From IMG/VR virus record IMGVR_UViG_3300043466_001905, positions 1 to 64,000 of that record: a stretch of 64,000 bases of DNA, one strand, 5' to 3'. Positions 1-64,000 of this stretch are shown in pieces (within the stretch, counting starts at the first letter, position 1; each line of letters begins with the position of its first letter). The stretch comes from a virus. The position numbers and the translations under genes were made by a program. Below the pieces are notes generated by a model. The model did no database searches. It saw only the letters and a program-made list of their open reading frames with translations, and had not been told where the DNA came from.

Positions 1-531
1 GTAAATCAGGGACTCATTGGTTTTAGAGTAGAATATTTGAATTCAGACGGAACAAAAATACCTAATTTCTTTAGAATGATTACCTCATCTTTTTATTGTG
101 AGCCGGTTATTCAAAATCTAACAAATACTTCACAAAAATCTATTAGATATAGATACACTGAAGGAGTTACAAATTTAGTGTTTTGTACCCTATCACCGTC
201 ATCGTCACCAACCAACAAACCAAACGCAACACCGTTTATTGGACAACCAAACCAAGATATTATTGTGTCAAACACATTTTTTAATCCAATAACTACTGAA
301 ATTGAAATAGTTGAACACGATATATCAACATTAGCAATTGCTCTTTATGGAAATCAAACTAAATCCATTGATGATGGTATTTACACGATTTACGATAGTA
401 ACAATAACATATACAAACAATACAACTTATATGAAGTAAGAGATCAATTTAATGAACTTTTATATGAAGTTAGACAAGATAGAGGTAATAATATTGATTT
501 TACTAAAAACTTTACAAACATAACAGGATAA
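1..531 (+). CDS. 5'-truncated protein of the tail/baseplate block
   Basis: The reading frame is open from base 1, so the gene begins upstream of the window and 176 codons are visible; the TTG at 37 is only an alternative codon within the frame. I recognise no family. The protein is rich in Asn, Thr and Ile and predicted beta-strand, like the structural genes that follow. Its stop overlaps the next start in a TAATG junction (529-533), which suggests translational coupling with the baseplate gene. A role in the tail or baseplate is inferred from position only. Confidence 0.7.
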   Translation, partial: VNQGLIGFRVEYLNSDGTKIPNFFRMITSSFYCEPVIQNLTNTSQKSIRYRYTEGVTNLVFCTLSPSSSPTNKPNATPFIGQPNQDIIVSNTFFNPITTEIEIVEHDISTLAIALYGNQTKSIDDGIYTIYDSNNNIYKQYNLYEVRDQFNELLYEVRQDRGNNIDFTKNFTNITG

Positions 532-3500
532 TGGCGGTTACAAAATATACTTGTCCTCCACAAGCCAGCGGAGAAGGTACTTTTTCTGATAATTTAGTTG
601 GTTTTCAGTTAGTTGCTGGTGGTGGTCTTACACAAGCTAATTTTGAGTTTACCACAAATGTCACAGAAAAGGTAAATAGAACGTTTACCATAGGTTCTTT
701 TTCTGATCCAATATCTTTAAGTACATTAAATATTGATAGTATTGAACAATCTAAGTTATTGGTTGCCAAAAACTTTCAGGTATATCCTAATTTTGATTTA
801 AGTGAAATAACTAATTTTACAACTTATGGTTCGTTATCTAAAAGAATATCAACATCGGTTACAAAAATAATTAATTATTTTCCTGCCGCTTTAGAAATCT
901 ATAAAAATACATTACAGTATGCACCAACAAAAACTGCGATTAACATACAATATAATAGTATTGAGAATGAAACATATTTTGAAATACCTCTTGTTGCAAT
1001 AAGAAACCCACTTGAGATTGATTATACAACAAGTGCTGCTAGGAATATTAGAGTTAGAGAATTTCCCGTTTCACCATTAAGAGATATTACCGCGGAGTAC
1101 CCAAAGTATGGTGTTTTTGTTAATGAAAACGTTTATCAAATCAATACATTAATACCTGTTACAGATACAGATACGACATTAAAATTATATGTTGAAGGTA
1201 ATCTATTTAGTGGGCAATCATATAGTTCTGATACAATCATAATAAGACCTACGGATTATTATGTTAATAAAGTTTTTAATGAAGATTTTGATGAAGTTGA
1301 AAATTTTCTTTTAAATAGAAACATAACACCAAAGTATACTGCATACTTTAATACTCCGATTGAAAATGAGAATGGGGGTTATACACTTACCGTTAAAACT
1401 GCTAGATTTCCAATTAATGGTACTTGGAATTTAGCTATTGTTGGTAGTGAGTTTGAACAATATTTATTAAAATTAAACCAGATATCTGAAGATTTAGATG
1501 AATATAGGACTAATTTGTTATCAAGATTTTTAACTGCGGGTGCATTAAAAGAGTTTGACACTCAAGACCAAAAGATAGAAAAAATATTACAAATTTATGG
1601 TAGAAGTTTTGATGAAACAAAGAAATTTATAGGTGCCTTAGCATATATGAATTCAGTTCACTATACTGTAAAAAACGATATACCATCACAATTACTAAAA
1701 AATTTAGCACAAACATTAGGATGGAAAGACAATATATCCCCTATATCTAATGAAGAACTTTTAAGTTCGGTTTTTAGTAGTGGTGAAAACACATTTACTG
1801 GTTTGTCAAAAGGACAAACGCCTGAAGAATTAAATTATCAGTATTATAGAAATTTAATATTAAATTCGGCATATCTTTTTAAATCAAAAGGAACTAGAAA
1901 ATCTATTGAATTGTTATTAAGATTAATTGGGGCGCCAGAGGCATTAACCGATTTTAATGAGTATGTATATATTGCTGATCAAAAAATTAATTTATCTCAA
2001 TTTGAACAACAATACTCATTACTAACAGGAGGTACTTATAGTCAATTTACACCAATTTTAGATACGACAGATATATTCTCAATTATGGGAGTACAGTATA
2101 CTGGATTTACAACAAGTGTTACAGTACAAGATGTTAGTGTTAGTAGATCCGATTATCCCATTGATAGTTTTGGATTTCCAAGCATGCCAACAGACTCAGG
2201 TAGTTACTATTTCCAAATAGGTGGAGGGTGGATTGAATCCACCCCACAACATAGAATGCCTGCGGAGGTAAATAACGATTTGAATACTTTTACAGGACAA
2301 AACCCAAATTATCAAACAACACTTTTACCGTTTAACTATGGTGAAGAGTATCTCCAAAAGTACAGACAATTCCCATATATGGGTATAGGGTTCAAGTTAA
2401 GAAAAACTATGGACAATAAAAAAAGTTGGGTAGATAGTCAAAGTGTATTAAGACAAAATTCAGATGCGGGGTTTAATGCCTATTATACGGTGGGTGATGA
2501 TAAATTGGTTCTTAATGTAAAAAACGTTGATATTTTTATGAATCCTGCGCAAGGATTGTTATATGATGTTTGGTATATGTCAAGACAGTATAATTTCCCA
2601 ATACCAGAGCAAGGATTAAATTACGTTGAACCAACATATTGTAATCCAAATCCAAATCCACCTTACCCATCAAGGGGGGGTATTGATTGGACGGAAATAA
2701 TACCAAAACCGAAACAAAAAACTTTTTTTGAATTTGCACAAACTTTTTGGCATAATATGATAAATGTCAGGAACAGACAATTTATTACCGATGGTAAAAC
2801 AGGTGGATACCCAACATTACAATCAATTTATTGGAAATATTTAGAATCTCAAGAACTTGCCGGAATACAAAACGACAACTTCAAATACCAAACTATGATA
2901 GATTATATCAATGGTATTGGAGATTATTGGATTAGACTTGTTGAACAAATGGTTCCAGCAACTACCATATGGAATGCAGGAACAAAGTATGAAAATTCAA
3001 TATTCCACAGACAAAAGTTTGTGTGGAGAAGACAAATGGGTTGTCAGTTAGTACTTGTACCTTGTAACCCTTGTTTATTAGTTGGACAATTATTTGCTTA
3101 TGATTGTCCAATACAAACAACAAATTGTCCTGTATATCCTTGGCAATCAAATCCTGTTGTTGAATCTTTTGCGTCTCTTTTTGGGTTTACACTTAATTCA
3201 TTCTTAGAAACAAATGGTTTAGGGTTTAATGATTGTAATTTAAATAGTTTACAAACTACTTGGTACGTGAATGTAAATTTTAATGGTACCGACATTATAA
3301 GTTATCCATTCTTCAACGGAGTTGGGTACAATAACGTATTATCAATACCTACAGAAACACAATGGGTTAGCGCGATTACATCCAGTTTCGTTGATTTACA
3401 AGATTACGGATTGAGTTATATTTTAAATGAAAACGATACTTTAACAATATATAATAATAACTGTATTCCTTTAGGTGTTGAGCAAACATTTGAACTGAAT

Positions 3501-3533
3501 GTGGGGATAAACTTTAATCTTTTATGTAATTAA
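531..3533 (+). CDS. Tail protein I-like baseplate protein, 1000 aa
   Basis: Large virion protein, probably a baseplate wedge component. Residues about 325-480 form an alpha-helical region (DTQDQKIEKILQIYGRSFDE and on) ending in YLFKSKGTRKSIELLLRLIG. This helix plus Lys-Gly-Thr pattern is characteristic of P2 gpI/TIGR02242-type phage tail proteins. It is flanked by long beta-rich N- and C-terminal parts, and the C-terminal third is Cys-rich (CQLVLVPCNPC near residue 840). The family's core is about 200 aa, so this is a much enlarged version. It is coupled to both neighbours by TAATG overlaps. The family assignment is by pattern; the exact wedge position is unknown. Confidence 0.7.
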   Translation: MAVTKYTCPPQASGEGTFSDNLVGFQLVAGGGLTQANFEFTTNVTEKVNRTFTIGSFSDPISLSTLNIDSIEQSKLLVAKNFQVYPNFDLSEITNFTTYGSLSKRISTSVTKIINYFPAALEIYKNTLQYAPTKTAINIQYNSIENETYFEIPLVAIRNPLEIDYTTSAARNIRVREFPVSPLRDITAEYPKYGVFVNENVYQINTLIPVTDTDTTLKLYVEGNLFSGQSYSSDTIIIRPTDYYVNKVFNEDFDEVENFLLNRNITPKYTAYFNTPIENENGGYTLTVKTARFPINGTWNLAIVGSEFEQYLLKLNQISEDLDEYRTNLLSRFLTAGALKEFDTQDQKIEKILQIYGRSFDETKKFIGALAYMNSVHYTVKNDIPSQLLKNLAQTLGWKDNISPISNEELLSSVFSSGENTFTGLSKGQTPEELNYQYYRNLILNSAYLFKSKGTRKSIELLLRLIGAPEALTDFNEYVYIADQKINLSQFEQQYSLLTGGTYSQFTPILDTTDIFSIMGVQYTGFTTSVTVQDVSVSRSDYPIDSFGFPSMPTDSGSYYFQIGGGWIESTPQHRMPAEVNNDLNTFTGQNPNYQTTLLPFNYGEEYLQKYRQFPYMGIGFKLRKTMDNKKSWVDSQSVLRQNSDAGFNAYYTVGDDKLVLNVKNVDIFMNPAQGLLYDVWYMSRQYNFPIPEQGLNYVEPTYCNPNPNPPYPSRGGIDWTEIIPKPKQKTFFEFAQTFWHNMINVRNRQFITDGKTGGYPTLQSIYWKYLESQELAGIQNDNFKYQTMIDYINGIGDYWIRLVEQMVPATTIWNAGTKYENSIFHRQKFVWRRQMGCQLVLVPCNPCLLVGQLFAYDCPIQTTNCPVYPWQSNPVVESFASLFGFTLNSFLETNGLGFNDCNLNSLQTTWYVNVNFNGTDIISYPFFNGVGYNNVLSIPTETQWVSAITSSFVDLQDYGLSYILNENDTLTIYNNNCIPLGVEQTFELNVGINFNLLCN

Positions 3534-5782
3534 TGAGTTGCGGAACGCCATTTATATATAATTACTTTTTGAGTGGTGATTGTAGTAATACAAACTCCGG
3601 GGTTATATCATTTGATATAACTGGTAGTACATCACCACCATTTTCGGTGACTGAAATATCTTCATCAGGATTACTACCAACTTCTGCGACAACAACTTCT
3701 TATTATTTTAGTGGTTTAAGTGGTGGGTCATATAGTTTAGAAATACAAGATTCGTGTTTAACCGCATCAACAATACTTGTTAATTTTAACATATCTACTG
3801 GTAGTTGTTTAAGTATTACATCAACAACAAGTACAACTTGTGGGTTTGATAATGGTTCGCTCACCGCAACATTTTCCGTTGATTATGGTAATGGTGAGGT
3901 TTTTCTTTATGAGACAACTAACGGATATATAACAAGCGGTAATACCCTATTTGGTAGTTATGATTTCCAATCCCTTTCTGCGGGAACTTATTATGTTGTT
4001 GGTAATGATGGTGGGGGATGTACAGGTAAAAGTGAAACCTGTATTGTTAAATCATCAACAACATTAGATTATGGTGTTTATGTAATCAAAGACGGCAGTT
4101 GTGTTACGTCTGAAGGTTTAGGTAAGATATTTGTTACGGGACAAACTGGAACACCACCATATACGTATAGTTGGAGTTCAAATGCAAATGGACAAACTGG
4201 TTCTACTGTTACAGGACTTACAGACGGAGCATATACTGTTACAGTAACTGACAGTAACGGGTGTGCTAAAACGATAAGTAATATTATTGTTCAGGATGTA
4301 CCACCTGTGGGAATTGTCGGATTTACAACTGTTTCACCTGCTTGTTTTACAAACAACGGTGTGGTTGATGTACAAATAACAGGAGGAACCGCACCATTTT
4401 ATTTCTCTGGATCAAATGGAACGGTTGGAATAACTTTTGATAGTTCTTATACTTTTAGTGGGTTGTCATCAGGGATATTTTATGTAAATGTAACCGATGC
4501 GGGTCTTTGTGTTGCAACATCAAATATTAGTTTAATCACACCAAATGGGTTTGGAATTGCATCAATTACCACTCAAAACTCAAATTGTAACAACAATGAC
4601 GGGCAAATTTTTATTGAGTTAGATGGAGGGTCAAATTCTGGTACCTATGTTTATAGTTTAGTTAATTCATCGGGAGTTACTGTAGATACGGTTACACAAG
4701 GAACTAGTTATACATCACCAGCGCTTACATCGGGAGACTATACCATTTTTATAACTAATGGAACTTGTACGTTCACAGGGACAACAACATTATCAAACAC
4801 TAATTTGTTTACTATAACAACAAATGTTACAGGTACCACTTGTGGGTTAAACAATGGTATTGTACAAATACTAGCGTCTTCAGGAGGAACTTTACCATAT
4901 ACATACCAAGTTGAGGGATACGCACCGGGGTTTATTACCACATATAATAATTTACCATCTGGATTTTACAATATTACTGTTACTGATGCAGGAGGATGTA
5001 GTCAAACAGATACTGTCTTTGTTAATGGTTCTGCTGGTGTTTATTTTGATTTTTTTGTTAACCAACCGACACTTGGTAGTGATGGTGAAATAACTACAAT
5101 GATAAGTAGTGGTGTGCCACCATTCACATACAATTGGAGTCCAAACGTGAATGGGCAAACAGGAACAACTGTTACAGGTTTAACTGCGGGAACATACACA
5201 TTAGAGGTTATTGATGCGAGTGGTTGTACTTTTACAAAACAAACAACATTAGTTGGGACAACATATTATAGTAGTTTTGAAACTTATAACGTATGTTCAT
5301 CCAACTTTGTAAATAGTGGGATTTCAGGAAGAAGAGGTGTCTTACAAATGTTTAATGAGGGATATTTTGACTTAACGAGTGGAGACACAGGTTGTATTTT
5401 AAATTCTGCAACATTCACTGTAGACATTACAATTGACGGTGTTAATCAACAAAACGTATTTTACACATCCACCGGTTTAAATGATTACCCAACAGACAAT
5501 GAATGGACTATTGCGATTAAAAATTTATTGTATTCATTTAGTGGTATCACTAGTGTTATAACAAATATAGAAACTAATGAAATAACAATTAAAAGTGGAT
5601 GTATAACTGGTGGGACAGATTGTCAAATTAACGTGGAAACACAATTAGACGATTCTAATGTTATAATAAATCTAATCATAAATTATGACATTTCTTGTGT
5701 TTTCTGTGGAGGGGATACAAAAGTTTTCCAAGATGACGTAGAGTTTGTATTTATGGATGATATAAATTATGTATTTCAATAA
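3533..5782 (+). CDS. SprB-repeat adhesin-like structural protein, 749 aa
   Basis: Contains about six tandem domains of 70-90 residues with the pattern GxxPYTYSWS, GLTxGxYTVTVTDSNGC, which is the SprB repeat (PF13573) known from Bacteroidetes gliding adhesins. The clearest copies are at residues about 185-255 and 510-575. No signal peptide is present, as expected for a virion protein. The last residues (VFQDDVEFVFMDDINYVFQ) resemble the C-terminus of the next gene. It lies between the baseplate gene and the fibre genes, so a host-recognition or fibre role is inferred. TAATG coupling links it at both ends. Confidence 0.75.
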   Translation: MSCGTPFIYNYFLSGDCSNTNSGVISFDITGSTSPPFSVTEISSSGLLPTSATTTSYYFSGLSGGSYSLEIQDSCLTASTILVNFNISTGSCLSITSTTSTTCGFDNGSLTATFSVDYGNGEVFLYETTNGYITSGNTLFGSYDFQSLSAGTYYVVGNDGGGCTGKSETCIVKSSTTLDYGVYVIKDGSCVTSEGLGKIFVTGQTGTPPYTYSWSSNANGQTGSTVTGLTDGAYTVTVTDSNGCAKTISNIIVQDVPPVGIVGFTTVSPACFTNNGVVDVQITGGTAPFYFSGSNGTVGITFDSSYTFSGLSSGIFYVNVTDAGLCVATSNISLITPNGFGIASITTQNSNCNNNDGQIFIELDGGSNSGTYVYSLVNSSGVTVDTVTQGTSYTSPALTSGDYTIFITNGTCTFTGTTTLSNTNLFTITTNVTGTTCGLNNGIVQILASSGGTLPYTYQVEGYAPGFITTYNNLPSGFYNITVTDAGGCSQTDTVFVNGSAGVYFDFFVNQPTLGSDGEITTMISSGVPPFTYNWSPNVNGQTGTTVTGLTAGTYTLEVIDASGCTFTKQTTLVGTTYYSSFETYNVCSSNFVNSGISGRRGVLQMFNEGYFDLTSGDTGCILNSATFTVDITIDGVNQQNVFYTSTGLNDYPTDNEWTIAIKNLLYSFSGITSVITNIETNEITIKSGCITGGTDCQINVETQLDDSNVIINLIINYDISCVFCGGDTKVFQDDVEFVFMDDINYVFQ

Positions 5783-6084
5783 TGACACAATTAGTAATAA
5801 GTAATGTAACAGGAATAACCACACCATATCAAATTTACATATGTAATGTATATGGTAATTCTTGTGTGTTAGTGTCTACGGTAAATACCAATATTCCACC
5901 ACAAGTGATTATAACTTTACCCACGCCTTTTGATACTGCACCTTCAATAGGGGTTAAAATTATTAACCCACTTTGTGAAAAATTTGTAATATTAAATTGT
6001 GTTGAAATACCACCTAAAGGAAAACAATTTCAAGATGGTGATTTCTTCTTCTTTATGGATTATGACATTTATCAGTTCCAATAA
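5782..6084 (+). CDS. Small fibre-associated protein, 100 aa
   Basis: A 100-residue beta-rich protein starting MTQLVISNVTGITTPYQIYI. Its body resembles the 73-aa minus-strand protein at 17921-18142 ([18 protein letters not shown]), and its end (FQDGDFFFFMDYDIYQFQ) resembles the C-terminus of the preceding 749-aa protein. It therefore looks like a standalone copy of a module shared among the fibre genes. The start is fixed by the TAATG overlap. A role in fibre assembly or attachment is only an inference. Confidence 0.65.
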   Translation: MTQLVISNVTGITTPYQIYICNVYGNSCVLVSTVNTNIPPQVIITLPTPFDTAPSIGVKIINPLCEKFVILNCVEIPPKGKQFQDGDFFFFMDYDIYQFQ

Positions 6085-6096
6085 TGAATTAAAGTG

Positions 6097-6104
6097 TATT
6101 TATA
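6097..6104 (+). promoter_or_regulatory. TATTTATA motif, putative phage promoter
   Basis: Exact TATTTATA, 14 nt before the ATG of the 1005-aa fibre gene and after the end of the preceding operon; member of the repeated motif set described in the findings. Confidence 0.55.
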
Positions 6105-6118
6105 TATAAAAAAGAATA

Positions 6119-9100
6119 ATGGCATTTTTAACTGATCAACCATCTGCAACAGGAGTTAATTTAACGGATTATTTTCACGTAGTTGATCCTTTTGATGTTT
6201 CACAAGGAAACCCCGCAGGATCATCATATAAGGCGACATTCCAACAAATAATCGGATCGTTAACAGGAGGAACTTCCGTGATGGTTTTAAGTTCGGGTAT
6301 TGGTTCCGTTGAAAGATGTGGAAATGATAATGAGGCTTCTGGTGATTATTCTTCAGTAGGGGGAGGTATATGTAACACATCATCGGCGTTATATTCTTCA
6401 GTTGTTGGTGGGGGTTATAATACATCATTATGTAAAGCGTCAACAATATCGGGAGGGTACTTTAATACATCATCAGGAGATTACTCTTCAGTTGGTGGTG
6501 GAACTTATAATACGAGTTTATGTTTGGGATCAACGATTAGTGGGGGTAGATATAATGTAAACTTAAATGCGGACGCCACCGTAAGTGGTGGATATCAAAA
6601 TACCGCAAGTGGGTTATCTTTTGTTGGGGGTGGTATTGGAAATAAGATATTATCCGCACATTCAGCAATAGTAGGAGGAGAGATAAATCAAATAACAAAT
6701 AATCACTCCGTAATAGGCGGTGGATGTGATAACGAAATAACCTCACAATATAGCTCAATCGTTGGAGGATCAGGAAACACAATTAGTGGGTGTTATTCAT
6801 TCATCGGTGGAGGGATATGTAATACTAATTCAGGATTTTACTCATTTATTGGTTCTGGATGTGATAACACATCAAACGGAGCATACTCTATAATTGTTGG
6901 AGGATTATCTAATACTAGTGTAAACAACCACTCAAACATAATAGGAGGCACATTTAATACTGCAATAGGTGTTAGTAATATAATTGGTAATGGGGATTTT
7001 AATACAACAACAACAGATTATAGTGTTATTGTTGGTGGTTGTTGTAACACATCGGGCGGAGGATGTGGATCGTATATTGTTGGTGGTAAATTAAATGTAA
7101 ATTTGGCTGATCAGTCATCAATTGGTGGTGGTAGTTGTAATACCTCAACAAGCACCGATGGTTATATAGGTGCGGGTAATTCTAATGTAATCTCCGGTAC
7201 ACAATCAATAATTGTCGGCGGATTTGGTAATACTTCATTAGGTTTACAAGCAACTATCGTTGGTGGAAGGTGTAATTTTGAAAACGGAACAATTGTTGGG
7301 TGTAACACAATTGGTGGGGGAAATTCTAATTCACTACTAGGTACGACAAAAGGAGGACAAACTATTGGAGGTGGAACAAATAACACTAGTTCAGGAAGTT
7401 CATCAATAATTGGTGGTGGAACATATAATACAATATTAAATGATTTTTCGTCTATATTGGGAGGAACTGGTAATACTGTTAGTGGTGTTTATTCTGCTAT
7501 TGGAGGTGGGTTTGATAACATATCTTTGGGTAGATATGGGACAATTAATGGTGGCGCTAATAATTTTGAAAATGGTACTATTGTTGGTTTTAACACTATA
7601 GGTGGTGGATCGTCAAATTCCATATTAGGTACTAACAGATTTGGACAAACAATTGGTGGAGGTGTCTCTAACACATCAAGTTTAAATGGTTCAACCGTAA
7701 GTGGAGGTATTAATAACACATCAAGCGGTAGATATTCATTTGTTGGTGGAGGATTTTTAAACAGATCAATCGGTAATAATTCAACCGTAAGTGGTGGTTA
7801 TTGTAACGAATCAAGTAGTTTCTCTTCAACCGTAGGAGGTGGTCTTGAAAATACATCAAGCGGTTTAATATCAACCGTAAGTGGTGGTTATTGTAACGCA
7901 TCAAGTTGTAATCACTCAACCGTAGGTGGTGGATCACTTAACACAGCAAGTGGGTGCTATTCAACCGTAAGTGGTGGTAGAAGTAATACCGCATCAAATC
8001 TTTATTCGTTTGTTGGTGGAGGACTACAAAATAAAAATAATGGTATCGGAGCTTTAATTGGTAGTGGTTATAACAATACTGCTTGTGGTGATTATTCATC
8101 AATTGTTGGAGGAAGTGGTAATACTGTTGTTGGGTGTTCTAGTATTGTTGGTGGTGGTGAATGTAATACAATTACATCACAAAATTCATTTTTAGGTGGA
8201 GGATGTAGAAACAGTACATCATCAAATTTTTCTGTTATTTCGGGCGGACTTTTAAACACAACAACATCGGCATATTCAATTGCTGTCGGGGGTTTTAATA
8301 ATAAAGTCATAGGAAATAGTTCATCTATTCTTGGGGGACAGTCCAATACAAGTGAAGGACAAAGAAATATTGTAGGAGGAGGTGCATTTAACTTAACTCG
8401 TTGTAGTTACGCATCAATATTAGGTGGTGAATTTAATACTGTTGTACAACAATACTCAAGTGTTGTTGGCGGTTCAGGTAACACAACAGATAGAGCGTAT
8501 ACATTTATTGGTGGTGGTTCATCAAATACCGCTTCGGCAACATTAAGAGGTTATTCTGTGGTTGTCGGTGGTAGAGAAAATACAACTTTATGTGATTATT
8601 CTCATATTGGTGGTGGTTATAATAATACCACATCGGCTTGTTGGGGAACCATTTTGAATGGTTCAGGAAATACAATAACACACGATTTTTCATCTGCGGT
8701 TGGAGCTGGTGTTTTTTCTGTATCTGCCGCCACATTCCATACAAATTATTTGGCATTACAAGATATACCTGAAACAGATACCACAAATGACAACTTTTTG
8801 GTTAGAGACACATCAACGGGTGTTGTAAAAACAAGAAATATTTCACAACCACTCAATTATGCTACTTCGGCAATTACAAGTTCACAAACATTAACTTGGG
8901 ATTATTCATATTGGGGGGTTAGTGGTTCATCAAACGTTGATTTAACATTACCATCAACAACATCAAGAGATGGTTATTATCTAATCATTAAAGATGAGGC
9001 AGGAACTTCAGGAAGTTACAGAATAAGATTAACGCCCACATCAGGATTGATAGACGGGAATTCATACGTTGATATGAATATAAACTATATGTCTCTTACC

Positions 9101-9136
9101 GTTATGGTAAGAAACGGAAATTGGTATATTATATAA
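6119..9136 (+). CDS. YadA-head-like repeat tail fibre, 1005 aa
   Basis: Residues about 60-860 are some fifty copies of a roughly 15-residue repeat of the type ySSVgGGxxNTSSG. This matches the left-handed beta-roll repeats of trimeric autotransporter heads (YadA/Hep-Hag). A short N-terminal domain (about 60 aa, containing PAGSSYKATFQQIIG) is shared with the protein at 10384. The C-terminal 140 residues are a non-repetitive domain ending in a beta-rich segment (LTLPSTTSRDGYYLIIKDEA), a likely receptor-binding or trimerisation tip. Cys recurs at one repeat position (GGxCNT). It is expected to be a trimeric fibre; the receptor is unknown. Confidence 0.8.
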   Translation: MAFLTDQPSATGVNLTDYFHVVDPFDVSQGNPAGSSYKATFQQIIGSLTGGTSVMVLSSGIGSVERCGNDNEASGDYSSVGGGICNTSSALYSSVVGGGYNTSLCKASTISGGYFNTSSGDYSSVGGGTYNTSLCLGSTISGGRYNVNLNADATVSGGYQNTASGLSFVGGGIGNKILSAHSAIVGGEINQITNNHSVIGGGCDNEITSQYSSIVGGSGNTISGCYSFIGGGICNTNSGFYSFIGSGCDNTSNGAYSIIVGGLSNTSVNNHSNIIGGTFNTAIGVSNIIGNGDFNTTTTDYSVIVGGCCNTSGGGCGSYIVGGKLNVNLADQSSIGGGSCNTSTSTDGYIGAGNSNVISGTQSIIVGGFGNTSLGLQATIVGGRCNFENGTIVGCNTIGGGNSNSLLGTTKGGQTIGGGTNNTSSGSSSIIGGGTYNTILNDFSSILGGTGNTVSGVYSAIGGGFDNISLGRYGTINGGANNFENGTIVGFNTIGGGSSNSILGTNRFGQTIGGGVSNTSSLNGSTVSGGINNTSSGRYSFVGGGFLNRSIGNNSTVSGGYCNESSSFSSTVGGGLENTSSGLISTVSGGYCNASSCNHSTVGGGSLNTASGCYSTVSGGRSNTASNLYSFVGGGLQNKNNGIGALIGSGYNNTACGDYSSIVGGSGNTVVGCSSIVGGGECNTITSQNSFLGGGCRNSTSSNFSVISGGLLNTTTSAYSIAVGGFNNKVIGNSSSILGGQSNTSEGQRNIVGGGAFNLTRCSYASILGGEFNTVVQQYSSVVGGSGNTTDRAYTFIGGGSSNTASATLRGYSVVVGGRENTTLCDYSHIGGGYNNTTSACWGTILNGSGNTITHDFSSAVGAGVFSVSAATFHTNYLALQDIPETDTTNDNFLVRDTSTGVVKTRNISQPLNYATSAITSSQTLTWDYSYWGVSGSSNVDLTLPSTTSRDGYYLIIKDEAGTSGSYRIRLTPTSGLIDGNSYVDMNINYMSLTVMVRNGNWYII

Positions 9137-9137
9137 G

Positions 9138-10358
9138 ATGTCATTTATTTTTAATAATTCAGTAAAATATGCAGACGGTCCAAATATGGACGCATTTGGA
9201 AGATTAAGAACCGCTGCTGTCACAAATCTTTTGGATATAAAACACGTTTACGATAAAAATCCATTACAAATTAGTGAAGTAACTGCAGGTACTGCAACAT
9301 CAATATTCAATCAACAGTATGCGAGAGTTAGAATGTCAACATCAGCAAATAACGATTTAGTTATTAGACAAACAAAAACACACCCAATTTATCAACCAGG
9401 TAAAAGTCAACTATTTGAAGGTAGTTTTTCAAACTTCCAAATAGAAACAAATATAATTAAACGAATTGGATGTTTCACATCAACAACGGCATCCACGTAC
9501 AATTCGGTATTTGATGGGTTCTTTTTAGAAAGTAATGGTGTAACAAGTGCAATAACATTTAATATATATTTAAGTGGTTCTTGCACTTATAGTGCCGATA
9601 CAACAACTTGGAATAATACAGACTTTGATGTAAACAATTTTGATTGGAGTAACACAAATCTAATGACAGTAGATTATCAATGGTTAGGTGTTGGTAGGAT
9701 GAGGTTTGGAATGGTATTATCTGGTCAAACATTTTATTTTTTAGACTATACTGCAGCAAACAATATACCTACCGTTTATATGTCATCACCAAATCAACCA
9801 ATTAGGTATGAAATAAGACAAGTAGGTGTTGGTTCAGGATACTTTGATATGTTATGTAGTCAAGTATCAACCGAAGGAGCATTAAATGGACTTTATTCAA
9901 CCGTTGGTGTTCAAAACTCAACAACCGCAAATTTAGGAACTTCAGGTACAAAATATCCGTATATTGGTTATAGGCTTAAAGAAAGTTATAAATCAGTGAC
10001 ATCACAATATAGTAGTTTATCAATTTTAAACACCTCAAACGATAATTTCTTACTAACCATTGAATTTAACCCTACATTATCCGCAACCCCAAGTTGGACT
10101 GACATACCAAATTCACCATTTCAGTATTCAGTATATAACGGGACTGTCACAACAACAATAACATCACCAGGACACATTATGACATCATTAATTGGTCAAG
10201 CTGGAACAACGGCTGTTACTGACGTTAAAGTGGATGATAATCAAATTAGGGTTGGATCTAATGTTAACGGAACACTTGACGAAATGTGGGTGTGTATAAC
10301 ACCACTAAGCAACTCAGCATCATTTTTAGGTACTGCGGAAGTATTATATTATTTATAA
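9138..10358 (+). CDS. DAFGRLR-motif virion structural protein, 406 aa
   Basis: The N-terminus has GPNMDAFGRLRTAAVTNL followed by QPGKSQLFEGSF near residue 90. This signature occurs in a family of large structural proteins of T4-like and other tailed phages. The rest is beta-rich without repeats. It starts one base after the stop of the long fibre and ends just before the paralogous fibre at 10384, so it belongs to the fibre/adhesin operon. Function within the virion (fibre, fibre connector or decoration) cannot be decided from sequence. Confidence 0.65.
   Translation: MSFIFNNSVKYADGPNMDAFGRLRTAAVTNLLDIKHVYDKNPLQISEVTAGTATSIFNQQYARVRMSTSANNDLVIRQTKTHPIYQPGKSQLFEGSFSNFQIETNIIKRIGCFTSTTASTYNSVFDGFFLESNGVTSAITFNIYLSGSCTYSADTTTWNNTDFDVNNFDWSNTNLMTVDYQWLGVGRMRFGMVLSGQTFYFLDYTAANNIPTVYMSSPNQPIRYEIRQVGVGSGYFDMLCSQVSTEGALNGLYSTVGVQNSTTANLGTSGTKYPYIGYRLKESYKSVTSQYSSLSILNTSNDNFLLTIEFNPTLSATPSWTDIPNSPFQYSVYNGTVTTTITSPGHIMTSLIGQAGTTAVTDVKVDDNQIRVGSNVNGTLDEMWVCITPLSNSASFLGTAEVLYYL
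10350..10357 (+). promoter_or_regulatory. TATTTATA motif, putative phage promoter
   Basis: Exact TATTTATA overlapping the last codons of the 406-aa gene, 26 nt before the ATG of the second YadA-like fibre. Confidence 0.45.
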
Positions 10359-10383
10359 ATAAACATTACTAATTATAACAGAA

Positions 10384-11496
10384 ATGCCAACACAAAAACT
10401 AACAGATAGAGTATTAACAACAGGAGTCACACTTAGTGATTTAGTTCACATTGTAAATCCAAATGATTTATCACAAAATCCCGCAGGATCCTCTTATAAG
10501 GCAACAATACAACAAGTCATGGATACCATTAGTGGTTCTACAATTATGGTGTTAGGTACTGGAATAGGATCGACAGAAAGGTGTGGTAATCAAAATTTTG
10601 CATTAGACGACTATACAACAGTCGGAGGTGGTTTTTGTAATACATCATCAGGGTATGGTTCAGTAATTAGTGGTGGTGAATTAAACACAACAATTGGTTT
10701 ATTTTCATATATTGGTGGTGGTTGTTGTAACACAACTTCGTGTGGTTGTACAATAATTGTTGGTGGAAGACAAAATTCTGTTGATGGATGTTTTAATACT
10801 GTTAGTGGTGGATATTGTAACACAATAAACGGAGATACATCAATTATTGGAGGGGGAAGAGAAAATATAAGTTTTGGGTCTTGCTCAACAATTGGGGGAG
10901 GAAGTTTTAATTATAGTGAAGCTAAAAATAGTGTTGTATCTGGTGGTTTAGCGAATACTGTATCATCAAGATATTCTAGTGTGAGTGGTGGTTATTGTAA
11001 TTATAATGAAGGAATATCGTCAACTATATCAGGTGGTTATAGAAATATCGTACTAAATTCGGCAACTAATGGGTTTTTGGGTGGTGGATCTTTTAACACC
11101 ATATCAAGTTATCATAACACTATTGGTGGTGGTTGTTTAAACACAACTTGTGGTAATCTAAATACAATTTCTGGTGGTTATTGTAACGCAACTAATGATA
11201 ACGCAAGTTTCATTGGCGGTGGCACAAATAACAGTGCGTTAGGGGTATATGCTACTGTTAGTGGTGGTTATTGTAATACAGTAACAACTAGTGGTGGTAT
11301 TGTTGGAGGTTCTTGTAATGTTGTTACACACGATAACACATTTATTGTTGGTAACGGAATTACATCATCTTGCCCAAACACTACTTATGTAAATTGTTTG
11401 TCAATTGTTAATTTACAAGACGGATCAATAGGTTTACCTTCGGGTTCTGTATACTATTGTTCTACAGACTCAAATAGAATATATTATGTTCCATAA
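10384..11496 (+). CDS. Second YadA-head-like repeat fibre, 370 aa
   Basis: A short paralogue of the 1005-aa fibre. The N-terminal domain has the same layout (LSDLVHIVNPNDLSQ, PAGSSYKAT, MVLGTGIGSTERCGN), followed by about 17 copies of the 15-residue GGGxCNT repeat and a 40-residue C-terminus that is unlike the long fibre's tip. Sharing the N-terminal domain suggests both attach to the same baseplate or fibre adaptor and differ in length and tip. Its own TATTTATA motif lies upstream. The most likely origin is duplication followed by loss or gain of repeats. Confidence 0.75.
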   Translation: MPTQKLTDRVLTTGVTLSDLVHIVNPNDLSQNPAGSSYKATIQQVMDTISGSTIMVLGTGIGSTERCGNQNFALDDYTTVGGGFCNTSSGYGSVISGGELNTTIGLFSYIGGGCCNTTSCGCTIIVGGRQNSVDGCFNTVSGGYCNTINGDTSIIGGGRENISFGSCSTIGGGSFNYSEAKNSVVSGGLANTVSSRYSSVSGGYCNYNEGISSTISGGYRNIVLNSATNGFLGGGSFNTISSYHNTIGGGCLNTTCGNLNTISGGYCNATNDNASFIGGGTNNSALGVYATVSGGYCNTVTTSGGIVGGSCNVVTHDNTFIVGNGITSSCPNTTYVNCLSIVNLQDGSIGLPSGSVYYCSTDSNRIYYVP

Positions 11497-11541
11497 TTCA
11501 CTTTTATTCTTATATGAATATTATTAAATAAAATTATATAA

Positions 11542-13116
11542 ATGTCAAATTGTTATTGTTTAGAATTTAGTTTTGCAAATATAAGTCAGTTTGAGTTAAC
11601 ATACACAAACTGTAGTGGTGACACCGTTGTAGAAACTTTTTATAGTGGTGAAACTTATAATATTTGTAGTCAAGATTTTGACCCAATAACGAGTTGTATT
11701 GATATTAATTTTGAAGTTAAAGGATTTTGTATTGATGGTGTTTGTCCTGGTGACTATTTTAAATATAAAAATGAATGTGATGTGACAACAATATTCCCTA
11801 TGGGTGTACAGTGTTTTGTGGAACACCCATCCGCATATGCAACAAATGACGGTGTTGTTAGTTTATTAATTACAGGGGGAACACCACCTTATTTTATAAA
11901 TTGGGAAAACGGAAGTCATGCTCAAACTATAACAAATTTAGCCGCGGGCGAATACCAATCTACAGTTATTGATTTTTATGGTGATTTTACCGCAAATACG
12001 ATTTGTGTTTTAACAGGTGCAACACCAACACCAAGCGTTACCCCAACACCAACCCCAACACCATTACCTGCAGCAAGTAATTTATGTTTAATTACTGAAG
12101 GTACATTCCTACAAATGCCATTCCTTAACTTGTTTGATTTTGTTTATGACGGATTCCTTAACGGTAAACCAAGTTGGGTATCAAGTAATCCATATAAGAT
12201 ATATTGGGATATTACCGATAGCCAATGGGAAGTGTCAGGTTGGACAACAGGAAGTCTTGTAAATACAATTCCGTCATCACCACCGGTAGGTGCATGGCAA
12301 GCTTTAGGTGGTCCACCACCTGTTAATTATCAGAGTGTCCAAGTTAGTGAAGGTACTTGTGATGCTCAAGATATTTTAAGATATAATTTAACGGTTAATC
12401 AACCAACTTGTTTTTGTGATGGAAGTATAATATTTAATATTATTGATGGAGTACCTCCTTATGAATATTCTGTTAATGGTATTACTTACTTCCCTAACCA
12501 AACCGTATTCCAAAACCTTTGTCCTGGAACATATCCAACTTCAGTTATTGATGCGTCAGGACAAACTTTCACTCAAACCGTAACTTTGAATCCAGCACCT
12601 CCAGGTATTGTTTATAATGTAGGAATGAGTTTAAATTATAGTACAGGTTTATTTAATGTGTCTGTAACTCCTTCCTTACCTGTAGGGACAACAATTACGT
12701 TTGATATTGTACAAACCACAAACTTTACAGTTGCACCAACATTTGATTCGTATTTTTATAATAATTTGGCGGTTGTTAATGTTAATGCATCGCCGATTAT
12801 GGTGTCGTCAACATCGTCAACAGGAACCGCAATAGTTTTAGGTGGTGGTTGTGTTAGCCCTTCCGCACCATTCCCTAGTACCACAAACACCACCACAATA
12901 AATAGATGGAATGGTATTAGTATGACTCAAGGAACTACCGTTAACGGTACGGTGGTAAATGTTGTTACTTTAAATCCCCTATTTAGTCCATCAACACCTT
13001 GTTTAAGTTTTAACCGAAGTTATTCGTTAGTACTTGATAATGTAACCATAAGTGGTTGTCAATGTTGTGACTTTTTAGTTGTGAATCCACCTATCGTTAA
13101 TAATGAAGTCTTATAA
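11542..13116 (+). CDS. SprB-like and PT-linker fibre protein, 524 aa
   Basis: Contains two SprB-like domains: residues about 100-155 (GGTPPYFINWENG, NLAAGEYQSTVID) and about 290-350 (DGVPPYEYSVNG, LCPGTYPTSVIDASGQ). They are separated by a low-complexity [14 protein letters not shown] linker near residue 165 and a middle domain (LNGKPSWVSSNPYKIYWD). The C-terminal 170 residues are unassigned beta-rich sequence with Cys pairs at the end. No signal peptide. By context and composition it is an extended adhesin or fibre component. A terminator was not obvious before it, so it may be co-transcribed with the upstream fibre. Confidence 0.65.
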   Translation: MSNCYCLEFSFANISQFELTYTNCSGDTVVETFYSGETYNICSQDFDPITSCIDINFEVKGFCIDGVCPGDYFKYKNECDVTTIFPMGVQCFVEHPSAYATNDGVVSLLITGGTPPYFINWENGSHAQTITNLAAGEYQSTVIDFYGDFTANTICVLTGATPTPSVTPTPTPTPLPAASNLCLITEGTFLQMPFLNLFDFVYDGFLNGKPSWVSSNPYKIYWDITDSQWEVSGWTTGSLVNTIPSSPPVGAWQALGGPPPVNYQSVQVSEGTCDAQDILRYNLTVNQPTCFCDGSIIFNIIDGVPPYEYSVNGITYFPNQTVFQNLCPGTYPTSVIDASGQTFTQTVTLNPAPPGIVYNVGMSLNYSTGLFNVSVTPSLPVGTTITFDIVQTTNFTVAPTFDSYFYNNLAVVNVNASPIMVSSTSSTGTAIVLGGGCVSPSAPFPSTTNTTTINRWNGISMTQGTTVNGTVVNVVTLNPLFSPSTPCLSFNRSYSLVLDNVTISGCQCCDFLVVNPPIVNNEVL

Positions 13117-13133
13117 TAAAATAGAAAATACAG

Positions 13134-13141
13134 TATTTATA
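13134..13141 (+). promoter_or_regulatory. TATTTATA motif, putative phage promoter
   Basis: Exact TATTTATA ending 6 nt before the ATG of the 812-aa structural gene, in the 31-nt gap after the SprB-like gene. Confidence 0.55.
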
Positions 13142-13147
13142 TAACAA

Positions 13148-15586
13148 ATGGCTTATATACTTAAAAATACATCAGGTTTAGTAAATACTAGAGTAACTGA
13201 CACTGGTAGACAAAAATTATCGGAGGGTAATTTTAATATATCCTTTTTCCAAGTCGGAGATAGTGAGGTAACATATAACGCATTACCTAACACATACAAC
13301 CAACCGAATAGTATGGTTCTTGAGCCACCCTTTAATTCGCAAAATAGTTCAGGAGTTCCACAGTCTAATAGACAAAATGTTAAATACCCAATATATGTTG
13401 ATGGTGAACAGGGAAATACATATGGTATACCATTTATGGATTCGTCAGTTGAATCGGTATATAATAGGGCTCCATTGAGAGGTTTTTTCACGGGTAATAC
13501 AACCGCAACAACAATTAGTTGGAGTGCTTTAACAAATGACAATTACGTTGTTAGTTCAAATTATATCGTTGATATGGGTTCCTTAAGTGGTTCCAATGAA
13601 GTAAACTTAATTTATTCCGGATCCAATTTAGACAATGAAGGTGTCCCATCGGTAGGAGATTTTATTACAATATTTTTTGACGGACAATGGGAAACAAACT
13701 CAACGTGTTATAATTTACCAACACCGACACCTAGCTCTTCAGTTGGTACAACACCGACACCCACACCCACACCAAGTGTAACTAGCGGTATTATTGAGTG
13801 CACCCCAACGGCAACACCGACACCAACTAAAACGCCTTGTTTAACGCCATCTGCAAGTGCGGTTTGCCCACTTCCACCAGCACCTGACTGTTTAATGTCA
13901 ATGGAAAGTTGTTATCCTATTATGACATATAAGATTATTGCTGTTTGTAATAATTTAATTACTGTTGATAGGAATTTACCTGACTTTTCCAATTTTTCTG
14001 GAAGTTGTTATTCAAGAACGATAATTTATCCACCAAATATGACATCAATATATGATAGCATCACACCGGCACCTCATTGGAGTAGTGATGTTATTAATTT
14101 TGAATCTGTATGTGATATTGATCAATTTGATGTTAAAATTTGGAATATGAATATTCCTTGGAGTGAAAGTCCGGCAGGTTTATTAAGCGGTACATATCAA
14201 GATTATACTTACTTTGGATCTAAAGATTATTTGGGTACTAAAGAATATTTTGGTTATTCATCTACATTAGGTAGTAAAGACACTAGTTCTGTTTACTATT
14301 ATAATTCTTTTGATGAAAAGATTGTTGTAACACCTTCTGAACAAAAGGCGATTGCTATAATACATTATACGAATCAAACAATTGATTTCTTTTATGGTGA
14401 GAAGTTTGCGTTTGAACCATTCAACCCATCTAACCCAAGTGACACAACAGGACAGGCAAGAAACTTTAAACTTCACGTCCCTTGGTTAATGTGGTATAAA
14501 AATCCTGATTGTTGTTTTGGTGAAACATTTTGGGTTGATCCTTCGGGATTTGAAGATAAAAACTTATTTGAGGTTCATTACATTGAATCAACAAAAAATA
14601 CTGGTATGAATCAACCTGGTATAAGATATTACCATTTGTGGGATACTCACGTAAATGCTGATGGATACCCAAGTAGAGTTGGTAAAGTGTTTCCGGACAG
14701 TAAATTAATCATAATTGATGATGAAGAAATTGTTGCTGCAATGTCATACAAATCAAATAGAAATTGGACTTTAACGGCACCGCAAATTTCTCTAATAACA
14801 CCAAACACATTTGGACAGGGAACACCAACTACAGATGGTATTTTAACAGGTAGTAATCAAACAATGTTCGTAACATATAGGTTATCTAATCCTGTTGGAT
14901 TCACTAATTCACTACATTGTAATTATTACACCAAAATTGTTGGTAATAATAATGATTGTAATCCCGACACATCTAAGAACGTTGCGATTAGATTTGGTAA
15001 TGAATTTAATTGTTTAGTACAACCTTCATTTAGTGCTGGTAGTGAATGTGTGACAAGTTGTAACATACCTAACGGTTATTTTGCAACAAATCTTGAAGTA
15101 ATCTGTCAATTAGTTGAGACAGGTACAAGACCTAACCCTCAAAATTGGAAAATTATTGATTACACAAGTAGTTTATCTGCAACAACATCAAATGGGTATT
15201 TAACTCAATCAGGTTTAACAGGGACTACTCTTGTTATAACACCTGAAATATATAGTTCAGCAACAATTTATGATTTAAGTAATTATATTTCATTACCTGA
15301 ATTAGGCGCCACGGGACAAACATTAAATTTTGGTGATGAGTATTATTTTTATGGTTCTTTAGAGACAGACATTCAAGCAACAATATATGAAATGAAATAT
15401 AAAGTTAATTTAAGTAATGCTGAGTTCTTAAATACGTCAAATCCTACTTGGACAAAAGGAACACCATTATATATGACAGAAATTGCGTTGTTGGATAGAA
15501 ATAAGGATGTAATGGTTATATCAAAATTACAATCACCGGTATTAAGACAAGGTATACAACAGTTTGTAGTTAAGTTGGACTTCTAA
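13148..15586 (+). CDS. Large tail/fibre structural protein, 812 aa
   Basis: The N-terminus (NTRVTDTGRQKLSEGNFNIS, then FFQVGDSEVTYN) is a signature of a phage structural family found at the end of tail modules. The C-terminus (TPLYMTEIALLDRNKDVMVI, then SPV) resembles the conserved end of tail-fibre/baseplate proteins. A PT-rich stretch ([18 protein letters not shown] and following) is inserted near residues 195-240, together with a Cys-rich segment. Ordinary members lack such a linker. It closes the plus-strand adhesin block. The exact role is unresolved; a baseplate or fibre-attachment role is inferred. Confidence 0.65.
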   Translation: MAYILKNTSGLVNTRVTDTGRQKLSEGNFNISFFQVGDSEVTYNALPNTYNQPNSMVLEPPFNSQNSSGVPQSNRQNVKYPIYVDGEQGNTYGIPFMDSSVESVYNRAPLRGFFTGNTTATTISWSALTNDNYVVSSNYIVDMGSLSGSNEVNLIYSGSNLDNEGVPSVGDFITIFFDGQWETNSTCYNLPTPTPSSSVGTTPTPTPTPSVTSGIIECTPTATPTPTKTPCLTPSASAVCPLPPAPDCLMSMESCYPIMTYKIIAVCNNLITVDRNLPDFSNFSGSCYSRTIIYPPNMTSIYDSITPAPHWSSDVINFESVCDIDQFDVKIWNMNIPWSESPAGLLSGTYQDYTYFGSKDYLGTKEYFGYSSTLGSKDTSSVYYYNSFDEKIVVTPSEQKAIAIIHYTNQTIDFFYGEKFAFEPFNPSNPSDTTGQARNFKLHVPWLMWYKNPDCCFGETFWVDPSGFEDKNLFEVHYIESTKNTGMNQPGIRYYHLWDTHVNADGYPSRVGKVFPDSKLIIIDDEEIVAAMSYKSNRNWTLTAPQISLITPNTFGQGTPTTDGILTGSNQTMFVTYRLSNPVGFTNSLHCNYYTKIVGNNNDCNPDTSKNVAIRFGNEFNCLVQPSFSAGSECVTSCNIPNGYFATNLEVICQLVETGTRPNPQNWKIIDYTSSLSATTSNGYLTQSGLTGTTLVITPEIYSSATIYDLSNYISLPELGATGQTLNFGDEYYFYGSLETDIQATIYEMKYKVNLSNAEFLNTSNPTWTKGTPLYMTEIALLDRNKDVMVISKLQSPVLRQGIQQFVVKLDF

Positions 15587-15638
15587 AACTTTAATTTTAC
15601 TTAAAACTTATTATCTTATAAAAAAAACAAATTTTTTT

Positions 15639-16247
15639 ATGGCAAAAACTATTAAGAATTCACCTAAAGTGTTAGGATTAGATGTTTCTACTCGTACTAT
15701 TGGGTGGGCTCTATTTGATATACAAAATCAAGAGTTACTTGAATTAACCCATATCTCACCAAGACCAAAATCAAAAGATGTTGCGGATAATAAAATGTTG
15801 GAATTAATGTTAAAGTCTGAGATTTTTAGAAGTAAATTAGTTGAGTATAAAAATTTGGGGATAGTAAACGTTATTATTGAAGAACCGTTACTAAACTCAA
15901 ATAACATATATACAATTCAGACATTATTACGGTTCAATACCTTAATTTGTAAGGAGATATATGATGTCCTCGGAATCGTACCCGAATTTATTTCAACATA
16001 TAATTCAAGAAAGTTTGCGTTTCCTGAATTAGTGAGAGAAAACGATAAAGGAAAGTATGTTTTGTTTGGTGGATTACCAAAAGATATTGATAAAAAAATG
16101 ATTATATGGGAATTGGTTGCAAAAAGAGAACCACAAATACAGTGGTTATACACTAAAAACAACACTCTTAAGAAAGAAAATTTTGATCAGACAGATGCTT
16201 ATACTTGTGTGTTAGGACATATGAGATCAAAAGAAATTTGGAAATAA
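15639..16247 (+). CDS. RuvC-like RNase H-fold nuclease, 202 aa
   Basis: Probable Holliday-junction or branched-DNA resolvase. The first strand carries LGLDVSTRTIGWALFD (acidic Asp near residue 15). The second acidic site is VIIEEPLL (residues about 74-81). The third is NFDQTDAYTCVLGHM near the C-terminus, as in RuvC/poxvirus-type resolvases where a terminal Asp completes the metal site. The length (202 aa) fits the RuvC fold. It sits at the end of the tail block with no TATTTATA motif, before a strong terminator. Phage resolvases process replication intermediates for packaging; that role is inferred. Confidence 0.75.
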   Translation: MAKTIKNSPKVLGLDVSTRTIGWALFDIQNQELLELTHISPRPKSKDVADNKMLELMLKSEIFRSKLVEYKNLGIVNVIIEEPLLNSNNIYTIQTLLRFNTLICKEIYDVLGIVPEFISTYNSRKFAFPELVRENDKGKYVLFGGLPKDIDKKMIIWELVAKREPQIQWLYTKNNTLKKENFDQTDAYTCVLGHMRSKEIWK

Positions 16248-16272
16248 TATCGTTTAATTTATTGATAATTTG

Positions 16273-16303
16273 AAATATCGTCTTTTTAGACGATATTTTT
16301 TTT
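16273..16303 (+). terminator. Intrinsic terminator between convergent genes
   Basis: Perfect 10-bp stem (16273-16282 with 16289-16298), 6-nt loop, followed by a run of T. It ends transcription of the RuvC-like gene just before the convergent minus-strand fibre gene. Confidence 0.85.
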
Positions 16304-16311
16304 GTACCATA

Positions 16312-17919
16312 TTATGGACAGGTATTAACGTTTATTATTGTTCCTGAACCATTAACTTGAACTGAGTATATAATAACACCAGGTGAAGATACTGAAGAAA
16401 TTGCGATCCACTTGTTTGCCTGTCCTGTAACTGGTAAACCTGTTAAACCATTTATTAAAGAAGTTCCTATTGTTGGTATTAAAGTTGAGGTAAAATATTG
16501 ACCAAAGAAACTACAATAGTTTGTACATGCGGAACCAGAAGTTGCCCACCACGATCCACAACTTGTCCACTCAAAAGAAGTTTGAGTTGGAGTTGGTGTT
16601 GGAGTTGGTGTTTTTGTTGGTGTTTGTGTCGGTGTCTTTGTTGGTGTCGGTGTTATAGTTTTTGTTGGTGTTACTGTAGGAGTTACTGAAATAGTAGGAG
16701 TTACTGAAATAGTAGGTGTTACCGATGGTGTTACTGAAATAGTAGGTGTTACTGATGGTGTTACTGAAATAGTAGGTGTTACTGATGGTGTTACTGAAAT
16801 AGTAGGTGTTACTGATGGTGTTACTGAAATAGTAGGTGTTACTGAATTTGTTGGTGTATTTGTTGGTGTTGGGGTTATGCAAGGACAATCAATAAATACC
16901 AAATTAATAGAGTTACCACTTGGTACTGTATTAGATTTGATTGTTATTGTTGAGCCACCATTTATTGTTATTATTTGTGATTGATTGGTTGTACAATTTG
17001 TGATATTAAATGCGTTTGGAGCAAACAATAAGTTTGTAACGTTATATTCACAACATACCTGTGGTGTGGATGTTGGTGTTTGTGTTGGGGTAGGCGTTAA
17101 CGTCGGAGTTGGCGTAGGAGTTGATGTTGGGACACAAACATTACATCCACCATCAACCTCCAAACCTAATTCAGAAATTAATGTTATATTTTCAACACCA
17201 CTGATATTGTCCGCAACTCCAACGTAAGTTACACAAACATCAATCTCGTTAATCATTGCCTCATATACCATTCCAATAACAGGAGTTCCACCTGTTGGAT
17301 TAAGAACAACGTCTGTTGTGGAATATATATAACCATTTGAACAATCTCTAAATTGTTTACTGTTCGCACATCTAATGTAATCATCTAATGTGTTAAAGGT
17401 TGCAATACCGGTATAATTACATGCTAATGTTACACCAGGTGTCTCAGTTGGAGTGACTGTCGGTGTTGGGGTTGGTGTTGGTGTATATGTAATACCACTC
17501 ACGTCTAAACCGATACCACCACAAATGTTAGTGGGTGGAGGTGTATTTGTCGGAGTTGGTGTTAAAGTACTTGTAGGGGTTGGTGTTGGTGTTTCTGGTA
17601 TATAACAATCAAAAATCGCATCAAAATCCACATTACAAGGTGTTGTGGGTGTTGGAGTCGGTGTTGGGCAAGGACCTGGACCAAAAAATTCATCACATAA
17701 GTCGGGACAAACACTCACACAAGGTGATTTACCAAATAATAAACAATTGGGGTCACCTAAAGATGATGCTAAACACCACTGAGTTTGTCCTGTTGAATAA
17801 TATAATGTATATGTTGAACCTGTGTAATAATCGTATCCGGCATCATAAGTACCTGCCGAAAAATAAGTACCATCATAGGTACCTGTTCCACTTATACAAT
17901 ATTCGGTTAAACAAGACAT
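16312..17919 (-). CDS. PT-rich repeat fibre protein, 535 aa
   Basis: Begins [20 protein letters not shown] and alternates small Cys-rich domains with low-complexity linkers of TPTPTP and [10 protein letters not shown] repeats. The longest linker (residues about 350-445) is encoded by a 30-bp tandem repeat. A C-terminal domain of about 85 residues ([20 protein letters not shown] onward) could be a binding tip. Similar PT linkers occur in the proteins at 11542 and 13148, so this is part of the same adhesin set although it is on the opposite strand. The linker probably acts as a stiff, extended spacer. Attachment to the virion is inferred. Confidence 0.65.
16682..16850. repeat. 30-bp in-frame tandem repeat
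   Basis: Near-identical 30-bp units made of GTTACTGAAATAGTAGGTGT plus TACTGATGGT, about five copies, preceded by an 18-bp partial unit. They encode [10 protein letters not shown] on the minus strand. Copies differ by single bases (for example an accGAT variant at the start), as expected for slippage-driven expansion. Confidence 0.85.
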
Positions 17920-17920
17920 A

Positions 17921-18142
17921 TTATACTGTTACCGTCTCCAAAACGGTACATTCATTATCATCCACTACCCTAACCACAAATTGGGTTAAAGTAGAATAAA
18001 CTGGAGGAATCTCAAATGTATATGGTAAATCAACACTGTTTATTGTGTTCACGTAAATACAAGTTGTTAGTCCTGTATTACACACATATACATCAAATGG
18101 GGTTGCACCTGAAATATTATTTATTGTTATATCTGTAGGCAT
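17921..18142 (-). CDS. Small fibre-associated protein, 73 aa
   Basis: Starts [20 protein letters not shown] and resembles the 100-aa protein at 5782 in its first half. The reading frame continues upstream to 18268, but I place the start at 18142. A TATTTATT motif lies 15 nt before this ATG on the minus strand, and the longer version would overlap the divergent primase gene and add Lys/Ile-rich sequence of no similarity. It is followed one base later by the PT-rich fibre gene, so the two form a minus-strand operon. It may be an attachment or assembly partner of that fibre. Confidence 0.65.
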
Positions 18143-18157
18143 ATTTTTGTTATCTTT

Positions 18158-18165
18158 AATAAATA
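18158..18165 (-). promoter_or_regulatory. TATTTATT motif, putative phage promoter (minus)
   Basis: On the minus strand reads TATTTATT, 15 nt before the ATG at 18142; it drives the two-gene minus-strand fibre operon and supports the internal start chosen there. Confidence 0.5.
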
Positions 18166-18227
18166 TAAACACATACAAAAACTTGTGAAGTTTGATTATC
18201 TTATATTTTATGTTTATAATAAGGTAG

Positions 18228-19127
18228 ATGGACGAAAACGAAGAATTAGTTGAATTAATGGAAGACATACTTGGGGACAGCGGACTACATTACCCCAACA
18301 GAGGACAAATTTCGTTTAATTGTCCGAAGTGTGATGATGGGAGAAATAAACACAATCTTGAAGTTAATTATTTTAGCAACGTGTTCAAGTGTTGGTCGTG
18401 TGGAGATAGTGACAATACGCATGGAGCGTTAGGAAAGTTAATTGATATATACGGAAATAGAAAACAAAAGAAATTATTTAATATCCTAAAACCTGAGACA
18501 GTTCAGGTGAAGGAGGTTAAAAAACCAAAGTTAAGATTACCAAAAGAGTATAAAGAGTTCAAAGATGTAAGCCCAATTTACCCTGTAAGAAAACAAGCAA
18601 AAAAATACCTAGATAATCGGGGAATAACCGATTATATGATTGAAAAATATCAGATTGGGTTTTGCGATTCGGGTGATCATGCTGGTAGAATTATAATCCC
18701 ATCATATGATAAAAAAGGTGAATTGAACTATTATATATCAAGAAGTTGGGATACAAAAAGTAGATACAAATATAAGAATCCACAAGCAGAAAAAGATAAA
18801 ATTATATTTTGGGAAAACCATATTGATTGGGGTAAAGACATATATCTTGTTGAAGGAGTCTTTGATGGTTTGTTCCTACCTAACTCAATCCCGATGCTTG
18901 GAAAACATATGTCAACGGTTTTGTTTGAAAATATCTACAATAAGTCAAAAGGAGATATTATAATTTGTTTGGATGCGGATGCGTGGGAAAACGCAAAAAA
19001 ACTTTATCACGAATTGAATGGTGGTGAATTATATGGTAGAATAAAAATAATAAAATTGGTTGACGATAAAGATGTCTGTGACTTAAAAGGACAGATTGAT
19101 GAATTTTATTACCAAATGAGAAATTAA
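18228..19127 (+). CDS. DNA primase, DnaG/gp61-like, 299 aa
   Basis: Synthesises RNA primers for lagging-strand replication. An N-terminal zinc-binding domain has Cys32/Cys35, His42 and Cys55/Cys58 (CPKC ... KCWSCG). A linker leads to a catalytic core containing GRIIIPSYDKKGELNYYISR, followed by a TOPRIM domain with LVEGVFDGL (Glu) and IICLDADAW (DxD) at about residues 205-255. The length is close to T4 gp61 (342 aa) and shorter than bacterial DnaG, with no helicase-binding C-terminal domain visible. It heads the replication/recombination run and is divergent from the fibre operon. The upstream AAGGTAG may aid translation. Confidence 0.9.
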   Translation: MDENEELVELMEDILGDSGLHYPNRGQISFNCPKCDDGRNKHNLEVNYFSNVFKCWSCGDSDNTHGALGKLIDIYGNRKQKKLFNILKPETVQVKEVKKPKLRLPKEYKEFKDVSPIYPVRKQAKKYLDNRGITDYMIEKYQIGFCDSGDHAGRIIIPSYDKKGELNYYISRSWDTKSRYKYKNPQAEKDKIIFWENHIDWGKDIYLVEGVFDGLFLPNSIPMLGKHMSTVLFENIYNKSKGDIIICLDADAWENAKKLYHELNGGELYGRIKIIKLVDDKDVCDLKGQIDEFYYQMRN

Positions 19128-19128
19128 T

Positions 19129-19992
19129 ATGGATTTAAAAAAAATAGCACAAGAAATAAGAGATATCTTATCCGAAAGACAAAAAGAGTTTAATTTAACT
19201 TTTGAGGAAGATAATCACAAATACACAATGATGGATGTTGACGGGAATTTACGTTCTGACTTTCCATCAGTATCAAAAGTTATGAAACTTTTTTATGATG
19301 AGTTCCCAAGTGAACAAAAGGCATTTGAAATGGCGGGTGGAAATCCTGATGAGGCGGAAAGGATTCTTGAAGATTGGGCAAAGAAGGGAAGAATATCAAC
19401 AAGTACTGGTTCAAGAACCCACTATTTCTTGGAAGAACATACCTTAAAAGAATTTGGAATTGACAAAAGTGTAAGACAACCAATTTTTGATTGTGATGCC
19501 GAACAAATAATTACAAGTGACACAATGATTGTTGCGGGTAAAAACTATATAAAACTTCTAAAAGAAAGAGGATGCGTTTTACTTGATACTGAAATTGTAT
19601 TAGGACATCCCGAACTTGGGTATACAGGACAACCCGATAAGGTTTGGTTGGTTATAGGTAAAAATGGAGAGTTGGGGTTGTTAATAACTGATTGGAAGAC
19701 CAATAAGAAAAAAAACTTTTTGGTTCAGAAATATATTAAACCGATGAGACATCCATTTGAATATTTACCAAACAACGCCCTTGGACATTACAATACGCAA
19801 TTACCATTATATGGTAAGTTACTATTAAAAATGTTAGAAGGAACAAAATATGAAAACATTAAATTACTTGGTTGTATTATCGTAAGGTTAACGGAAGAAC
19901 GGGAATTTGTTGAATACAGGGTTGAAAGAAAAACAATTAATACAATTCTTGAAATGGACATCAAATCAAAGTTGACAAAATTAAAAAAATAA
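19129..19992 (+). CDS. PD-(D/E)XK nuclease, RecB/Cas4-like, 287 aa
   Basis: The nuclease core is visible in order: GSRTH (His98), LLDTEIVL (Glu155), YTGQPDKVWLV (Asp170), LLITDWKT (Asp188, Lys190), and a QLPLY motif (QxxxY) near residue 222. This is the RecB/Cas4 arrangement of the PD-(D/E)XK superfamily, without an obvious iron-sulfur Cys cluster. It probably acts as a DNA exonuclease in recombination or replication. It follows the primase by one base, so the two are co-translated or co-transcribed. The precise substrate cannot be told. Confidence 0.8.
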   Translation: MDLKKIAQEIRDILSERQKEFNLTFEEDNHKYTMMDVDGNLRSDFPSVSKVMKLFYDEFPSEQKAFEMAGGNPDEAERILEDWAKKGRISTSTGSRTHYFLEEHTLKEFGIDKSVRQPIFDCDAEQIITSDTMIVAGKNYIKLLKERGCVLLDTEIVLGHPELGYTGQPDKVWLVIGKNGELGLLITDWKTNKKKNFLVQKYIKPMRHPFEYLPNNALGHYNTQLPLYGKLLLKMLEGTKYENIKLLGCIIVRLTEEREFVEYRVERKTINTILEMDIKSKLTKLKK

Positions 19993-20005
19993 ATTATTAT
20001 TGATT

Positions 20006-20098
20006 ATGGAAAATGGTTTAGAAATGGCTTGGTTTTATAACACAAGTTGGGACAATATCGGATTAGGAAAAATAAACGTAAATTATATAATAAAATGA
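20006..20098 (+). CDS. Small ORF, 30 aa, coupled to next gene
   Basis: Short frame MENGLEMAWFYNTSWDNIGL and ten more residues, ending TGA inside the ATGA that starts the next gene (20095). No family is recognised. The overlap and location between two real genes favour a coupled small gene, but a leader-peptide role or a chance frame cannot be excluded. Confidence 0.35.
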   Translation: MENGLEMAWFYNTSWDNIGLGKINVNYIIK

Positions 20099-20343
20099 AA
20101 ATCTATATGACAAAAACTTATTCGGTGTACGAATCTTACGGACCGATTGAAGTTAATATGGAAGATTATCCTGAACTTGAAGGTAAATCAGAAGAAGAAA
20201 TCCTTGAGTATTTTAACGAGATTATGTATGAAGATACAGTTAAAGGAGGAAGCGAATCAACACTTGTTGACGAGTTTCAGTTTAATACTGAAATGATAAA
20301 ACAAAAATATACAGACGAAGAAGAAGAAATCGTCATTTATTAA
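20095..20343 (+). CDS. Hypothetical acidic protein, 82 aa
   Basis: I place the start at ATG 20095 (MKIYMTKTYSVYESYGPIEV). A longer frame from a TTG at 20047 would read through the preceding small ORF. The product is acidic (EEEILEYFNE, TDEEEEIVIY) and unrecognised. It lies three bases before the zinc-ribbon gene in a string of small genes between recombination functions, typical of phage early accessory genes. Confidence 0.6.
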   Translation: MKIYMTKTYSVYESYGPIEVNMEDYPELEGKSEEEILEYFNEIMYEDTVKGGSESTLVDEFQFNTEMIKQKYTDEEEEIVIY

Positions 20344-20345
20344 TT

Positions 20346-20561
20346 ATGGAGGATAATATTATTAGACCTAAAATTGATTTAAAACAACAAGAAACTGTTG
20401 AGTGTGAAAAGTGTCATAGTAAATACTTTAAAGAAATTGTTTTGATTAAAAAAGTTCCCAAGTTAATGACTGGTAGCTCAGAAGATACATTGGTTCCATT
20501 CCCAACATATATGTGTAACGATTGTGGACACGTAAACATTGATTTCCAATTATTTGACTAA
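20346..20561 (+). CDS. Zinc-ribbon protein, 71 aa
   Basis: Two CxxC pairs, CEKC (residues about 20-23) and CNDCG (about 57-61), separated by about 33 residues form a zinc ribbon. The sequence between is basic then hydrophobic. Zinc ribbons of this size in phages may bind nucleic acid or polymerase, but nothing here fixes the partner. It overlaps the next small gene by one base (TAATG). Confidence 0.65.
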   Translation: MEDNIIRPKIDLKQQETVECEKCHSKYFKEIVLIKKVPKLMTGSSEDTLVPFPTYMCNDCGHVNIDFQLFD

Positions 20562-20704
20562 TGAAACCATTAGGTAAAATGAGAATAAGTGAGGTTTATC
20601 CCTTATTTCAATTAATAGCAAAACAACACGGGTTGAGATTGAACAGAGTAAAAGAGTTCAATATGGTTAAAAATATTTTTATAAACAGATATCTTTGGAA
20701 CTAA
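20561..20704 (+). CDS. Small basic protein, 47 aa
   Basis: Frame MKPLGKMRISEVYPLFQLIA followed by KQHGLRLNRVKEFNMVKNIF, ending TAA at 20702. It fills the gap between the zinc-ribbon gene (one-base TAATG overlap) and the next gene at 20706, so the tight packing supports it. Basic and helical; no family recognised. Confidence 0.5.
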   Translation: MKPLGKMRISEVYPLFQLIAKQHGLRLNRVKEFNMVKNIFINRYLWN

Positions 20705-20705
20705 A

Positions 20706-20906
20706 ATGACACATAAAGAATTTTATATTTGGTTGGAGGGTTACTTACACGGTAGATTAGAAGACGAACAACTTCCTATAACGCCAATCGTTGAAAAAAT
20801 GGGTATGGTTAAATCTGATGAACAAAAGTGGATTGAAGATTTCAAAAAGTATAGGGAAATAAAAAATGAACCTATTATAATAACTGAAGATAAATCACCT
20901 GAATAA
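20706..20906 (+). CDS. Hypothetical protein, 66 aa
   Basis: Starts MTHKEFYIWLEGYLHGRLED, with an N-terminal aromatic-rich helix followed by a charged C-terminus. No domain is recognised with confidence. It is the last gene of the 18.2-20.9 kb run; the end of its coding sequence forms the left arm of an intrinsic terminator. Confidence 0.6.
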   Translation: MTHKEFYIWLEGYLHGRLEDEQLPITPIVEKMGMVKSDEQKWIEDFKKYREIKNEPIIITEDKSPE

Positions 20907-20919
20907 GGTGATTTTTTTT
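20892..20919 (+). terminator. Intrinsic terminator
   Basis: Stem AATCACCT (20893-20900) with AGGTGATT (20906-20913), 5-nt loop, then a run of T. It overlaps the last codons of the 66-aa gene and separates the primase operon from the gp47-like gene. Confidence 0.8.
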
Positions 20920-20952
20920 GACAATCATTTTATTTTTAATTAAGTTTTATAT

Positions 20953-21732
20953 ATGATAAAAACTATTATACATTTTTCTGACTTACATATCAGATTATTT
21001 AAAGATCACGATTTATATAAATCAATTTTAGAGAAAGCAATCAATCAGTGGAGAGAACTTGAACCTGATAGAATTGTTTTCACGGGAGATTTGGTTCACT
21101 CTAAAAATCAGATGACACCAGAATTAATTGAAATGGTTTCTTGGATTCTAAAAGAGTGTTCTTATTGTGCACCCACCATTATCATACCAGGTAATCACGA
21201 TTTTTTGGTAAATAATACGGAACGATTGGATGCACTTTCACCAATTATTAATTCATTAAATAATAAAAAGATATTCTATTACAAAGACAGAGGTGTTTAT
21301 GAAGATGAGAATGTTAGTTGGTGTGTTTATTCACAATATCAAGCAAATATCCCACCTGACTTGAATGTTGCAACAGGGATTAAAGTTGGATTATTTCACG
21401 GACCTATATCAGGACTTAAAACAGATTTGGGGTTTGAGTTTGGTGAAGAAGCATATGACGTTGAAAAGTTTGATGGACTTGATGTTGTTCTATGTGGTGA
21501 TATTCACAAACGAGCAGAGTTCAAGTTTAGTACGGGTAAAGGTTATATGATTGGTTCTACAATTCAAAATAATATTGGAGAAAGTGTTGGAAGACACGGG
21601 TACGGAATATACGATGTAGAAACGAAAGAATATAAGTACGTTGATTTATTTAACCCAAAACCTTTCTTGAAGTTTTCAATAAAAGGGTTTGAAGACATTG
21701 AAAATGGGACAGAAAAACTCCAAAATATTTGA
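20953..21732 (+). CDS. SbcD/Mre11-like nuclease subunit (T4 gp47 type), 259 aa
   Basis: Calcineurin-fold metallophosphoesterase with the motifs in order: SDLH (Asp10, His12), GDLVH (Gly45-His49), GNHD (80-83), FHGP (about 150) and CGDIHKR (about 184). This is the SbcD/Mre11/gp47 arrangement, which forms a two-metal exonuclease. Partner is the SMC-like ATPase encoded at 22978. The complex resects DNA ends in recombination-dependent replication. The length is shorter than T4 gp47 (339 aa), lacking much of a C-terminal capping region. The gene overlaps the following coiled-coil gene by 29 bases. Confidence 0.88.
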   Translation: MIKTIIHFSDLHIRLFKDHDLYKSILEKAINQWRELEPDRIVFTGDLVHSKNQMTPELIEMVSWILKECSYCAPTIIIPGNHDFLVNNTERLDALSPIINSLNNKKIFYYKDRGVYEDENVSWCVYSQYQANIPPDLNVATGIKVGLFHGPISGLKTDLGFEFGEEAYDVEKFDGLDVVLCGDIHKRAEFKFSTGKGYMIGSTIQNNIGESVGRHGYGIYDVETKEYKYVDLFNPKPFLKFSIKGFEDIENGTEKLQNI

Positions 21733-22363
21733 TAATAAAACAATGCAGGCGGTGTCTGCATTTTGTTCATCAAACAATATTGAAGATGTTGATGACTTTA
21801 TGTATCGTTGTTTTAAACAAGGATTTGATATTGAAAAATATGGTTTGTTGGGAAATTCACTTAATGAAGGTGAAAAAGAGGTAATAAAGGAGGTAATTGT
21901 TGAAAAACGAGTGGAAGTTATTAAGGAAGTTCCCATAGAGGTGATTAAAGAAATAATTGTTGAAAAAGAAATTATTAAAGAAGTCCCTGTAGAAAAAATT
22001 GTCACAAAAGTAGAATATATTAATGACAAAACTACTGAAAATGAACTTGGGGGAATTATCACCAAGTTGAAAGAAGAAATGTCTAAAAAAGATGAAGAAT
22101 TAGACGAAGTTAGACGTAATTTAGACATTATTTTAGACAAACCACCTGTTGAAATCATCAAGGAAGTAGAGGTGATTAAAGAAGTTGAAAACAATGAAAA
22201 GTTAAAAATGATGGGGGAAACTTTACAGAAATTAAGAAAAGATTTATCATTAAAAGACAAAAAAATAGAAGAATTGGAGAACATAAATAAACAATTAGAA
22301 TCAATTAAGGTAAGCCAAGGAGCGGTTTATTTGAAAGGTTCTAATATAATACAAAAACTATAA
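21704..22363 (+). CDS. Coiled-coil protein with IKEVPVE repeats, 219 aa
   Basis: I start at ATG 21704 (MGQKNSKIFDNKTMQAVSAF); a TTG 15 bases earlier is less likely. An N-terminal 60-residue helical region (MQAVSAFCSSNNIEDVDDFM) is followed by repeats of the type EVIKEVPVEVIKEIIVEKEI (residues about 65-115) and then coiled coil to the end. It is embedded between the gp47- and gp46-like genes and overlaps the former, so an accessory role in that nuclease complex is possible. Function is unknown. Confidence 0.65.
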   Translation: MGQKNSKIFDNKTMQAVSAFCSSNNIEDVDDFMYRCFKQGFDIEKYGLLGNSLNEGEKEVIKEVIVEKRVEVIKEVPIEVIKEIIVEKEIIKEVPVEKIVTKVEYINDKTTENELGGIITKLKEEMSKKDEELDEVRRNLDIILDKPPVEIIKEVEVIKEVENNEKLKMMGETLQKLRKDLSLKDKKIEELENINKQLESIKVSQGAVYLKGSNIIQKL

Positions 22364-22365
22364 TT

Positions 22366-22719
22366 ATGAATTTACTACTTTGGGCGATAATCGCGTATGG
22401 GATGACAACCATTATTGTCTATGGTTCTATCTTTAATGGATTAAGAAATTGGATACATAAAAATGCGGAACCAAATATAGGGTGGGTAATACTTCATCCG
22501 TTATTTGCGTTTATATCCGATCTTATTAAGTGTATGCTTTGTAGTGGTACATGGGTTGGATTTTTCCTGTCTTTAACTATGTTTTCACCAACTGCGGAAT
22601 TTTTTGGACTTAATAAATTTTTATCCGTATTTTTTGATGGAATGTTTGCCGCAGGTTCAGTTTGGGCAATAAATGCAATAATAGAATGGTTTGAGGAAAA
22701 CAGACCGAGTAATAAATAA
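22366..22719 (+). CDS. Membrane protein, DUF1360-like, 117 aa
   Basis: Three hydrophobic segments (residues about 3-25, 45-75 and 85-108) with a conserved-looking LIKCMLCSGTWVGFFLS motif. The Cx2C-x3-WVG pattern is like DUF1360 membrane proteins. The cytoplasmic end is acidic (EWFEENRPSNK). Its function is unknown. It is odd inside a recombination operon and could tether something to the inner membrane. It lies three bases after the coiled-coil gene. Confidence 0.6.
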   Translation: MNLLLWAIIAYGMTTIIVYGSIFNGLRNWIHKNAEPNIGWVILHPLFAFISDLIKCMLCSGTWVGFFLSLTMFSPTAEFFGLNKFLSVFFDGMFAAGSVWAINAIIEWFEENRPSNK

Positions 22720-22732
22720 AACAAAATAAGTT

Positions 22733-22975
22733 ATGGGTAAAAAGGCGAAAGAACACCGAAAAAAAGTAGCGAAAAGAAACCAAAGAATTGCTACTGAAAA
22801 AACAAAAATGCAAAGAGTTTTTAATAAACTTTTGGAAGAACAAATGGAAAAATTTAAAGAAAATGAAAATCTAAATGTACAGGTTGGTGATAAACCAGTT
22901 GAGTTTAGTGTGGTTGATGGTACTGAAGTGCAAGATGTGACACCTATAGAAGAAACACAGACAGACGGAGAATAA
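22733..22975 (+). CDS. Hypothetical charged protein, 80 aa
   Basis: Strongly basic N-terminus (MGKKAKEHRKKVAKRNQRIA) turning acidic at the C-terminus (EETQTDGE). Helical and probably partly disordered; no family recognised. It lies two bases before the gp46-like gene, so it is co-transcribed with it. Confidence 0.55.
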   Translation: MGKKAKEHRKKVAKRNQRIATEKTKMQRVFNKLLEEQMEKFKENENLNVQVGDKPVEFSVVDGTEVQDVTPIEETQTDGE

Positions 22976-22977
22976 AA

Positions 22978-25350
22978 ATGGATTTGTTTAATCCCCCAAA
23001 ATTATACAATTACAATATTATGATAAAAGAATTGGATTTTTCCAAGTTTGAAAACCCATCAATTCAAGTTGTTTGGGAAGACATTCAAGAAAACTTTACA
23101 CAAGACAAAATTAAGAGTGTTAAACATTACTTCCAAAAGAAGTATAACACCACTAATGTTAATGTTTTAACAAAAGTTAAGAATGTTGAACAAGACACAT
23201 TACAGACAATTGACGTTTCCGTAAACATTACGGATACAAACTATCAATTAGATTTGTTAAAGAAATTTTTGGAATCAAAGGGTTATGAGAAAAACCAAAA
23301 AGAAGTTTTGGATTTGAACCGAATGGTTGAAAACAAAATGAATGAAGAGGAGGGTGATACAACACAATTCAAAAAGTGGTATATCAGAAACATAGAATTT
23401 TCCAATTTCTTATCATATGGTGAAAATCAAAGGTTGGATTTTGACAAACTAAATGGATTAGTTGTTGTTGAGTCCAACCCACCAAACTTTGGGGGTAAAA
23501 CCGTATTGTCGGTTGACTTGTTAATGTTCCTATTCTTTAATGAAACAACAAAGACATCAAAGGCTGAGGAAATCTTCAACAGGTTCAGTAATAAAGATGA
23601 AGTGTTTGTAAAAGGTGAGGTAACAATTGATGGTGAAGATTATATCATTACAAGAAAGATTGAAAGAAAGAAATCAAAGAAAGGTGATTGGAATGTTAAA
23701 ACCGAACTTGACTTCTTTAAGAAACTTGCCGATGGAAGTATATTGAATTTTACTGGTGAACAAAGAAGGGAAACCGAAGCTTTTATTAAAAACTCAATTG
23801 GTACGAAAGAAGATTTCTTGATGACAATTCTTACAACGGCAACAAACCTTGAAGATTTACTTGAATCAAAACCAACTGCGAGAGGGCAGGTGTTGTCAAG
23901 ATTTATGGGACTTGAGTTCTTAAAGAAAAAAGAAGAAACCGCAAAGGAAATCTATTCTGAATTTAGTAAATCAAAATTGTCTAATCTATATAGTTCAGAA
24001 CAACTTAAAGGTGATATTGAAACGTTTGAAGATGACATTAACACTTTAACCAGTCAAATATCCGAATTTAAAGTTGAGTTGGAGGACATTGATGATAAAA
24101 TAGTAAAAGGTAAGGATTATCGTGATAGTATGTTGAAAAAGAAACATACGGACATTGATAAAGAAATATCTTTGATGAACCCTGATGATACAACTTCAGA
24201 GATTGAAAAACTAAAACAACAAAAAGAATCTTTTGAGGTTAAATTAAATGAACTTAATGTTGTTGAACCTGAAAACTATTACCACGAAGATAAACACGAC
24301 AAGGTAAAAGAAGAATACAACAACCTTAACAAGGAGATGATACAACTTGAAACAAAGATTGAAGATGTTGAAAAACTAAAGAGTTCAGTTGAGGGTGGTA
24401 TTAAGTGTGAACATTGTGGAATTGAACTGATGAACGCAGCGATTACCAATGCAAAAATTGCCGAACTTGATGGTTATATTATGCAAAAAGACAATATTTA
24501 CACCAAAATGCAAGTTTTAACTGCCATAGAATCAACATTCGTAAAACTTAAAAAAGACTTTGATGAATATGAAAAAAACAAACTTATCAAAGAAAAATAT
24601 GACTTGAGTATTGAAAGTTGTGATTTAAAAATTGGAGGATTAAAAACCAAATTGGAAAAATGGAATGAAGTTCAGGATAAGATTAAATCCAATATTAAGA
24701 TTGATGAAATGTTGATTAAGGCTGATTTAAGATTGGAAGAACTTGAAAGATTGAAACAAGGTAAAACAAAACAAATATCAACCAACGAGTTTAATATTAA
24801 AACAAGTCAAGATAAGATTGAACACAATAAAAAACTGATCGTTAAAATCAAGGATGAAGAAGAAAAGGATAAGATTTATAAAATTTATCTTGAATCATAT
24901 GGTAAGAATGGAGTTTCCAAAATCATTATGAAAACAATGATGCCGTTGATTAATTCAGAACTTCAAAGGTTGATGGAAGATAGTTGTTACTTTAAGTTGG
25001 AAATAAGAATCAATGATAAAAACGAGGTGGAGTTCTTGATGGTTGATAATGGTACTGGTGTTGAGAAACTAATGGTTTCAGGTTCAGGATATGAAAAGAC
25101 AATAGCATCGTTAGCATTAAGATCTGTTTTAAGTAAGATTTGTTCTTTACCAAAACCAAATGTGGTTATATTCGACGAAGTGTTTGGAAAAATATCAAAT
25201 GATAATTTAGAGTTGGTGGCGGAATTTTTTATCAAAATAAAGGAATACTTTGAAAAAATATTTGTAATTTCGCATAATCCACTTATTAACCAATGGGCTG
25301 ATTGTGTGGTTAAGATTAGAAAAGAAGACAATATATCAAAAATATTTTAA
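22978..25350 (+). CDS. SbcC/Rad50-like ATPase (T4 gp46 type), 790 aa
   Basis: SMC-type ATPase subunit of the recombination nuclease, partner of the gp47-like protein. An unusual N-terminal extension (about 130 aa) precedes the head domain (IEFSNFLSYGENQRLDFDKL). The P-loop is SNPPNFGGKT, where the usual GxNGxGK(S/T) glycines 1 and 4 are replaced by Pro and Phe. Long coiled coils flank a zinc hook KCEHCGIEL (about residue 480). The signature is SGSGYEKTIASLALRS and Walker B is NVVIFDEVFGKIS near residue 735. An alternative start at 23020 would shorten the extension only slightly. Confidence 0.88.
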   Translation: MDLFNPPKLYNYNIMIKELDFSKFENPSIQVVWEDIQENFTQDKIKSVKHYFQKKYNTTNVNVLTKVKNVEQDTLQTIDVSVNITDTNYQLDLLKKFLESKGYEKNQKEVLDLNRMVENKMNEEEGDTTQFKKWYIRNIEFSNFLSYGENQRLDFDKLNGLVVVESNPPNFGGKTVLSVDLLMFLFFNETTKTSKAEEIFNRFSNKDEVFVKGEVTIDGEDYIITRKIERKKSKKGDWNVKTELDFFKKLADGSILNFTGEQRRETEAFIKNSIGTKEDFLMTILTTATNLEDLLESKPTARGQVLSRFMGLEFLKKKEETAKEIYSEFSKSKLSNLYSSEQLKGDIETFEDDINTLTSQISEFKVELEDIDDKIVKGKDYRDSMLKKKHTDIDKEISLMNPDDTTSEIEKLKQQKESFEVKLNELNVVEPENYYHEDKHDKVKEEYNNLNKEMIQLETKIEDVEKLKSSVEGGIKCEHCGIELMNAAITNAKIAELDGYIMQKDNIYTKMQVLTAIESTFVKLKKDFDEYEKNKLIKEKYDLSIESCDLKIGGLKTKLEKWNEVQDKIKSNIKIDEMLIKADLRLEELERLKQGKTKQISTNEFNIKTSQDKIEHNKKLIVKIKDEEEKDKIYKIYLESYGKNGVSKIIMKTMMPLINSELQRLMEDSCYFKLEIRINDKNEVEFLMVDNGTGVEKLMVSGSGYEKTIASLALRSVLSKICSLPKPNVVIFDEVFGKISNDNLELVAEFFIKIKEYFEKIFVISHNPLINQWADCVVKIRKEDNISKIF

Positions 25351-25353
25351 TTT

Positions 25354-26268
25354 ATGAATAATGTAATATTAGGTGACGCAATTGAGGTGTTGAAGGGTTA
25401 TTCCGACAACACCTTTGATTTAACTGTAACATCACCCCCATATGATAATTTAAGAACCTACAATGGTAAAATTAAAGATGAAGTTGTCTTTGAAGATGGA
25501 TTTAGTTTCCCATTTGTTGAGATGGCTCGTGAGTTGTATCGGGTAACAAAAAAAGGTGGTGTTGTTGTTTGGGTAGTAAACGATCAGGTAAAGAATGGTG
25601 GAGAAACTGGTAGTTCATTCAGACAAGCATTAAAGTTTATGGAGATTGGATTTACCCTTTATGATACAATGATTTACCATAAGAATGGTGCTCCATTTCC
25701 TGAAACTGGTAGATACTCACAAGTGTTTGAGTATATGTTTATTCTATCAAAAGGAAAACCAAAAACCGTAAATCTATTAAAAGATAAACCAAACAGATGG
25801 GCGGGACATAGTAACTTTGGTGATCCGTCAAAAAGAGAAAAGGATGGTAATCTAAAAAAGGTTGATAGATTCACCGTTGCTGAATTTGGTACAAGGTATA
25901 ATGTTTGGTATATTAATAATGGTAAAGGGTTTTCATCCAAAGACGACATAGCATTCCAACATCCTGCAATATTCCCCGAATCATTAGCAGAAGATCACAT
26001 TTTATCTTGGTCTGAAGAAGGGGACTTGGTATTGGATCCAATGTGTGGTAGTGGAACCACTTTGAAGATGGCAAAACTAAACAATAGAAACTATGTCGGT
26101 ATTGACATCAATCAAGAGTACGTTGACTTATCTGAAAAGAGAGTAAACAATATTACACCCTACACGAATGAAATACCGAACCCAAAGAGTAAGTTTTTAC
26201 TTTCAAAAAAAGATGCTTTGTTGAAAAGAAAAAATAATAAGAAAGAATTTGATGAAGAATCAAATTAA
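25354..26268 (+). CDS. DNA methyltransferase, TSPPY type, 304 aa
   Basis: SAM-dependent DNA amino-methyltransferase. Catalytic motif IV is TSPPY (residues 26-30), and SAM-binding motif I is LVLDPMCGSGTTLKMA (about 225-240). The order IV before I is the beta-class arrangement; TSPPY is common in N4-cytosine enzymes, though N6-adenine cannot be excluded. There is no restriction-enzyme partner next to it, so it is an orphan that may protect phage DNA or regulate. It follows the gp46-like gene by three bases. Confidence 0.85.
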   Translation: MNNVILGDAIEVLKGYSDNTFDLTVTSPPYDNLRTYNGKIKDEVVFEDGFSFPFVEMARELYRVTKKGGVVVWVVNDQVKNGGETGSSFRQALKFMEIGFTLYDTMIYHKNGAPFPETGRYSQVFEYMFILSKGKPKTVNLLKDKPNRWAGHSNFGDPSKREKDGNLKKVDRFTVAEFGTRYNVWYINNGKGFSSKDDIAFQHPAIFPESLAEDHILSWSEEGDLVLDPMCGSGTTLKMAKLNNRNYVGIDINQEYVDLSEKRVNNITPYTNEIPNPKSKFLLSKKDALLKRKNNKKEFDEESN

Positions 26269-26273
26269 TTTGT

Positions 26274-26281
26274 TATCTTTG
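26274..26281 (+). promoter_or_regulatory. Bacteroidetes-type -7 box (TATCTTTG)
   Basis: TATCTTTG fits TAnnTTTG, 22 nt before ATG 26304; likely promoter for the 182-aa gene and the sigma factor, recognised by the host-type primary sigma. Confidence 0.6.
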
Positions 26282-26303
26282 TAGAAATAAAAAATATTCC
26301 TTT

Positions 26304-26852
26304 ATGAAGTACCTAATGTTTGTTTATGGTGAAAGTGATGAAATGTCAAGTGATGAAGTCACAACAAAAATTGCAAAAGAATTACAACCAGTTACACTGT
26401 CTAACTCACAAATCAAATTTGTCTATGGAAATGGAAATGCAATTTTCCACTTTAACTCGGAGTTGAAATTTACCGAAATGTCCATTTACTCTGACATATT
26501 GATTAAAGATTTTGAAGATTTTATGTATGTATTAATACCATTTGATGGTGAAATATCGTCTAATGCTGGGGATGAAAGGGTTAAACATTTAATGGATTTG
26601 GAGGAAACAGATGTTAAAAACTTTAAAACAAAACATATTGATGACTTTACTAATTTTGTTAATAACGAAGATGTTATTTATGATGTGTTTATTAATCTTA
26701 TGAACAGTGGTGATTATTTTTATGATAATCAGAAAAAAAAGAACGATATTTGTGAAATGACATTGGATGAGTTGTTGGATAAAATTCTTGATAAGGGAAT
26801 TAATTCATTGACTGACATTGAAAGAAAAAAATTGGAAGAATACTCAAAATAA
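26304..26852 (+). CDS. Hypothetical protein with DUF6576-like tail, 182 aa
   Basis: The first 140 residues (MKYLMFVYGESDEMSSDEVT onward) are unrecognised. The last 30 residues, LDELLDKILDKGINSLTDIE then RKKLEEYSK, match the short tail found at the end of Bacteroidetes rhomboid-type proteins (DUF6576-like). They also resemble the end of the 142-aa protein at 60010. Preceded by a host-type promoter and followed five bases later by the sigma-factor gene, so the two are probably one early operon. The function is unknown. Confidence 0.6.
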   Translation: MKYLMFVYGESDEMSSDEVTTKIAKELQPVTLSNSQIKFVYGNGNAIFHFNSELKFTEMSIYSDILIKDFEDFMYVLIPFDGEISSNAGDERVKHLMDLEETDVKNFKTKHIDDFTNFVNNEDVIYDVFINLMNSGDYFYDNQKKKNDICEMTLDELLDKILDKGINSLTDIERKKLEEYSK

Positions 26853-26857
26853 TATAT

Positions 26858-27658
26858 ATGAAAGAAAAAACATCAGGAATGCCAATTAATCAAGAAGAGA
26901 TTTCTCACTACTTGAAAGACATTAGAAGAATTAAGGTGATGACACCTGAAAGAGAAAAAGAATTGTCAAAACTTATGACTTCTGATTCTTTAACAGAAAA
27001 ACAAAGAAAGGATATTGAACAAGAACTTCTTGTGGGAAACTTGCGATTTGTTATTACCGTTGCAAAACAATATCAGAATCAAGGATTGGATTTTCCTGAT
27101 TTGGTTGCTGAAGGTAATCTTGGTTTGCTTAAAGCGATTAAAAGTTTTGATTGGACTAAAAACCTACGTTTTATATCTTACGCGGTGTGGTGGGTTAAAC
27201 AGTCTATCATCCAGTCATTGAACGATAACGCGAGAACAATCAGACTTCCAGTAAATGTTGTCCAAGAACTCCACAAAGCAAAAAAACAAATTGAGAGTAA
27301 TGGAGGAAAATTATCAGATAGATTTTCAAACCTACCATCAATGATTGATTTGGATATGAATATTAATGAAGATGGTGATACTCTAATTGATATGATACCA
27401 AATATAGATGCCGACGCTCCTGATGCCGCTTTTAATACCGCGGATGTTTTAAAAGACAAATTAATGAAAACACTTAGTGTGTTGGATTCCCGTGAAAGAT
27501 TAATTATTGAGGATTATTTTGGACTTACAGGTACCCCAAGAACTTTAGAGGATATTGGTGGTGATTTTAACCTAACAAAAGAAAGGGTAAGACAAATCAA
27601 AGAAAAGGCGTTGAGACGACTTCGTAATGAATCTTCGGAATTGTTTGATTACCTATAG
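26858..27658 (+). CDS. RNA polymerase sigma-70 factor, RpoD-like, 266 aa
   Basis: Transcription initiation factor. A short region 1.2 (INQEEISHYLKDIRRIKVMT) is followed by region 2 at about 55-125 (LRFVITVAKQYQNQGLDFPD, FISYAVWWVKQSI), then region 3 (NARTIRLPVNVVQELHKAKK). Region 4 is at about 205-260 with the helix-turn-helix LEDIGGDFNLTKERVRQIKE. No region 1.1 is present, like Bacteroidetes primary sigma factors. It presumably redirects host RNA polymerase during infection. Whether it reads TAnnTTTG or TATTTATA promoters cannot be decided here. Terminated by a hairpin just downstream. Confidence 0.92.
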   Translation: MKEKTSGMPINQEEISHYLKDIRRIKVMTPEREKELSKLMTSDSLTEKQRKDIEQELLVGNLRFVITVAKQYQNQGLDFPDLVAEGNLGLLKAIKSFDWTKNLRFISYAVWWVKQSIIQSLNDNARTIRLPVNVVQELHKAKKQIESNGGKLSDRFSNLPSMIDLDMNINEDGDTLIDMIPNIDADAPDAAFNTADVLKDKLMKTLSVLDSRERLIIEDYFGLTGTPRTLEDIGGDFNLTKERVRQIKEKALRRLRNESSELFDYL

Positions 27659-27682
27659 TAGAACATCTAAAGACATTGACAG

Positions 27683-27708
27683 CCACACTTTAACGGTGTG
27701 GTTTCTTT
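27683..27708 (+). terminator. Intrinsic terminator after sigma factor
   Basis: CCACAC (27683-27688) pairs with GTGTGG (27696-27701), 7-nt loop, followed by TTTCTTT. Confidence 0.75.
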
Positions 27709-27716
27709 ATTAAGAG

Positions 27717-27724
27717 TATTTATT
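27717..27724 (+). promoter_or_regulatory. TATTTATT motif, putative phage promoter
   Basis: TATTTATT 18 nt before ATG 27743, immediately after the sigma-operon terminator, so a new transcript is expected to start here. Confidence 0.5.
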
Positions 27725-27742
27725 AATTATAATTAAATTATT

Positions 27743-28987
27743 ATGAAAGAAAAATTTTTACCTTGGTTTATGTTGATTTGTGCTCTTGGATTATCAGGAA
27801 CCGCAGCATATTATAGTGTGGTGGGTTTGAGTGTGGTATTTGTTGGTGTGGCAATTCCGGTAATAATTATGGGATCTTTTTTGGAGTTATCAAAGATAGC
27901 TATTGCAACATATCTTCACGACAAATGGAAAGAAACATACGGAGCATTAAAGATTTATATGACAATTGCCCTAATAACATTGTCAATAATAACCTCACTC
28001 GGTATATACGGGTTATTAAGTACTGGATTTCAAGGAAACATAGCAAAACTTGAAATAAATGAAAAAAAGATTAAAAACGTTGAGGTTAAAAAAACTAGGC
28101 TTGAGGAAATAAAAGAAGAATTAGTTAAAGAAAAAACAACTCTTGATGGGGATATAACAAAATTAAGGGATGGTTTGTCTAATAACACAACAACACAATC
28201 GGTTGACAGAAAGACAGGACAAGTTATTACAAAGGCGAATAATGCAAACAGAAAGTCATTTGAAGGACAATTAAAAGAAGCACAAGTAAGAAGGGACACA
28301 ATTGCAGGTAGGATAGATGCGATGAATGATAGTATTACAAAACTTGATATTCAGGTTTTGGATATGGAATCAGAAGAAATATCAGGAAGTGAGTTAGGTG
28401 CAATCAAATATGTTAGTGAGTTACTTGATTGGGATGTTAAAAAAACCGCAAATTTATTTATATTGATTTTGATTTTTGTTTTCGATCCACTTGCAATTAC
28501 ACTTGTTATTGCCACTAACCAAGCGTTTAAATCAATGAGGAGAAAGGAGGATGACAATTCCCCAAAACAAGAAGAAGATTCCCCAAAAGAAATCCTAAAA
28601 GTAGAAGATAATGTAGTTTTAGAGGAAATTGATTCCCCAAAACAAGAAGAAGAATCCCTAAAAGTAGAAGATAATGTAGATACCGATGAAGTTGAGGAGG
28701 ACACCAATGTCCCTCACAAAGAAGAATATCCTGAACAAATTATCAATAACGAAAACATAGAAAAACTTGTTGATTTACAAGAGGAATCAAAAAGAGTTTG
28801 GAGTAAAGTAAAAGAATTAAAAGAACAGGGATTGTTACCAAAACAAACAGAAGAAGAAATGATGGATGAACCAACCGCGCTTGCTTTTACCCCATATGAA
28901 ACCGAAGAGATTGGTAAATCGGATATAAACGAGAATGAAGACAAAAAAATAACCAAAAGATTAGTCTACACAAAAAAAGATGCTTGA
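27743..28987 (+). CDS. Polytopic membrane protein with coiled coil, 414 aa
   Basis: Two or three N-terminal transmembrane segments lie within residues 8-50 (FMLICALGLSGTAAYYSVVG, VAIPVIIMGSFLELSKIAIA). Another follows at 72-95, then a soluble coiled coil (100-220), a further segment (FILILIFVFDPLAITLVIAT, about 235-255), and an acidic repeat-containing cytoplasmic tail (DSPKQEE repeats). This architecture, two membrane blocks around a coiled coil, is recurrent in large T4-like marine phages, but function is unknown. It starts a new transcript after the sigma-factor terminator. The next gene begins 8 bases inside it. Confidence 0.7.
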   Translation: MKEKFLPWFMLICALGLSGTAAYYSVVGLSVVFVGVAIPVIIMGSFLELSKIAIATYLHDKWKETYGALKIYMTIALITLSIITSLGIYGLLSTGFQGNIAKLEINEKKIKNVEVKKTRLEEIKEELVKEKTTLDGDITKLRDGLSNNTTTQSVDRKTGQVITKANNANRKSFEGQLKEAQVRRDTIAGRIDAMNDSITKLDIQVLDMESEEISGSELGAIKYVSELLDWDVKKTANLFILILIFVFDPLAITLVIATNQAFKSMRRKEDDNSPKQEEDSPKEILKVEDNVVLEEIDSPKQEEESLKVEDNVDTDEVEEDTNVPHKEEYPEQIINNENIEKLVDLQEESKRVWSKVKELKEQGLLPKQTEEEMMDEPTALAFTPYETEEIGKSDINENEDKKITKRLVYTKKDA

Positions 28988-29576
28988 TATAATTGAATAT
29001 GGAAATTTTAAACCAATGGGTAAGCAAAAAAAGAAAAAACAAATTATTTTAACCCACACAGGTAGAAATATTATTAATTATTTGCAATCCATAAAATATA
29101 GATTAAATGGGAAGTACGATAAGATTCCTAACTATATAATTGACAGAGAAGGTAAAATACTTAAACTCTTAAATGATTCAGAACATACAAATATTTTTTC
29201 CGATAAGAATATCAATAGAAATGCGATTGTTATATGTTTAGAAAATTTAGGATGGTTAGAAAGAGAGGCGTTAAAAAGTTCACACATTAATTGGATTGGT
29301 GATATTTATAATGAGAAGGTTTTTGAAAAAAAATGGAGAGACTATTTTTTTTGGCATCCTTACACTGAAATACAGATTTTACAAGCTGCTAACCTGTGTA
29401 AAGACTTGTCACAAAAACATTCAATAAAAAAAGAATGTATCGGACATAACACGAAGGTAAATGGTGTTGAAAAATACGAAGGTATTGTAACACGAAGTAA
29501 TTACGATGGTGATTTAACTGATGTGAGTCCGGCATTTAATTTTGAGGTATTTATTAAAATGTTAGAAAATGAGTGA
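28980..29576 (+). CDS. N-acetylmuramoyl-L-alanine amidase-like endolysin, 198 aa
   Basis: Resembles amidase_2/PGRP enzymes that cut the peptide from glycan in peptidoglycan. The pattern includes IPNYIIDREGKILKLL (substrate-loop strand), NAIVICLENLGWLE, HPYTEIQILQAANLCKDLSQ and ECIGHNTKVNG (C-terminal zinc-type His). The usual first zinc His may be in LTHTGRN. There is no signal peptide, so export would need a holin or disruption of the membrane. It overlaps the membrane-protein gene upstream by 8 bases and the next gene by 8 bases. Assignment to amidase is fairly good; activity is inferred. Confidence 0.7.
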   Translation: MLDIIEYGNFKPMGKQKKKKQIILTHTGRNIINYLQSIKYRLNGKYDKIPNYIIDREGKILKLLNDSEHTNIFSDKNINRNAIVICLENLGWLEREALKSSHINWIGDIYNEKVFEKKWRDYFFWHPYTEIQILQAANLCKDLSQKHSIKKECIGHNTKVNGVEKYEGIVTRSNYDGDLTDVSPAFNFEVFIKMLENE

Positions 29577-30186
29577 TTTAGAACAGATAAAAAAAATGAT
29601 TTCCAAAACAAGAACGTTGTTAGGGGGTGACATACTTAAAGAAGATGTTTCTAAAATAAGAAAAAGTCATAACTTAATTCTTGAACAAGAAGATGAGACG
29701 GAAATGACTAATCCAATTAAAAAGATTAATCCGATGAAAGATATAAAGAAATCTGCAGAATATGAAACCGCAGATTCTGAGGATAAAGAAACTAGAAAAT
29801 CGGAAAGAAAGAAGTCATACAGAATATCTGGAGGTATTTTAGTATTACACGGAGATAGTGAAGTGGATGTTCAGTTAACTACTGATGATAAAAAAGCTTT
29901 TCAGGAAAGTATGGATGAATTTGTTTCAGAAGTTGCGGAAATTGTGGATTTTAACAAATTGAACGTTTATAAAAATAATGTAGAGTGGTCTGGTAAAGTT
30001 ACCGAAATGGATATTGAATTTTTCTTTTCAATAGGAGAAACCAAAGGGGTATATATTAATGGGACTATGATAAAACTTGATGATGAATTTTTGGAATTTG
30101 TCGGGAAACTCCAAACGTATTACGAGAAATTTAAATCTAAATGGTCAAAAGTAATTGCAAGTAAAAAGAAAACACCTGAAAAATGA
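29569..30186 (+). CDS. Hypothetical protein, 205 aa
   Basis: N-terminal helix MSDLEQIKKMISKTRTLLGG, then a charged low-complexity stretch (SEDKETRKSERKK) and a mixed domain (YRISGGILVLHGDSEVDVQL). The N-terminus is reminiscent of short leaders in other proteins of this phage (ending ILEQE). It overlaps the amidase gene by 8 bases and the next gene by 4. No function can be given. Confidence 0.6.
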   Translation: MSDLEQIKKMISKTRTLLGGDILKEDVSKIRKSHNLILEQEDETEMTNPIKKINPMKDIKKSAEYETADSEDKETRKSERKKSYRISGGILVLHGDSEVDVQLTTDDKKAFQESMDEFVSEVAEIVDFNKLNVYKNNVEWSGKVTEMDIEFFFSIGETKGVYINGTMIKLDDEFLEFVGKLQTYYEKFKSKWSKVIASKKKTPEK

Positions 30187-30818
30187 AAACAATTTGGGAA
30201 AAATTAGATTTGAGGAGTTTAACAATAATTGTATTAATTATTGTTATTTTTCTTATGAGGATGTGTTCCTCTGATATGGTTGGAAATGGTAAAAACAACG
30301 TGGTAAAAATAGACGGTAAAAAATATACTGTAGTTAAAAGAGAAGTGGATACAATGTACGTTACCACAAAACAAACTTTATATAAACCAGGAGATTCAAT
30401 CTACGTAGAAGTCCCAATATATGTTGAAGTACCATCAAATGTTGATACCGCATTCATATTAAGAGACTATTATGCTAAATATATTTATAAGGACACGTTA
30501 CGATTAAACGACAGTCTTGGATATATCGCAGTAAGAGACACCATATTTAAAAATAGAGTATTAGGCAGACATTTTGATGCGTTTGTTAATAAAATTACAG
30601 TAAAGGAAACTATTTATTTAGAACCAATAAAAACTTTGGAGTTTTATTTTGGGGGTGTTATAGGATTTGATAAAAAAGATATTATTAATTTTGCAGGACC
30701 TTCCGCATTATTGAAAGATAAAAAAGACAGAGTATATACTTTAGGAATAGGATATAACAACGCTAAAACTATTTCAGTACAGGGAGGAATGTACTGGAGA
30801 ATTAAATTTAAGAAGTAA
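30183..30818 (+). CDS. Single-pass membrane protein, periplasmic domain, 211 aa
   Basis: One N-terminal transmembrane helix (LTIIVLIIVIFLMRM, residues about 13-28) and a 180-residue extracytoplasmic domain rich in Tyr, Val and Thr (YVEVPIYVEVPSNVDTAFIL, DTIFKN repeats). The C-terminal half (FYFGGVIGFDKKDIIN, YTLGIGYNN) resembles a small beta-barrel-like or beta-sandwich end. Location between an amidase and structural genes suggests a lysis-associated or envelope protein, possibly spanin-like, but this is only an inference from topology and context. Confidence 0.6.
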   Translation: MKTIWEKLDLRSLTIIVLIIVIFLMRMCSSDMVGNGKNNVVKIDGKKYTVVKREVDTMYVTTKQTLYKPGDSIYVEVPIYVEVPSNVDTAFILRDYYAKYIYKDTLRLNDSLGYIAVRDTIFKNRVLGRHFDAFVNKITVKETIYLEPIKTLEFYFGGVIGFDKKDIINFAGPSALLKDKKDRVYTLGIGYNNAKTISVQGGMYWRIKFKK

Positions 30819-30819
30819 A

Positions 30820-31065
30820 ATGGCATTAACTCAAACTGATAAAAAAGAAATTGAAGTAATGATTAAAAAAGAAATTAAGAGTTTCTTTGAGTCAAACACT
30901 ATCAGACAATTTGAGGATAAATTAATGGATAAAATTTCAAAAGACATCAAGAGAGGTAAACTTGAGAAAGATGTTAAGGAACTAATCATAAAATCATTCA
31001 GAGAATTCTATACAATAATGTATCAACAAAGAAGTTTCTGGGAGTCTAGATTTAAAACATCATAA
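30820..31065 (+). CDS. Conserved small helical phage protein, 81 aa
   Basis: Helical, charged: MALTQTDKKEIEVMIKKEIK, then SKDIKRGKLEKDVKELIIKS and FREFYTIMYQQRSFWESRF. This looks like a conserved short protein of large phages, but its role is not known to me. It starts one base after the membrane protein and shares its last base with the next gene (TAATG). Confidence 0.6.
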   Translation: MALTQTDKKEIEVMIKKEIKSFFESNTIRQFEDKLMDKISKDIKRGKLEKDVKELIIKSFREFYTIMYQQRSFWESRFKTS

Positions 31066-31976
31066 TGGAAACAAACATCATTGACGACTTCAATAAAAAA
31101 ATGGGACAATACGCAAGTGAAGTTGGTATTGTTGGTACTGATATGGCAAAAACAAGAAAAGACTTTGCACCAACAAATATTAATGAAGATGATGAAAGAG
31201 AGTCATCAATGGATTACTTAAAGGATGAAGTTTCAATAAAAAAAGTTTATGAATTAGCAAAAAACAAAAAATTAAGTAACAATAAGATAAAACAAGAAAT
31301 AAAAAAATTATTAAAAAATCCTGACGAATTAAATGATTTTTTACGTTCTTTTATTAAGAAAGGGGAAACAAAGGAAGCAACATCATCGGGTGGTGGTGTA
31401 GGTGCGTATGATACACCTTTATTTGGAAAATTGAAAGAAGAAAATTTAAAAGGCGGTAAATCCGATGGAATGACGTTAAATGATATTGCAAAAAAACATA
31501 CTAAAAAAGGTGAATCCATTGATGATGTATTAATGGATTTAAAAATTCAGTTTAGAAAAGGTTTAAAGGTTGAAATTGAGCACACAGATAATGAAGATAT
31601 TGCCAAAGAGATTGTACATGACCACTTATTTGAGAATCCTAAATATTATGATAATCTAAAAAAAATAGAAGCAACTGAGGCAACAAGTACGGCATCGTCA
31701 GGAGCATATGAAGGACCAAGTATATGGGCTAAAACCACGAGTAAAAAGAATTGGAAACCATCAAGAAAAACACAAATACCGGGAGGAAAATTCGTTCAGG
31801 TTAAAAAAAAATGTAAACGTTTTCCGTATTGTAATCAGGGGGATATTAATGCACTTAAACTTTCTGAAAATCAAACGTTAAGTAAAGTAATTAGTAATAT
31901 AAGTAGGGATTATAATATACACGAAGAACACATAAAAGATATTATTTTATATGAGTTCAGAAAATTGAACAAATAA
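31065..31976 (+). CDS. DUF5661-containing protein, 303 aa
   Basis: Residues about 165-205 (FRKGLKVEIEHTDNEDIAKE then IVHDHLFENPKYYDNLKKIE) match DUF5661, a small domain of unknown function with an EHT and DHL pattern. An N-terminal charged region, a Gly/Ser linker and a basic, Cys-containing segment (KKKCKRFPYCNQGD) surround it. The end, LKLSENQTLSKVISNISRDY, resembles the short leader motifs used elsewhere in this phage, here at the C-terminus. It is translationally coupled to the 81-aa gene. Function is unknown; a virion or assembly link is inferred. Confidence 0.65.
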   Translation: METNIIDDFNKKMGQYASEVGIVGTDMAKTRKDFAPTNINEDDERESSMDYLKDEVSIKKVYELAKNKKLSNNKIKQEIKKLLKNPDELNDFLRSFIKKGETKEATSSGGGVGAYDTPLFGKLKEENLKGGKSDGMTLNDIAKKHTKKGESIDDVLMDLKIQFRKGLKVEIEHTDNEDIAKEIVHDHLFENPKYYDNLKKIEATEATSTASSGAYEGPSIWAKTTSKKNWKPSRKTQIPGGKFVQVKKKCKRFPYCNQGDINALKLSENQTLSKVISNISRDYNIHEEHIKDIILYEFRKLNK

Positions 31977-31979
31977 AGA

Positions 31980-31987
31980 TATTTATA
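31980..31987 (+). promoter_or_regulatory. TATTTATA motif, putative phage promoter
   Basis: Exact TATTTATA, 14 nt before ATG 32002, in the short gap after the DUF5661 gene. Confidence 0.55.
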
Positions 31988-32001
31988 AATAAAACAAAAA
32001 A

Positions 32002-33192
32002 ATGAGACAAGATAAATATTTTGATAGGTTTTTTAAAAGAATCTTAAATGAAACTTTAGAAAATAAGGCTGATGAGTTAATGGAAAAATTAAAGTTTAAT
32101 CCTCCTGGATCCTCATTTGATTACGTACAAGAAGGAAATGTTTGTGAACAGTGTGGTTCAGAAATGAATGAAGGTGAATGTATGGAATGTGGGATGAGAG
32201 AAGGTGAAATTATGGAAAAACTTCACGGAGGACAAAAAAAATTAGATAAAAACCGTAATGGTAAAATTGATGATGAGGATTTCAAAATACTAAGAAGTAA
32301 AAAAGAAAGAAAAGAAGGTAAGGGTGAATGTATGGAATGTGGTAAATCTTGGATGGATGAAGAAGTTGAAGAAGGAAACGCATTCACTGGAATGTTAGCG
32401 AAAACAAAAAAAGGCGACAAATTTAAATTAGGTGATAAAACATATACCGATAAATCATCATTGGATGGTAAAAAAACTAAAGGTAAAGTTGATGAAACTC
32501 TATATAGACTTAAATATATTGATGATACTGCGTTGTTCACTGAAGAAGAAATAATTGATATAATTGAGGGTATCATTAAGGAGGAAAATAATATAAAAAA
32601 TACACCCACACCTCCTGGTACAACATATTATCAAAAGGCACATAAAGGTTCTGGAAAGGAGGAAGATGACTATATGAAAAGTCTCGTAAAAAAGATGAAA
32701 GATTACCTCAAAGACGGATCTAACGGTGAGTATGATATGAATCCTAAACATTTCCCTAAAGGAAACGGACAATTAGAAAAAATGAAGGCAAAAAAATATA
32801 CAATGTCAGACGATGGTAAAGACTTTCTTGATGATTTTATGAGACCTGGTATGGAAAATCTTGATTATGATGAAATTCACCCTGACGAAGATTGGATGAA
32901 GGATAATATTGAAGGTTCATCAAGAACTGGAAATAATCCAAAATGGGCAAATGCGGAAGAAACTGAATTGGGTGAAAAAATTAATAAGAAACGAAAAACA
33001 AACAAATACGCACAGGCTAAAAGGACCGCATATAGAAAATCAAAACAACCAGTAACTGATGGAACAGGTGAAAATGCCGGTAAAGGTGTTGATATCAAAT
33101 TGGAATCTACAAATGAAAAACAGAATGTTAAATTAAACGAAGAATTCAACAGGATGGTTAATTTGATGAATTACGATAATAAGACACAATAA
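32002..33192 (+). CDS. Zinc-ribbon and EF-hand-like acidic protein, 396 aa
   Basis: Starts with a leader-like helix (FDRFFKRILNETLENKADEL). Cys pairs follow (CEQCGSEMNEGECMECG, residues about 49-65, and ECMECGKS about 112), along with an EF-hand/dockerin-like loop DKNRNGKIDDEDFKILR (about 80-96). The rest is highly charged and probably disordered, ending KLNEEFNRMVNLMNYDN. Leader-like sequences at both ends and the acidic, modular middle recall scaffold or capsid-associated proteins, but I cannot assign a function. Its own TATTTATA motif lies upstream. Confidence 0.6.
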   Translation: MRQDKYFDRFFKRILNETLENKADELMEKLKFNPPGSSFDYVQEGNVCEQCGSEMNEGECMECGMREGEIMEKLHGGQKKLDKNRNGKIDDEDFKILRSKKERKEGKGECMECGKSWMDEEVEEGNAFTGMLAKTKKGDKFKLGDKTYTDKSSLDGKKTKGKVDETLYRLKYIDDTALFTEEEIIDIIEGIIKEENNIKNTPTPPGTTYYQKAHKGSGKEEDDYMKSLVKKMKDYLKDGSNGEYDMNPKHFPKGNGQLEKMKAKKYTMSDDGKDFLDDFMRPGMENLDYDEIHPDEDWMKDNIEGSSRTGNNPKWANAEETELGEKINKKRKTNKYAQAKRTAYRKSKQPVTDGTGENAGKGVDIKLESTNEKQNVKLNEEFNRMVNLMNYDNKTQ

Positions 33193-33220
33193 TTTACATA
33201 AAAATATAATTTGTTATAAT

Positions 33221-33254
33221 TTCTCCATAGATAATACCTATGGAGAATTTTTTT
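33221..33254 (+). terminator. Terminator hairpin containing a start codon
   Basis: TTCTCCATAG (33221-33230) pairs perfectly with CTATGGAGAA (33238-33247), 7-nt loop, then seven T. The ATG of the next gene (33240) lies in the right arm. Confidence 0.75.
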
Positions 33255-33704
33255 AACTATATAGCAAAACCGATGTCCCCAGAAGATGTGGACATATGGT
33301 TTAGAATAAACAATATTATTCCTGAAAAGTTAGAATTATATTCTGATTTTAGTTTCTCTTTATATAATTTGGTTTTAGAAACTTATCTGGGTGACGATGA
33401 TAACAATGACATCAGAGTTTTACTATCTGAAGAAGATAAAATCAAACACTTTGAATGGTGTTGGAGAAAAACAATAGAGGGGTTCAAAAGAGAAGAGATT
33501 GTTTTTAATGAAACAGGAGAACACTATGAATACTTCCTTTCCTTTTTTGTTGATATCTTTTATAACCAAACCGAAGTAAAAATCAAAAATTCAATAGGGA
33601 CATTTTTTAATGATCTTTTTGATAGAAAAAAGGCATTCACCAAATCAGATTTGGATATGATTGCAAGTATATATAAATCATTAGATAAAAACATAAATCT
33701 ATAA
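33240..33704 (+). CDS. Hypothetical protein, 154 aa
   Basis: Starts MENFFNYIAKPMSPEDVDIW; the next in-frame ATG (33273, Met12) is an alternative start that would avoid the terminator hairpin holding the first ATG. The protein is helical, acidic and rich in aromatic residues (FEWCWRKTIEGFKREEIVF). No family is recognised. If the upstream ATG is used, translation would compete with hairpin formation. Confidence 0.6.
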   Translation: MENFFNYIAKPMSPEDVDIWFRINNIIPEKLELYSDFSFSLYNLVLETYLGDDDNNDIRVLLSEEDKIKHFEWCWRKTIEGFKREEIVFNETGEHYEYFLSFFVDIFYNQTEVKIKNSIGTFFNDLFDRKKAFTKSDLDMIASIYKSLDKNINL

Positions 33705-33769
33705 TATTGACATTACTATTAAATATTTTAGATTTAGATTATCATAAATAAACTTTTTTAATATTAAAA

Positions 33770-33943
33770 ATGGAAACATTAGAAAAAATTAAAGCGCTTA
33801 CCGAAGAACTTAGTATTGATGTAACTAAATTTGAAAACGGTAATAAAAGTGCGGGAACAAGAGCAAGAAAGATTTCTCAAGAATTGAAGTCCCTACTTCA
33901 AACATTGAGAGGAGAAATTTTGGAGGCGAGAAAGACTGAATAA
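33770..33943 (+). CDS. Histone H1-like protein Hc1 family, 57 aa
   Basis: Short basic helical protein METLEKIKALTEELSIDVTK, then FENGNKSAGTRARKISQELK and SLLQTLRGEI. The AGTRARKxxQ(E/D)LK pattern is the core of the Hc1/HctA histone-like family (PF07432) found in chlamydiae and Bacteroidetes. It would bind and compact DNA. The usual Lys-rich C-terminal tail is missing, leaving only the family core. It lies one base before a membrane-protein gene. A role in shaping phage DNA or displacing host nucleoid proteins is inferred. Confidence 0.7.
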   Translation: METLEKIKALTEELSIDVTKFENGNKSAGTRARKISQELKSLLQTLRGEILEARKTE

Positions 33944-33944
33944 T

Positions 33945-34136
33945 ATGACAAGTGTAGATACCATATATCTCTTTTTATTTATATTTTCAATCTTAGCCGT
34001 GACTAGAATTGTCTTTAAGATGGTATTTTCCCTACTACAAACAGAACCACAAAAGTTGGTATTAAGTAGTAGGGAAACTTTCTTAACCGGTTTATTTATT
34101 AGTTATATCATAACATATTTAATACAATTAACATAA
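33945..34136 (+). CDS. Small membrane protein, 63 aa
   Basis: Two hydrophobic helices (IYLFLFIFSILAVTRIVFKM, and FLTGLFISYIITYLIQLT at the C-terminus) with a short charged loop. The size and topology could suit a holin-like protein, but there is no lysis gene next to it, so I leave it as unknown. It overlaps the next start by one base (TAATG). Confidence 0.55.
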   Translation: MTSVDTIYLFLFIFSILAVTRIVFKMVFSLLQTEPQKLVLSSRETFLTGLFISYIITYLIQLT

Positions 34137-34576
34137 TGAGTTTATATAAAGAATTTAGTATTCTATTCCCTTATCTTAAATCAGTTAGAAAACTTAAAAC
34201 TTATTTAAGTTTTGACATATTTTTTCCAGATACTTGGAAATTACCAAAAAAATATGTTAATGAAAAGGCACTAATTGAAAATGACAGTGAACTTAATGGT
34301 TATAGATTATTTTCGTTTGTTGCAGAATTTAATGAATTATCAATTGATGAGGTAACAAATAGTATTAAAAATGTGATAGCATATAATAAGGAAAGGGAGG
34401 AAAAGGAAAGATTGTTCCAAAGTAAGGTGGATGAGTTAAAGACAATATTTGAAAAACAAAATTTGAATAACTTACAGGCCTTAAAGTTTGAAATAACAGA
34501 ACACAAAATAGAATTGGAGGATGACGAAGAAAGCAGTGAGCCGAACAGAAGGGATGCAGGAGTGGTTGAAGAATGA
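34136..34576 (+). CDS. Hypothetical protein, 146 aa
   Basis: The N-terminal part (MSLYKEFSILFPYLKSVRKL, SFDIFFPDTWKLPKKYV) appears folded, followed by a coiled coil (EREEKERLFQSKVDELKTIF) and an acidic C-terminus. Unrecognised. It overlaps the next gene by 56 bases in another frame; both frames have coding character, an arrangement used in compact phage operons. Confidence 0.6.
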   Translation: MSLYKEFSILFPYLKSVRKLKTYLSFDIFFPDTWKLPKKYVNEKALIENDSELNGYRLFSFVAEFNELSIDEVTNSIKNVIAYNKEREEKERLFQSKVDELKTIFEKQNLNNLQALKFEITEHKIELEDDEESSEPNRRDAGVVEE

Positions 34577-34727
34577 AATAAAGAAAGATGAAAAGGAATT
34601 AGAGAATGAAAAGTCAAAATTCCTGAAAGAAATTAAAAAATTTAAAAAAGAGGATATTGTTCCTTTAAAAAAAGAAACTCCTAAATTATCGTTATGGATG
34701 AAAATCAAAAAAGTATTGATGGGGTGA
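34521..34727 (+). CDS. Small basic coiled-coil protein, 68 aa
   Basis: Begins MTKKAVSRTEGMQEWLKNEI and continues as a Lys/Glu-rich coiled coil (KDEKELENEKSKFLKEIKKF). It overlaps the end of the previous gene by 56 bases and the start of the next by 34, so the three are stacked in alternate frames. No function known. Confidence 0.5.
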   Translation: MTKKAVSRTEGMQEWLKNEIKKDEKELENEKSKFLKEIKKFKKEDIVPLKKETPKLSLWMKIKKVLMG

Positions 34728-35017
34728 TTGAAAAATTAGCTCTTATTAGTGATGGCGTGCAAACATTATTCCCAAATGGAAAGTCGGTTATAATATTTGA
34801 ATTATCTGAAAAAGACTTTTCTAAAGTGCAAAAAAATTTTAGAGACGTTGATAGGGTGTATAAACAATTCAAAATTGATATGTCAGGTGTTGAGATTGTT
34901 TTTGTACTTGATGGTACTTTAAAACAAAATGAAATGATAAAAGAACCTGAAGTTAATATAGGATTTTGGAAAAAATTATTCTCTCGTATAGGTGGTAAAT
35001 CTTCTATAAAGAATTGA
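34694..35017 (+). CDS. Hypothetical protein, 107 aa
   Basis: Starts MDENQKSIDGVIEKLALISD with a compact alpha/beta-looking body (KSVIIFELSEKDFSKVQKNF, VEIVFVLDGTL) and a basic end. Last of the stacked plus-strand group; its 3' end overlaps the convergent minus-strand gene by 42 bases. Unrecognised. Confidence 0.55.
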   Translation: MDENQKSIDGVIEKLALISDGVQTLFPNGKSVIIFELSEKDFSKVQKNFRDVDRVYKQFKIDMSGVEIVFVLDGTLKQNEMIKEPEVNIGFWKKLFSRIGGKSSIKN

Positions 35018-35614
35018 TTTTGAATACCCATTTGACTCTAACAAATCGTAAAGATACTTTTTTTGACTTACAGATGTGTCCTTAACAAAAATAGTATCAA
35101 TTCTACCATTTTCCATAAAATAACTTGACATTGAATCAATAAACCTATCACAATCCAAATCACTCTTCAACGAGAAAAGAGTGATATCTGACTCGTTTTG
35201 AACGGAAATCTTGTGATTTAATTTTGAAACTAATTTAACACCGATTTTTGGTAGATATTGTCTCAAGAATGTTGATATTTTTATTCGTTTTGATTTTTTA
35301 ATATCATAAATAGATTCCTCTTTTTTATATTGGTTTATATCAATAATACTATATTCAGTACTATCTAAATCAATTTTTACTTGTCTTCCAAAATCATCCT
35401 TTACATAAAGAGGTTTATCATTTTTGTTCTTACTAACTAATGCAATTTCGTATTTACACTTTTTACCATTTTCAGTTTCAACACCGAATAAAACAGATTT
35501 GTTATCTTCTAATATTTTTTGATAAACCTTTTTTGCGTTCTCATATGTTTTGAACTTCTTTATAATTCTTTTTTTTGTCTTATTTTTGAATATAACAATT
35601 GTAAAATTATCCAT
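34976..35614 (-). CDS. Hypothetical protein, 212 aa
   Basis: Starts MDNFTIVIFKNKTKKRIIKK; very basic first half with a YENAKKVYQKILEDNKSVLF segment, and a C-terminal part (DTIFVKDTSVSQKKYLYDLL) that looks folded. No family recognised. It reads toward and overlaps the plus-strand 107-aa gene (42 bases shared), and is divergent from dnaJ, whose promoter box lies about 10 bases beyond its start. No TATTTATA motif was seen upstream. Confidence 0.6.
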   Translation of the reverse strand: MDNFTIVIFKNKTKKRIIKKFKTYENAKKVYQKILEDNKSVLFGVETENGKKCKYEIALVSKNKNDKPLYVKDDFGRQVKIDLDSTEYSIIDINQYKKEESIYDIKKSKRIKISTFLRQYLPKIGVKLVSKLNHKISVQNESDITLFSLKSDLDCDRFIDSMSSYFMENGRIDTIFVKDTSVSQKKYLYDLLESNGYSKSILYRRFTTYTRE

Positions 35615-35621
35615 TTATTTG

Positions 35622-35629
35622 TATATTTG
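35622..35629 (+). promoter_or_regulatory. Bacteroidetes-type -7 box (TATATTTG)
   Basis: TATATTTG fits TAnnTTTG, 30 nt before the ATG of the DnaJ gene in the divergent gap. Confidence 0.6.
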
Positions 35630-35659
35630 CACTTAAAATATAAAACAAAATTATAATAA

Positions 35660-36592
35660 ATGAACACAGAAACTTATTACGATATTTTGGGGGTTGCGGA
35701 GGATGCATCTCAAGAAGACATAAAAAAAAGTTATAGAAGGTTGGCAAAAGAAAATCATCCAGATAAAGGAGGTAATGAAGAATTATTTAAAAAGATATCT
35801 GTTGCATACGATACATTGGGTGATGAATCAAAAAGACAAGAATATGATATGAGACGTAAAAACCCTTTTATGGGTGGAGGTGGAGATATGAATGAAGTAT
35901 TCCAACAGATGTTCAATCAAGCCTTCGCAGGGCATAGACAAAGAAATAGAGTACACGATTTAGTTATTGATACTCAGTTAAATGTTATTGATTCTTTTTT
36001 GGGTTCTAATGTTGAAATAACGTATCAAAGAAAAATTAAATGTGAACCTTGTAATGGAGGTGGGGGTGATAAAAAAGTTTGTCAAACTTGTGGTGGTAAC
36101 GGTCATGTTGTTAGACAAGTGGGTTCTGGTATGTTTGTTCAGGTAGTACAAGTTGCTTGTAATGTTTGTCAAGGTTCTGGTAAAATTATTATTAACCCTT
36201 GTTATAGTTGTAAAGGTGGTGGTACAAACGATGAAATGAAACGTGTGGAAGTTAAGATACCGCATGGTATTGACGATGGACAATTTATCAGGTTGCAAGG
36301 TGTTGGTGACTATAGAAACGGCATTTATGGTAATTTGGTTGTTAGGATAAATTTAAAACCAAACAATAATTTTGAAAAGATGGGTCCACACTTGATTTAT
36401 AATGCATACTTCAATTTGGAGGATTTAAAAAAGAATGATTTTGAAATCCCTCATCCTGACGGTACGGTAAGACTGAAGTTCCCGAAGGTATTTGACACAA
36501 CAAAACCCTTAAGAGTTAAATCAAAAGGGTTTAGAAATGAGGTGATTGGTGATTTGTTAGTTAATCAGCACGTAAGGTTTGAGAGGGATTAA
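35660..36592 (+). CDS. dnaJ: DnaJ-type co-chaperone, 310 aa
   Basis: Stimulates the ATPase of host DnaK. An N-terminal J domain (YYDILGVAEDASQEDIKKSY, HPDKGG at 33-38) leads into a Gly/Met linker. A Cys-rich zinc domain (CEPCNGGG, CQTCGGNGH, CNVCQGSGK, CYSCKGGG; about residues 133-200) precedes the C-terminal substrate-binding domain (VEVKIPHGIDDGQFIRLQGV). All four CxxCxGxG-type elements are present although the spacing is compact; length is below the usual 370 aa, mainly from a short linker and C-terminus. A host-type TATATTTG promoter suggests early expression. Phage DnaJ homologues may help fold virion proteins. Confidence 0.93.
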   Translation: MNTETYYDILGVAEDASQEDIKKSYRRLAKENHPDKGGNEELFKKISVAYDTLGDESKRQEYDMRRKNPFMGGGGDMNEVFQQMFNQAFAGHRQRNRVHDLVIDTQLNVIDSFLGSNVEITYQRKIKCEPCNGGGGDKKVCQTCGGNGHVVRQVGSGMFVQVVQVACNVCQGSGKIIINPCYSCKGGGTNDEMKRVEVKIPHGIDDGQFIRLQGVGDYRNGIYGNLVVRINLKPNNNFEKMGPHLIYNAYFNLEDLKKNDFEIPHPDGTVRLKFPKVFDTTKPLRVKSKGFRNEVIGDLLVNQHVRFERD

Positions 36593-36750
36593 AATAAGGA
36601 TACTATGTCCTTTATCATTTCAATGGTGCCGTAAACAGCGGCACCAAACATATAAAGTCCAAAAATTAACATACCCCATTGTGTTTTACTCATACCTTTT
36701 TGACACTTGTTACATCCCGTAACTTGAGTTGATTCTGTTTTTTCTTCCAT
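36589..36750 (-). CDS. Small membrane protein with CxxC, 53 aa
   Basis: Minus-strand frame starting MEEKTESTQVTGCNKCQKGM, followed by one transmembrane helix (WGMLIFGLYMFGAAVYGTIE). It overlaps the end of dnaJ by 4 bases and lies two bases after the 159-aa minus gene, forming a small operon with it. A perfect inverted repeat GGTGCCG/CGGCACC lies within the coding sequence. A CxxC before a helix is typical of tiny metal- or redox-linked membrane proteins; no function can be assigned. Confidence 0.6.
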   Translation of the reverse strand: MEEKTESTQVTGCNKCQKGMSKTQWGMLIFGLYMFGAAVYGTIEMIKDIVSLF

Positions 36751-36752
36751 AA

Positions 36753-37232
36753 TTAAATAATATAAATAATTATATCATCTTTGACGATTTTAGTAAAGTG
36801 GTTATTATTTATTTGTTCTTTAACAATACTGTCACCGTCTTTTGTAATTATAATTAATTTATTTACACTTTTATTTTGTAGTTTTTTTGGGTGTTTGATT
36901 GATGTAACAATGTTTAACTGGTATTCACCATCTACAAAATCAGGGTATAAGATAAAATCAAAACCGTTCCAATTATCTCTAATCAAGATTGATGTTTTAT
37001 CAATATCCTCCATAATAGATTTAGACACGGAAGAAATAATGTCTTGATATTCAAAAACAACATCAGAAACTTCATTGAAGTCAGGGCGTGATAATCTTGA
37101 TGAAGGGGTATTAGCGATTTGAGAATGATCGGTTGCAATAACATTAAATGTTTCACCATCATCATCAATAAATGAACCTAAAGGAATTCTTTTTTCTAAA
37201 AGGATAGTTTTTAGTGTTGAAAGTAACTTCAT
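36753..37232 (-). CDS. Hypothetical protein, 159 aa
   Basis: I set the start at 37232 (MKLLSTLKTILLEKRIPLGS). A longer frame to 37328 would translate the putative small RNA and its terminator, and a TATTTATA motif lies 3 nt before this ATG. The first residues form a leader-like amphipathic helix (LSTLKTILLEKR). The rest is alpha/beta (VVFEYQDIISSVSKSIMEDI, FILYPDFVDGEYQLNIVTSI). It forms a minus-strand pair with the 53-aa membrane protein. Function unknown. Confidence 0.65.
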   Translation of the reverse strand: MKLLSTLKTILLEKRIPLGSFIDDDGETFNVIATDHSQIANTPSSRLSRPDFNEVSDVVFEYQDIISSVSKSIMEDIDKTSILIRDNWNGFDFILYPDFVDGEYQLNIVTSIKHPKKLQNKSVNKLIIITKDGDSIVKEQINNNHFTKIVKDDIIIYII

Positions 37233-37235
37233 ATA

Positions 37236-37243
37236 TATAAATA
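37236..37243 (-). promoter_or_regulatory. TATTTATA motif, putative phage promoter (minus)
   Basis: Minus-strand TATTTATA ending 3 nt before ATG 37232, immediately after the terminator of the upstream small RNA. Confidence 0.55.
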
Positions 37244-37385
37244 TAAAAACCCCCCAAAAAATGGAGGGTTTCCAAGATAGTCTGTCCAATTGAGGAGGGT
37301 TTCTATCTAACCTGAACCTTACCATCACCTGATTCTCGGTGGTTAGCTTTAGACTAGGAGGGCTAACATTCCTGTGATTGAATCA
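37243..37385 (-). ncRNA. Candidate small RNA with anti-SD-like loops, about 140 nt
   Basis: On the minus strand a host-type promoter box (37391-37398) is followed by about 140 bases with several possible hairpins and then a strong intrinsic terminator (37245-37270). CCCTCC occurs three times. Two copies are CCTCCT inside predicted loops: one closed by GTTAGC/GCTAAC, the other by AGATAG/CTATCT. The third is in the terminator stem. No convincing ORF fits; the minus frame from 37328 is only an extension of the next gene. The exact ends are estimates from the promoter and terminator. A regulatory RNA that pairs with Shine-Dalgarno-like GGAGGG is a hypothesis. Confidence 0.5.
37245..37270 (-). terminator. 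Intrinsic terminator of the small RNA (minus)
   Basis: Minus strand: AACCCTCCA (37262-37270) pairs with TGGGGGGTT (37248-37256), one G-U pair, 5-nt loop, followed by T-run. Confidence 0.75.
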
Positions 37386-37390
37386 CATTA

Positions 37391-37398
37391 CAAAGATA
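37391..37398 (-). promoter_or_regulatory. Bacteroidetes-type -7 box (TATCTTTG, minus)
   Basis: Minus strand TATCTTTG with a TTTTGG -33-like element (37418-37423) about 20 nt upstream; the only gene-like segment it could serve is the small RNA. Confidence 0.6.
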
Positions 37399-37471
37399 GT
37401 CATTTTTTTGGTTCTGCCAAAACATTTTAAAAAAACTTTACTTTTTGACGCACTTTTTTTATCATTAAGTG

Positions 37472-37479
37472 TATTTATA
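37472..37479 (+). promoter_or_regulatory. TATTTATA motif, putative phage promoter
   Basis: Exact TATTTATA ending 5 nt before ATG 37485 of the RHH gene. Confidence 0.5.
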
Positions 37480-37484
37480 ATTAT

Positions 37485-37649
37485 ATGAGGAAAATTGGAA
37501 GACCTTTAAAAGAAGAAAAAGATAAAAAAATCAAATATGGTATTAGTATTGATAAATATCTTTTTGATAAAATGAAAAATGAGGATGTTAGTGTGTCCAA
37601 GTTCATTCAGAATTTAGTTAAAGAGTATTATGAGAAAATACAAAGTTAA
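37485..37649 (+). CDS. Small ribbon-helix-helix-like protein, 54 aa
   Basis: Frame MRKIGRPLKEEKDKKIKYGI followed by SIDKYLFDKMKNEDVSVSKF and IQNLVKEYYEK. A strand KYGISID followed by two helices with SVSKFIQNLV is the ribbon-helix-helix (MetJ/Arc) layout, a DNA-binding fold often used in repressors. Its end overlaps the homing endonuclease gene by 20 bases, so both are expressed together; it may be that element's own regulator. Family call is by pattern only. Confidence 0.55.
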   Translation: MRKIGRPLKEEKDKKIKYGISIDKYLFDKMKNEDVSVSKFIQNLVKEYYEKIQS

Positions 37650-38436
37650 TGAAAATTATTTTGACGTGTTAAATGAAAATTCATCGTATTGGCTTGGTTT
37701 TCTGTATGCTGACGGATATGTTAGAATGAAAGATGGAAAAAGTGGTGAATTAAAACTAAAATTAAAAGACACCGACAAAGAACACATTTGTAAATTTTTA
37801 AATGATATTGAAAGTAATCACCCAATTAAATGTGGGACTGATAACAAGTCTAATTTTTGTCAAGTTTCTGTTAACTCCACTATTATGGTTAAGAGATTAT
37901 TTGAATTAGGATGTGATAATAAAAAAACCTTTAAAATCAGATTGCCTGAATTACCATTAAATTTAATGAACCATTTTATTAGGGGATATTTTGATGGAGA
38001 TGGGAGTGTTAGTAAAGTTAAAAATAGACCAAATTCATTTAATGTTAGTATTTGTTCAAACAAAACGTTTAATAAAGACGTTATTAATTTTTTGGGTTAT
38101 GGTAAAATTTATGAGGATAAAAATTTTTCAGTAATTAAGATACATAAAATTGATGACATTAAAAAATTTAGGGATTTCATTTATAATGGTGCTCAAGTTC
38201 TTATGAAAAGAAAGTTAGAAGTTTTTAATAAAATTAATGATAATTTTAAAAGAAATTATAGCACAAATAAAAATAGAAAAAAATACAAATTGACAAACCC
38301 TAATGGTTTAATTATAATTACTGATAACCTAAAATTATCTTGTACTGATAACGATTTAAATTACTCAACAATGTCTAATTTGAGTAGAGGTATTGGTAAT
38401 ACAAATAAAGGTTGGAAGTGTGAAGTTTTAAATTAA
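37630..38436 (+). CDS. LAGLIDADG homing endonuclease, 268 aa
   Basis: Two LAGLIDADG-type helices are visible: SYWLGFLYADGYV (residues about 19-31) and HFIRGYFDGDGSV (about 115-127), each with the catalytic acidic residue in ADG or DGD. The last 50 residues (YKLTNPNGLIIITDNLKLSC, GIGNTNKGWKCEV) resemble a NUMOD-type DNA-binding tail found on phage homing endonucleases. It starts inside the RHH gene and ends 10 bases before a DNA adenine methylase. Free-standing, not in a visible intron. It probably promotes its own spread into phages lacking it. Confidence 0.85.
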   Translation: MRKYKVNENYFDVLNENSSYWLGFLYADGYVRMKDGKSGELKLKLKDTDKEHICKFLNDIESNHPIKCGTDNKSNFCQVSVNSTIMVKRLFELGCDNKKTFKIRLPELPLNLMNHFIRGYFDGDGSVSKVKNRPNSFNVSICSNKTFNKDVINFLGYGKIYEDKNFSVIKIHKIDDIKKFRDFIYNGAQVLMKRKLEVFNKINDNFKRNYSTNKNRKKYKLTNPNGLIIITDNLKLSCTDNDLNYSTMSNLSRGIGNTNKGWKCEVLN

Positions 38437-38446
38437 AAATAATAAT

Positions 38447-39301
38447 ATGTGTATAAGTTATATAGGGGGTAAGTCAAAAATAGCACCGCAGTTGATAATA
38501 CCAAACATTCCCAAAGACATTGAAATATATGTTGAACCATTTAGCGGGCAATTTTGGACATTTTTTAAAATGAACCTAAAAGAATATCCTAATCTTAAAA
38601 CTGTTGTATATAACGATTTTAATCCGTTAAATTATAATATGTACATCTGTTTAAAGAATCATTCAGAGTTATTAAATGAGTGCGAAAAACTAACAGTTCA
38701 AGAAAAAGGGGTAACCCCAACGAATCCAATTTGTGAACAGAACTTTATAAATTTTCAAAAAGAAATATTTTCAGATGATTTAGTAATAACTGATGAACCG
38801 AATTATGAAATTGCTGCAAAATATATTTACGTTTTAACTCAAGTATTTTCAGGTGCTAACCCAGCAAAATCAAAGTTCATTGATTTAAAAGGTAAATACC
38901 ACTCAAAATTCACTTCATTTAAAAATAAGTTAAAAAAACCAGAATGGCAAGAAATGTTTGAAAGGATTGATTTTGTTGAAAATATGGACTTTCAAGAGGT
39001 AATTGAAAAATACGATAGTCCTACGACTTATTTTTATACGGATCCACCGTATTATGTTGTTGGAGAAGGGAACTATTATTCCAACCACGATTTTGATAGA
39101 AACGACCACGAAAGATTAGCAAACACATTAAAGAACGTGAAAGGAAAGTTTTCATTATCCTACTATGATTTCCCATTGTTATCAGAATGGTTTCCTAAAG
39201 ATGAGTATAGATGGGAGTCAAAACAATTTGCAAAGGCTGCTGCGGCAAAAAAAGGTGCAAAACAAAATATGGGAGAAGAGTTGCTCATTATGAATTATTA
39301 A
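38447..39301 (+). CDS. D12-class DNA adenine methylase, 284 aa
   Basis: Dam-like N6-adenine methyltransferase. N-terminal YIGGKSKIAPQL (residues 5-16, SAM/DNA motif), IYVEPFSGQFW (motif I, about 27-37) and catalytic TDPPYYVVGEG (about 197-207) are in D12-class order. Length fits T4 Dam (259 aa). No cognate restriction enzyme is nearby; a role in protecting phage DNA from host restriction is likely. A LAGLIDADG gene abuts its 5' side; the start (MCISYIGGKS) is conserved-looking, so the methylase seems intact. Confidence 0.85.
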   Translation: MCISYIGGKSKIAPQLIIPNIPKDIEIYVEPFSGQFWTFFKMNLKEYPNLKTVVYNDFNPLNYNMYICLKNHSELLNECEKLTVQEKGVTPTNPICEQNFINFQKEIFSDDLVITDEPNYEIAAKYIYVLTQVFSGANPAKSKFIDLKGKYHSKFTSFKNKLKKPEWQEMFERIDFVENMDFQEVIEKYDSPTTYFYTDPPYYVVGEGNYYSNHDFDRNDHERLANTLKNVKGKFSLSYYDFPLLSEWFPKDEYRWESKQFAKAAAAKKGAKQNMGEELLIMNY

Positions 39302-39322
39302 AGAATTTTTTATTTTCTGTGA

Positions 39323-39330
39323 TATTTATA
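39323..39330 (+). promoter_or_regulatory. TATTTATA motif, putative phage promoter
   Basis: Exact TATTTATA, 14 nt before ATG 39345. Confidence 0.55.
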
Positions 39331-39344
39331 CTAAAAACAATAAA

Positions 39345-41183
39345 ATGGAATTAGTCAAAATTTTATCTTCTGTAGTCAAAGAAAGTGTAAGCCCACGTTT
39401 AACATTAACTGAGATATCAAATAAATTAATGAATCAATTACTTGATAAGTTCAGTAAAGAAACTAGTGCGGAACAAGATACTATTAAACAATATATTAAT
39501 TCATTTGAACAAATTAAGAACGGTTTACCTGCAGACAGAAGAGATATTACAAAATATACGTATAATCAATTAGAATCTTTAGTAACAACAAGAAACCTTA
39601 AAAAAGAGAGTGACAACATATTCAAAAAATATAGAGAACTTGCTAAAGGTGCTGATCAGAGAGAAGTAAAAAAGGCAATTAAGAAATTTTTAGAGATTAG
39701 AAATTTTCTACCTGAAAGAGAAAGAAATATTATGGATTATCCATACCTTAAATTGGTTGGTTTAATACAAAACAAGTTTGGAAGTTTAATTACTAAAAAT
39801 GCGTATGATAAATATAGGAAAGAGAGACAAGATTTAACTAACGAACAAATCCTTTCTTATATTGAAAGATACGTTGACTTGTATGATAGATTGGAACCAG
39901 GAACACCACCAATTATGTTAATGTCGTTTGACGAATTGGAAGCTGCTTTGGATCATTTACCTGATGGGGATGACACACCACAAAAAAAGGGTAGTGACTT
40001 TAGCGATATAGAAACAATCTACGATCAAGATAATCTATACATATTCAAACCAAACGGTAAAGAACAATGTATCAGATTGGCACACGGAAGACCTTGGTGT
40101 ACATCAAGAGTTGGTGGAGGTAACTTATATTACAACTATCGTTTGGAAAACAACTTAACACTTTATTATGTGATTGATAAAGACAAATCATATGATGATT
40201 TAAATTTTGCGGTTGTTATTCTTGTTGATGAATATGGTAGAAAAAGAATTGCGGATGGTAAAAATATGGCAGGTGGGTACTCTGGGCATAAAACAGAATC
40301 TTGGGACACAATATCATCAAAAGTTCCTAAATTAAGAGATAAAGAAAGTTTATTCACGCCGGACCCATTAACTGACGAAGAAAAACAACTATTAAGAAAA
40401 TATAAGCACATCAATGTCCAACAAGATGCGATTAAAGAACTCGGTTCAGAAAGAGATGCGGAATTTTGGTTGGAGATTGCAAGTCCAAACCTAACAAACA
40501 AACCACAAGTTTATATTAACCTACCATCAGAATTGAAGAAAAAATATATATCATTGGGGATGGATTTGACTGGTGATATGATTAAAAATTCTGAACCTGA
40601 TGTCGTTAAATATTATTTGGCAAGAAAAATAGATTCACTAAGAACAAAAAGTTTAAGTCAATTGACAAGTGCGGATATTGCTTTAATTAATATGCCAAAC
40701 TTAAAAAATCTTAAGGAAGAGTTAAAAGAAAAATATGCGGGACAACTATCAACAGGAGGTGGTAGTATGGTAACCATAACCTACCCAAATGATGACGCGT
40801 CTAAATATATCGCTTTATTTGGTTTTGATGAATTATTCGCTAATTTATCTGACGATATTTCCTATCTAACAATTAGAAACACATCATCTGATAGTTTAGA
40901 CTTGGATGTACCGGCATCAATTGGTAGATTTAGAAATATGATTGCATTGGTATTTGAAAATTGTGTTAAAACTTTACCTAATGAACTTGGACAACTTGAA
41001 GATCTTATGTTCTTAACTTTACAACAAAATAAAAATTTGGTAAGTTTACCTGAGTCACTTGCAAATTTGGAGTCTCTTGAATTAATATCTTTAACAGGGT
41101 CAAACCCTAATGTAACAATACCTGAAAGACTGAAGGTGAAAATGAGAGAGGACGGTGACGGGTTTTACTATATTGAACACTAA
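39345..41183 (+). CDS. LRR protein with WCTS-type domain, 612 aa
   Basis: N-terminal leader-like segment (LVKILSSVVKESVSPRLTLT), then a helical region (about 20-200) with two related halves (RDITKYTYNQLESLV, RNIMDYPYLKLVGLI). A central domain carries QCIRLAHGRPWCTSRVGGGN and LTLYYVIDKDKSYDDLNFAV (about 240-300). The C-terminus has leucine-rich repeats (LPNELGQLEDLMFLTLQQNK, LPESLANLESLELISLTG). The WCTS-type central domain recurs in large phage proteins of unknown role; LRRs usually bind other proteins. A virion-associated or injected effector role is speculative. Has its own TATTTATA motif. Confidence 0.6.
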   Translation: MELVKILSSVVKESVSPRLTLTEISNKLMNQLLDKFSKETSAEQDTIKQYINSFEQIKNGLPADRRDITKYTYNQLESLVTTRNLKKESDNIFKKYRELAKGADQREVKKAIKKFLEIRNFLPERERNIMDYPYLKLVGLIQNKFGSLITKNAYDKYRKERQDLTNEQILSYIERYVDLYDRLEPGTPPIMLMSFDELEAALDHLPDGDDTPQKKGSDFSDIETIYDQDNLYIFKPNGKEQCIRLAHGRPWCTSRVGGGNLYYNYRLENNLTLYYVIDKDKSYDDLNFAVVILVDEYGRKRIADGKNMAGGYSGHKTESWDTISSKVPKLRDKESLFTPDPLTDEEKQLLRKYKHINVQQDAIKELGSERDAEFWLEIASPNLTNKPQVYINLPSELKKKYISLGMDLTGDMIKNSEPDVVKYYLARKIDSLRTKSLSQLTSADIALINMPNLKNLKEELKEKYAGQLSTGGGSMVTITYPNDDASKYIALFGFDELFANLSDDISYLTIRNTSSDSLDLDVPASIGRFRNMIALVFENCVKTLPNELGQLEDLMFLTLQQNKNLVSLPESLANLESLELISLTGSNPNVTIPERLKVKMREDGDGFYYIEH

Positions 41184-41195
41184 AAAAAGAAAGAA

Positions 41196-41492
41196 ATGGG
41201 AAATGTTGATGTTGAAATTTACGTGTCGCAATTAATCAACTTCTTTGAAAACAACCCCAACGATTTAATGGAACTTATTGGTGAAGTTCAAAAGAATGAA
41301 TTCTATCAAAAAGTGAGAGAAAAATGTCAAGAAAACTTTGACAATGGTGATGATATTACTCTTACTCGTGATCAGATTGTTGAAATTGTTTTGAATCTAA
41401 AGTTGGGGGATTTTGAAGATAAGGAAGTTAAAAAGATTAAAGTTGAGGGTATTTTCCAAAAGACAAAATTTGGATTTATTGGATTGAATTAA
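41196..41492 (+). CDS. Hypothetical protein, 98 aa
   Basis: Helical, acidic: MGNVDVEIYVSQLINFFENN, VREKCQENFDNGDDITLTRD, KVEGIFQKTKFGFIGLN. No family recognised. Lies 12 bases after the LRR gene and may be its partner; followed by a host-type promoter for the next gene. Confidence 0.6.
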   Translation: MGNVDVEIYVSQLINFFENNPNDLMELIGEVQKNEFYQKVREKCQENFDNGDDITLTRDQIVEIVLNLKLGDFEDKEVKKIKVEGIFQKTKFGFIGLN

Positions 41493-41532
41493 TTTTTTTA
41501 TCATTTTTGTTTGTGAATTAAAAAAACTTGAT

Positions 41533-41540
41533 TATCTTTG
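41533..41540 (+). promoter_or_regulatory. Bacteroidetes-type -7 box (TATCTTTG)
   Basis: TATCTTTG with a TTTG -33-like element about 19 nt upstream, 25 nt before ATG 41566 of the DUF932 gene. Confidence 0.7.
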
Positions 41541-41565
41541 TAATGTAATTAAAAACGATAAAGAT

Positions 41566-42321
41566 ATGATTTACACCCCAGAAATGATTAAAGAAGTTGC
41601 TCCATCTGTATTCGCAACATCACCCTCAAAAAAATTGTCTAGCCGTTACTCCTTTGTCCCTACAGACAAGATTATTGAATTGTTTGATAAGGAAAATTGG
41701 AATGTGGCAAGTGTTAGTCAAACTGGTAAAGGGATTCACGCTCTTCACGAAATCCGACTACGAAATGGTGACTTACCTGCGGTTGGTGATACCCTTGTTG
41801 AAGCGATTATCCGAAATTCACACAACGGTTCCGCAACTCTTTCAGTTAGCTCAGGGTTACACCGACTGGTATGTAGCAACGGTTTAACGGTACCGACATC
41901 TGTTGCGGATTCGTTCAAGGTGAGACACAGTGGATTAGAGTTGGATGACGTTAAACGAGTTATGGATGGATTCGCTGAACGACTACCAATCATACAAGGA
42001 TCTGTTGGGCGAATGATGGAACGACAACTTACTATGGATGAAAAGGTTGAATTCGTACAGAAGGCGGCAAAGATTCGTTGGGCTAGCGGTTCCCTACCAT
42101 CAGACGATTTGTTAGTTAACCTATTGGATGCGAAACGAATTGAGGACGAAGGTGATGACTTGTGGAAGACATTCAATGTGGTTCAGGAAAACTTTGTACG
42201 TGGTGGATTTGAATATCGTTCACAAAAGGGACGTAAAACAAGACTCCGAAACTTGAAAAACATTCTGGCGGTAAATCACGTTAACACAAAACTTTGGGAA
42301 TTAGCCGAAGAAATGATTTAA
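41566..42321 (+). CDS. DUF932-type phage/plasmid protein, 251 aa
   Basis: Matches the pattern of DUF932/TIGR03299-like proteins of phages and plasmids (SSRYSFVPTDKIIELFDKEN, HEIRLRNG, SSGLHRLVCSNGLTVP). Function is unknown. Its codon use is unlike its neighbours: 16 of about 18 Arg codons are CGA or CGT, whereas adjacent genes use AGA almost only. It is also bounded by its own host-type promoter and its own terminator. Together this suggests a self-contained acquisition, or strong expression early in infection. No mobile element ends are visible. Confidence 0.75.
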   Translation: MIYTPEMIKEVAPSVFATSPSKKLSSRYSFVPTDKIIELFDKENWNVASVSQTGKGIHALHEIRLRNGDLPAVGDTLVEAIIRNSHNGSATLSVSSGLHRLVCSNGLTVPTSVADSFKVRHSGLELDDVKRVMDGFAERLPIIQGSVGRMMERQLTMDEKVEFVQKAAKIRWASGSLPSDDLLVNLLDAKRIEDEGDDLWKTFNVVQENFVRGGFEYRSQKGRKTRLRNLKNILAVNHVNTKLWELAEEMI

Positions 42322-42328
42322 AAACAAC

Positions 42329-42352
42329 AGAGGGTGAAAGTCCCTCTTTTTT
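42329..42352 (+). terminator. Intrinsic terminator after DUF932 gene
   Basis: AGAGGG (42329-42334) pairs with CCCTCT (42342-42347), 7-nt loop, followed by T-run. A GTG-initiated frame running through it is rejected as a start for the next gene. Confidence 0.75.
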
Positions 42353-42357
42353 CAATT

Positions 42358-42696
42358 ATGAGTGAACAGAATACATATTTTGCAAGATTGGATGACTTCT
42401 TAAAGTCCTTGTTGGAAAGAACAAGTAAAGTCTATAGTGTTATAGAGATAATGGATTATATTCCAATAAACCCAGAACTTTTATTAACTAAACGGTTTAC
42501 AAGTGAGTATCTTAATAGTAAATCTTATGGGGGTGGACTTATACATTTGGATGGTATTTTTAGAAACCAGGCTGGTATCTATTTATATTTGTCAAAAACA
42601 GAAGTAGAATCTACTTATAAAATAAAAGTTATATACGATGTTGCACAACTTGATGAGGTTGTGTTATTTATAAAAAATTTAAATAGATTAAAGTAA
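42358..42696 (+). CDS. Hypothetical protein, 112 aa
   Basis: Start placed at ATG 42358 (MSEQNTYFARLDDFLKSLLE), just after the DUF932 terminator. An upstream GTG would place the terminator in the coding sequence. Unrecognised small alpha/beta protein (GLIHLDGIFRNQAGIYLYLS, YKIKVIYDVAQLDEVVLFIK). Its stop overlaps the thioredoxin start in TAATG, so it is coupled to it. Confidence 0.55.
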   Translation: MSEQNTYFARLDDFLKSLLERTSKVYSVIEIMDYIPINPELLLTKRFTSEYLNSKSYGGGLIHLDGIFRNQAGIYLYLSKTEVESTYKIKVIYDVAQLDEVVLFIKNLNRLK

Positions 42697-43010
42697 TGGA
42701 AATAACTAGTGTAGAATTACAGAAAAAAATTAACAATGGGGATAAAGTAATAGTTGAGTTTCACGCAGTTTGGTGTGGTCCTTGTAAGATGTTGAAACCA
42801 TTGTTTGAAAAAGTATCAAGAGAAAATGCATCGGAAGTTCAAATGTATACAATGGATGTTGATTTGAATAGAGAAATTGCAATGAGTTTGGGTATCAGGA
42901 GTGTACCAACAATTAAAGTGTTCAATGGTGGAGAAGTGGTAGACACTAAAGTTGGAGTTCTTCAAGAACAACAGATAAAAGGGTTAGTACAAGGATTGAT
43001 AAATGGATAA
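42696..43010 (+). CDS. Thioredoxin, 104 aa
   Basis: Classical thioredoxin with active site WCGPC (residues 26-30), preceded by VIVEFHAV and followed by cis-Pro loop SVPTIKVFNGG (about 74-85). Full family length. Reduces disulfides and may feed ribonucleotide reductase or serve as a polymerase subunit in some phages. Coupled to the upstream 112-aa gene (TAATG) and overlapping the glutaredoxin gene by 8 bases, forming a redox pair. Confidence 0.93.
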   Translation: MEITSVELQKKINNGDKVIVEFHAVWCGPCKMLKPLFEKVSRENASEVQMYTMDVDLNREIAMSLGIRSVPTIKVFNGGEVVDTKVGVLQEQQIKGLVQGLING

Positions 43011-43287
43011 GGTTGTAGTTTTGTTCACAATGAAGGGATGTCCTTTTTGTGTTGATATGAAAAATTTATTGGAAGAAGAAGGTATTGATTTTGTTGATAG
43101 AGATATTGACGAGTATGAAGAAGAACACAATCTTTTTGTTGAAATAACCCAAAACGATTATGTACCATCTTTTATGCTGATTGAAAATCCAACAACAGAA
43201 CCAAAAAGTGAATTGTTTGCACCTGATAGAGATTATGAAGATATCTATGAGGGTGTCAAAATAATAAAAGAATGGGTTGAAAAATAA
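43003..43287 (+). CDS. Glutaredoxin, 94 aa
   Basis: Glutaredoxin fold with CPFC active site (residues 13-16) and VPSFMLIE (cis-Pro) near residue 54. An acidic C-terminal extension (EPKSELFAPDRDYEDIYEGV) is unusual. Overlaps the thioredoxin by 8 bases. Likely an electron donor for nucleotide reduction in the infected cell; no reductase gene lies in this window. Confidence 0.88.
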   Translation: MDKVVVLFTMKGCPFCVDMKNLLEEEGIDFVDRDIDEYEEEHNLFVEITQNDYVPSFMLIENPTTEPKSELFAPDRDYEDIYEGVKIIKEWVEK

Positions 43288-43292
43288 AAAAC

Positions 43293-43322
43293 AAAACCCC
43301 ATCCTAAAAAGGTGGGGTTTTT
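43293..43322. terminator. Bidirectional intrinsic terminator
   Basis: AAAACCCCA (43293-43301) pairs with TGGGGTTTT (43313-43321), with CC/GG continuing into the loop; A-run and T-run on both sides serve the convergent genes. Confidence 0.85.
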
Positions 43323-43325
43323 AAT

Positions 43326-44021
43326 TTAAAATAAGATTACATCTTTTAATCTATCTTGTTGTGTGTATGGTTTTATATTAGTTGGAAATAAGATGTCCTG
43401 TGTCAAGTCATAATCACTAACTCTTGTTTTAAATTCACCCAAGTTAAAGTCAAATACATCAAGGATTAAGGATTTGATTGACCCCTTATCAAACCTTGAA
43501 TCGGACACAATATCAATATCAAAGTCTTCGTTTTCATTTGTGTTAGTAGTAAAATAAAAACGACACTTATCAATCCCCAGAGTACTATACATATTATTGA
43601 ATATGTAATTTACATAGTAGTTCATAAGTCTACCACAATTGAGACTAAAACCATAAGGGAATTCAGAGGTTACCGATAGTTCATAAAGTGGTTCAGGGAC
43701 ATCCGTAAACACATCTTTAGACACATTAACCCAACCCTCGTTTATACTTTCTAATTCAGCACCATATTGGATAACATCAACGGTATTTAATTTGTCTATT
43801 CCGACTTCTTTTAAAATATCACCAAACCAATCCATAAAGTCCGATTTTATTTTTGGAATGTCTAAGGTTACCTCACTTGTTGTTATTCCGTGAATAACCA
43901 TAAAGGAACCACAATCTGTTATTTGAAAAATTGAATTTTCTTTATTGTCAATTTTTGACACAATAAAGTCGGCTAATAAATTTACAATACCTCTTTTTGA
44001 ATTTTTATTAATTAATCTCAT
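43326..44021 (-). CDS. Hypothetical protein, 231 aa
   Basis: Starts MRLINKNSKRGIVNLLADFI, a leader-like helix followed by ITDCGSFMVIHGITTSEVTL, PEPLYELSVTSEFPYGFSLN and a mixed alpha/beta C-terminus (DKCRFYFTTNTNENEDFDID). The layout hints at a folded enzyme or virion domain, but I do not recognise it. It is transcribed from a TATTTATA motif in the gap after the 342-aa gene and ends at the bidirectional terminator. Confidence 0.6.
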   Translation of the reverse strand: MRLINKNSKRGIVNLLADFIVSKIDNKENSIFQITDCGSFMVIHGITTSEVTLDIPKIKSDFMDWFGDILKEVGIDKLNTVDVIQYGAELESINEGWVNVSKDVFTDVPEPLYELSVTSEFPYGFSLNCGRLMNYYVNYIFNNMYSTLGIDKCRFYFTTNTNENEDFDIDIVSDSRFDKGSIKSLILDVFDFNLGEFKTRVSDYDLTQDILFPTNIKPYTQQDRLKDVILF

Positions 44022-44062
44022 AATTACTATTTTTCATAATAGGTATGAAATTAAATTTATAA

Positions 44063-44070
44063 TATAAATA
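44063..44070 (-). promoter_or_regulatory. TATTTATA motif, putative phage promoter (minus)
   Basis: Minus-strand TATTTATA about 41 nt before ATG 44021; the gap is longer than for most copies. Confidence 0.4.
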
Positions 44071-44075
44071 GTTTG

Positions 44076-45104
44076 CTAATATAGTCTATCAACCAATCCG
44101 TCATTGATGTAAGACTCAACATCATCTTGATCTGGATAATCATCAATTCTACCTAAATTTAACCATTCATCTTCTGATTCCATATAATGGGTTTTAAATG
44201 ATGTATAATCACCATAATCATAAAGTGTGTCATTATACCCCTTAAATGCATTTAAAAAACTAACTATATCAGAATACAAATCTCTTATTTTTACATATGG
44301 TGTGTGAACAACTCTTCCATCACTTCGCTTATTTTCCTCCCAAGTGTGAGTACCCTCAAAAAGTTCGGATAACGCACTCCAAACTTGTTTATAAACCATA
44401 TCATTATACGCGTCGTTATATGCATTATCACCAAGCCAACTTAATTGATTTTTTAAATCATTTAACTCTCCATCAAATAACTGATTCATTGAATCTTCAT
44501 CTTTGATTATTTGCATAACGTTTGATTCTGTAATGATAAAATTACCATTATCATCGGATAAGTCCTCAAACAATTCACTGGAATAATCATCTAAAGACAA
44601 TTCTTGGTTACCAATAAGTTCTATTATTCTTGATGCTAGTTCCCGAAGATTTTTATCGTTTAAAACCTCAATAATATCTCTGTAAACATCGTGTACTGTA
44701 TCACTATAAGCTTCCCACCAATCTTCACCTAAAACGTTCTCAACGACAGATCTTGGATTATAATCTCTTGAATATCTTTCATCTTTAAAAAATTCCGCAA
44801 GTTCCGATAAGTCACGTAAACGTAGATAATAACCATCTGAACGAGTTTCAACATCACTTAAAAATTCTTGAACAATTTTAGGTAAAAAATAATCTTTATC
44901 TATTGATATCAAATCTAGCATGATTTCATTTAATAATTCGGGTTCTTCCTTCTCAATAGAATAAAGGTCTACCATATCTAACATATCCTTTCTTTTGAGT
45001 AGTGTTAGAAATTGTTTTAAATTACCACCGAATATTGGTGAGAGGTAATCTTCCCACTCGCCACTATTAAATCTATTGATATAGTTAAGTATTTTATCAC
45101 TCAT
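44076..45104 (-). CDS. Hypothetical acidic protein, 342 aa
   Basis: Starts MSDKILNYINRFNSGEWEDY and is rich in Asp, Glu, Tyr and Trp (WWEAYSDTVHDVYRDIIEVL, SESEDEWLNLGRIDDYPDQD-like end). Mostly helical; no domain recognised. It has a TATTTATC motif 3 nt before the ATG, directly after the terminator of the 48-aa gene. Its acidic composition resembles the 496-aa protein encoded divergently at 45411. Confidence 0.6.
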   Translation of the reverse strand: MSDKILNYINRFNSGEWEDYLSPIFGGNLKQFLTLLKRKDMLDMVDLYSIEKEEPELLNEIMLDLISIDKDYFLPKIVQEFLSDVETRSDGYYLRLRDLSELAEFFKDERYSRDYNPRSVVENVLGEDWWEAYSDTVHDVYRDIIEVLNDKNLRELASRIIELIGNQELSLDDYSSELFEDLSDDNGNFIITESNVMQIIKDEDSMNQLFDGELNDLKNQLSWLGDNAYNDAYNDMVYKQVWSALSELFEGTHTWEENKRSDGRVVHTPYVKIRDLYSDIVSFLNAFKGYNDTLYDYGDYTSFKTHYMESEDEWLNLGRIDDYPDQDDVESYINDGLVDRLY

Positions 45105-45107
45105 AAT

Positions 45108-45115
45108 GATAAATA
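45108..45115 (-). promoter_or_regulatory. TATTTATC motif, putative phage promoter (minus)
   Basis: Minus-strand TATTTATC ending 3 nt before ATG 45104, abutting the T-run of the upstream terminator. Confidence 0.45.
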
Positions 45116-45150
45116 TAAAAAAAGGTGGAAACTTCCGTAACCACCTTGTA
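45113..45150 (-). terminator. Intrinsic terminator (minus)
   Basis: Minus strand AAGGTGG (45141-45147) pairs with CCACCTT (45122-45128), followed by T-run; ends the 48-aa gene. Confidence 0.75.
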
Positions 45151-45170
45151 ATTTTTTTGGTAGAAATAAA

Positions 45171-45317
45171 TTATCTCTTGTTATAATACTTCTCAACGAT
45201 TTTCTTTACTGACTCTTGAACAGTGGCATTTTTTACTTGCTGAGGCTGTCCCTGAGCTGATGATTGTTGAGTAGTGGTAGTTCCACCATTGTTCTTATTC
45301 TTGCAGCCACACCCCAT
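45171..45317 (-). CDS. Small Cys/Gln-rich protein, 48 aa
   Basis: Frame MGCGCKNKNNGGTTTTQQSS, then AQGQPQQVKNATVQESVKKI and VEKYYNKR. An N-terminal CGC metal-binding-like or acyl-like start, a disordered Gln/Thr linker and a C-terminal helix QESVKKIVEKYY. The terminal helix resembles the leader helices of other phage proteins here. It has its own TATTTATA motif and terminator, so it is a clear transcription unit. Function unknown. Confidence 0.6.
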   Translation of the reverse strand: MGCGCKNKNNGGTTTTQQSSAQGQPQQVKNATVQESVKKIVEKYYNKR

Positions 45318-45346
45318 CTTTGGTTGTTTTTAAACGTTTATTTTAT

Positions 45347-45354
45347 TATAAATA
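45347..45354 (-). promoter_or_regulatory. TATTTATA motif, putative phage promoter (minus)
   Basis: Minus-strand TATTTATA about 29 nt before ATG 45317 in a divergent promoter region. Confidence 0.5.
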
Positions 45355-45366
45355 TCTTCATATAAC

Positions 45367-45374
45367 TATATTTG
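45367..45374 (+). promoter_or_regulatory. Bacteroidetes-type -7 box (TATATTTG)
   Basis: TATATTTG 36 nt before ATG 45411; together with the TATTTATT at 45399 this gene may have both promoter types. Confidence 0.45.
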
Positions 45375-45398
45375 TAAATATTTTTACCCCATTAACAA

Positions 45399-45406
45399 TA
45401 TTTATT
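45399..45406 (+). promoter_or_regulatory. TATTTATT motif, putative phage promoter
   Basis: TATTTATT ending 4 nt before ATG 45411. Confidence 0.45.
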
Positions 45407-45410
45407 TTAT

Positions 45411-46901
45411 ATGAAAAAGATTATTAAATTAACTGAATCTGATTTAATTAAATATATCAAACAAACCATTAATGAACAGGATTCCGAATATTATGAAATA
45501 TCTGCTCAGGAATATCTTAATCTTTTAAAAGCATCTGGTTATAATGCCAAAGGTTTAACAAGATTAAAAAAGTTTGGAGGTAAACCACTTAAAGTTATTG
45601 GTAATTTAAATTTACGTGCGGAACCAATTAAAGATTTGGGTAAATTATATGTTGATGGAAGTGTTTTATTAACAAATTCTAAAATACAAACAGTTGATGG
45701 GTTAACGGCAACTGGCAGAGTTGAAATTCTTGGAACACCATATCAAACTAAATTGGATAGAATAAAGAGACAAAAAGAAATTGATGATGCCCAAGAAAGA
45801 AGGGATAATGATGAATGGAATTTAAATAATCCTGATATAGATTCTGAAGGTCAAAAGGCAAATGCTATTTTTATGTTTTCATTAGATAGAGGTGAATTGG
45901 TTGGACTTGATGATAACGAAAGAGAAAGAGCGAATGACATCCAAAGTGAAATCAAAAGATTAGAAAATGAAAGACAAAATTCAGAAAACGAAGATGATGA
46001 AATAAGTGACAAAATTGATGAACTCCAAGATGAATGGGATGAAATTATGTCTGGTAATAAAGTTGATATATATGATTTAATCCCAATGGGTTATGATCAG
46101 TACGAAATGTCCGCGTTTAAGTCAATTGATGGAGGTTATGAATATGCTGCAGGAACAATTGATGAGGCGGATAATTCACTTAGGGATTATGCTGAATCAT
46201 TACTGGATGAAATGGGGTATCAAGGGTTTAATAGGTATTTTGTTGAGAAACACATAGATGGTGATGAAGTTGCCGACTCTTTTGAAGATTCAATTAGAGA
46301 AGACATATATGAAAATCCTGAAGGTTGGGACATAAGAAGATTACCAAGTAAACAACAATATGAGGAAATATGGTTACTAGATATGGAAAAATGGGGTTAT
46401 AAAAACTTCAAAATAAGATACCCAATCAAATACCCATCAAGAGAAGGTAAAAATAAAGTCTTTGATTTTATGGATGATGAAGACAACTCATTCCAAATGA
46501 GGTACGAAGGAAATAAATGGGTGTTATATAAAGAAGGTGTTATGGTTCAACCAGAACAACTATATGACGATGAAGATACTGAAGAACAAAAACAAGAAAG
46601 AGAGGAAAGAATAAGTGAAATTGAATATGAAAGAGAGACAATATTAGAAGAACCTGATGGTGATTTGGATGAAGATTCGGTTGAAGAAGCGGTTGAAGAT
46701 AGGAAATATGACATTAGTCAAGATCCTGTAAGATGGTTAAATGATTATGGTATTGATGATTATTCACCATTTATTAATAGGAGAGACTTTTTAGATGATT
46801 TGGTTGATGATTTAAATTACGGTAGATTAGGTGGTTATGACGATGAGTATGAAGAAATAGAAATCAACGGAACAAGATATATTGTTGTGAGAATCAATTA
46901 A
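45411..46901 (+). CDS. Leader-bearing acidic protein, 496 aa
   Basis: Begins MKKIIKLTESDLIKYIKQTI, a clear example of the short N-terminal leader (basic start, LTES, amphipathic helix, NEQ) seen in several proteins of this phage. After it come a small domain (residues about 25-125) with beta-like repeats (GKPLKVIGNLNLRAEPIKDL, LYVDGSVLLTNSKIQTVDGL), a coiled coil and a long acidic region rich in Asp/Glu. The first domain resembles an LRR-like or beta-solenoid turn. Function unknown; the leader may target the protein into the capsid. Confidence 0.65.
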   Translation: MKKIIKLTESDLIKYIKQTINEQDSEYYEISAQEYLNLLKASGYNAKGLTRLKKFGGKPLKVIGNLNLRAEPIKDLGKLYVDGSVLLTNSKIQTVDGLTATGRVEILGTPYQTKLDRIKRQKEIDDAQERRDNDEWNLNNPDIDSEGQKANAIFMFSLDRGELVGLDDNERERANDIQSEIKRLENERQNSENEDDEISDKIDELQDEWDEIMSGNKVDIYDLIPMGYDQYEMSAFKSIDGGYEYAAGTIDEADNSLRDYAESLLDEMGYQGFNRYFVEKHIDGDEVADSFEDSIREDIYENPEGWDIRRLPSKQQYEEIWLLDMEKWGYKNFKIRYPIKYPSREGKNKVFDFMDDEDNSFQMRYEGNKWVLYKEGVMVQPEQLYDDEDTEEQKQEREERISEIEYERETILEEPDGDLDEDSVEEAVEDRKYDISQDPVRWLNDYGIDDYSPFINRRDFLDDLVDDLNYGRLGGYDDEYEEIEINGTRYIVVRIN

Positions 46902-46943
46902 TAATTTACAGATTCAAAACAATATATTATATTTTTCCTAATA

Positions 46944-47735
46944 ATGGCAAGAACAAGGAAAAATAAAAAAATTGAATTTTTAATGGACACCGATTGGTTA
47001 TTTGAAGATCCAATTGACAGAGAACATAAAGAATATAAATTGTTAAGTTATTTCCAAAAAATGGGAGAAAAACTTGACAATATGGAACTATATCCCGGTT
47101 TCATTGAAATATCCCTCCATTTAGCGAATATTCAAACATTAATCAGTAAAAGAAAAATCATTTACACGGACAAAAAATTTGATTCAATTGACGACGAGTT
47201 ACTGGTAAAAGATTTAAAAATAAAAAACGTTCCTGAAATGACTAAGGATGAAGGTCAAGAATTTGCTCAAATATTAAGGTTTGCCGCACCAAGACTATTA
47301 GAATATTTCAATATTGCGAAATCTGTTTGGACAATTGTGTTTGATACAATAGAAATAAAAATCAAAAAGAATAAAAATAATTTAGAAACCAAAAAAGGGT
47401 ATTTTTATTTTAATGATGGTAAATCTGGAAATCTATATGTTTGGGAATATAATATAAAACAAGCATCAAGAAAATCTCCCGAAGAAAAAACGTTGGTTAA
47501 TTTAATTTATTCTGAACCAAAAGGTAAATTGACAATCCCAAAAATTATTAATACACTTTCACAATGGAATGATGAAAATGAAAGAACTAAGTTACCGGTA
47601 TTTGAAATGGTTTGTAGTGATATTTTCCCAATTAACGAGACATTACTACCATTATTTAAAAGAAAGTTGATTAGTTATATACAACAAACAACAAAACAAA
47701 ACTTTTCAAAAACAGTAGAAATTAAAGTTTCATAA
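46944..47735 (+). CDS. Hypothetical phage protein, 263 aa
   Basis: Starts MARTRKNKKIEFLMDTDWLF; mixed alpha/beta with a repeated Lys-rich middle (IEIKIKKNKNNLETKKGYFY). Segments such as KLLSYFQKMGEKLDNMELYP and FPINETLLPLFKRKLISYIQ look conserved, but I cannot name the family. It leads directly (one base) into a 52-aa gene and then the glutamine synthetase group. Confidence 0.6.
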   Translation: MARTRKNKKIEFLMDTDWLFEDPIDREHKEYKLLSYFQKMGEKLDNMELYPGFIEISLHLANIQTLISKRKIIYTDKKFDSIDDELLVKDLKIKNVPEMTKDEGQEFAQILRFAAPRLLEYFNIAKSVWTIVFDTIEIKIKKNKNNLETKKGYFYFNDGKSGNLYVWEYNIKQASRKSPEEKTLVNLIYSEPKGKLTIPKIINTLSQWNDENERTKLPVFEMVCSDIFPINETLLPLFKRKLISYIQQTTKQNFSKTVEIKVS

Positions 47736-47736
47736 T

Positions 47737-47895
47737 ATGGATAACAAAACAATAGAAAAAATCAAAGAGTTAGTTAAAGAATACCCGAATGATGGTGATT
47801 TGGGTAGAGAAATCAGAAAAATATTCATTTCTGAAAAAAAACAGTCAAACCCCCAAAATACAGAACAACAATGGGATTTAACAAACGGATATTAA
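47737..47895 (+). CDS. Small helical protein, 52 aa
   Basis: Frame MDNKTIEKIKELVKEYPNDG, then DLGREIRKIFISEKKQSNPQ, ending NGY. It starts one base after the 263-aa gene and its end overlaps the next small gene by 25 bases. Tight packing supports coding; function unknown. Confidence 0.5.
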   Translation: MDNKTIEKIKELVKEYPNDGDLGREIRKIFISEKKQSNPQNTEQQWDLTNGY

Positions 47896-48053
47896 AGAAG
47901 GAAAATATAATTCTTAATATTAATAACCTTGAAAGATATTTGTCTGCGGATGCGATAATAATCTCTGATGATTTTTCTGGAAAAGTGTTTGATATGTTTC
48001 GTGAAAATAAAGATATGGAAGAAATCATAAATTATATAAACAAAAACAAATGA
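47871..48053 (+). CDS. Hypothetical protein, 60 aa
   Basis: Starts MGFNKRILKKENIILNINNL and continues ERYLSADAIIISDDFSGKVF. It overlaps the preceding gene by 25 bases and the glutamine synthetase by 4 (ATGA), so it is translationally linked to the synthetase. The folded-looking core YLSADAIIISDDFS may be conserved. Function unknown. Confidence 0.55.
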   Translation: MGFNKRILKKENIILNINNLERYLSADAIIISDDFSGKVFDMFRENKDMEEIINYINKNK

Positions 48054-49378
48054 AAATTCGGTTAGAATATGTGTGGTTAGATGGATACACACCAGAACCA
48101 AATCTTAGGAGTAAAGTTAAAATTATTGATTATGAATCATTTAAGAATGCTTTTGCGTTAGGAGTGAGTAAATTACCAATGTGGAACTTTGATGGTTCAT
48201 CAACAAAACAAGCTGAAACTGGTGATTCAGATAGATTACTCAAACCTGTAAGAATGTATATGTCAAAGGGCTTTCCCGCAAAACTCCATACGGTTTATGT
48301 TCTATGTGAAGTATTGAATCCTGATGGAACACCACACAAAACAAACACAAGAAGTAAACTTAACGAAGAACAAGAAGATTTGTGGTTAGGTTTTGAACAA
48401 GAATATTTTATTCGCGAAGAAATCAACGGAAGTATTCTTGGACACAAAAGAAATATCCTTAAAGGACAAGGAGAGTACTATTGTGGTGTTGGACATAATG
48501 TTGTTGGAAGGGAGTTTGTTGAAAAACATACAGATGTGTGTTTAGACTATGGTATTGATATTACCGGAACAAATGCTGAAGTTGCTCTCGGACAATGGGA
48601 GTATCAAGTATTCTCAAAGGGTAAATTAAAAGGTGGTGATGACTTATGGATGTCAAGGTATTTCCTTTATAAGATTTCAGAAGAATATGGATATCATATT
48701 GAACTACACCCAAAACCATTAACACACGGAGAATGGAATGGTTCAGGACTCCACACAAACTTCTCAACAGAAACAATGAGGGAAGGTGAAAACTATATGA
48801 CACTATGGGAAAGAGAAGAGTACTTCAAATCGATCTTCTCAAGTTTTGAATCAAGACATTTGGAACACATTAAAAACTATGGTTCACAAAATGATTTAAG
48901 ATTAACAGGTGAATATGAAACACAATCAATTGATAAATTCAGTTGGGGTATTTCAGATAGAGGAGCGTCAATTAGAGTTCCTAAATCAACCGCAGAACAT
49001 TGGACAGGTTATTTAGAAGATAGACGACCTGGGTCAAATGCGGATCCATATAAGATTGTTTACCAAATTATGGAATCAATTAAAAATGCGGTTGCCATTT
49101 ACAAAATAAAACTAAAAATGAACTTTGATGGTGACGGAAGTGAACATATGGACAAATTTACTGGTGTTATTCCAAACGATGAGTTGTTAAGTGAATATAG
49201 AAATGATGACGACTATGAAATGGGTGACTTAATGGAAGGTTCTAAAAATAATATTGAACCACAAGTTGGGGTTGATGTTGTCAAAGAATATTTGGATAGT
49301 AAAGAAAATAAGGTGGATAACCCACTACCTGAAGAATTGAAAAACGCAATGGTGAACGCAAATGAAGAAAATATGTAA
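48050..49378 (+). CDS. Glutamine synthetase, type II (GlnII-like), 442 aa
   Basis: Ligates ammonia to glutamate using ATP. Signature motifs are in order: MWNFDGSSTKQAETGDSD (beta-grasp, residues about 44-61), LGFEQEYF (metal Glu, about 116-123), GSGLHTNFST (about 231-240), GISDRGASIRVP (about 301-312) and DRRPGSNADPY (about 324-334). These match eukaryotic-type GSII rather than the bacterial GSI or GSIII. The enzyme is about 80 residues longer than usual GSII at the C-terminus, and this extension is acidic and unassigned. Active-site residues look intact. It would supply glutamine for nucleotide synthesis during infection, which is inferred. Confidence 0.93.
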   Translation: MKIRLEYVWLDGYTPEPNLRSKVKIIDYESFKNAFALGVSKLPMWNFDGSSTKQAETGDSDRLLKPVRMYMSKGFPAKLHTVYVLCEVLNPDGTPHKTNTRSKLNEEQEDLWLGFEQEYFIREEINGSILGHKRNILKGQGEYYCGVGHNVVGREFVEKHTDVCLDYGIDITGTNAEVALGQWEYQVFSKGKLKGGDDLWMSRYFLYKISEEYGYHIELHPKPLTHGEWNGSGLHTNFSTETMREGENYMTLWEREEYFKSIFSSFESRHLEHIKNYGSQNDLRLTGEYETQSIDKFSWGISDRGASIRVPKSTAEHWTGYLEDRRPGSNADPYKIVYQIMESIKNAVAIYKIKLKMNFDGDGSEHMDKFTGVIPNDELLSEYRNDDDYEMGDLMEGSKNNIEPQVGVDVVKEYLDSKENKVDNPLPEELKNAMVNANEENM

Positions 49379-49550
49379 CTTTTTCAAAAAGAGAGAAGAT
49401 AAAAGGGTGGAAATAAAAGTGGCAACATCACCAAAGTGTCTTACTTGTGAATCGGATATGAATATTTTAAAAATTAACTATCCTTTTTGTGAAGAATGTC
49501 TTAATAAGTTGAAAAAAATAATAAAAGATGAAGGAGATGAAACTAATTGA
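49362..49550 (+). CDS. Small zinc-ribbon-like protein, 62 aa
   Basis: Basic start MKKICNFFKKREDKRVEIKV, then CLTCESDM and CEECLNKLKK, two CxxC pairs about 20 residues apart forming a probable zinc site. It overlaps the end of the glutamine synthetase gene by 17 bases and the next gene by 23. Function unknown; coupling suggests co-expression with the synthetase. Confidence 0.6.
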   Translation: MKKICNFFKKREDKRVEIKVATSPKCLTCESDMNILKINYPFCEECLNKLKKIIKDEGDETN

Positions 49551-49899
49551 ACCGCTTAAATCAAACAGGTGGTTAATAAGAACTGAAGGAATGGATATCA
49601 AGCCATATCTATTCAGAAAGTATAAAATCTTCAACGAGGGTGAAGATATTATATTTAAAACCGAATTTTATGAAACCGTAGAACAATCCTATAACCCAAA
49701 AGATATTTTGAATATTGTTGGGTTTACCATTGAGTATTTGGATCCAACAGGAACAATGGTTAACGGATTGAAGTTTGATGTAAAAGGAATTAATTTTGAA
49801 CAAAAAATGTCTTATGGTAAAGATAAGTTGATGATAACAAAAATTCGTGTTATAATTGATAAGAACACATTGAATTTAATACACAAAATAGAAGAGTAA
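49528..49899 (+). CDS. Hypothetical protein, 123 aa
   Basis: Starts MKEMKLIEPLKSNRWLIRTE; the Met at 49537 is an alternative start. Beta-rich body (IIFKTEFYETVEQSYNPKDI, FTIEYLDPTGTMVNGLKFDV, KLMITKIRVIIDKNTLNLIH), which resembles small structural beta-sandwich proteins. Not recognised. It is linked to the zinc-ribbon gene by a 23-base overlap and precedes the fusion gene by one base. Confidence 0.6.
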   Translation: MKEMKLIEPLKSNRWLIRTEGMDIKPYLFRKYKIFNEGEDIIFKTEFYETVEQSYNPKDILNIVGFTIEYLDPTGTMVNGLKFDVKGINFEQKMSYGKDKLMITKIRVIIDKNTLNLIHKIEE

Positions 49900-49900
49900 T

Positions 49901-50713
49901 ATGGAGTTACTGGAAGGAATGGAAACTGGATTTGGATATGGGAACATTAGTTGGTTTCCACATAGACAAAAAACATTGGGGGAAATAATAGAAAAACAAA
50001 AACCAAAAAACCTAATAGAAATAGGATTCAATGAAGGACATTCGTTGATGTTGATTTGTGAAAAAATATTAGAACTTAAACAGAAAGGTTTTTATTCTGA
50101 ACCGGTAAGAATTTTTGTTTTTGACATATGTGAAAAAGAACAAACAATAAGTAACTTTATTATAATGGAAGAACATTATAAAAAGGAAGAAATTTATTTA
50201 AATTTAATACCCGGTAATTCCATAGAAACAATACCACAATTTTTCAATTACAATCAAATTATGTTTGATTTTATTGAAATAGACGGAAATCATACTTATG
50301 ATTTTGCTCGTCAAGATTTATTAAATACATATAGTGCGGTTAAAGAAGGGGGGGTTCTTTATGTGGATGATTATAAGTCATCAAAAGTTCCCATTCCTGA
50401 TGTTGATAGAGCGGTTGATGAATTTAATTGGGTTGGATGGAACACATATTATACTGATGGTGCTTTTTGGGCAGAAAAACAAATAACAAAGATGGAAAAT
50501 AACGAACAGGTAAACCACCCTAACCATTATGGTGGAGAAACAAACCCATACGAGGCGATAAAAGTGATTGATGCTTGGGATTTAGGGTTTTCATTGGGAA
50601 ATACTGTAAAGTATATCTCAAGAGCAGGTAAGAAAAACAAAGAGAAAGAATTGGAAGATTTAAAAAAGGCATTGTGGTATTTGGAACACTATATTGAAAC
50701 ATTAGAGAAGTAA
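49901..50713 (+). CDS. Methyltransferase-DUF3310 fusion, 270 aa
   Basis: Residues about 1-190 are a class I SAM-methyltransferase-like domain: IEIGFNEGHSLMLICEKILE (motif I, with EIGFNEG), FVFDICEKE (acidic binding), and FDFIEIDGNHTYDFARQDLL then VLYVDDYKSS (Methyltransf_24-like). Residues about 198-268 form a complete DUF3310 domain (NHPNHYGGETNPYEAIKVID, LGNTVKYISRAGKKNKEKEL, LKKALWYLEHYIE), which usually occurs as a separate small phage protein. Such a fusion is uncommon in my knowledge. The target of methylation is unknown. Confidence 0.75.
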   Translation: MELLEGMETGFGYGNISWFPHRQKTLGEIIEKQKPKNLIEIGFNEGHSLMLICEKILELKQKGFYSEPVRIFVFDICEKEQTISNFIIMEEHYKKEEIYLNLIPGNSIETIPQFFNYNQIMFDFIEIDGNHTYDFARQDLLNTYSAVKEGGVLYVDDYKSSKVPIPDVDRAVDEFNWVGWNTYYTDGAFWAEKQITKMENNEQVNHPNHYGGETNPYEAIKVIDAWDLGFSLGNTVKYISRAGKKNKEKELEDLKKALWYLEHYIETLEK

Positions 50714-50749
50714 TTTAATAAAAAAATGTAACTTCTCCACACTAATAGA

Positions 50750-50757
50750 TATTTATT
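50750..50757 (+). promoter_or_regulatory. TATTTATT motif, putative phage promoter
   Basis: TATTTATT ending 3 nt before ATG 50761 of the second LAGLIDADG gene. Confidence 0.45.
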
Positions 50758-50760
50758 AAT

Positions 50761-51564
50761 ATGGGGAAAAGGATTGACATTAGTGATAATTTAGTTATTG
50801 AAAAATACAAAGAATTAAAAAATATTCATAAAGTTGCCAAACATTTTAACGTTTCTATTAGTCCAATACAACGTAGTCTTAAAAGAAATGGATTTGAATT
50901 AACGAATCGTAGGTATGGTGTTAATCACAATTATTTTGAAGTAATAGATACAGAAGAAAAGGCTTATTGGTTGGGATTTTTATTTGCTGACGGGTATATA
51001 AGGGAACGAAAAAGTGGTAATTCATTGGAGATGAAATTATCCATTAAAGATGTTGATCATCTTAATACATTTAAAAAATGTATAGAATCCGATCATTTGA
51101 TAAAAGAGTCATATAATAAAGTTAAATATAAAGGAGGTGTATCAACATCACATATGGTTCATTTGGCAATATACTCGACAAAGTTAGTTAATTCTATCAA
51201 GTTAGCTGGAGTACATTCGAGAAAGACATTTACAATTGGTAAACCTAATATTGATGAGTTTTTAATTCCTCATTTTATTAGAGGTTATTTTGATGGGGAT
51301 GGATCATTTTCATTTAATCCTGAAAAATACATAAATAAGACTCAAATTGTGAGTGCTTCGGATGAATTTAAAGATTTTATTATTAACGAATTAAATAAGA
51401 ACAATATAAAAATAAATTTGTATTCTGAAATAAAATTACAAATCCAAAATAAAATGGATAATTTAAAATTTTACGATTATATTTATCAAAACGCAAAAAT
51501 CTATTTAAATAGAAAAAAAGAAAAATATGAAGAATTTAGACGATATTATGGGTACAATAATTAA
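50761..51564 (+). CDS. LAGLIDADG homing endonuclease with N-terminal HTH, 267 aa
   Basis: An N-terminal helix-turn-helix segment (NIHKVAKHFNVSISPIQRSL, residues about 21-40) is followed by two LAGLIDADG helices: AYWLGFLFADGYI (about 68-80) and PHFIRGYFDGDGSF (about 170-183). The order and motif resemble the endonuclease at 37630, although the DNA-binding extension is at the opposite end. It overlaps the start of a DNA methyltransferase gene by 17 bases. Free-standing, with no intron signature seen. Confidence 0.85.
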   Translation: MGKRIDISDNLVIEKYKELKNIHKVAKHFNVSISPIQRSLKRNGFELTNRRYGVNHNYFEVIDTEEKAYWLGFLFADGYIRERKSGNSLEMKLSIKDVDHLNTFKKCIESDHLIKESYNKVKYKGGVSTSHMVHLAIYSTKLVNSIKLAGVHSRKTFTIGKPNIDEFLIPHFIRGYFDGDGSFSFNPEKYINKTQIVSASDEFKDFIINELNKNNIKINLYSEIKLQIQNKMDNLKFYDYIYQNAKIYLNRKKEKYEEFRRYYGYNN

Positions 51565-52387
51565 TGGGGATTGTATTGAAGTAATGAAAACAATACCTGA
51601 AGGTTCTGTTGATTTAATTGTAACTAGTTGTCCGTATGGTGTTGGGATTGATTATGATGTACACGAAGATGATGTTGAATTTGAAGACTATAAAGTTTTT
51701 AGTAAAAACTGGTTAACTGAAGCGTATAATGTGTTAAAGGATGATGGACGAATCGCTCTTAACATTCCCTATGAAATCAATAGACAAAAGAAAGGTGGAA
51801 GAATTTTCTTTGTATCAGAGATGTGGCAAATAATGAAAGAAATTGGTTTTGGGTTCTTTGGTATTGTGGATTTAGAGGAACAATCACCCCATCGTAGTAA
51901 AACAACAGCTTGGGGTTCTTGGATGAGTCCGAGTTCGCCATATATTTATAACCCAAAGGAGTGTGTTATTTTAGCATACAAAAAACACCACATTAAGAAG
52001 GTTAAAGGAGAACCTCAGTGGAAAGGGACACCGACTGAAATTGAACAAGAGGATGGAACCATAAAAAAGAAAGTAGTATATGAAGAACAAGATAAGAAGG
52101 AGTTTATGGAACTTGTTTTTGGTCAGTGGAATTACTTTGCAGATACTAAGTCACTCACCAAGGCGACGTTCTCAATGGATATCCCAACGAAAGCAATCAA
52201 GATACTGTCCTACAAAAACGATATAGTTCTTGATCCATTTGCGGGTAGCGGGACAACATTAGTTGCCGCTGAAATACTCGGAAGAAGATGGTTAGGTATA
52301 GAATTATCACCAAATTATTGTGAGGTGGCAAAAACAAGGGTTGAATACTTTAAAACTTTACAAACAATACAAGAACTCCCACTTTAA
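51548..52387 (+). CDS. DNA methyltransferase (SCPY type), 279 aa
   Basis: Start set at ATG 51548 (MGTIINGDCIEVMKTIPEGS); the Met seven codons earlier lies inside the endonuclease gene. Motif IV is LIVTSCPYGVGIDYD (residues about 23-37), where Cys replaces the usual Pro of SPPY. Motif I is DIVLDPFAGSGTTLVAAEIL (about 225-245). A beta-class enzyme similar in arrangement to the one at 25354. The SCPY variant is seen in some phage methylases, so activity may be retained. It ends in a terminator hairpin. Confidence 0.8.
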   Translation: MGTIINGDCIEVMKTIPEGSVDLIVTSCPYGVGIDYDVHEDDVEFEDYKVFSKNWLTEAYNVLKDDGRIALNIPYEINRQKKGGRIFFVSEMWQIMKEIGFGFFGIVDLEEQSPHRSKTTAWGSWMSPSSPYIYNPKECVILAYKKHHIKKVKGEPQWKGTPTEIEQEDGTIKKKVVYEEQDKKEFMELVFGQWNYFADTKSLTKATFSMDIPTKAIKILSYKNDIVLDPFAGSGTTLVAAEILGRRWLGIELSPNYCEVAKTRVEYFKTLQTIQELPL

Positions 52388-52401
52388 TAGGTGGGTTTTT
52401 T
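52378..52401 (+). terminator. Intrinsic terminator after methyltransferase
   Basis: CCCAC (52378-52382) pairs with GTGGG (52391-52395), 8-nt loop, then T-run; overlaps the stop codon. Confidence 0.7.
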
Positions 52402-52412
52402 GTTTTGTGTCA

Positions 52413-52420
52413 TATTTATA
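52413..52420 (+). promoter_or_regulatory. TATTTATA motif, putative phage promoter
   Basis: Exact TATTTATA ending 4 nt before ATG 52425, first of three copies with the same layout in this cluster. Confidence 0.55.
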
Positions 52421-52424
52421 TGAT

Positions 52425-52727
52425 ATGAAAATAATCATCACAGAAACCCAAGAAAATAAGATACGAACATTCCAACGAAGAATTAGTATTGCTGATGATG
52501 TTATTTCTAATTTAAATCCCAAAGATGTTTGTAGAATTTGGAATAATAATGAAAAAGACGCCTTATATTTTGCTGATGATGTCATTGTTGGTATAGTTTG
52601 GGAAATTAATCATACACTTGGTGTTGAATCGTATCATAACAAAGATTTATATAAATTTTTTGAGGATATTGGATACTATGATAAACTAAAAGAATTTTTC
52701 CACAAATCATTTGAATCATGCGAATAA
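52425..52727 (+). CDS. ITE-leader protein, 100 aa
   Basis: Starts MKIIITETQENKIRTFQRRI; a longer frame reaching back to 52320 would cross the terminator, so the ATG next to the TATTTATA motif is chosen. The N-terminal MKIIITE(T/N/S)Q segment recurs in at least four neighbours. The body is an acidic helical domain (DDVISNLNPKDVCRIWNNNE) unlike the neighbours' bodies. It overlaps the next gene by 10 bases. Function unknown. Confidence 0.65.
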   Translation: MKIIITETQENKIRTFQRRISIADDVISNLNPKDVCRIWNNNEKDALYFADDVIVGIVWEINHTLGVESYHNKDLYKFFEDIGYYDKLKEFFHKSFESCE

Positions 52728-53053
52728 TCATAACTGAAAATCAAAATAAAATCTTATGGTTACGCAGGAGATTGGATGATCCTGAAATTAATAATTTATT
52801 AAGGGATATTGTTATTGAGGGATTTGATTATATTGATGCTTGTAATTATAAAACTTATCCTGGATATGAACTTGAGGTGGTAAACGGATCTATACCAACA
52901 TTTATTAATTCATATATTGAACTTTACGGTGAAGTTTCTGTTGAGGATTCCGAACTTGAGAAATTTGTGGGTAAAATAATTGTCAGTAAATATCGTCCCA
53001 TTATTTTGCGAGAGTACCGAGATCGTTATTGCGATGATGAAACGGATTTTTAG
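52718..53053 (+). CDS. ITE-leader protein, 111 aa
   Basis: Starts MRIIITENQNKILWLRRRLD, then NLLRDIVIEGFDYIDACNYK and a charged C-terminus. It shares only the leader and overall size with its neighbours; the body (VEDSELEKFVGKIIVSKYRP) may have a distant relation to that of the following protein. It starts 10 bases inside the preceding gene. Function unknown. Confidence 0.6.
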   Translation: MRIIITENQNKILWLRRRLDDPEINNLLRDIVIEGFDYIDACNYKTYPGYELEVVNGSIPTFINSYIELYGEVSVEDSELEKFVGKIIVSKYRPIILREYRDRYCDDETDF

Positions 53054-53054
53054 C

Positions 53055-53062
53055 TATTTATA
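53055..53062 (+). promoter_or_regulatory. TATTTATA motif, putative phage promoter
   Basis: Exact TATTTATA ending 4 nt before ATG 53067. Confidence 0.55.
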
Positions 53063-53066
53063 AGAT

Positions 53067-53399
53067 ATGAAAATCATTATAACAGAAAATCAAAACTTTA
53101 TTCTTAGACGACTTACTCGTTTCATTGAAATTGTTGAAGAACAAATTGAGGGGTATGAATTAAATGATGACAATCCTTGGTGGTGTTCCGCATTTTATAA
53201 TCCTGATATTTTTGTTGATGTTCTAATTGAAAGATGTATTAATATTTTTATTGAAGAGAATTGGGATTTCTTTCACGATGATACAGATAAAGGCGGTGCC
53301 AATATGGATATTTCTATTTTAAATAAAATTGTTGAGGAGAACTATGGTAATTACGTTAGAAACTTATACGTTCGTAAATGTGGTAGAAGTAGATTTTAA
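53067..53399 (+). CDS. ITE-leader protein, 110 aa
   Basis: Starts MKIIITENQNFILRRLTRFI; body ends ENYGNYVRNLYVRKCGRSRF and contains WWCSAFYNPDIFVDVLIERC. Same leader and TATTTATA spacing as 52425 and 54254. Function unknown; probably part of a tandemly expanded family that varies behind a fixed N-terminus. Confidence 0.6.
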   Translation: MKIIITENQNFILRRLTRFIEIVEEQIEGYELNDDNPWWCSAFYNPDIFVDVLIERCINIFIEENWDFFHDDTDKGGANMDISILNKIVEENYGNYVRNLYVRKCGRSRF

Positions 53400-53414
53400 A
53401 GATATTAATCAAAG

Positions 53415-53786
53415 ATGAAAAACTTAATTAGAAAAATATTAAAGGAGGAAACATTCAGTAGGGATTGGATGGATGCCGAATACGCAGATGAATATCCGAA
53501 GTATAAAAAATTGTTTTTTTCTGCGATTAAAATACAATTCGCAGCGTCAGGACGAACAGAAACGTCAATATTGATAGGAGACTCAAACAGAAAAATTATA
53601 ATTGATTATAGAAAACCTAGTAAAACACTTTATTACGATTATGGTTGGGCAGAAAGTGTTGAAGCTTTACTACCTTGGAATATTTATAATAGACACTTTA
53701 CATACGCATTAGCAGAATACTTCAATAATCTTTTTCCTGATGCGACAATAAAAAATGTCAGATGGGCAAACATTTCTTATAATTGA
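53415..53786 (+). CDS. Leader-like hypothetical protein, 123 aa
   Basis: Begins MKNLIRKILKEETFSRDWMD, a different leader type (NLIRKILKEE) that also appears as a short amphipathic helix in other phage proteins here. The body (FAASGRTETSILIGDSNRKI, SVEALLPWNIYNRHFTYALA) is folded-looking, with many Tyr and Trp. No family recognised; lies within the leader cluster. Confidence 0.6.
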   Translation: MKNLIRKILKEETFSRDWMDAEYADEYPKYKKLFFSAIKIQFAASGRTETSILIGDSNRKIIIDYRKPSKTLYYDYGWAESVEALLPWNIYNRHFTYALAEYFNNLFPDATIKNVRWANISYN

Positions 53787-53787
53787 T

Positions 53788-54219
53788 ATGAAATTCCTAA
53801 TCACAGAAAACCAACAATCAAATCTTAAAACCAAGTTACAGAATATGGTTAAGGACATTGGGTGGAAAAAAACATCCATTGCGGTTGGTGGGAGTGAAAA
53901 TTTAGCAAAACTCGGATTCAATAATAATGAAACAGAGTTTCTTGATATGTTCAGGGGTTTAAAAGTTGTTCAGAGTAGAGAATACCCTAAATGGACTTTA
54001 TTTCGTTATAAAAAAGGAAATAATATAATTGTTTATGATAAAAAAGATGATTTTGTCTTTATAAGTAATCAAATTTGGGCATTTTTAAATGATGGGTTTG
54101 GGTTAAAATATGACGAAATAATAAATATTATGGATAAATGGTTAGATGAAAATTATAATTTAAAGGGGGTTAAAACAATCAAAAATGGGCAGGGATCGTT
54201 TCTTCTTTGGACTATTTGA
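53788..54219 (+). CDS. ITE-leader protein, 143 aa
   Basis: Start set at ATG 53788 (MKFLITENQQSNLKTKLQNM), one base after the preceding stop; a frame starting at 53755 is rejected. Leader LITENQ followed by an alpha/beta body (FRGLKVVQSREYPKWTLFRY, NIIVYDKKDDFVFISNQIWA). No TATTTATA motif directly upstream, so it may be co-transcribed with the preceding gene. Function unknown. Confidence 0.65.
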   Translation: MKFLITENQQSNLKTKLQNMVKDIGWKKTSIAVGGSENLAKLGFNNNETEFLDMFRGLKVVQSREYPKWTLFRYKKGNNIIVYDKKDDFVFISNQIWAFLNDGFGLKYDEIINIMDKWLDENYNLKGVKTIKNGQGSFLLWTI

Positions 54220-54241
54220 TACTTACAATTAAAGTTAAAAC

Positions 54242-54249
54242 TATTTATA
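54242..54249 (+). promoter_or_regulatory. TATTTATA motif, putative phage promoter
   Basis: Exact TATTTATA ending 4 nt before ATG 54254. Confidence 0.55.
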
Positions 54250-54253
54250 TGAT

Positions 54254-55108
54254 ATGAAAATAATAATTACAGAATCACAATTAAATCTACTAAAGAAGTC
54301 AACTCTAACTGAAAGTGAAGAGTTGAATCAGTATGATTTAACCGCAGATGAAATGCGTCAAATTGAAGAACAATCGGAACAAGAAACTAAGGAAGATTAC
54401 GAAACCACAAAAAAAGAAATTGAGGAACTAAGACAAAGAGTTAAAATGTATAATGACTTTGATTGGAGTAAAATAGATACTGAAAATAAAAGGGCGATTA
54501 AAAACCAAATAGTTCAGCCAGAAATAAATAGATTAAAAAATCTTGAGGAATGGATATCTGGTTTCAATTTTGAAGAACAAAAGAAAAGAAGAATGGATTG
54601 GCATTTACATAGTGCAGGAGGAATTGGTTTTGCAATAAGATATAAAAGATACCAAGATGAAGCATTAAATAGAAATCTAACTAAAGAAGACATAATTGAC
54701 TTATTTGTAACAGCACTTGAGGGAGGTTCAAATTACTGGTATCATATGGATTTACCTGAAGACATTAAATCATTTGGTGACTCAACGTCAGAAGCGGTCG
54801 GAGAATATATTTTACAAGGTGGTCATATAGAATTCTATGATGTTGAAGAATATGATAGGGTATTAAGAGATAAAGAAAGAGGTGATTATAACATTCAAGG
54901 AGATGTAGAAGATGAAAAATCTTTTAATGAGGATTTAGAAGAGACAAAACTTGGTTATGTTGATATGGATAAAATATTGGAAGCAATAACAATAATAAAA
55001 AAAGAATACCCTGAAGTTTGGGAAAACATTTTGTTGGAACAGGCAGATGCTGGAGACGCAGATGTTTTTCTTCAAATCTGTGTAATGGGTGAAGTAGTTT
55101 ACGGATAA
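54254..55108 (+). CDS. ITE-leader protein with conserved C-terminal domain, 284 aa
   Basis: Leader MKIIITESQLNLLKKSTLTE, then a coiled coil (residues about 30-90), then a domain from about 130 (NLTKEDIIDLFVTALEGGSN, YWYHMD) to the end (EQADAGDADVFLQICVMGEV, VYG). The two ends of this domain, an EGGxNYW motif and DAxxADxxxQxxxxGExVYG, occur as a small free-standing protein in other phages and bacteria. Here it is fused behind the leader and a coiled coil. Function of the domain is unknown. Shares its last base with the next gene (TAATG). Confidence 0.65.
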   Translation: MKIIITESQLNLLKKSTLTESEELNQYDLTADEMRQIEEQSEQETKEDYETTKKEIEELRQRVKMYNDFDWSKIDTENKRAIKNQIVQPEINRLKNLEEWISGFNFEEQKKRRMDWHLHSAGGIGFAIRYKRYQDEALNRNLTKEDIIDLFVTALEGGSNYWYHMDLPEDIKSFGDSTSEAVGEYILQGGHIEFYDVEEYDRVLRDKERGDYNIQGDVEDEKSFNEDLEETKLGYVDMDKILEAITIIKKEYPEVWENILLEQADAGDADVFLQICVMGEVVYG

Positions 55109-55701
55109 TGGATTTTATTTTTAACATAAAGCAAATTGGGTTGATTACCGAAAATTCCGAACGAACAGAAAAATTAATTAAGTCGTTACATAAAAAAGGA
55201 TATTCATTTCAGCACATAAAAAATATGACTGGACTACCAAAAGAAGTTGTTTTGTCCTCATTGTTTGACGAAGAAATAACAACTAAAGATAATACATCAG
55301 AGATTTGGGAAATGTTATATAATCACCTTTGGAACACTAAGTTAATAAAAAAAGAAAAAACTTATAATGATGGATCATATGTTAAGCTATATTATGATCA
55401 TTTTTCTGGAACTTTAGAATATGAATATAAAACAAAAAATGGTAATAAAATTTATGGTTATGCAACACTTTTTTGGGATGGAGAACCAGTGTTGCCTGTA
55501 AACGGTCAAGAATTTACATTTGAAAATGGAGAATTTTCATATTATGATATCTATGCTGGTGATTTTTATAATGATATTAAAAAATATATACCGAAAATCA
55601 TTACAATAAGAGGAATGGTGGAATTATTCAATCAAGGATATTTTAAGGTATTGAAAAATGTTTTGGATAAAATGGAGATTCAATATTTAGATGAATTATA
55701 A
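55108..55701 (+). CDS. Leader-like hypothetical protein, 197 aa
   Basis: Starts MDFIFNIKQIGLITENSERT; LITEN lies at residues 12-16 rather than 3-8, so this may be a degenerate leader or one preceded by extra residues. A helix-turn-helix-like segment KGYSFQHIKNMTGLPKEVVL follows (about 30-50), then a Tyr-rich body (YYDHFSGTLEYEYKTKNGNK). Coupled by TAATG to the preceding gene; ends at a bidirectional terminator. Function unknown. Confidence 0.6.
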   Translation: MDFIFNIKQIGLITENSERTEKLIKSLHKKGYSFQHIKNMTGLPKEVVLSSLFDEEITTKDNTSEIWEMLYNHLWNTKLIKKEKTYNDGSYVKLYYDHFSGTLEYEYKTKNGNKIYGYATLFWDGEPVLPVNGQEFTFENGEFSYYDIYAGDFYNDIKKYIPKIITIRGMVELFNQGYFKVLKNVLDKMEIQYLDEL

Positions 55702-55733
55702 AAAAAATTCCCACTCATAGGTGGGAATTTTTT
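55702..55733. terminator. Bidirectional intrinsic terminator
   Basis: Near-perfect A-run, TTCCCAC, loop TCATAG, GTGGGAA, T-run; lies between convergent genes and serves both. Confidence 0.88.
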
Positions 55734-56280
55734 ATTTAAGAGATAACCATTTAGACTTATAATCTTTATTAGTTCCGCAGTACCTACCATAGTCATTTAC
55801 AATCGGACGACCCGTATTATAATGTCCACAAACCAAAGACCAATCACCATACCTATTATGTAACTTTCTAAGTAATTTCATACTTGTTTCAATATTCAAA
55901 CGGATGTCATTCATAATTTTCTCATTTGGATATTTAACTTTATTGATTGAATATGAGGTTGTTGGCATAATCTGCATAGGACCCAAAGCACCCACACAAG
56001 AAGTTCTTGACGGATTATAGTTCCAATGAAAAGGGCCCATATATGTGGTTTCCTTAAATGCCACATTATAAGCGACATATTTTGGAATATTGTATTCGTC
56101 AGAATACCTCTCAATGTACTCATACATTTGAATACACTTTGGTGATTTAACATCTGATGGTTTTTCATTGAACAAGTCCATAACAGGAATGTCAGATTTA
56201 CTTTCCATCCCTGAAAGAACTACTATTGTCAATATACAGACAATTAAATAAACGAATTTGATGAATGGAATGTTTTTCAT
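55732..56280 (-). CDS. Lytic transglycosylase (SLT domain), 182 aa
   Basis: An N-terminal hydrophobic segment (FIKFVYLIVCILTIVVLSGM, residues about 6-25) acts as a signal or membrane anchor. The SLT domain follows: VAYNVAFKETTYMGPF (catalytic Glu about 77), SCVGALGPMQIMPTTSYSIN (about 94-113) and GDWSLVCGHYNTGR (about 145-158). It cleaves the glycan strand of peptidoglycan. An exported form suits late lysis or wall entry rather than a cytoplasmic endolysin. It is second in a minus-strand operon behind a TM protein. Confidence 0.85.
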   Translation of the reverse strand: MKNIPFIKFVYLIVCILTIVVLSGMESKSDIPVMDLFNEKPSDVKSPKCIQMYEYIERYSDEYNIPKYVAYNVAFKETTYMGPFHWNYNPSRTSCVGALGPMQIMPTTSYSINKVKYPNEKIMNDIRLNIETSMKLLRKLHNRYGDWSLVCGHYNTGRPIVNDYGRYCGTNKDYKSKWLSLK

Positions 56281-56286
56281 ATGATA

Positions 56287-56604
56287 TTATTTTGAAAAGT
56301 CATTAAAAATATTACGAGCGTACAGTTTAAAAACTGAAACTCCGATTGAATCTTGGTAAACTGTGTAGTCACCAGTCTTCTTATCAATAACGATAAGGTG
56401 GTTGTGTTCATCAAGTGCAAGATTTACTTGACTCCTATTTACTTTTACTGTGTGGATTGTTGGTTTCTTGGGTCCATACTCCTCATTATAAGCAGAACCA
56501 ATTTTAAACCCCGCAACTAACGACAACACAATGAAACAAACAAAAACAATGTTTTTGAATACCGGTTTTGAATTAACAAAAAACGTTTTAACTTTTTCTA
56601 CCAT
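56287..56604 (-). CDS. Single-pass membrane protein, 105 aa
   Basis: A TM helix at residues about 18-37 (NIVFVCFIVLSLVAGFKIGS) with a short cytoplasmic start (MVEKVKTFFVNSKPVFK) and a 65-residue outer domain (IHTVKVNRSQVNLALDEHNH). It is six bases upstream of the transglycosylase and shares a TATCTTTG promoter. The pair may be a lysis or envelope unit; a holin-like or spanin-like role is not proven. Confidence 0.6.
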   Translation of the reverse strand: MVEKVKTFFVNSKPVFKNIVFVCFIVLSLVAGFKIGSAYNEEYGPKKPTIHTVKVNRSQVNLALDEHNHLIVIDKKTGDYTVYQDSIGVSVFKLYARNIFNDFSK

Positions 56605-56627
56605 AACTTTATTTTTTAAGATTTCTA

Positions 56628-56635
56628 CAAAGATA
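56628..56635 (-). promoter_or_regulatory. Bacteroidetes-type -7 box (TATCTTTG, minus)
   Basis: Minus-strand TATCTTTG 23 nt before ATG 56604, with a TTTTGCC -33-like element about 20 nt upstream; drives the transglycosylase operon. Confidence 0.65.
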
Positions 56636-56714
56636 TGAACATTTTTCCAATTGGCAAAATAAATTTTAGGTTTTCACAACGACTACGATGGTTTTTTATT
56701 TACAACAAGATTTT

Positions 56715-56722
56715 TATTTATA
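56715..56722 (+). promoter_or_regulatory. TATTTATA motif, putative phage promoter
   Basis: Exact TATTTATA ending 6 nt before ATG 56729 of the HNH endonuclease. Confidence 0.5.
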
Positions 56723-56728
56723 AAAGAT

Positions 56729-57649
56729 ATGATACATTCTGTGTGGAAACCTATTTTTCTAAAGGGTAAAGTTAATCAATATGAGTTAGTGGAAAAAGAA
56801 TCTATAATTGATATGAGAGGTAAAACAAATTATAAAGTTATATGGACGTGTGATAATGATAAATGTAATTACCCCAAACAAATACACTCAATAAGTGCTT
56901 ATCACCTAAAAAAAGAAAAGATGTGTTATAAAACACAAATATGTAGACCATGTCAGTGCACTGGTGAAGGTAATGGCAGATATGGTGATAAAAGAACTTG
57001 GGATGAACTACACACCCCACAAAAAGTTAAAGAACTCAAAAAATTTATGTCGGATAAATGGAAAGGGGATATGAATCCGTCTAAAATGGATGATGTAAAA
57101 ATTAAAAAAAAACAACCTATAATTAATGAAGAATTTTTAAAAGAAATTGTTGAAAAAAGAAACTTTCGGTTAATTTCCGTTATTGATTTATGTGGTAAAA
57201 AAAGTAAAATAAAAGTTGAATGTAATAGTGGACACATAATGGAAAAGAGATATGATAATTTTATTAGGAAAGATAAAAAATTTATTTGTGATAGATGTTA
57301 TTATGAATCAATATCGTTAAATCTTACAGATGAAGAGTTACTTAAAATTGAGAATTATAAAAGACAAGTAAGAGCTTTAACCGCTAAAAATTATAAACTA
57401 CACAAAGATGTTATAAATCCTAAAAATTTAAAAATAGGTGTAAAAGATTACCATTTGGATCATAGGTATAGTGTGTATGAAGGTTATCGTAATAATGTTA
57501 ATATTAATATAATTAGTGCGAAAGAGAATTTAGAGGTCATACCATATAATGAAAATTTATCAAAACAGCAAAGATGTTCTATAACATTAGATGAATTAAT
57601 TCAACAAACAAAGTATTTATATAAAAACAATAATTATGACGACCAGTAA
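56729..57649 (+). CDS. HNH-type homing endonuclease, 306 aa
   Basis: Free-standing nuclease. N-terminal zinc pairs (CDNDKCNYP, CRPCQCTG; residues about 47-75) and a middle DNA-binding region lead to a C-terminal HNH-like core: YHLDHRYSVYEGYRNNVNIN (His-Asp-His, about 240-259), SAKENLEVIPYNENLSKQQR (Asn and the final catalytic helix). Cys pairs also appear at ECNSGH and CDRCYYE. Its stop codon (57647-57649) lies inside the first codons of the DHH phosphoesterase gene, 92 bases before that gene's interrupting TGA. A homing endonuclease that abuts a disrupted gene is a strong hint of a mobile cassette. Confidence 0.78.
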   Translation: MIHSVWKPIFLKGKVNQYELVEKESIIDMRGKTNYKVIWTCDNDKCNYPKQIHSISAYHLKKEKMCYKTQICRPCQCTGEGNGRYGDKRTWDELHTPQKVKELKKFMSDKWKGDMNPSKMDDVKIKKKQPIINEEFLKEIVEKRNFRLISVIDLCGKKSKIKVECNSGHIMEKRYDNFIRKDKKFICDRCYYESISLNLTDEELLKIENYKRQVRALTAKNYKLHKDVINPKNLKIGVKDYHLDHRYSVYEGYRNNVNINIISAKENLEVIPYNENLSKQQRCSITLDELIQQTKYLYKNNNYDDQ

Positions 57650-59063
57650 AAACAAGAACGTCCTGGTTGAAAGTGGATTAAGAGATATCACATCTCTCGC
57701 TAGAAGATACCCGAAAGCGAAAATCTACTTTCACCAGGACCTTTGACTTGACGGGGTTACAACCGCGTTAGCAATGAAACATTATTTAGAGAATAATGGA
57801 ATTAAAGTTGTTGATGCTGAAATAATTCAGTATGGGGATAAAGAATTTGCGGTGAAAAAATTAGATGCTCAAGGAGATGTTATGCCGGTGTTAGTTGATT
57901 TTGCGCACGGAAAACCTATGTTTGTTATTCACACGGATCACCACGACACACAAGCAGGTGTTGAACAAGGAACCGCAACAAGTTTTAGATCGTCAAGATC
58001 CAATGTTGAAACGATATCCCAAATCATATCACCAAAAGAAATATTTTCACCCGAAGACGTTCAATTAATATCAACGGTGGATTCTGCTGACTACGCAAGA
58101 TTTGATATCACACCAGAACAAGTGATGAACTATCTTTTTAAAATGGATAAAGATAAATCATTACAAAGAAATAAAATGTTGATGGGGTTGGTAACTAATA
58201 AATTATTGTTGGCATATAAAAACAAACCAGGTTTCTTGGATTCAATAGTACTGAATGCGAACCCATCTTTAATTAGTATATTAAATAATATCAGAGCTCA
58301 AATTGCGGAAAAAGGATATGCTGATGTTGAAAACCTTGAAAGAAATAAGGAGATGTATGTTCAGTCAATGAAGAGTCATCCAAATGTTAGAACGGAAGGT
58401 AATATCATCGTTCAGTATGGTGGTGGTTCTATGATGAAACCAGGTTCTTATGACAGATATACTCCATTTAGAAATAATCCTGATGCTGACTTTTTGGTTA
58501 TTGCTTGGCCGTTGGGATTGGTTCAGGCTTCTTGTAATCCATTTAAGAAAGAGCGAGCACTTAAAGGTGTAAACTTGGGTGAAATAAAAGACGAAGTATT
58601 GGGTAAATGGGAATCACAATTGAAAGATAGACAAATCCCATTATCAACAATTAAGTGGGTTTCTGAATCAGGAAAAGAGTTTGGGTCTGAGTCAGTGGGG
58701 TTTACATTCAAAGACTTTAAAGCAATTTATGGTGGTTCTAAAAGTGAAAGTGGAAAATCATTAATGAATGATATTGAGGTTGCAATGGAAATACCTTTTT
58801 CAGATTTAACAAATGAAGAAATGAATATGTTAGATAATATCACCGTAAGTGCTTGGGACGTAATCATTTCTAATAGTGGTGGACATAAATGTATAACTAA
58901 CATTTCTGGACTTAATTATATGGGTAGATCTAAACGTCCACCAGCAGGTAAATACAAATATCAAAAGGATAGTGATGACGCTCCATATGTACAGTTTACA
59001 AAAATGATACAGAAAGAATTTGTAAGATTGTTGAAGGAAAAAATTGACGAAGAAAAGGGTTAG
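57636..59063 (+). CDS. DHH phosphoesterase interrupted by in-frame TGA; candidate 6-nt bypass, 473 aa if joined
   Basis: The frame opens at 57636 (MTTSKNKNVLVESGLRDITS), reads 36 codons to KIYFHQDL and meets TGA at 57744-57746. It resumes in the same frame as LDGVTTALAMKHYLENN. The conserved motif of DHH enzymes should be HQDLDG. Reading CTT (57741), skipping TGACTT and resuming at GAC 57750 gives HQDLDGVTTA exactly. Downstream are the DHH triad HTDHHDTQ (about residue 98 of the joined protein), VDSADYARF and a DHHA1-like GGHKCITN near the C-terminus. If translation instead restarts at ATG 57774, a 429-aa product lacks the first metal motif. Programmed bypass, stop readthrough or a recent mutation remain possible. 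Confidence 0.7.
57660..57740 (+). other. RNA structure inside the DHH coding sequence
   Basis: GTCCTGGT-T-GAAAGT (57660-57674) pairs with ACTTTCACCAGGAC (57727-57740), 14 bp with one bulged T. Inside are AGAGAT/ATCTCT and CGCT/AGCG hairpins. The right arm ends on the base before the CTT take-off codon. Confidence 0.7.
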
Positions 59064-59404
59064 TCAAAATAAACTCTATCACCTTCTTTAATGTCGTACT
59101 TATTACAAGTACCACCATCAACTTCTAACACCAAGTCGCCTTCGCCTTCATATCTCTCACATTCCTCAGTATTACAAGGAGAACAGTTGTGATGAATATT
59201 TAGGACTTTATTGTTTCTAATAAAAATAATATCTAAAGGTATAATACAATTTTTCATCCAAAAAGAATGAGGTTCATCTTTCATAAAAAATAACATACCA
59301 TCAAATTTGTCGTTAAATTTTTTGAACATCATTCCCTCTGTAATGTCTTTTTTTGTTATTACACATTTTACATTGAATAAATTGTTATTTATTATTATTT
59401 CCAT
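59060..59404 (-). CDS. DUF192 protein, 114 aa
   Basis: I start at 59404 (MEIIINNNLFNVKCVITKKD). A frame reaching 59473 would overlap the divergent Nudix gene, and the TATTTATA motif lies 5 nt before this ATG. The DUF192 signature is present: MFKKFNDKFDGMLFFM, HSFWMKNCIIPLDIIFIRNN, then a variable Cys-containing insert and VLEVDGGTCNKYDIKEGDRV. DUF192 proteins are small, conserved, and of uncertain function; this one has no signal peptide. Its end overlaps the DHH gene by 4 bases, convergent. Confidence 0.8.
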   Translation of the reverse strand: MEIIINNNLFNVKCVITKKDITEGMMFKKFNDKFDGMLFFMKDEPHSFWMKNCIIPLDIIFIRNNKVLNIHHNCSPCNTEECERYEGEGDLVLEVDGGTCNKYDIKEGDRVYFD

Positions 59405-59409
59405 ATATG

Positions 59410-59417
59410 TATAAATA
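59410..59417 (-). promoter_or_regulatory. TATTTATA motif, putative phage promoter (minus)
   Basis: Minus-strand TATTTATA ending 5 nt before ATG 59404, squeezed into a 22-nt divergent gap with the Nudix gene. Confidence 0.5.
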
Positions 59418-59426
59418 TAGATAAGG

Positions 59427-59849
59427 ATGGAAAAACCAGAAAGATATTCGGGAGTGTTAGTTAAATGTAACAATAAGGTATTGTTATGTAAAAGAAGTCC
59501 CTATCAATCATTACCTGGTGTGTGGTCAATTCCTGCGGGTAGTGTGGAAAAGGGTGAAACACCAAGAGAGGCTGCAGTTAGAGAGTTTTTTGAAGAAACA
59601 AACATTGTAATTGAGGATGAGGAAGATTTGAAATTAATTGGTACCGCAAATAGATATGCTAGAGACAACAAATATTTAAAAGGTATCTTATATGTATATT
59701 TGATTGAGACTGATGAAGAAATTTATCCCGATCTTGAAAACGCTAATGATGGGGGTGAACACACTGAATGTGGTTATTTTTCATTAAAAGAGTTACCTAT
59801 TGAGGATTACAAAGACGGTTTATTTAAAATTATTATGAAAATTTTATAA
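59427..59849 (+). CDS. Nudix hydrolase, 140 aa
   Basis: Nudix box G38-x5-E44-x7-R52-E53-F-x-E56-E57 (GSVEKGETPREAAVREFFEE) is complete except that the usual final Gly is Asn59. Hydrolyses nucleoside diphosphates linked to another moiety; phage homologues often act on oxidised nucleotides or NAD-like caps. Full-length family member. Divergent from the DUF192 gene with a 22-nt gap, preceded by AAGG. No further specificity can be read. Confidence 0.88.
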   Translation: MEKPERYSGVLVKCNNKVLLCKRSPYQSLPGVWSIPAGSVEKGETPREAAVREFFEETNIVIEDEEDLKLIGTANRYARDNKYLKGILYVYLIETDEEIYPDLENANDGGEHTECGYFSLKELPIEDYKDGLFKIIMKIL

Positions 59850-59878
59850 AAACATTGGTTTTTTCATAAACATTTGCA

Positions 59879-59886
59879 TATTTATA
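59879..59886 (+). promoter_or_regulatory. TATTTATA motif before an RNA-like segment
   Basis: Exact TATTTATA with no ORF after it; the next 95 nt end in a strong terminator, so it may drive a short RNA. Confidence 0.4.
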
Positions 59887-59889
59887 CAT

Positions 59890-59981
59890 ACAACAACAAA
59901 ATCCCTTTCTTACTTATTGTTGGTAAAAAAAACAAAAATCCCGAATAATTCGTAGTTGAATTCTTTTTGGGATTTTTTTTT
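59890..59981 (+). ncRNA. Candidate short RNA, about 90 nt
   Basis: Between the Nudix gene and 60010 there is no ORF. The segment has a TATTTATA motif at its left end, a possible hairpin CAACAA/TTGTTG, and a strong terminator at its right end. It could alternatively be the 3' untranslated region of the Nudix gene, so confidence is low. Ends are estimates. Confidence 0.3.
59934..59981 (+). terminator. Intrinsic terminator
   Basis: AAAAATCCC (59934-59942) pairs with GGGATTTTT (59969-59977), with an inner AATTC/GAATT helix; followed by T-run. Confidence 0.75.
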
Positions 59982-59986
59982 GTCCA

Positions 59987-59994
59987 TATTTATA
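59987..59994 (+). promoter_or_regulatory. TATTTATA motif, putative phage promoter
   Basis: Exact TATTTATA, 15 nt before ATG 60010, right after the terminator. Confidence 0.55.
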
Positions 59995-60009
59995 CTATAA
60001 TTAAGTATT

Positions 60010-60438
60010 ATGGTTAATTTATCAAAATTCAGAATTTTAAAATATACCTACAATGTCTCTAATAAAGATTTAGATGTATTTTTGTGGGATAAAATGAGCC
60101 CAAGTGAACTAAAATGGGCAACGAAGTTAACAATGGACGGTGTTAATGATACTGGTGAGGATGATGGCAAATCTTGGGACATCATTTTGGTGGAACCAAA
60201 AATGGTGACAATGGTTGATGAAGTTTTAAATAAATATGAACTTAAATTTGATGTTGAAGATTTAACTCAAAATTTAAAATATGGTGTTAAATTTTTTTCT
60301 GATGAATTTATGAGAAAATTGGATTCGTTTTTAGATAACGAATTGGATGTTGATGGTATTTTGGATAGAATGTTAGATGAGGGTGTTGATAGTTTAACAT
60401 CACTTGAAAAATATTATTTGGATAAAAATTTTAGATAA
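60010..60438 (+). CDS. Hypothetical protein with DUF6576-like tail, 142 aa
   Basis: Starts MVNLSKFRILKYTYNVSNKD; unrecognised body (SWDIILVEPKMVTMVDEVLN), then a C-terminus DVDGILDRMLDEGVDSLTSL, EKYYLDKNFR. The tail has the same pattern as the end of the 182-aa protein at 26304 (LDKILDKGINSLTDIERKKL). It lies six bases before the HAD gene. Function unknown. Confidence 0.6.
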   Translation: MVNLSKFRILKYTYNVSNKDLDVFLWDKMSPSELKWATKLTMDGVNDTGEDDGKSWDIILVEPKMVTMVDEVLNKYELKFDVEDLTQNLKYGVKFFSDEFMRKLDSFLDNELDVDGILDRMLDEGVDSLTSLEKYYLDKNFR

Positions 60439-60444
60439 TTAAAA

Positions 60445-61074
60445 ATGAAAGGAATAATAAAATATTTTAAAAGTAATCCTGAAACTGTAAACAGTCTTGA
60501 GGGATGGGCAATCACCTCAATTGAGGGTAAACCATTTATCACGTATAGACTCATTGAAGAATCTGAGATAATTGTTAACGAAAAATCAAAACAAGGTATT
60601 ATAAAATCAGGTGATGATGTTGAGTTTGAATTGTTTAACGATTGTTATATAAATGAAGATAATATCGCGATACACGCAACTAAGGCAAAAATAATATTTG
60701 AAAAAGAAAAAAAACAAAAATCGTTTTTAATTGACATTGATGGGACAATATGTGATGATATTAGAAATGAAGATTCTCATTTATATCCTGATGCGAACGT
60801 TTTCCCAAAGGCGTTAGAAATCATTAATAAATGGTATAACGAAGGAAATATTATCACGTTTTTTACGGCAAGAGAATCAAAAGACAGAGACGTAACCCTC
60901 CAATGGTTAGATAAGAATGGATTTAAGTATCACGGACTTGTTATGGATAAACCAAGAATTAAGGAACAACAGGAATATGTTTGGATTGATAATAAAAAAG
61001 TAAGGGCGATAACTTATTTAGGGACGTGGTCTGAATTAAAAGAAGTTGATGCTAAGATAGAAACATTTGGATAA
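60445..61074 (+). CDS. HAD-family phosphatase, 209 aa
   Basis: An N-terminal domain of unknown role (about 90 aa, GWAITSIEGKPFITYRLIEE) is followed by a haloacid-dehalogenase core: LIDIDGTICDD (nucleophile Asp, residues about 94-103), FFTARESKDRDVTLQWLDKN (motif II region, Thr-Ala-Arg), and a conserved VMDKPRIKEQ plus YVWIDNKKVRAIT. The core resembles 3'-phosphatase or nucleotidase-like HADs of phages. Substrate unknown. Co-transcribed with the 142-aa gene. Confidence 0.78.
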   Translation: MKGIIKYFKSNPETVNSLEGWAITSIEGKPFITYRLIEESEIIVNEKSKQGIIKSGDDVEFELFNDCYINEDNIAIHATKAKIIFEKEKKQKSFLIDIDGTICDDIRNEDSHLYPDANVFPKALEIINKWYNEGNIITFFTARESKDRDVTLQWLDKNGFKYHGLVMDKPRIKEQQEYVWIDNKKVRAITYLGTWSELKEVDAKIETFG

Positions 61075-61089
61075 TTCAAAAAAAATATT

Positions 61090-61097
61090 TACATTTG
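61090..61097 (+). promoter_or_regulatory. Bacteroidetes-type -7 box (TACATTTG)
   Basis: TACATTTG ends 4 nt before ATG 61102, which would give a nearly leaderless mRNA. Confidence 0.55.
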
Positions 61098-61101
61098 TGG
61101 T

Positions 61102-61377
61102 ATGAATAAGACAGGATTTACAATAAAGGTTATGAGTGAGAAGTTTGGAACTCTCCTCAACGAGGTGTTTGTTGATGAAACACAGTTCAAAATTTTTCTT
61201 CAATTGGTTCACGGATGTTTGGAACTCGGAAACGACTTACGTTTTTATAACGGACAAACATTTTTGGTAAGTATTCCATACAAATACTTATCCGATTCAA
61301 TTATCGTGACTGGTACTGAAGAGATTAATATGATGGAACAAGTGAGAAGTAAGATTGAGGCTCTAATAACGAAGTAA
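61102..61377 (+). CDS. Hypothetical protein, 91 aa
   Basis: Starts MNKTGFTIKVMSEKFGTLLN, with segments KIFLQLVHGCLELGNDLRFY and SDSIIVTGTEEINMMEQVRS. Compact alpha/beta; unrecognised. Preceded by a host-type box a few bases before the ATG and followed two bases later by the lipoprotein gene. Confidence 0.6.
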   Translation: MNKTGFTIKVMSEKFGTLLNEVFVDETQFKIFLQLVHGCLELGNDLRFYNGQTFLVSIPYKYLSDSIIVTGTEEINMMEQVRSKIEALITK

Positions 61378-61379
61378 TT

Positions 61380-61829
61380 ATGAAAAGAGTATTTTTATTT
61401 ATCACATTAAGTTTGGGAATTTTATCTTGTGAGAAAGAAAACATCCAACCAAATGAACCACCACTTCCACCACAACCTATCATAACAGACTCAACAGGAA
61501 TTGATTCTACTGTTAATATTGTTGGACAAACTTGGGTTATCACAGGATACCGAGTTGGTGAAATTGGAAGTATTATTACCACAAATGATACAGTACAGTT
61601 CAATACGATAAATCAATACTCATTTAATAACTACCCCTCAACATATTCATTTTATACAACAGCTTCGGCATATAATTTAACAATGAATAATACAACTTGG
61701 GGTAATTTAAGTGGAACGGTTTATGAAAATAATATAACAACAGGGGTTATCCAAGGACTTAAGTTCACTGATATAACAGTAGGTTCAGGTAATCAAACCA
61801 ATTATTATCTGTGGATATATAGAATATAA
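61380..61829 (+). CDS. Lipoprotein, 149 aa
   Basis: Type II signal peptide MKRVFLFITLSLGILSC with the lipobox Cys at 17, followed by EKEN. Acidic residues just after the Cys resemble the Bacteroidetes lipoprotein export signal that directs lipoproteins to the outer face. The mature part is beta-rich, Asn/Thr-rich (FNTINQYSFNNYPSTYSFYT, YLWIYRI). It could be a surface-exposed phage lipoprotein, for example for superinfection exclusion, but this is inference. Confidence 0.72.
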   Translation: MKRVFLFITLSLGILSCEKENIQPNEPPLPPQPIITDSTGIDSTVNIVGQTWVITGYRVGEIGSIITTNDTVQFNTINQYSFNNYPSTYSFYTTASAYNLTMNNTTWGNLSGTVYENNITTGVIQGLKFTDITVGSGNQTNYYLWIYRI

Positions 61830-61887
61830 GTTTCTTTGTTAATCTTTAAAACAAAGTGGTGGCAGTTTCATTCCAGTGAATGATCCC

Positions 61888-61919
61888 AAAAAAAGGAATC
61901 AGAGATGGTTCCTTTTTTT
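61888..61919 (+). terminator. Intrinsic terminator
   Basis: AAAAAAAGGAATCA pairs with TGGTTCCTTTTTTT around GAGA, one U-G pair. Almost identical in sequence to the terminator at 62690. Confidence 0.85.
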
Positions 61920-61930
61920 ATATTGTGGGA

Positions 61931-61938
61931 TATTTATA
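61931..61938 (+). promoter_or_regulatory. TATTTATA motif, putative phage promoter
   Basis: Exact TATTTATA, 13 nt before ATG 61952. Confidence 0.55.
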
Positions 61939-61951
61939 TTAAAAGTTAAAA

Positions 61952-62686
61952 ATGGGAAAAAGATTTATAATCACGGAAGAAGAGAAAAGTAATATCTTGG
62001 GTTTATATGGTAGAAATGAAACTCTTTTAAATGAGGAGGATGGAACGTATACTTTGAAAAATAAAACAAACTTAATAAGAACAAGTTTAGGGGGTGCTGG
62101 TACTTTACCATATCGTATAACGTTAAAACAAGGTGCGATTATAAGAAAAAGTGGGTCAAATATTATTATACCTAAAGAATCAATATATTATTACGACGAA
62201 GATACTAAAAAAAGTGATGGAAAATTTTACGTAGATGGTAAGTTGGCGTGTAAGGGATCTGAATCAATAAATTTTGGTGAAAATGCTTCATATAAATACG
62301 AAACAAATATTCCGGGCACATATGATACTTTTGCCGAAACATTACGAAATAAGTTGTGTAAAAAATCAGTAAGTAAAACACCCGAAACAACAAAATCACC
62401 GGTAAAAATAAAGTTACCCGATTTAACAGAAAAAAACTTTTGTAATTTATCGGGCGATAAAGTTTGGGAATATGCAAAACTTGATGACGGGACTTGGTAC
62501 ACAAGAAAAAAAGGACAAGAAGAATGGACAAAATTGGAATTACCTAAATTCCAAAAGGCTGTTGATCTTTTAAATAAAGATGGAAAATGTGGAAGTTTGG
62601 AAACAGTTGTAATAGGTACCTTACCTCTTAAACCTATAGAACCTTTACCTATTAATACCCCAACCGATATAATCAAACCTGAATAA
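61952..62686 (+). CDS. ITE-leader protein, 244 aa
   Basis: Begins MGKRFIITEEEKSNILGLYG, a variant of the leader (IITEEE, ILGLYG) typical of proteins in this phage group. A folded domain follows (LGGAGTLPYRITLKQGAIIR, DGKFYVDGKLACKGSESINF), then a Pro/Thr linker, a second small domain (KVWEYAKLDDGTWYTRKKGQ) and a Pro-rich tail. It is flanked by near-identical terminators. Function unknown. Confidence 0.65.
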   Translation: MGKRFIITEEEKSNILGLYGRNETLLNEEDGTYTLKNKTNLIRTSLGGAGTLPYRITLKQGAIIRKSGSNIIIPKESIYYYDEDTKKSDGKFYVDGKLACKGSESINFGENASYKYETNIPGTYDTFAETLRNKLCKKSVSKTPETTKSPVKIKLPDLTEKNFCNLSGDKVWEYAKLDDGTWYTRKKGQEEWTKLELPKFQKAVDLLNKDGKCGSLETVVIGTLPLKPIEPLPINTPTDIIKPE

Positions 62687-62689
62687 TAG

Positions 62690-62718
62690 AAAAGGAATCA
62701 GAAATGGTTCCTTTTTTT
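62690..62718 (+). terminator. Intrinsic terminator
   Basis: AAAAGGAATCA pairs with TGGTTCCTTTT, loop GAAA, then T-run; differs from the terminator at 61888 mainly in the loop. Confidence 0.85.
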
Positions 62719-62739
62719 GTTTAATTAATAATAATTTCA

Positions 62740-62747
62740 TATATTTG
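62740..62747 (+). promoter_or_regulatory. Bacteroidetes-type -7 box (TATATTTG)
   Basis: TATATTTG ends 4 nt before ATG 62752, giving a nearly leaderless mRNA for the kinase. Confidence 0.55.
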
Positions 62748-62751
62748 TAAT

Positions 62752-63141
62752 ATGGAAAAAATGTTATATTTGGTAAGAGGGTTACCATCTAGTGGTAAAA
62801 CAACACTTGCAAGACAACTAACTTCAAATGTGTTTGAAGCTGATTACTACTTTTATGATAATGATGGAAACTATAATTTTATTCCATCTAAAATAAAAGA
62901 AGCACATAAAGAGTGTCAAGAATTTGTTGGATATGCAATGGAGTCAAGTATTTCAAAAATTGCAGTATCAAACACATTCACACAAGAGTGGGAAATGGAA
63001 CCATATTTTGAAATGGCAAAAAAACACGGTTATTATGTAACTTGTATTGTGGTTGAAAACAGACACGGAAACAAAAACAAACACGGAGTTCCCGAAGATA
63101 AAGTAGAACAAATGAAAAATCGTTTTGAGTTAAAATTATGA
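62752..63141 (+). CDS. P-loop kinase (polynucleotide kinase-like), 129 aa
   Basis: Walker A GLPSSGKTTLA (residues 10-20), DYYFYDNDGNYNF with an acidic cluster near 31-43, and a lid HGVPEDKVEQMKNRFE at about 110-125. This matches the short P-loop kinases related to T4 Pnk or the NEDD4-binding-protein-2 kinase group. Substrate could be the 5' end of nucleic acid or a small molecule. It overlaps the metallophosphoesterase by 4 bases (ATGA), as in end-repair gene pairs. Confidence 0.78.
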   Translation: MEKMLYLVRGLPSSGKTTLARQLTSNVFEADYYFYDNDGNYNFIPSKIKEAHKECQEFVGYAMESSISKIAVSNTFTQEWEMEPYFEMAKKHGYYVTCIVVENRHGNKNKHGVPEDKVEQMKNRFELKL

Positions 63142-63791
63142 AATTTGATAAAATATTAACAACAGGAAATGTATTCTTTACATCAGATACGCATTACTCC
63201 CACAAAAATATATGTCGTGGAGTAACTGATTGGCGAACACAAGATGGGGAAGTACCTGTACACTCAACTAGGGACTTTAATACCATTGAACTAATGAACA
63301 ACTCACTTGTTGATAATATCAATAGTGTCGTTGGACAAGATGATACTTTGATTCATTTAGGTGATTTTTCTTTTGGTGGGTTTGATAACATTAAAAACTT
63401 TCTTGACAGGTTGGTTTGTAAAAACATTCATCTTGTATTGGGTAATCACGACACACACATCAAATACGACAGAGATGGAATACAAGATAGGTTCTTGAGT
63501 GTTCAGCAATACTTGGAAGTGAAAATAAATGACTATTACTTTGTTTTAAGTCACTACCCACTCCAAAGCTGGCACGGATTAAACAAAGGTGTAATACATC
63601 TCCACGGACACGTACACCTCCCAAAAAACCTAAAATTTGGTAATGGGAAAAAAATGGATGTTGGTGTTGATGGAAACGACTTAAATCCCTATTTAATTGA
63701 TGATATCATCAAAATAATGAACAAAAGGGACATCGCATCTGATATGATTAAGGATCATCACTTGGATGGTTTGATAGGAGTTGTGGGGTAA
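63138..63791 (+). CDS. Calcineurin-like phosphoesterase, 217 aa
   Basis: Metal motifs in order: FTSDTHYSHKN (Asp, His; about residue 14-24), HLGDFSFGGFDN (GD), LGNHD (about 101), LSHYPLQSW and HLHGHVHLP. This is a complete small calcineurin-fold phosphoesterase. ATGA-coupled to the kinase gene upstream, so the two probably act as a kinase/phosphatase pair in nucleic-acid end repair, which is inferred. A weak hairpin with no good T-run (63780-63801) follows. Confidence 0.85.
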   Translation: MKFDKILTTGNVFFTSDTHYSHKNICRGVTDWRTQDGEVPVHSTRDFNTIELMNNSLVDNINSVVGQDDTLIHLGDFSFGGFDNIKNFLDRLVCKNIHLVLGNHDTHIKYDRDGIQDRFLSVQQYLEVKINDYYFVLSHYPLQSWHGLNKGVIHLHGHVHLPKNLKFGNGKKMDVGVDGNDLNPYLIDDIIKIMNKRDIASDMIKDHHLDGLIGVVG

Positions 63792-63808
63792 AATCCACAA
63801 CTTCCTTA

Positions 63809-63816
63809 TATTTATC
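63809..63816 (+). promoter_or_regulatory. TATTTATC motif, putative phage promoter
   Basis: TATTTATC ending 3 nt before ATG 63820, next to a GTTGTGG/CCACAAC hairpin. Confidence 0.45.
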
Positions 63817-63819
63817 ATT

Positions 63820-64000
63820 ATGGTAAAAATCATTTTAACAGAAAAACAATTAGGTTTGATAACCAAACAAATCATTTCTGAAAGACTGGGTGTTCCTGAA
63901 TCAATTCTTGAAAGTGCCCAAACTCTTTATGATATAATCACTGATTACCTTAAAAGATTAGACACAAAAGAAGAGGGTTATACCCTTATGAAAGATGTTG
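63820..64000 (+). CDS. ITE-leader protein, 3' end outside window
   Basis: Frame MVKIILTEKQLGLITKQIIS, then ERLGVPESILESAQTLYDII, open to the end of the window (60 codons seen). It is another member of the leader family (ILTEKQ followed by an amphipathic helix). The rest of the gene lies outside, so no function can be given. Confidence 0.6.
   Translation, partial: MVKIILTEKQLGLITKQIISERLGVPESILESAQTLYDIITDYLKRLDTKEEGYTLMKDV

Follow-up and report, generated by a model that had tools for sequence, protein, structure and literature searches.

A probable mobile cassette of an HNH-type homing endonuclease gene and a translational bypass element in a phage DHH-family phosphoesterase gene

A 64,000-nt stretch of virus DNA (hereafter the window, a part of the 65.5-kb IMG/VR record IMGVR_UViG_3300043466_001905) contains what we consider a mobile cassette, comprising an HNH-type homing endonuclease gene and a translational bypass element that lies within the 5' part of the target gene, which encodes a DHH-family phosphoesterase. 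We assign this reading a probability of roughly 0.8. It is supported by the architecture of the locus, by conservation and covariation of the element, by purifying selection beyond the interruption, by repeated gain or loss, by footprints of co-conversion and by the association with the HNH gene, all of which were analyzed in the window and in related contigs and loci (designated L plus a number). Taken together, these sequences strongly suggest that, in this widespread phage group, ribosomes hop over a stop codon.

All parts of the cassette are encoded on the + strand of the window. The HNH/His-Me-finger-type gene of the putative homing endonuclease (56729..57649, 306 aa) overlaps by 14 nt with the DHH gene, whose ATG at 57636 lies within the 3' end of the former. 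The first ORF of the interrupted gene (57636..57746) comprises 36 codons, MTTSKNKNVLVESGLRDITSLARRYPKAKIYFHQDL, the last of which is the take-off codon CTT (Leu, 57741..57743), directly followed by an in-frame TGA (57744..57746). The triplet after the stop is the landing codon, again CTT (Leu, 57747..57749), and coding resumes with GAC at 57750, from where the open continuation DGVTTALAMKHYLE... extends to 59063, constituting the main part of the phosphoesterase gene (57750..59063, 437 codons and a stop). The interruption amounts to 6 nt (CTT-TGA-CTT-GAC) and is placed between L and D of the motif HQD-L-DG, which is invariant among the aligned uninterrupted relatives (D30, L31, D32 and G33 in the alignment) and which would be restored by landing on the second CTT. 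An earlier, sequence-only reading of the window had located the end of the HNH gene inside the first codons of the DHH gene, about 90 bases before the interruption, and the stop between identical codons in the most conserved motif; both statements agree with our measurements, the HNH stop codon being found 95 nt before the TGA.

The same interruption is present in two further records of the same phage (L001, L002) and in the diverged L003 and L004 (downstream dS about 1.1), which allows a sequencing error to be rejected. A pseudogene limited to a single population is rejected as well, in view of about 50 contigs with the interruption and of the retention of the element at dS above 1. As to the phosphoesterase itself, intact relatives match PF01368 (DHH family) with E from 6e-5 to 8e-4, under the Pfam cut-off, and possess an HTDHHD motif; a search of PDB sequences with the DHH profile returned no meaningful match, and the AlphaFold model of the protein is poor (pLDDT 56). 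In L095, L097, L108, L120 and L128 the DHH protein has C-terminal extensions of roughly 80-330 aa, fused in frame, which by eye include a domain that looks like SET-type or lysozyme-type. The uninterrupted DHH proteins begin with MKKLITESG, and many ORFs in the window (52718-55701, 61952-62686 and 45411-46901) exhibit an N-terminal leader of the MKIIITE(N/S)Q or MKKLITES type. The I/L-x-E pattern of this leader presumably resembles the T4-type prohead protease site, so that the encoded products may be internal head proteins that become packaged. A search of the genome_contigs collection of host genomes did not recover the DHH gene; judging from low GC and from the missing Shine-Dalgarno signal, our guess is that the hosts of these phages belong to Bacteroidota.

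When the interrupted motif was searched for with free spacing and with no stop codon required, about 40 more contigs were found, and further scans brought the total to about 50 public phage contigs with the interruption, which represent 25 distinct 5' elements. Of 230 DHH loci, the plain motif is present in 152 and HMDLDG in one, and the remaining 77 are interrupted (many of these being overlapping records), with not a single insert devoid of a stop codon. The interrupted pattern consists of CTN, a stop, 0, 2, 3 or 5 nt, and another CTN, corresponding to hops of 6, 8, 9 or 11 nt. A pattern that accepted a stop or a Trp codon after any Leu codon revealed no further type, and a general pattern with any stop after HQDL retrieved the same set plus chance matches only. 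The stop is located immediately 3' of the take-off codon in 25/25 distinct elements (TGA in 19, TAG in 4 and TAA in 2), and CTN is invariably used both for take-off (CTT 21, CTG 2, CTC 2) and for landing (CTT 19, CTG 5, CTA 1), the third base sometimes differing between the two codons of one element. At the same Leu of the motif, 65 of 69 uninterrupted genes have TTA or TTG. Three uninterrupted genes (L228, L231 and L238) have the codons CAC CAG GAC CTT, typical of the interrupted ones, and no stem, a state that is perhaps due to precise loss of the insert or to recombination.

In every element, re-pairing of the CUN-bound peptidyl-tRNA on the next CUN restores HQDLDG. Alternatively, the stop codon might be read through, by a suppressor tRNA or in an altered code, with a residue added to the product (HQDL-X-L-DG). 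Such decoding is compatible with elements of the hop-6 and hop-9 type, in which the frame is open through the stop, so that the frame alone does not discriminate between the two possibilities. In the hop-8 and hop-11 elements, however, the two ORFs are out of frame and in-frame readthrough ends after 1-10 codons; as 8 and 11 are not multiples of three, readthrough cannot explain these inserts, and with this spacing a CUN-to-CUN hop is the sole way to join the frames. Moreover, TGA, TAG and TAA are all used at the site and all are ordinary gene terminators in these phages, hence one suppressor or one altered codon would be insufficient. The product of readthrough would also gain 2-3 residues between two invariant aspartates of the motif. 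Finally, readthrough needs no CTN landing codon, yet one is present in 25/25 elements, in genes whose other Leu codons are 24% CTN and 76% TTA/TTG. We regard readthrough as very improbable.

A programmed +1 frameshift at CUU-UGA-C, of the kind known from RF2 (prfB), deserves mention because the CUUUGAC heptamer and the AGGA just upstream resemble the RF2 frameshift site. In every element, however, a stop is met in the +1 frame after 3-23 codons, and this frame structure rejects the shift as a route to the full-length enzyme; besides, relatives have TAG and TAA in place of TGA. Gene starts of these phages lack the Shine-Dalgarno signal (2/57 vs 2/56 in the control), which makes a Shine-Dalgarno role for the AGGA before the take-off codon unlikely as well, and we find +1 frameshifting hardly credible.

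The structured RNA noticed in the sequence-only reading is evident from folding energies: the segment 57636-57790 folds with -45.7 kcal/mol, against a mean of -27.4 for shuffled sequences (z -5.7; 0/200 shuffles). Within it, nucleotides 57660-57740 form a 19-bp stem (8 bp and 11 bp, separated by one bulged U) that encloses two small hairpins. The 5' arm of the outer stem (57660..57679) contains the basal 8 bp, GUCCUGGU, at 57660-57667 and the upper 11 bp at 57669-57679, and the 3' arm (57722..57740) ends at the base directly before the take-off codon, with the stop outside the stem. The inner hairpins (57682-57696 and 57697-57720) are weakly conserved, with 68% and 83% of cells paired. Folding z values range from -4.1 to -6.0 in four interrupted genes, compared to +0.6 to -1.9 in four uninterrupted ones, which are about as stable as shuffled sequences or slightly more so. 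In helix 1, 97.4% of cells are paired in 22 distinct sequences and covariation exceeds that of all 500 shuffles, although it rests on two pairs in which both bases have changed (GC replaced by AU, in 10 sequences for one pair and in 3 for the other), since much of the helix is invariant. Comparison with uninterrupted genes provides the stronger evidence for the stem: the basal-stem pairs that set interrupted genes apart form in 92-100% of these, vs 0-29% of 69 uninterrupted genes, largely at synonymous sites. Between the window and L003, synonymous differences affect 2/27 conserved codons in the 5' element vs 137/382 downstream (p 0.0014). The conserved 5' stem is therefore a feature of the interrupted genes, and it probably stimulates hopping. 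The stems of hop-9 and hop-11 elements can be extended by 2-4 bp into the take-off codon, those of hop-6 elements by 0-1 bp and those of hop-8 elements by 0 bp, which hints at a rule connecting stem extension with hop length, albeit one that the hop-8 elements do not fit. A known RNA family or a group I intron was considered and rejected, as Rfam gave only chance-level matches.

The stop codon could also signify a gene that is broken or split into an N-terminal peptide and a truncated DHH protein translated from a downstream ATG. Downstream ATGs are indeed present, and the L096 group (L096 and four further contigs) looks decayed: the 5' arm of the stem is lost and there is a second nonsense codon, which indicates that some copies are non-functional. 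This second codon, seen in L096, L106, L118 and L132, is a TAA that replaces an invariant Ser, with 72% conserved sequence beyond it (L130 is too short). On the other hand, a restart would drop the motif-I aspartates, and the element, with its 5' stem, the stop directly after take-off and a CTN codon for landing, has been kept over dS above 1. Purifying selection past the hop was detected in all tested pairs, including those with hop-8 and hop-11 (dN/dS 0.04-0.13), and it continues along the whole gene, and we consider this explanation highly unlikely. The N-terminal peptide encoded by the interrupted genes is much like that of the uninterrupted relatives.

The HNH protein contains several Cys pairs (probable zinc sites) and a set of invariant residues, H242-x-D244-H245...S248...E251G252...N267...N276..K279. 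Curated models (Pfam, NCBIfam) gave no HNH match, hence the assignment rests on the H-x-D-H...N...K motif and on weak PHROG matches; one member weakly matches endonuclease VII (E 0.026). The AlphaFold model is poor (pLDDT 69, pTM 0.47), and a PDB fold search with this poor prediction matched nothing.

Members of this HNH subfamily adjoin the DHH gene in 12/26 interrupted and 0/45 uninterrupted lineages (Fisher 7.5e-7, uncorrected for relatedness). A search with the HNH profile only identified 21 loci, and in 20/20 of those with downstream sequence the HNH gene adjoins an interrupted DHH gene. In the other 14 of the 26 interrupted lineages there is no adjoining HNH gene, and several of them have no clear remnant. 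Remnants of the HNH 3' end are found just upstream of the DHH ATG at least in L003 and L108 and, in a weaker form, in L099, L097 and the group of L095/L103/L115/L116/L127/L128; the one in L108 is longer than that in L003, and the weaker ones are short C-terminal traces only. In L003 and L004 the bypass element is nearly unchanged and the HNH gene is reduced to a short 3' remnant. Remnants beside inserts are the pattern expected of endonuclease loss after homing. The sequence-only reading had predicted that relatives without the HNH gene would have an uninterrupted motif, and this is true of 42 of the 45 uninterrupted lineages (the other three have only a distant HNH cousin). It had further named inserts without the endonuclease as an observation against the cassette; these do occur, in the 14 interrupted lineages that have no HNH gene, although the remnants fit the cycle of gain and decay of a homing gene. 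In L003 (6343-7800), and also in L004, both of them relatives that lost the HNH gene, the interrupted DHH gene is directly followed by a 485-aa DUF7487 gene that looks like another homing-endonuclease type.

The bypass may be real and the HNH gene merely an unrelated neighbour or an ordinary free-standing endonuclease, with the interruption serving its own (e.g. regulatory) purpose. This would agree with the missing HNH gene at 14/26 interrupted lineages and with the distant HNH branch, whose members adjoin uninterrupted DHH genes in L050, L059, L255, L258 and L259, implying that an endonuclease can reside there without the bypass. It is at variance with the restriction of the close subfamily to interrupted genes, with the persistence of its remnants at other interrupted loci, and with filled/empty pairs, where the HNH gene and the insert occur in one conversion tract. 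We judge it unlikely, and prefer the cassette. In L050, the uninterrupted DHH gene next to the distant HNH gene has an altered motif, HQDSDGVFS, possibly reflecting immunity acquired by sequence change and not by insertion. Distant HNH relatives in L276, L278, L281 and L285 overlap the starts of other uninterrupted genes (tail- or head-completion-like), from which it follows that adjacency to a start codon is common for this type of nuclease.

Mobility is indicated by the DHH tree, built from the part of the protein beyond residue 40. The distribution of the interrupted state requires at least 8 changes (gains or losses), of which 6 are forced by well-supported branches, and the window and L003 are nested among the uninterrupted L005, L007 and L011. 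Near-isogenic pairs of filled and empty alleles display the boundaries of transfer. L126 (filled) and L173 (empty) have the upstream gene in common up to TATAATATG; the HNH gene of L126 starts at the same ATG as the shared TATAATATG, and the left junction is sharp exactly there. The identity of their DHH genes is 59% in the 5' 84 nt and rises to 90-100% far downstream. In the pair of L146 (filled) and L166 (empty), it is 55% in the 5' 84 nt, then 73, 75, 88, 90 and up to 100%. Such a 5'-to-3' gradient indicates a footprint of gene conversion begun near the motif. HNH and DHH identities between lineages are uncorrelated (rho 0.13). The suggestion of a mobile bypass cassette, originally made from the window alone, is supported by the 20/20 HNH loci found blindly next to interrupted DHH genes, by repeated gain or loss, and by co-conversion.

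The most divergent case is L263, a 189-kb contig in which an HNH gene of the distant branch is followed by ...FHIDL, TGA, an 11-nt hop and LDGVTSAIAM... The DHH part of L263 is 46-48% identical to the others, and its stem has a different sequence and, like that of gene 60 in phage T4, includes both the take-off codon and the stop. The element must either be very old or have originated twice, with L263 perhaps holding a second element that was constructed independently at this codon.

For cleavage, protection, the hop and its efficiency, we infer the following scheme. The endonuclease would cut uninterrupted DHH copies at or near the invariant HQD-L-DG codons, and repair from a cassette-bearing genome would copy in the HNH gene, a replacement DHH 5' end and an insert of 6-11 nt starting with a stop codon. 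The insert would destroy the recognition site, whereby the carrier would be protected, and the enzyme would stay functional because the hop would yield the normal HQDLDG motif. The ribosome, holding peptidyl-tRNA-Leu on CUN in its P site and the stop in its A site, would lose this pairing and re-establish it at the next CUN, giving the joined peptide IYFHQDLDGVTT with no inserted residues. The stem 5' of the take-off codon would re-form as the mRNA leaves the ribosome, and completion of its basal part could pull the mRNA out, or the ribosome forward, in the manner of the 'motor' role proposed for the 5' stem-loop of T4 gene 60 (PMC5009743). A more far-reaching version, to which we give even odds, is that of a widespread and still evolving natural family of 6-11 nt 'stop hops' in which a homing endonuclease repeatedly spreads the bypass element as an immunity device, re-zipping of the stem powers the hop and perhaps sets its length, the hosts may not use Shine-Dalgarno signals, and L263 is perhaps of independent origin.

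Efficient programmed bypassing in a phage has T4 gene 60 as its textbook example. To this the elements described here add a natural series of dozens of variants, which use four hop lengths and three different stops, differ in their stems, comprise filled as well as empty alleles, and occur with or without the endonuclease. The series makes it possible to test what minimal signals a ribosome requires to jump over a stop codon, and whether bypass inserts have evolved to serve homing endonucleases as immunity devices. A further implication is that metagenome genes with a short in-frame stop are not always broken.

The closest known system is that of mobA and gene 60 in T4, where an endonuclease gene likewise lies directly upstream of the interrupted gene (PMC3014915, PMC5009743). 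Gene 60, for which the kinetics of bypassing are available (PMC11194080), has in common with the DHH genes a stop right after take-off, matching take-off and landing codons, a 5' stem-loop just upstream, an interruption missing from most relatives, and an insert proposed to protect from the endonuclease. The differences are substantial: the gap is 50 nt in gene 60 vs 6-11 nt here, the codons are Gly GGA vs Leu CUN, the split gene encodes a topoisomerase vs a DHH phosphoesterase, and one phage is known vs many lineages. Gene 60 further depends on an essential nascent peptide and on a take-off stem-loop located in the gap, whereas the stem described here is wholly or mostly upstream, entering the gap only in L263 and, slightly, the take-off codon in hop-9 and hop-11 elements. 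Inclusion of the stop codon in the take-off stem-loop, as in T4, is found in the divergent L263 only, and not in the window. Bypassing in gene 60 has been described as unique to T4, and mobA as apparently defective (PMC3014915).

Short hops are known from synthetic E. coli 'stop hops' (Weiss et al. 1987, cited in PMC5009743), in which, as far as summarized in that review, a stop is flanked by matched codons, 9 nt specify a single amino acid and the frame at the product level is unchanged, as here; those were constructs, whereas the present elements occur naturally, are conserved and are accompanied by a mobile endonuclease and a stem that is probably stimulatory. The byp elements of Magnusiomyces capitatus mitochondria are also short bypassed inserts thought to be mobile, but they are reported to be independent of mRNA context and are present in many genes read by mitochondrial ribosomes, and the sections of the review devoted to them describe no adjacent endonuclease in such a layout (PMC5009743). 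A bypass candidate in the terminase gene of Streptomyces phage Hau3 is similar in being a phage gene with a short gap, but it is centred on the codon UUA, and the passage on it in the same source describes no endonuclease cassette (PMC5009743). The 2016 review states that in-frame stop hops had not been known from nature (PMC5009743). Judged against the open-access papers searched, the cassette described here would be a second case of the mobA-gene 60 type and the first family of short 'stop hops' to be found in nature.
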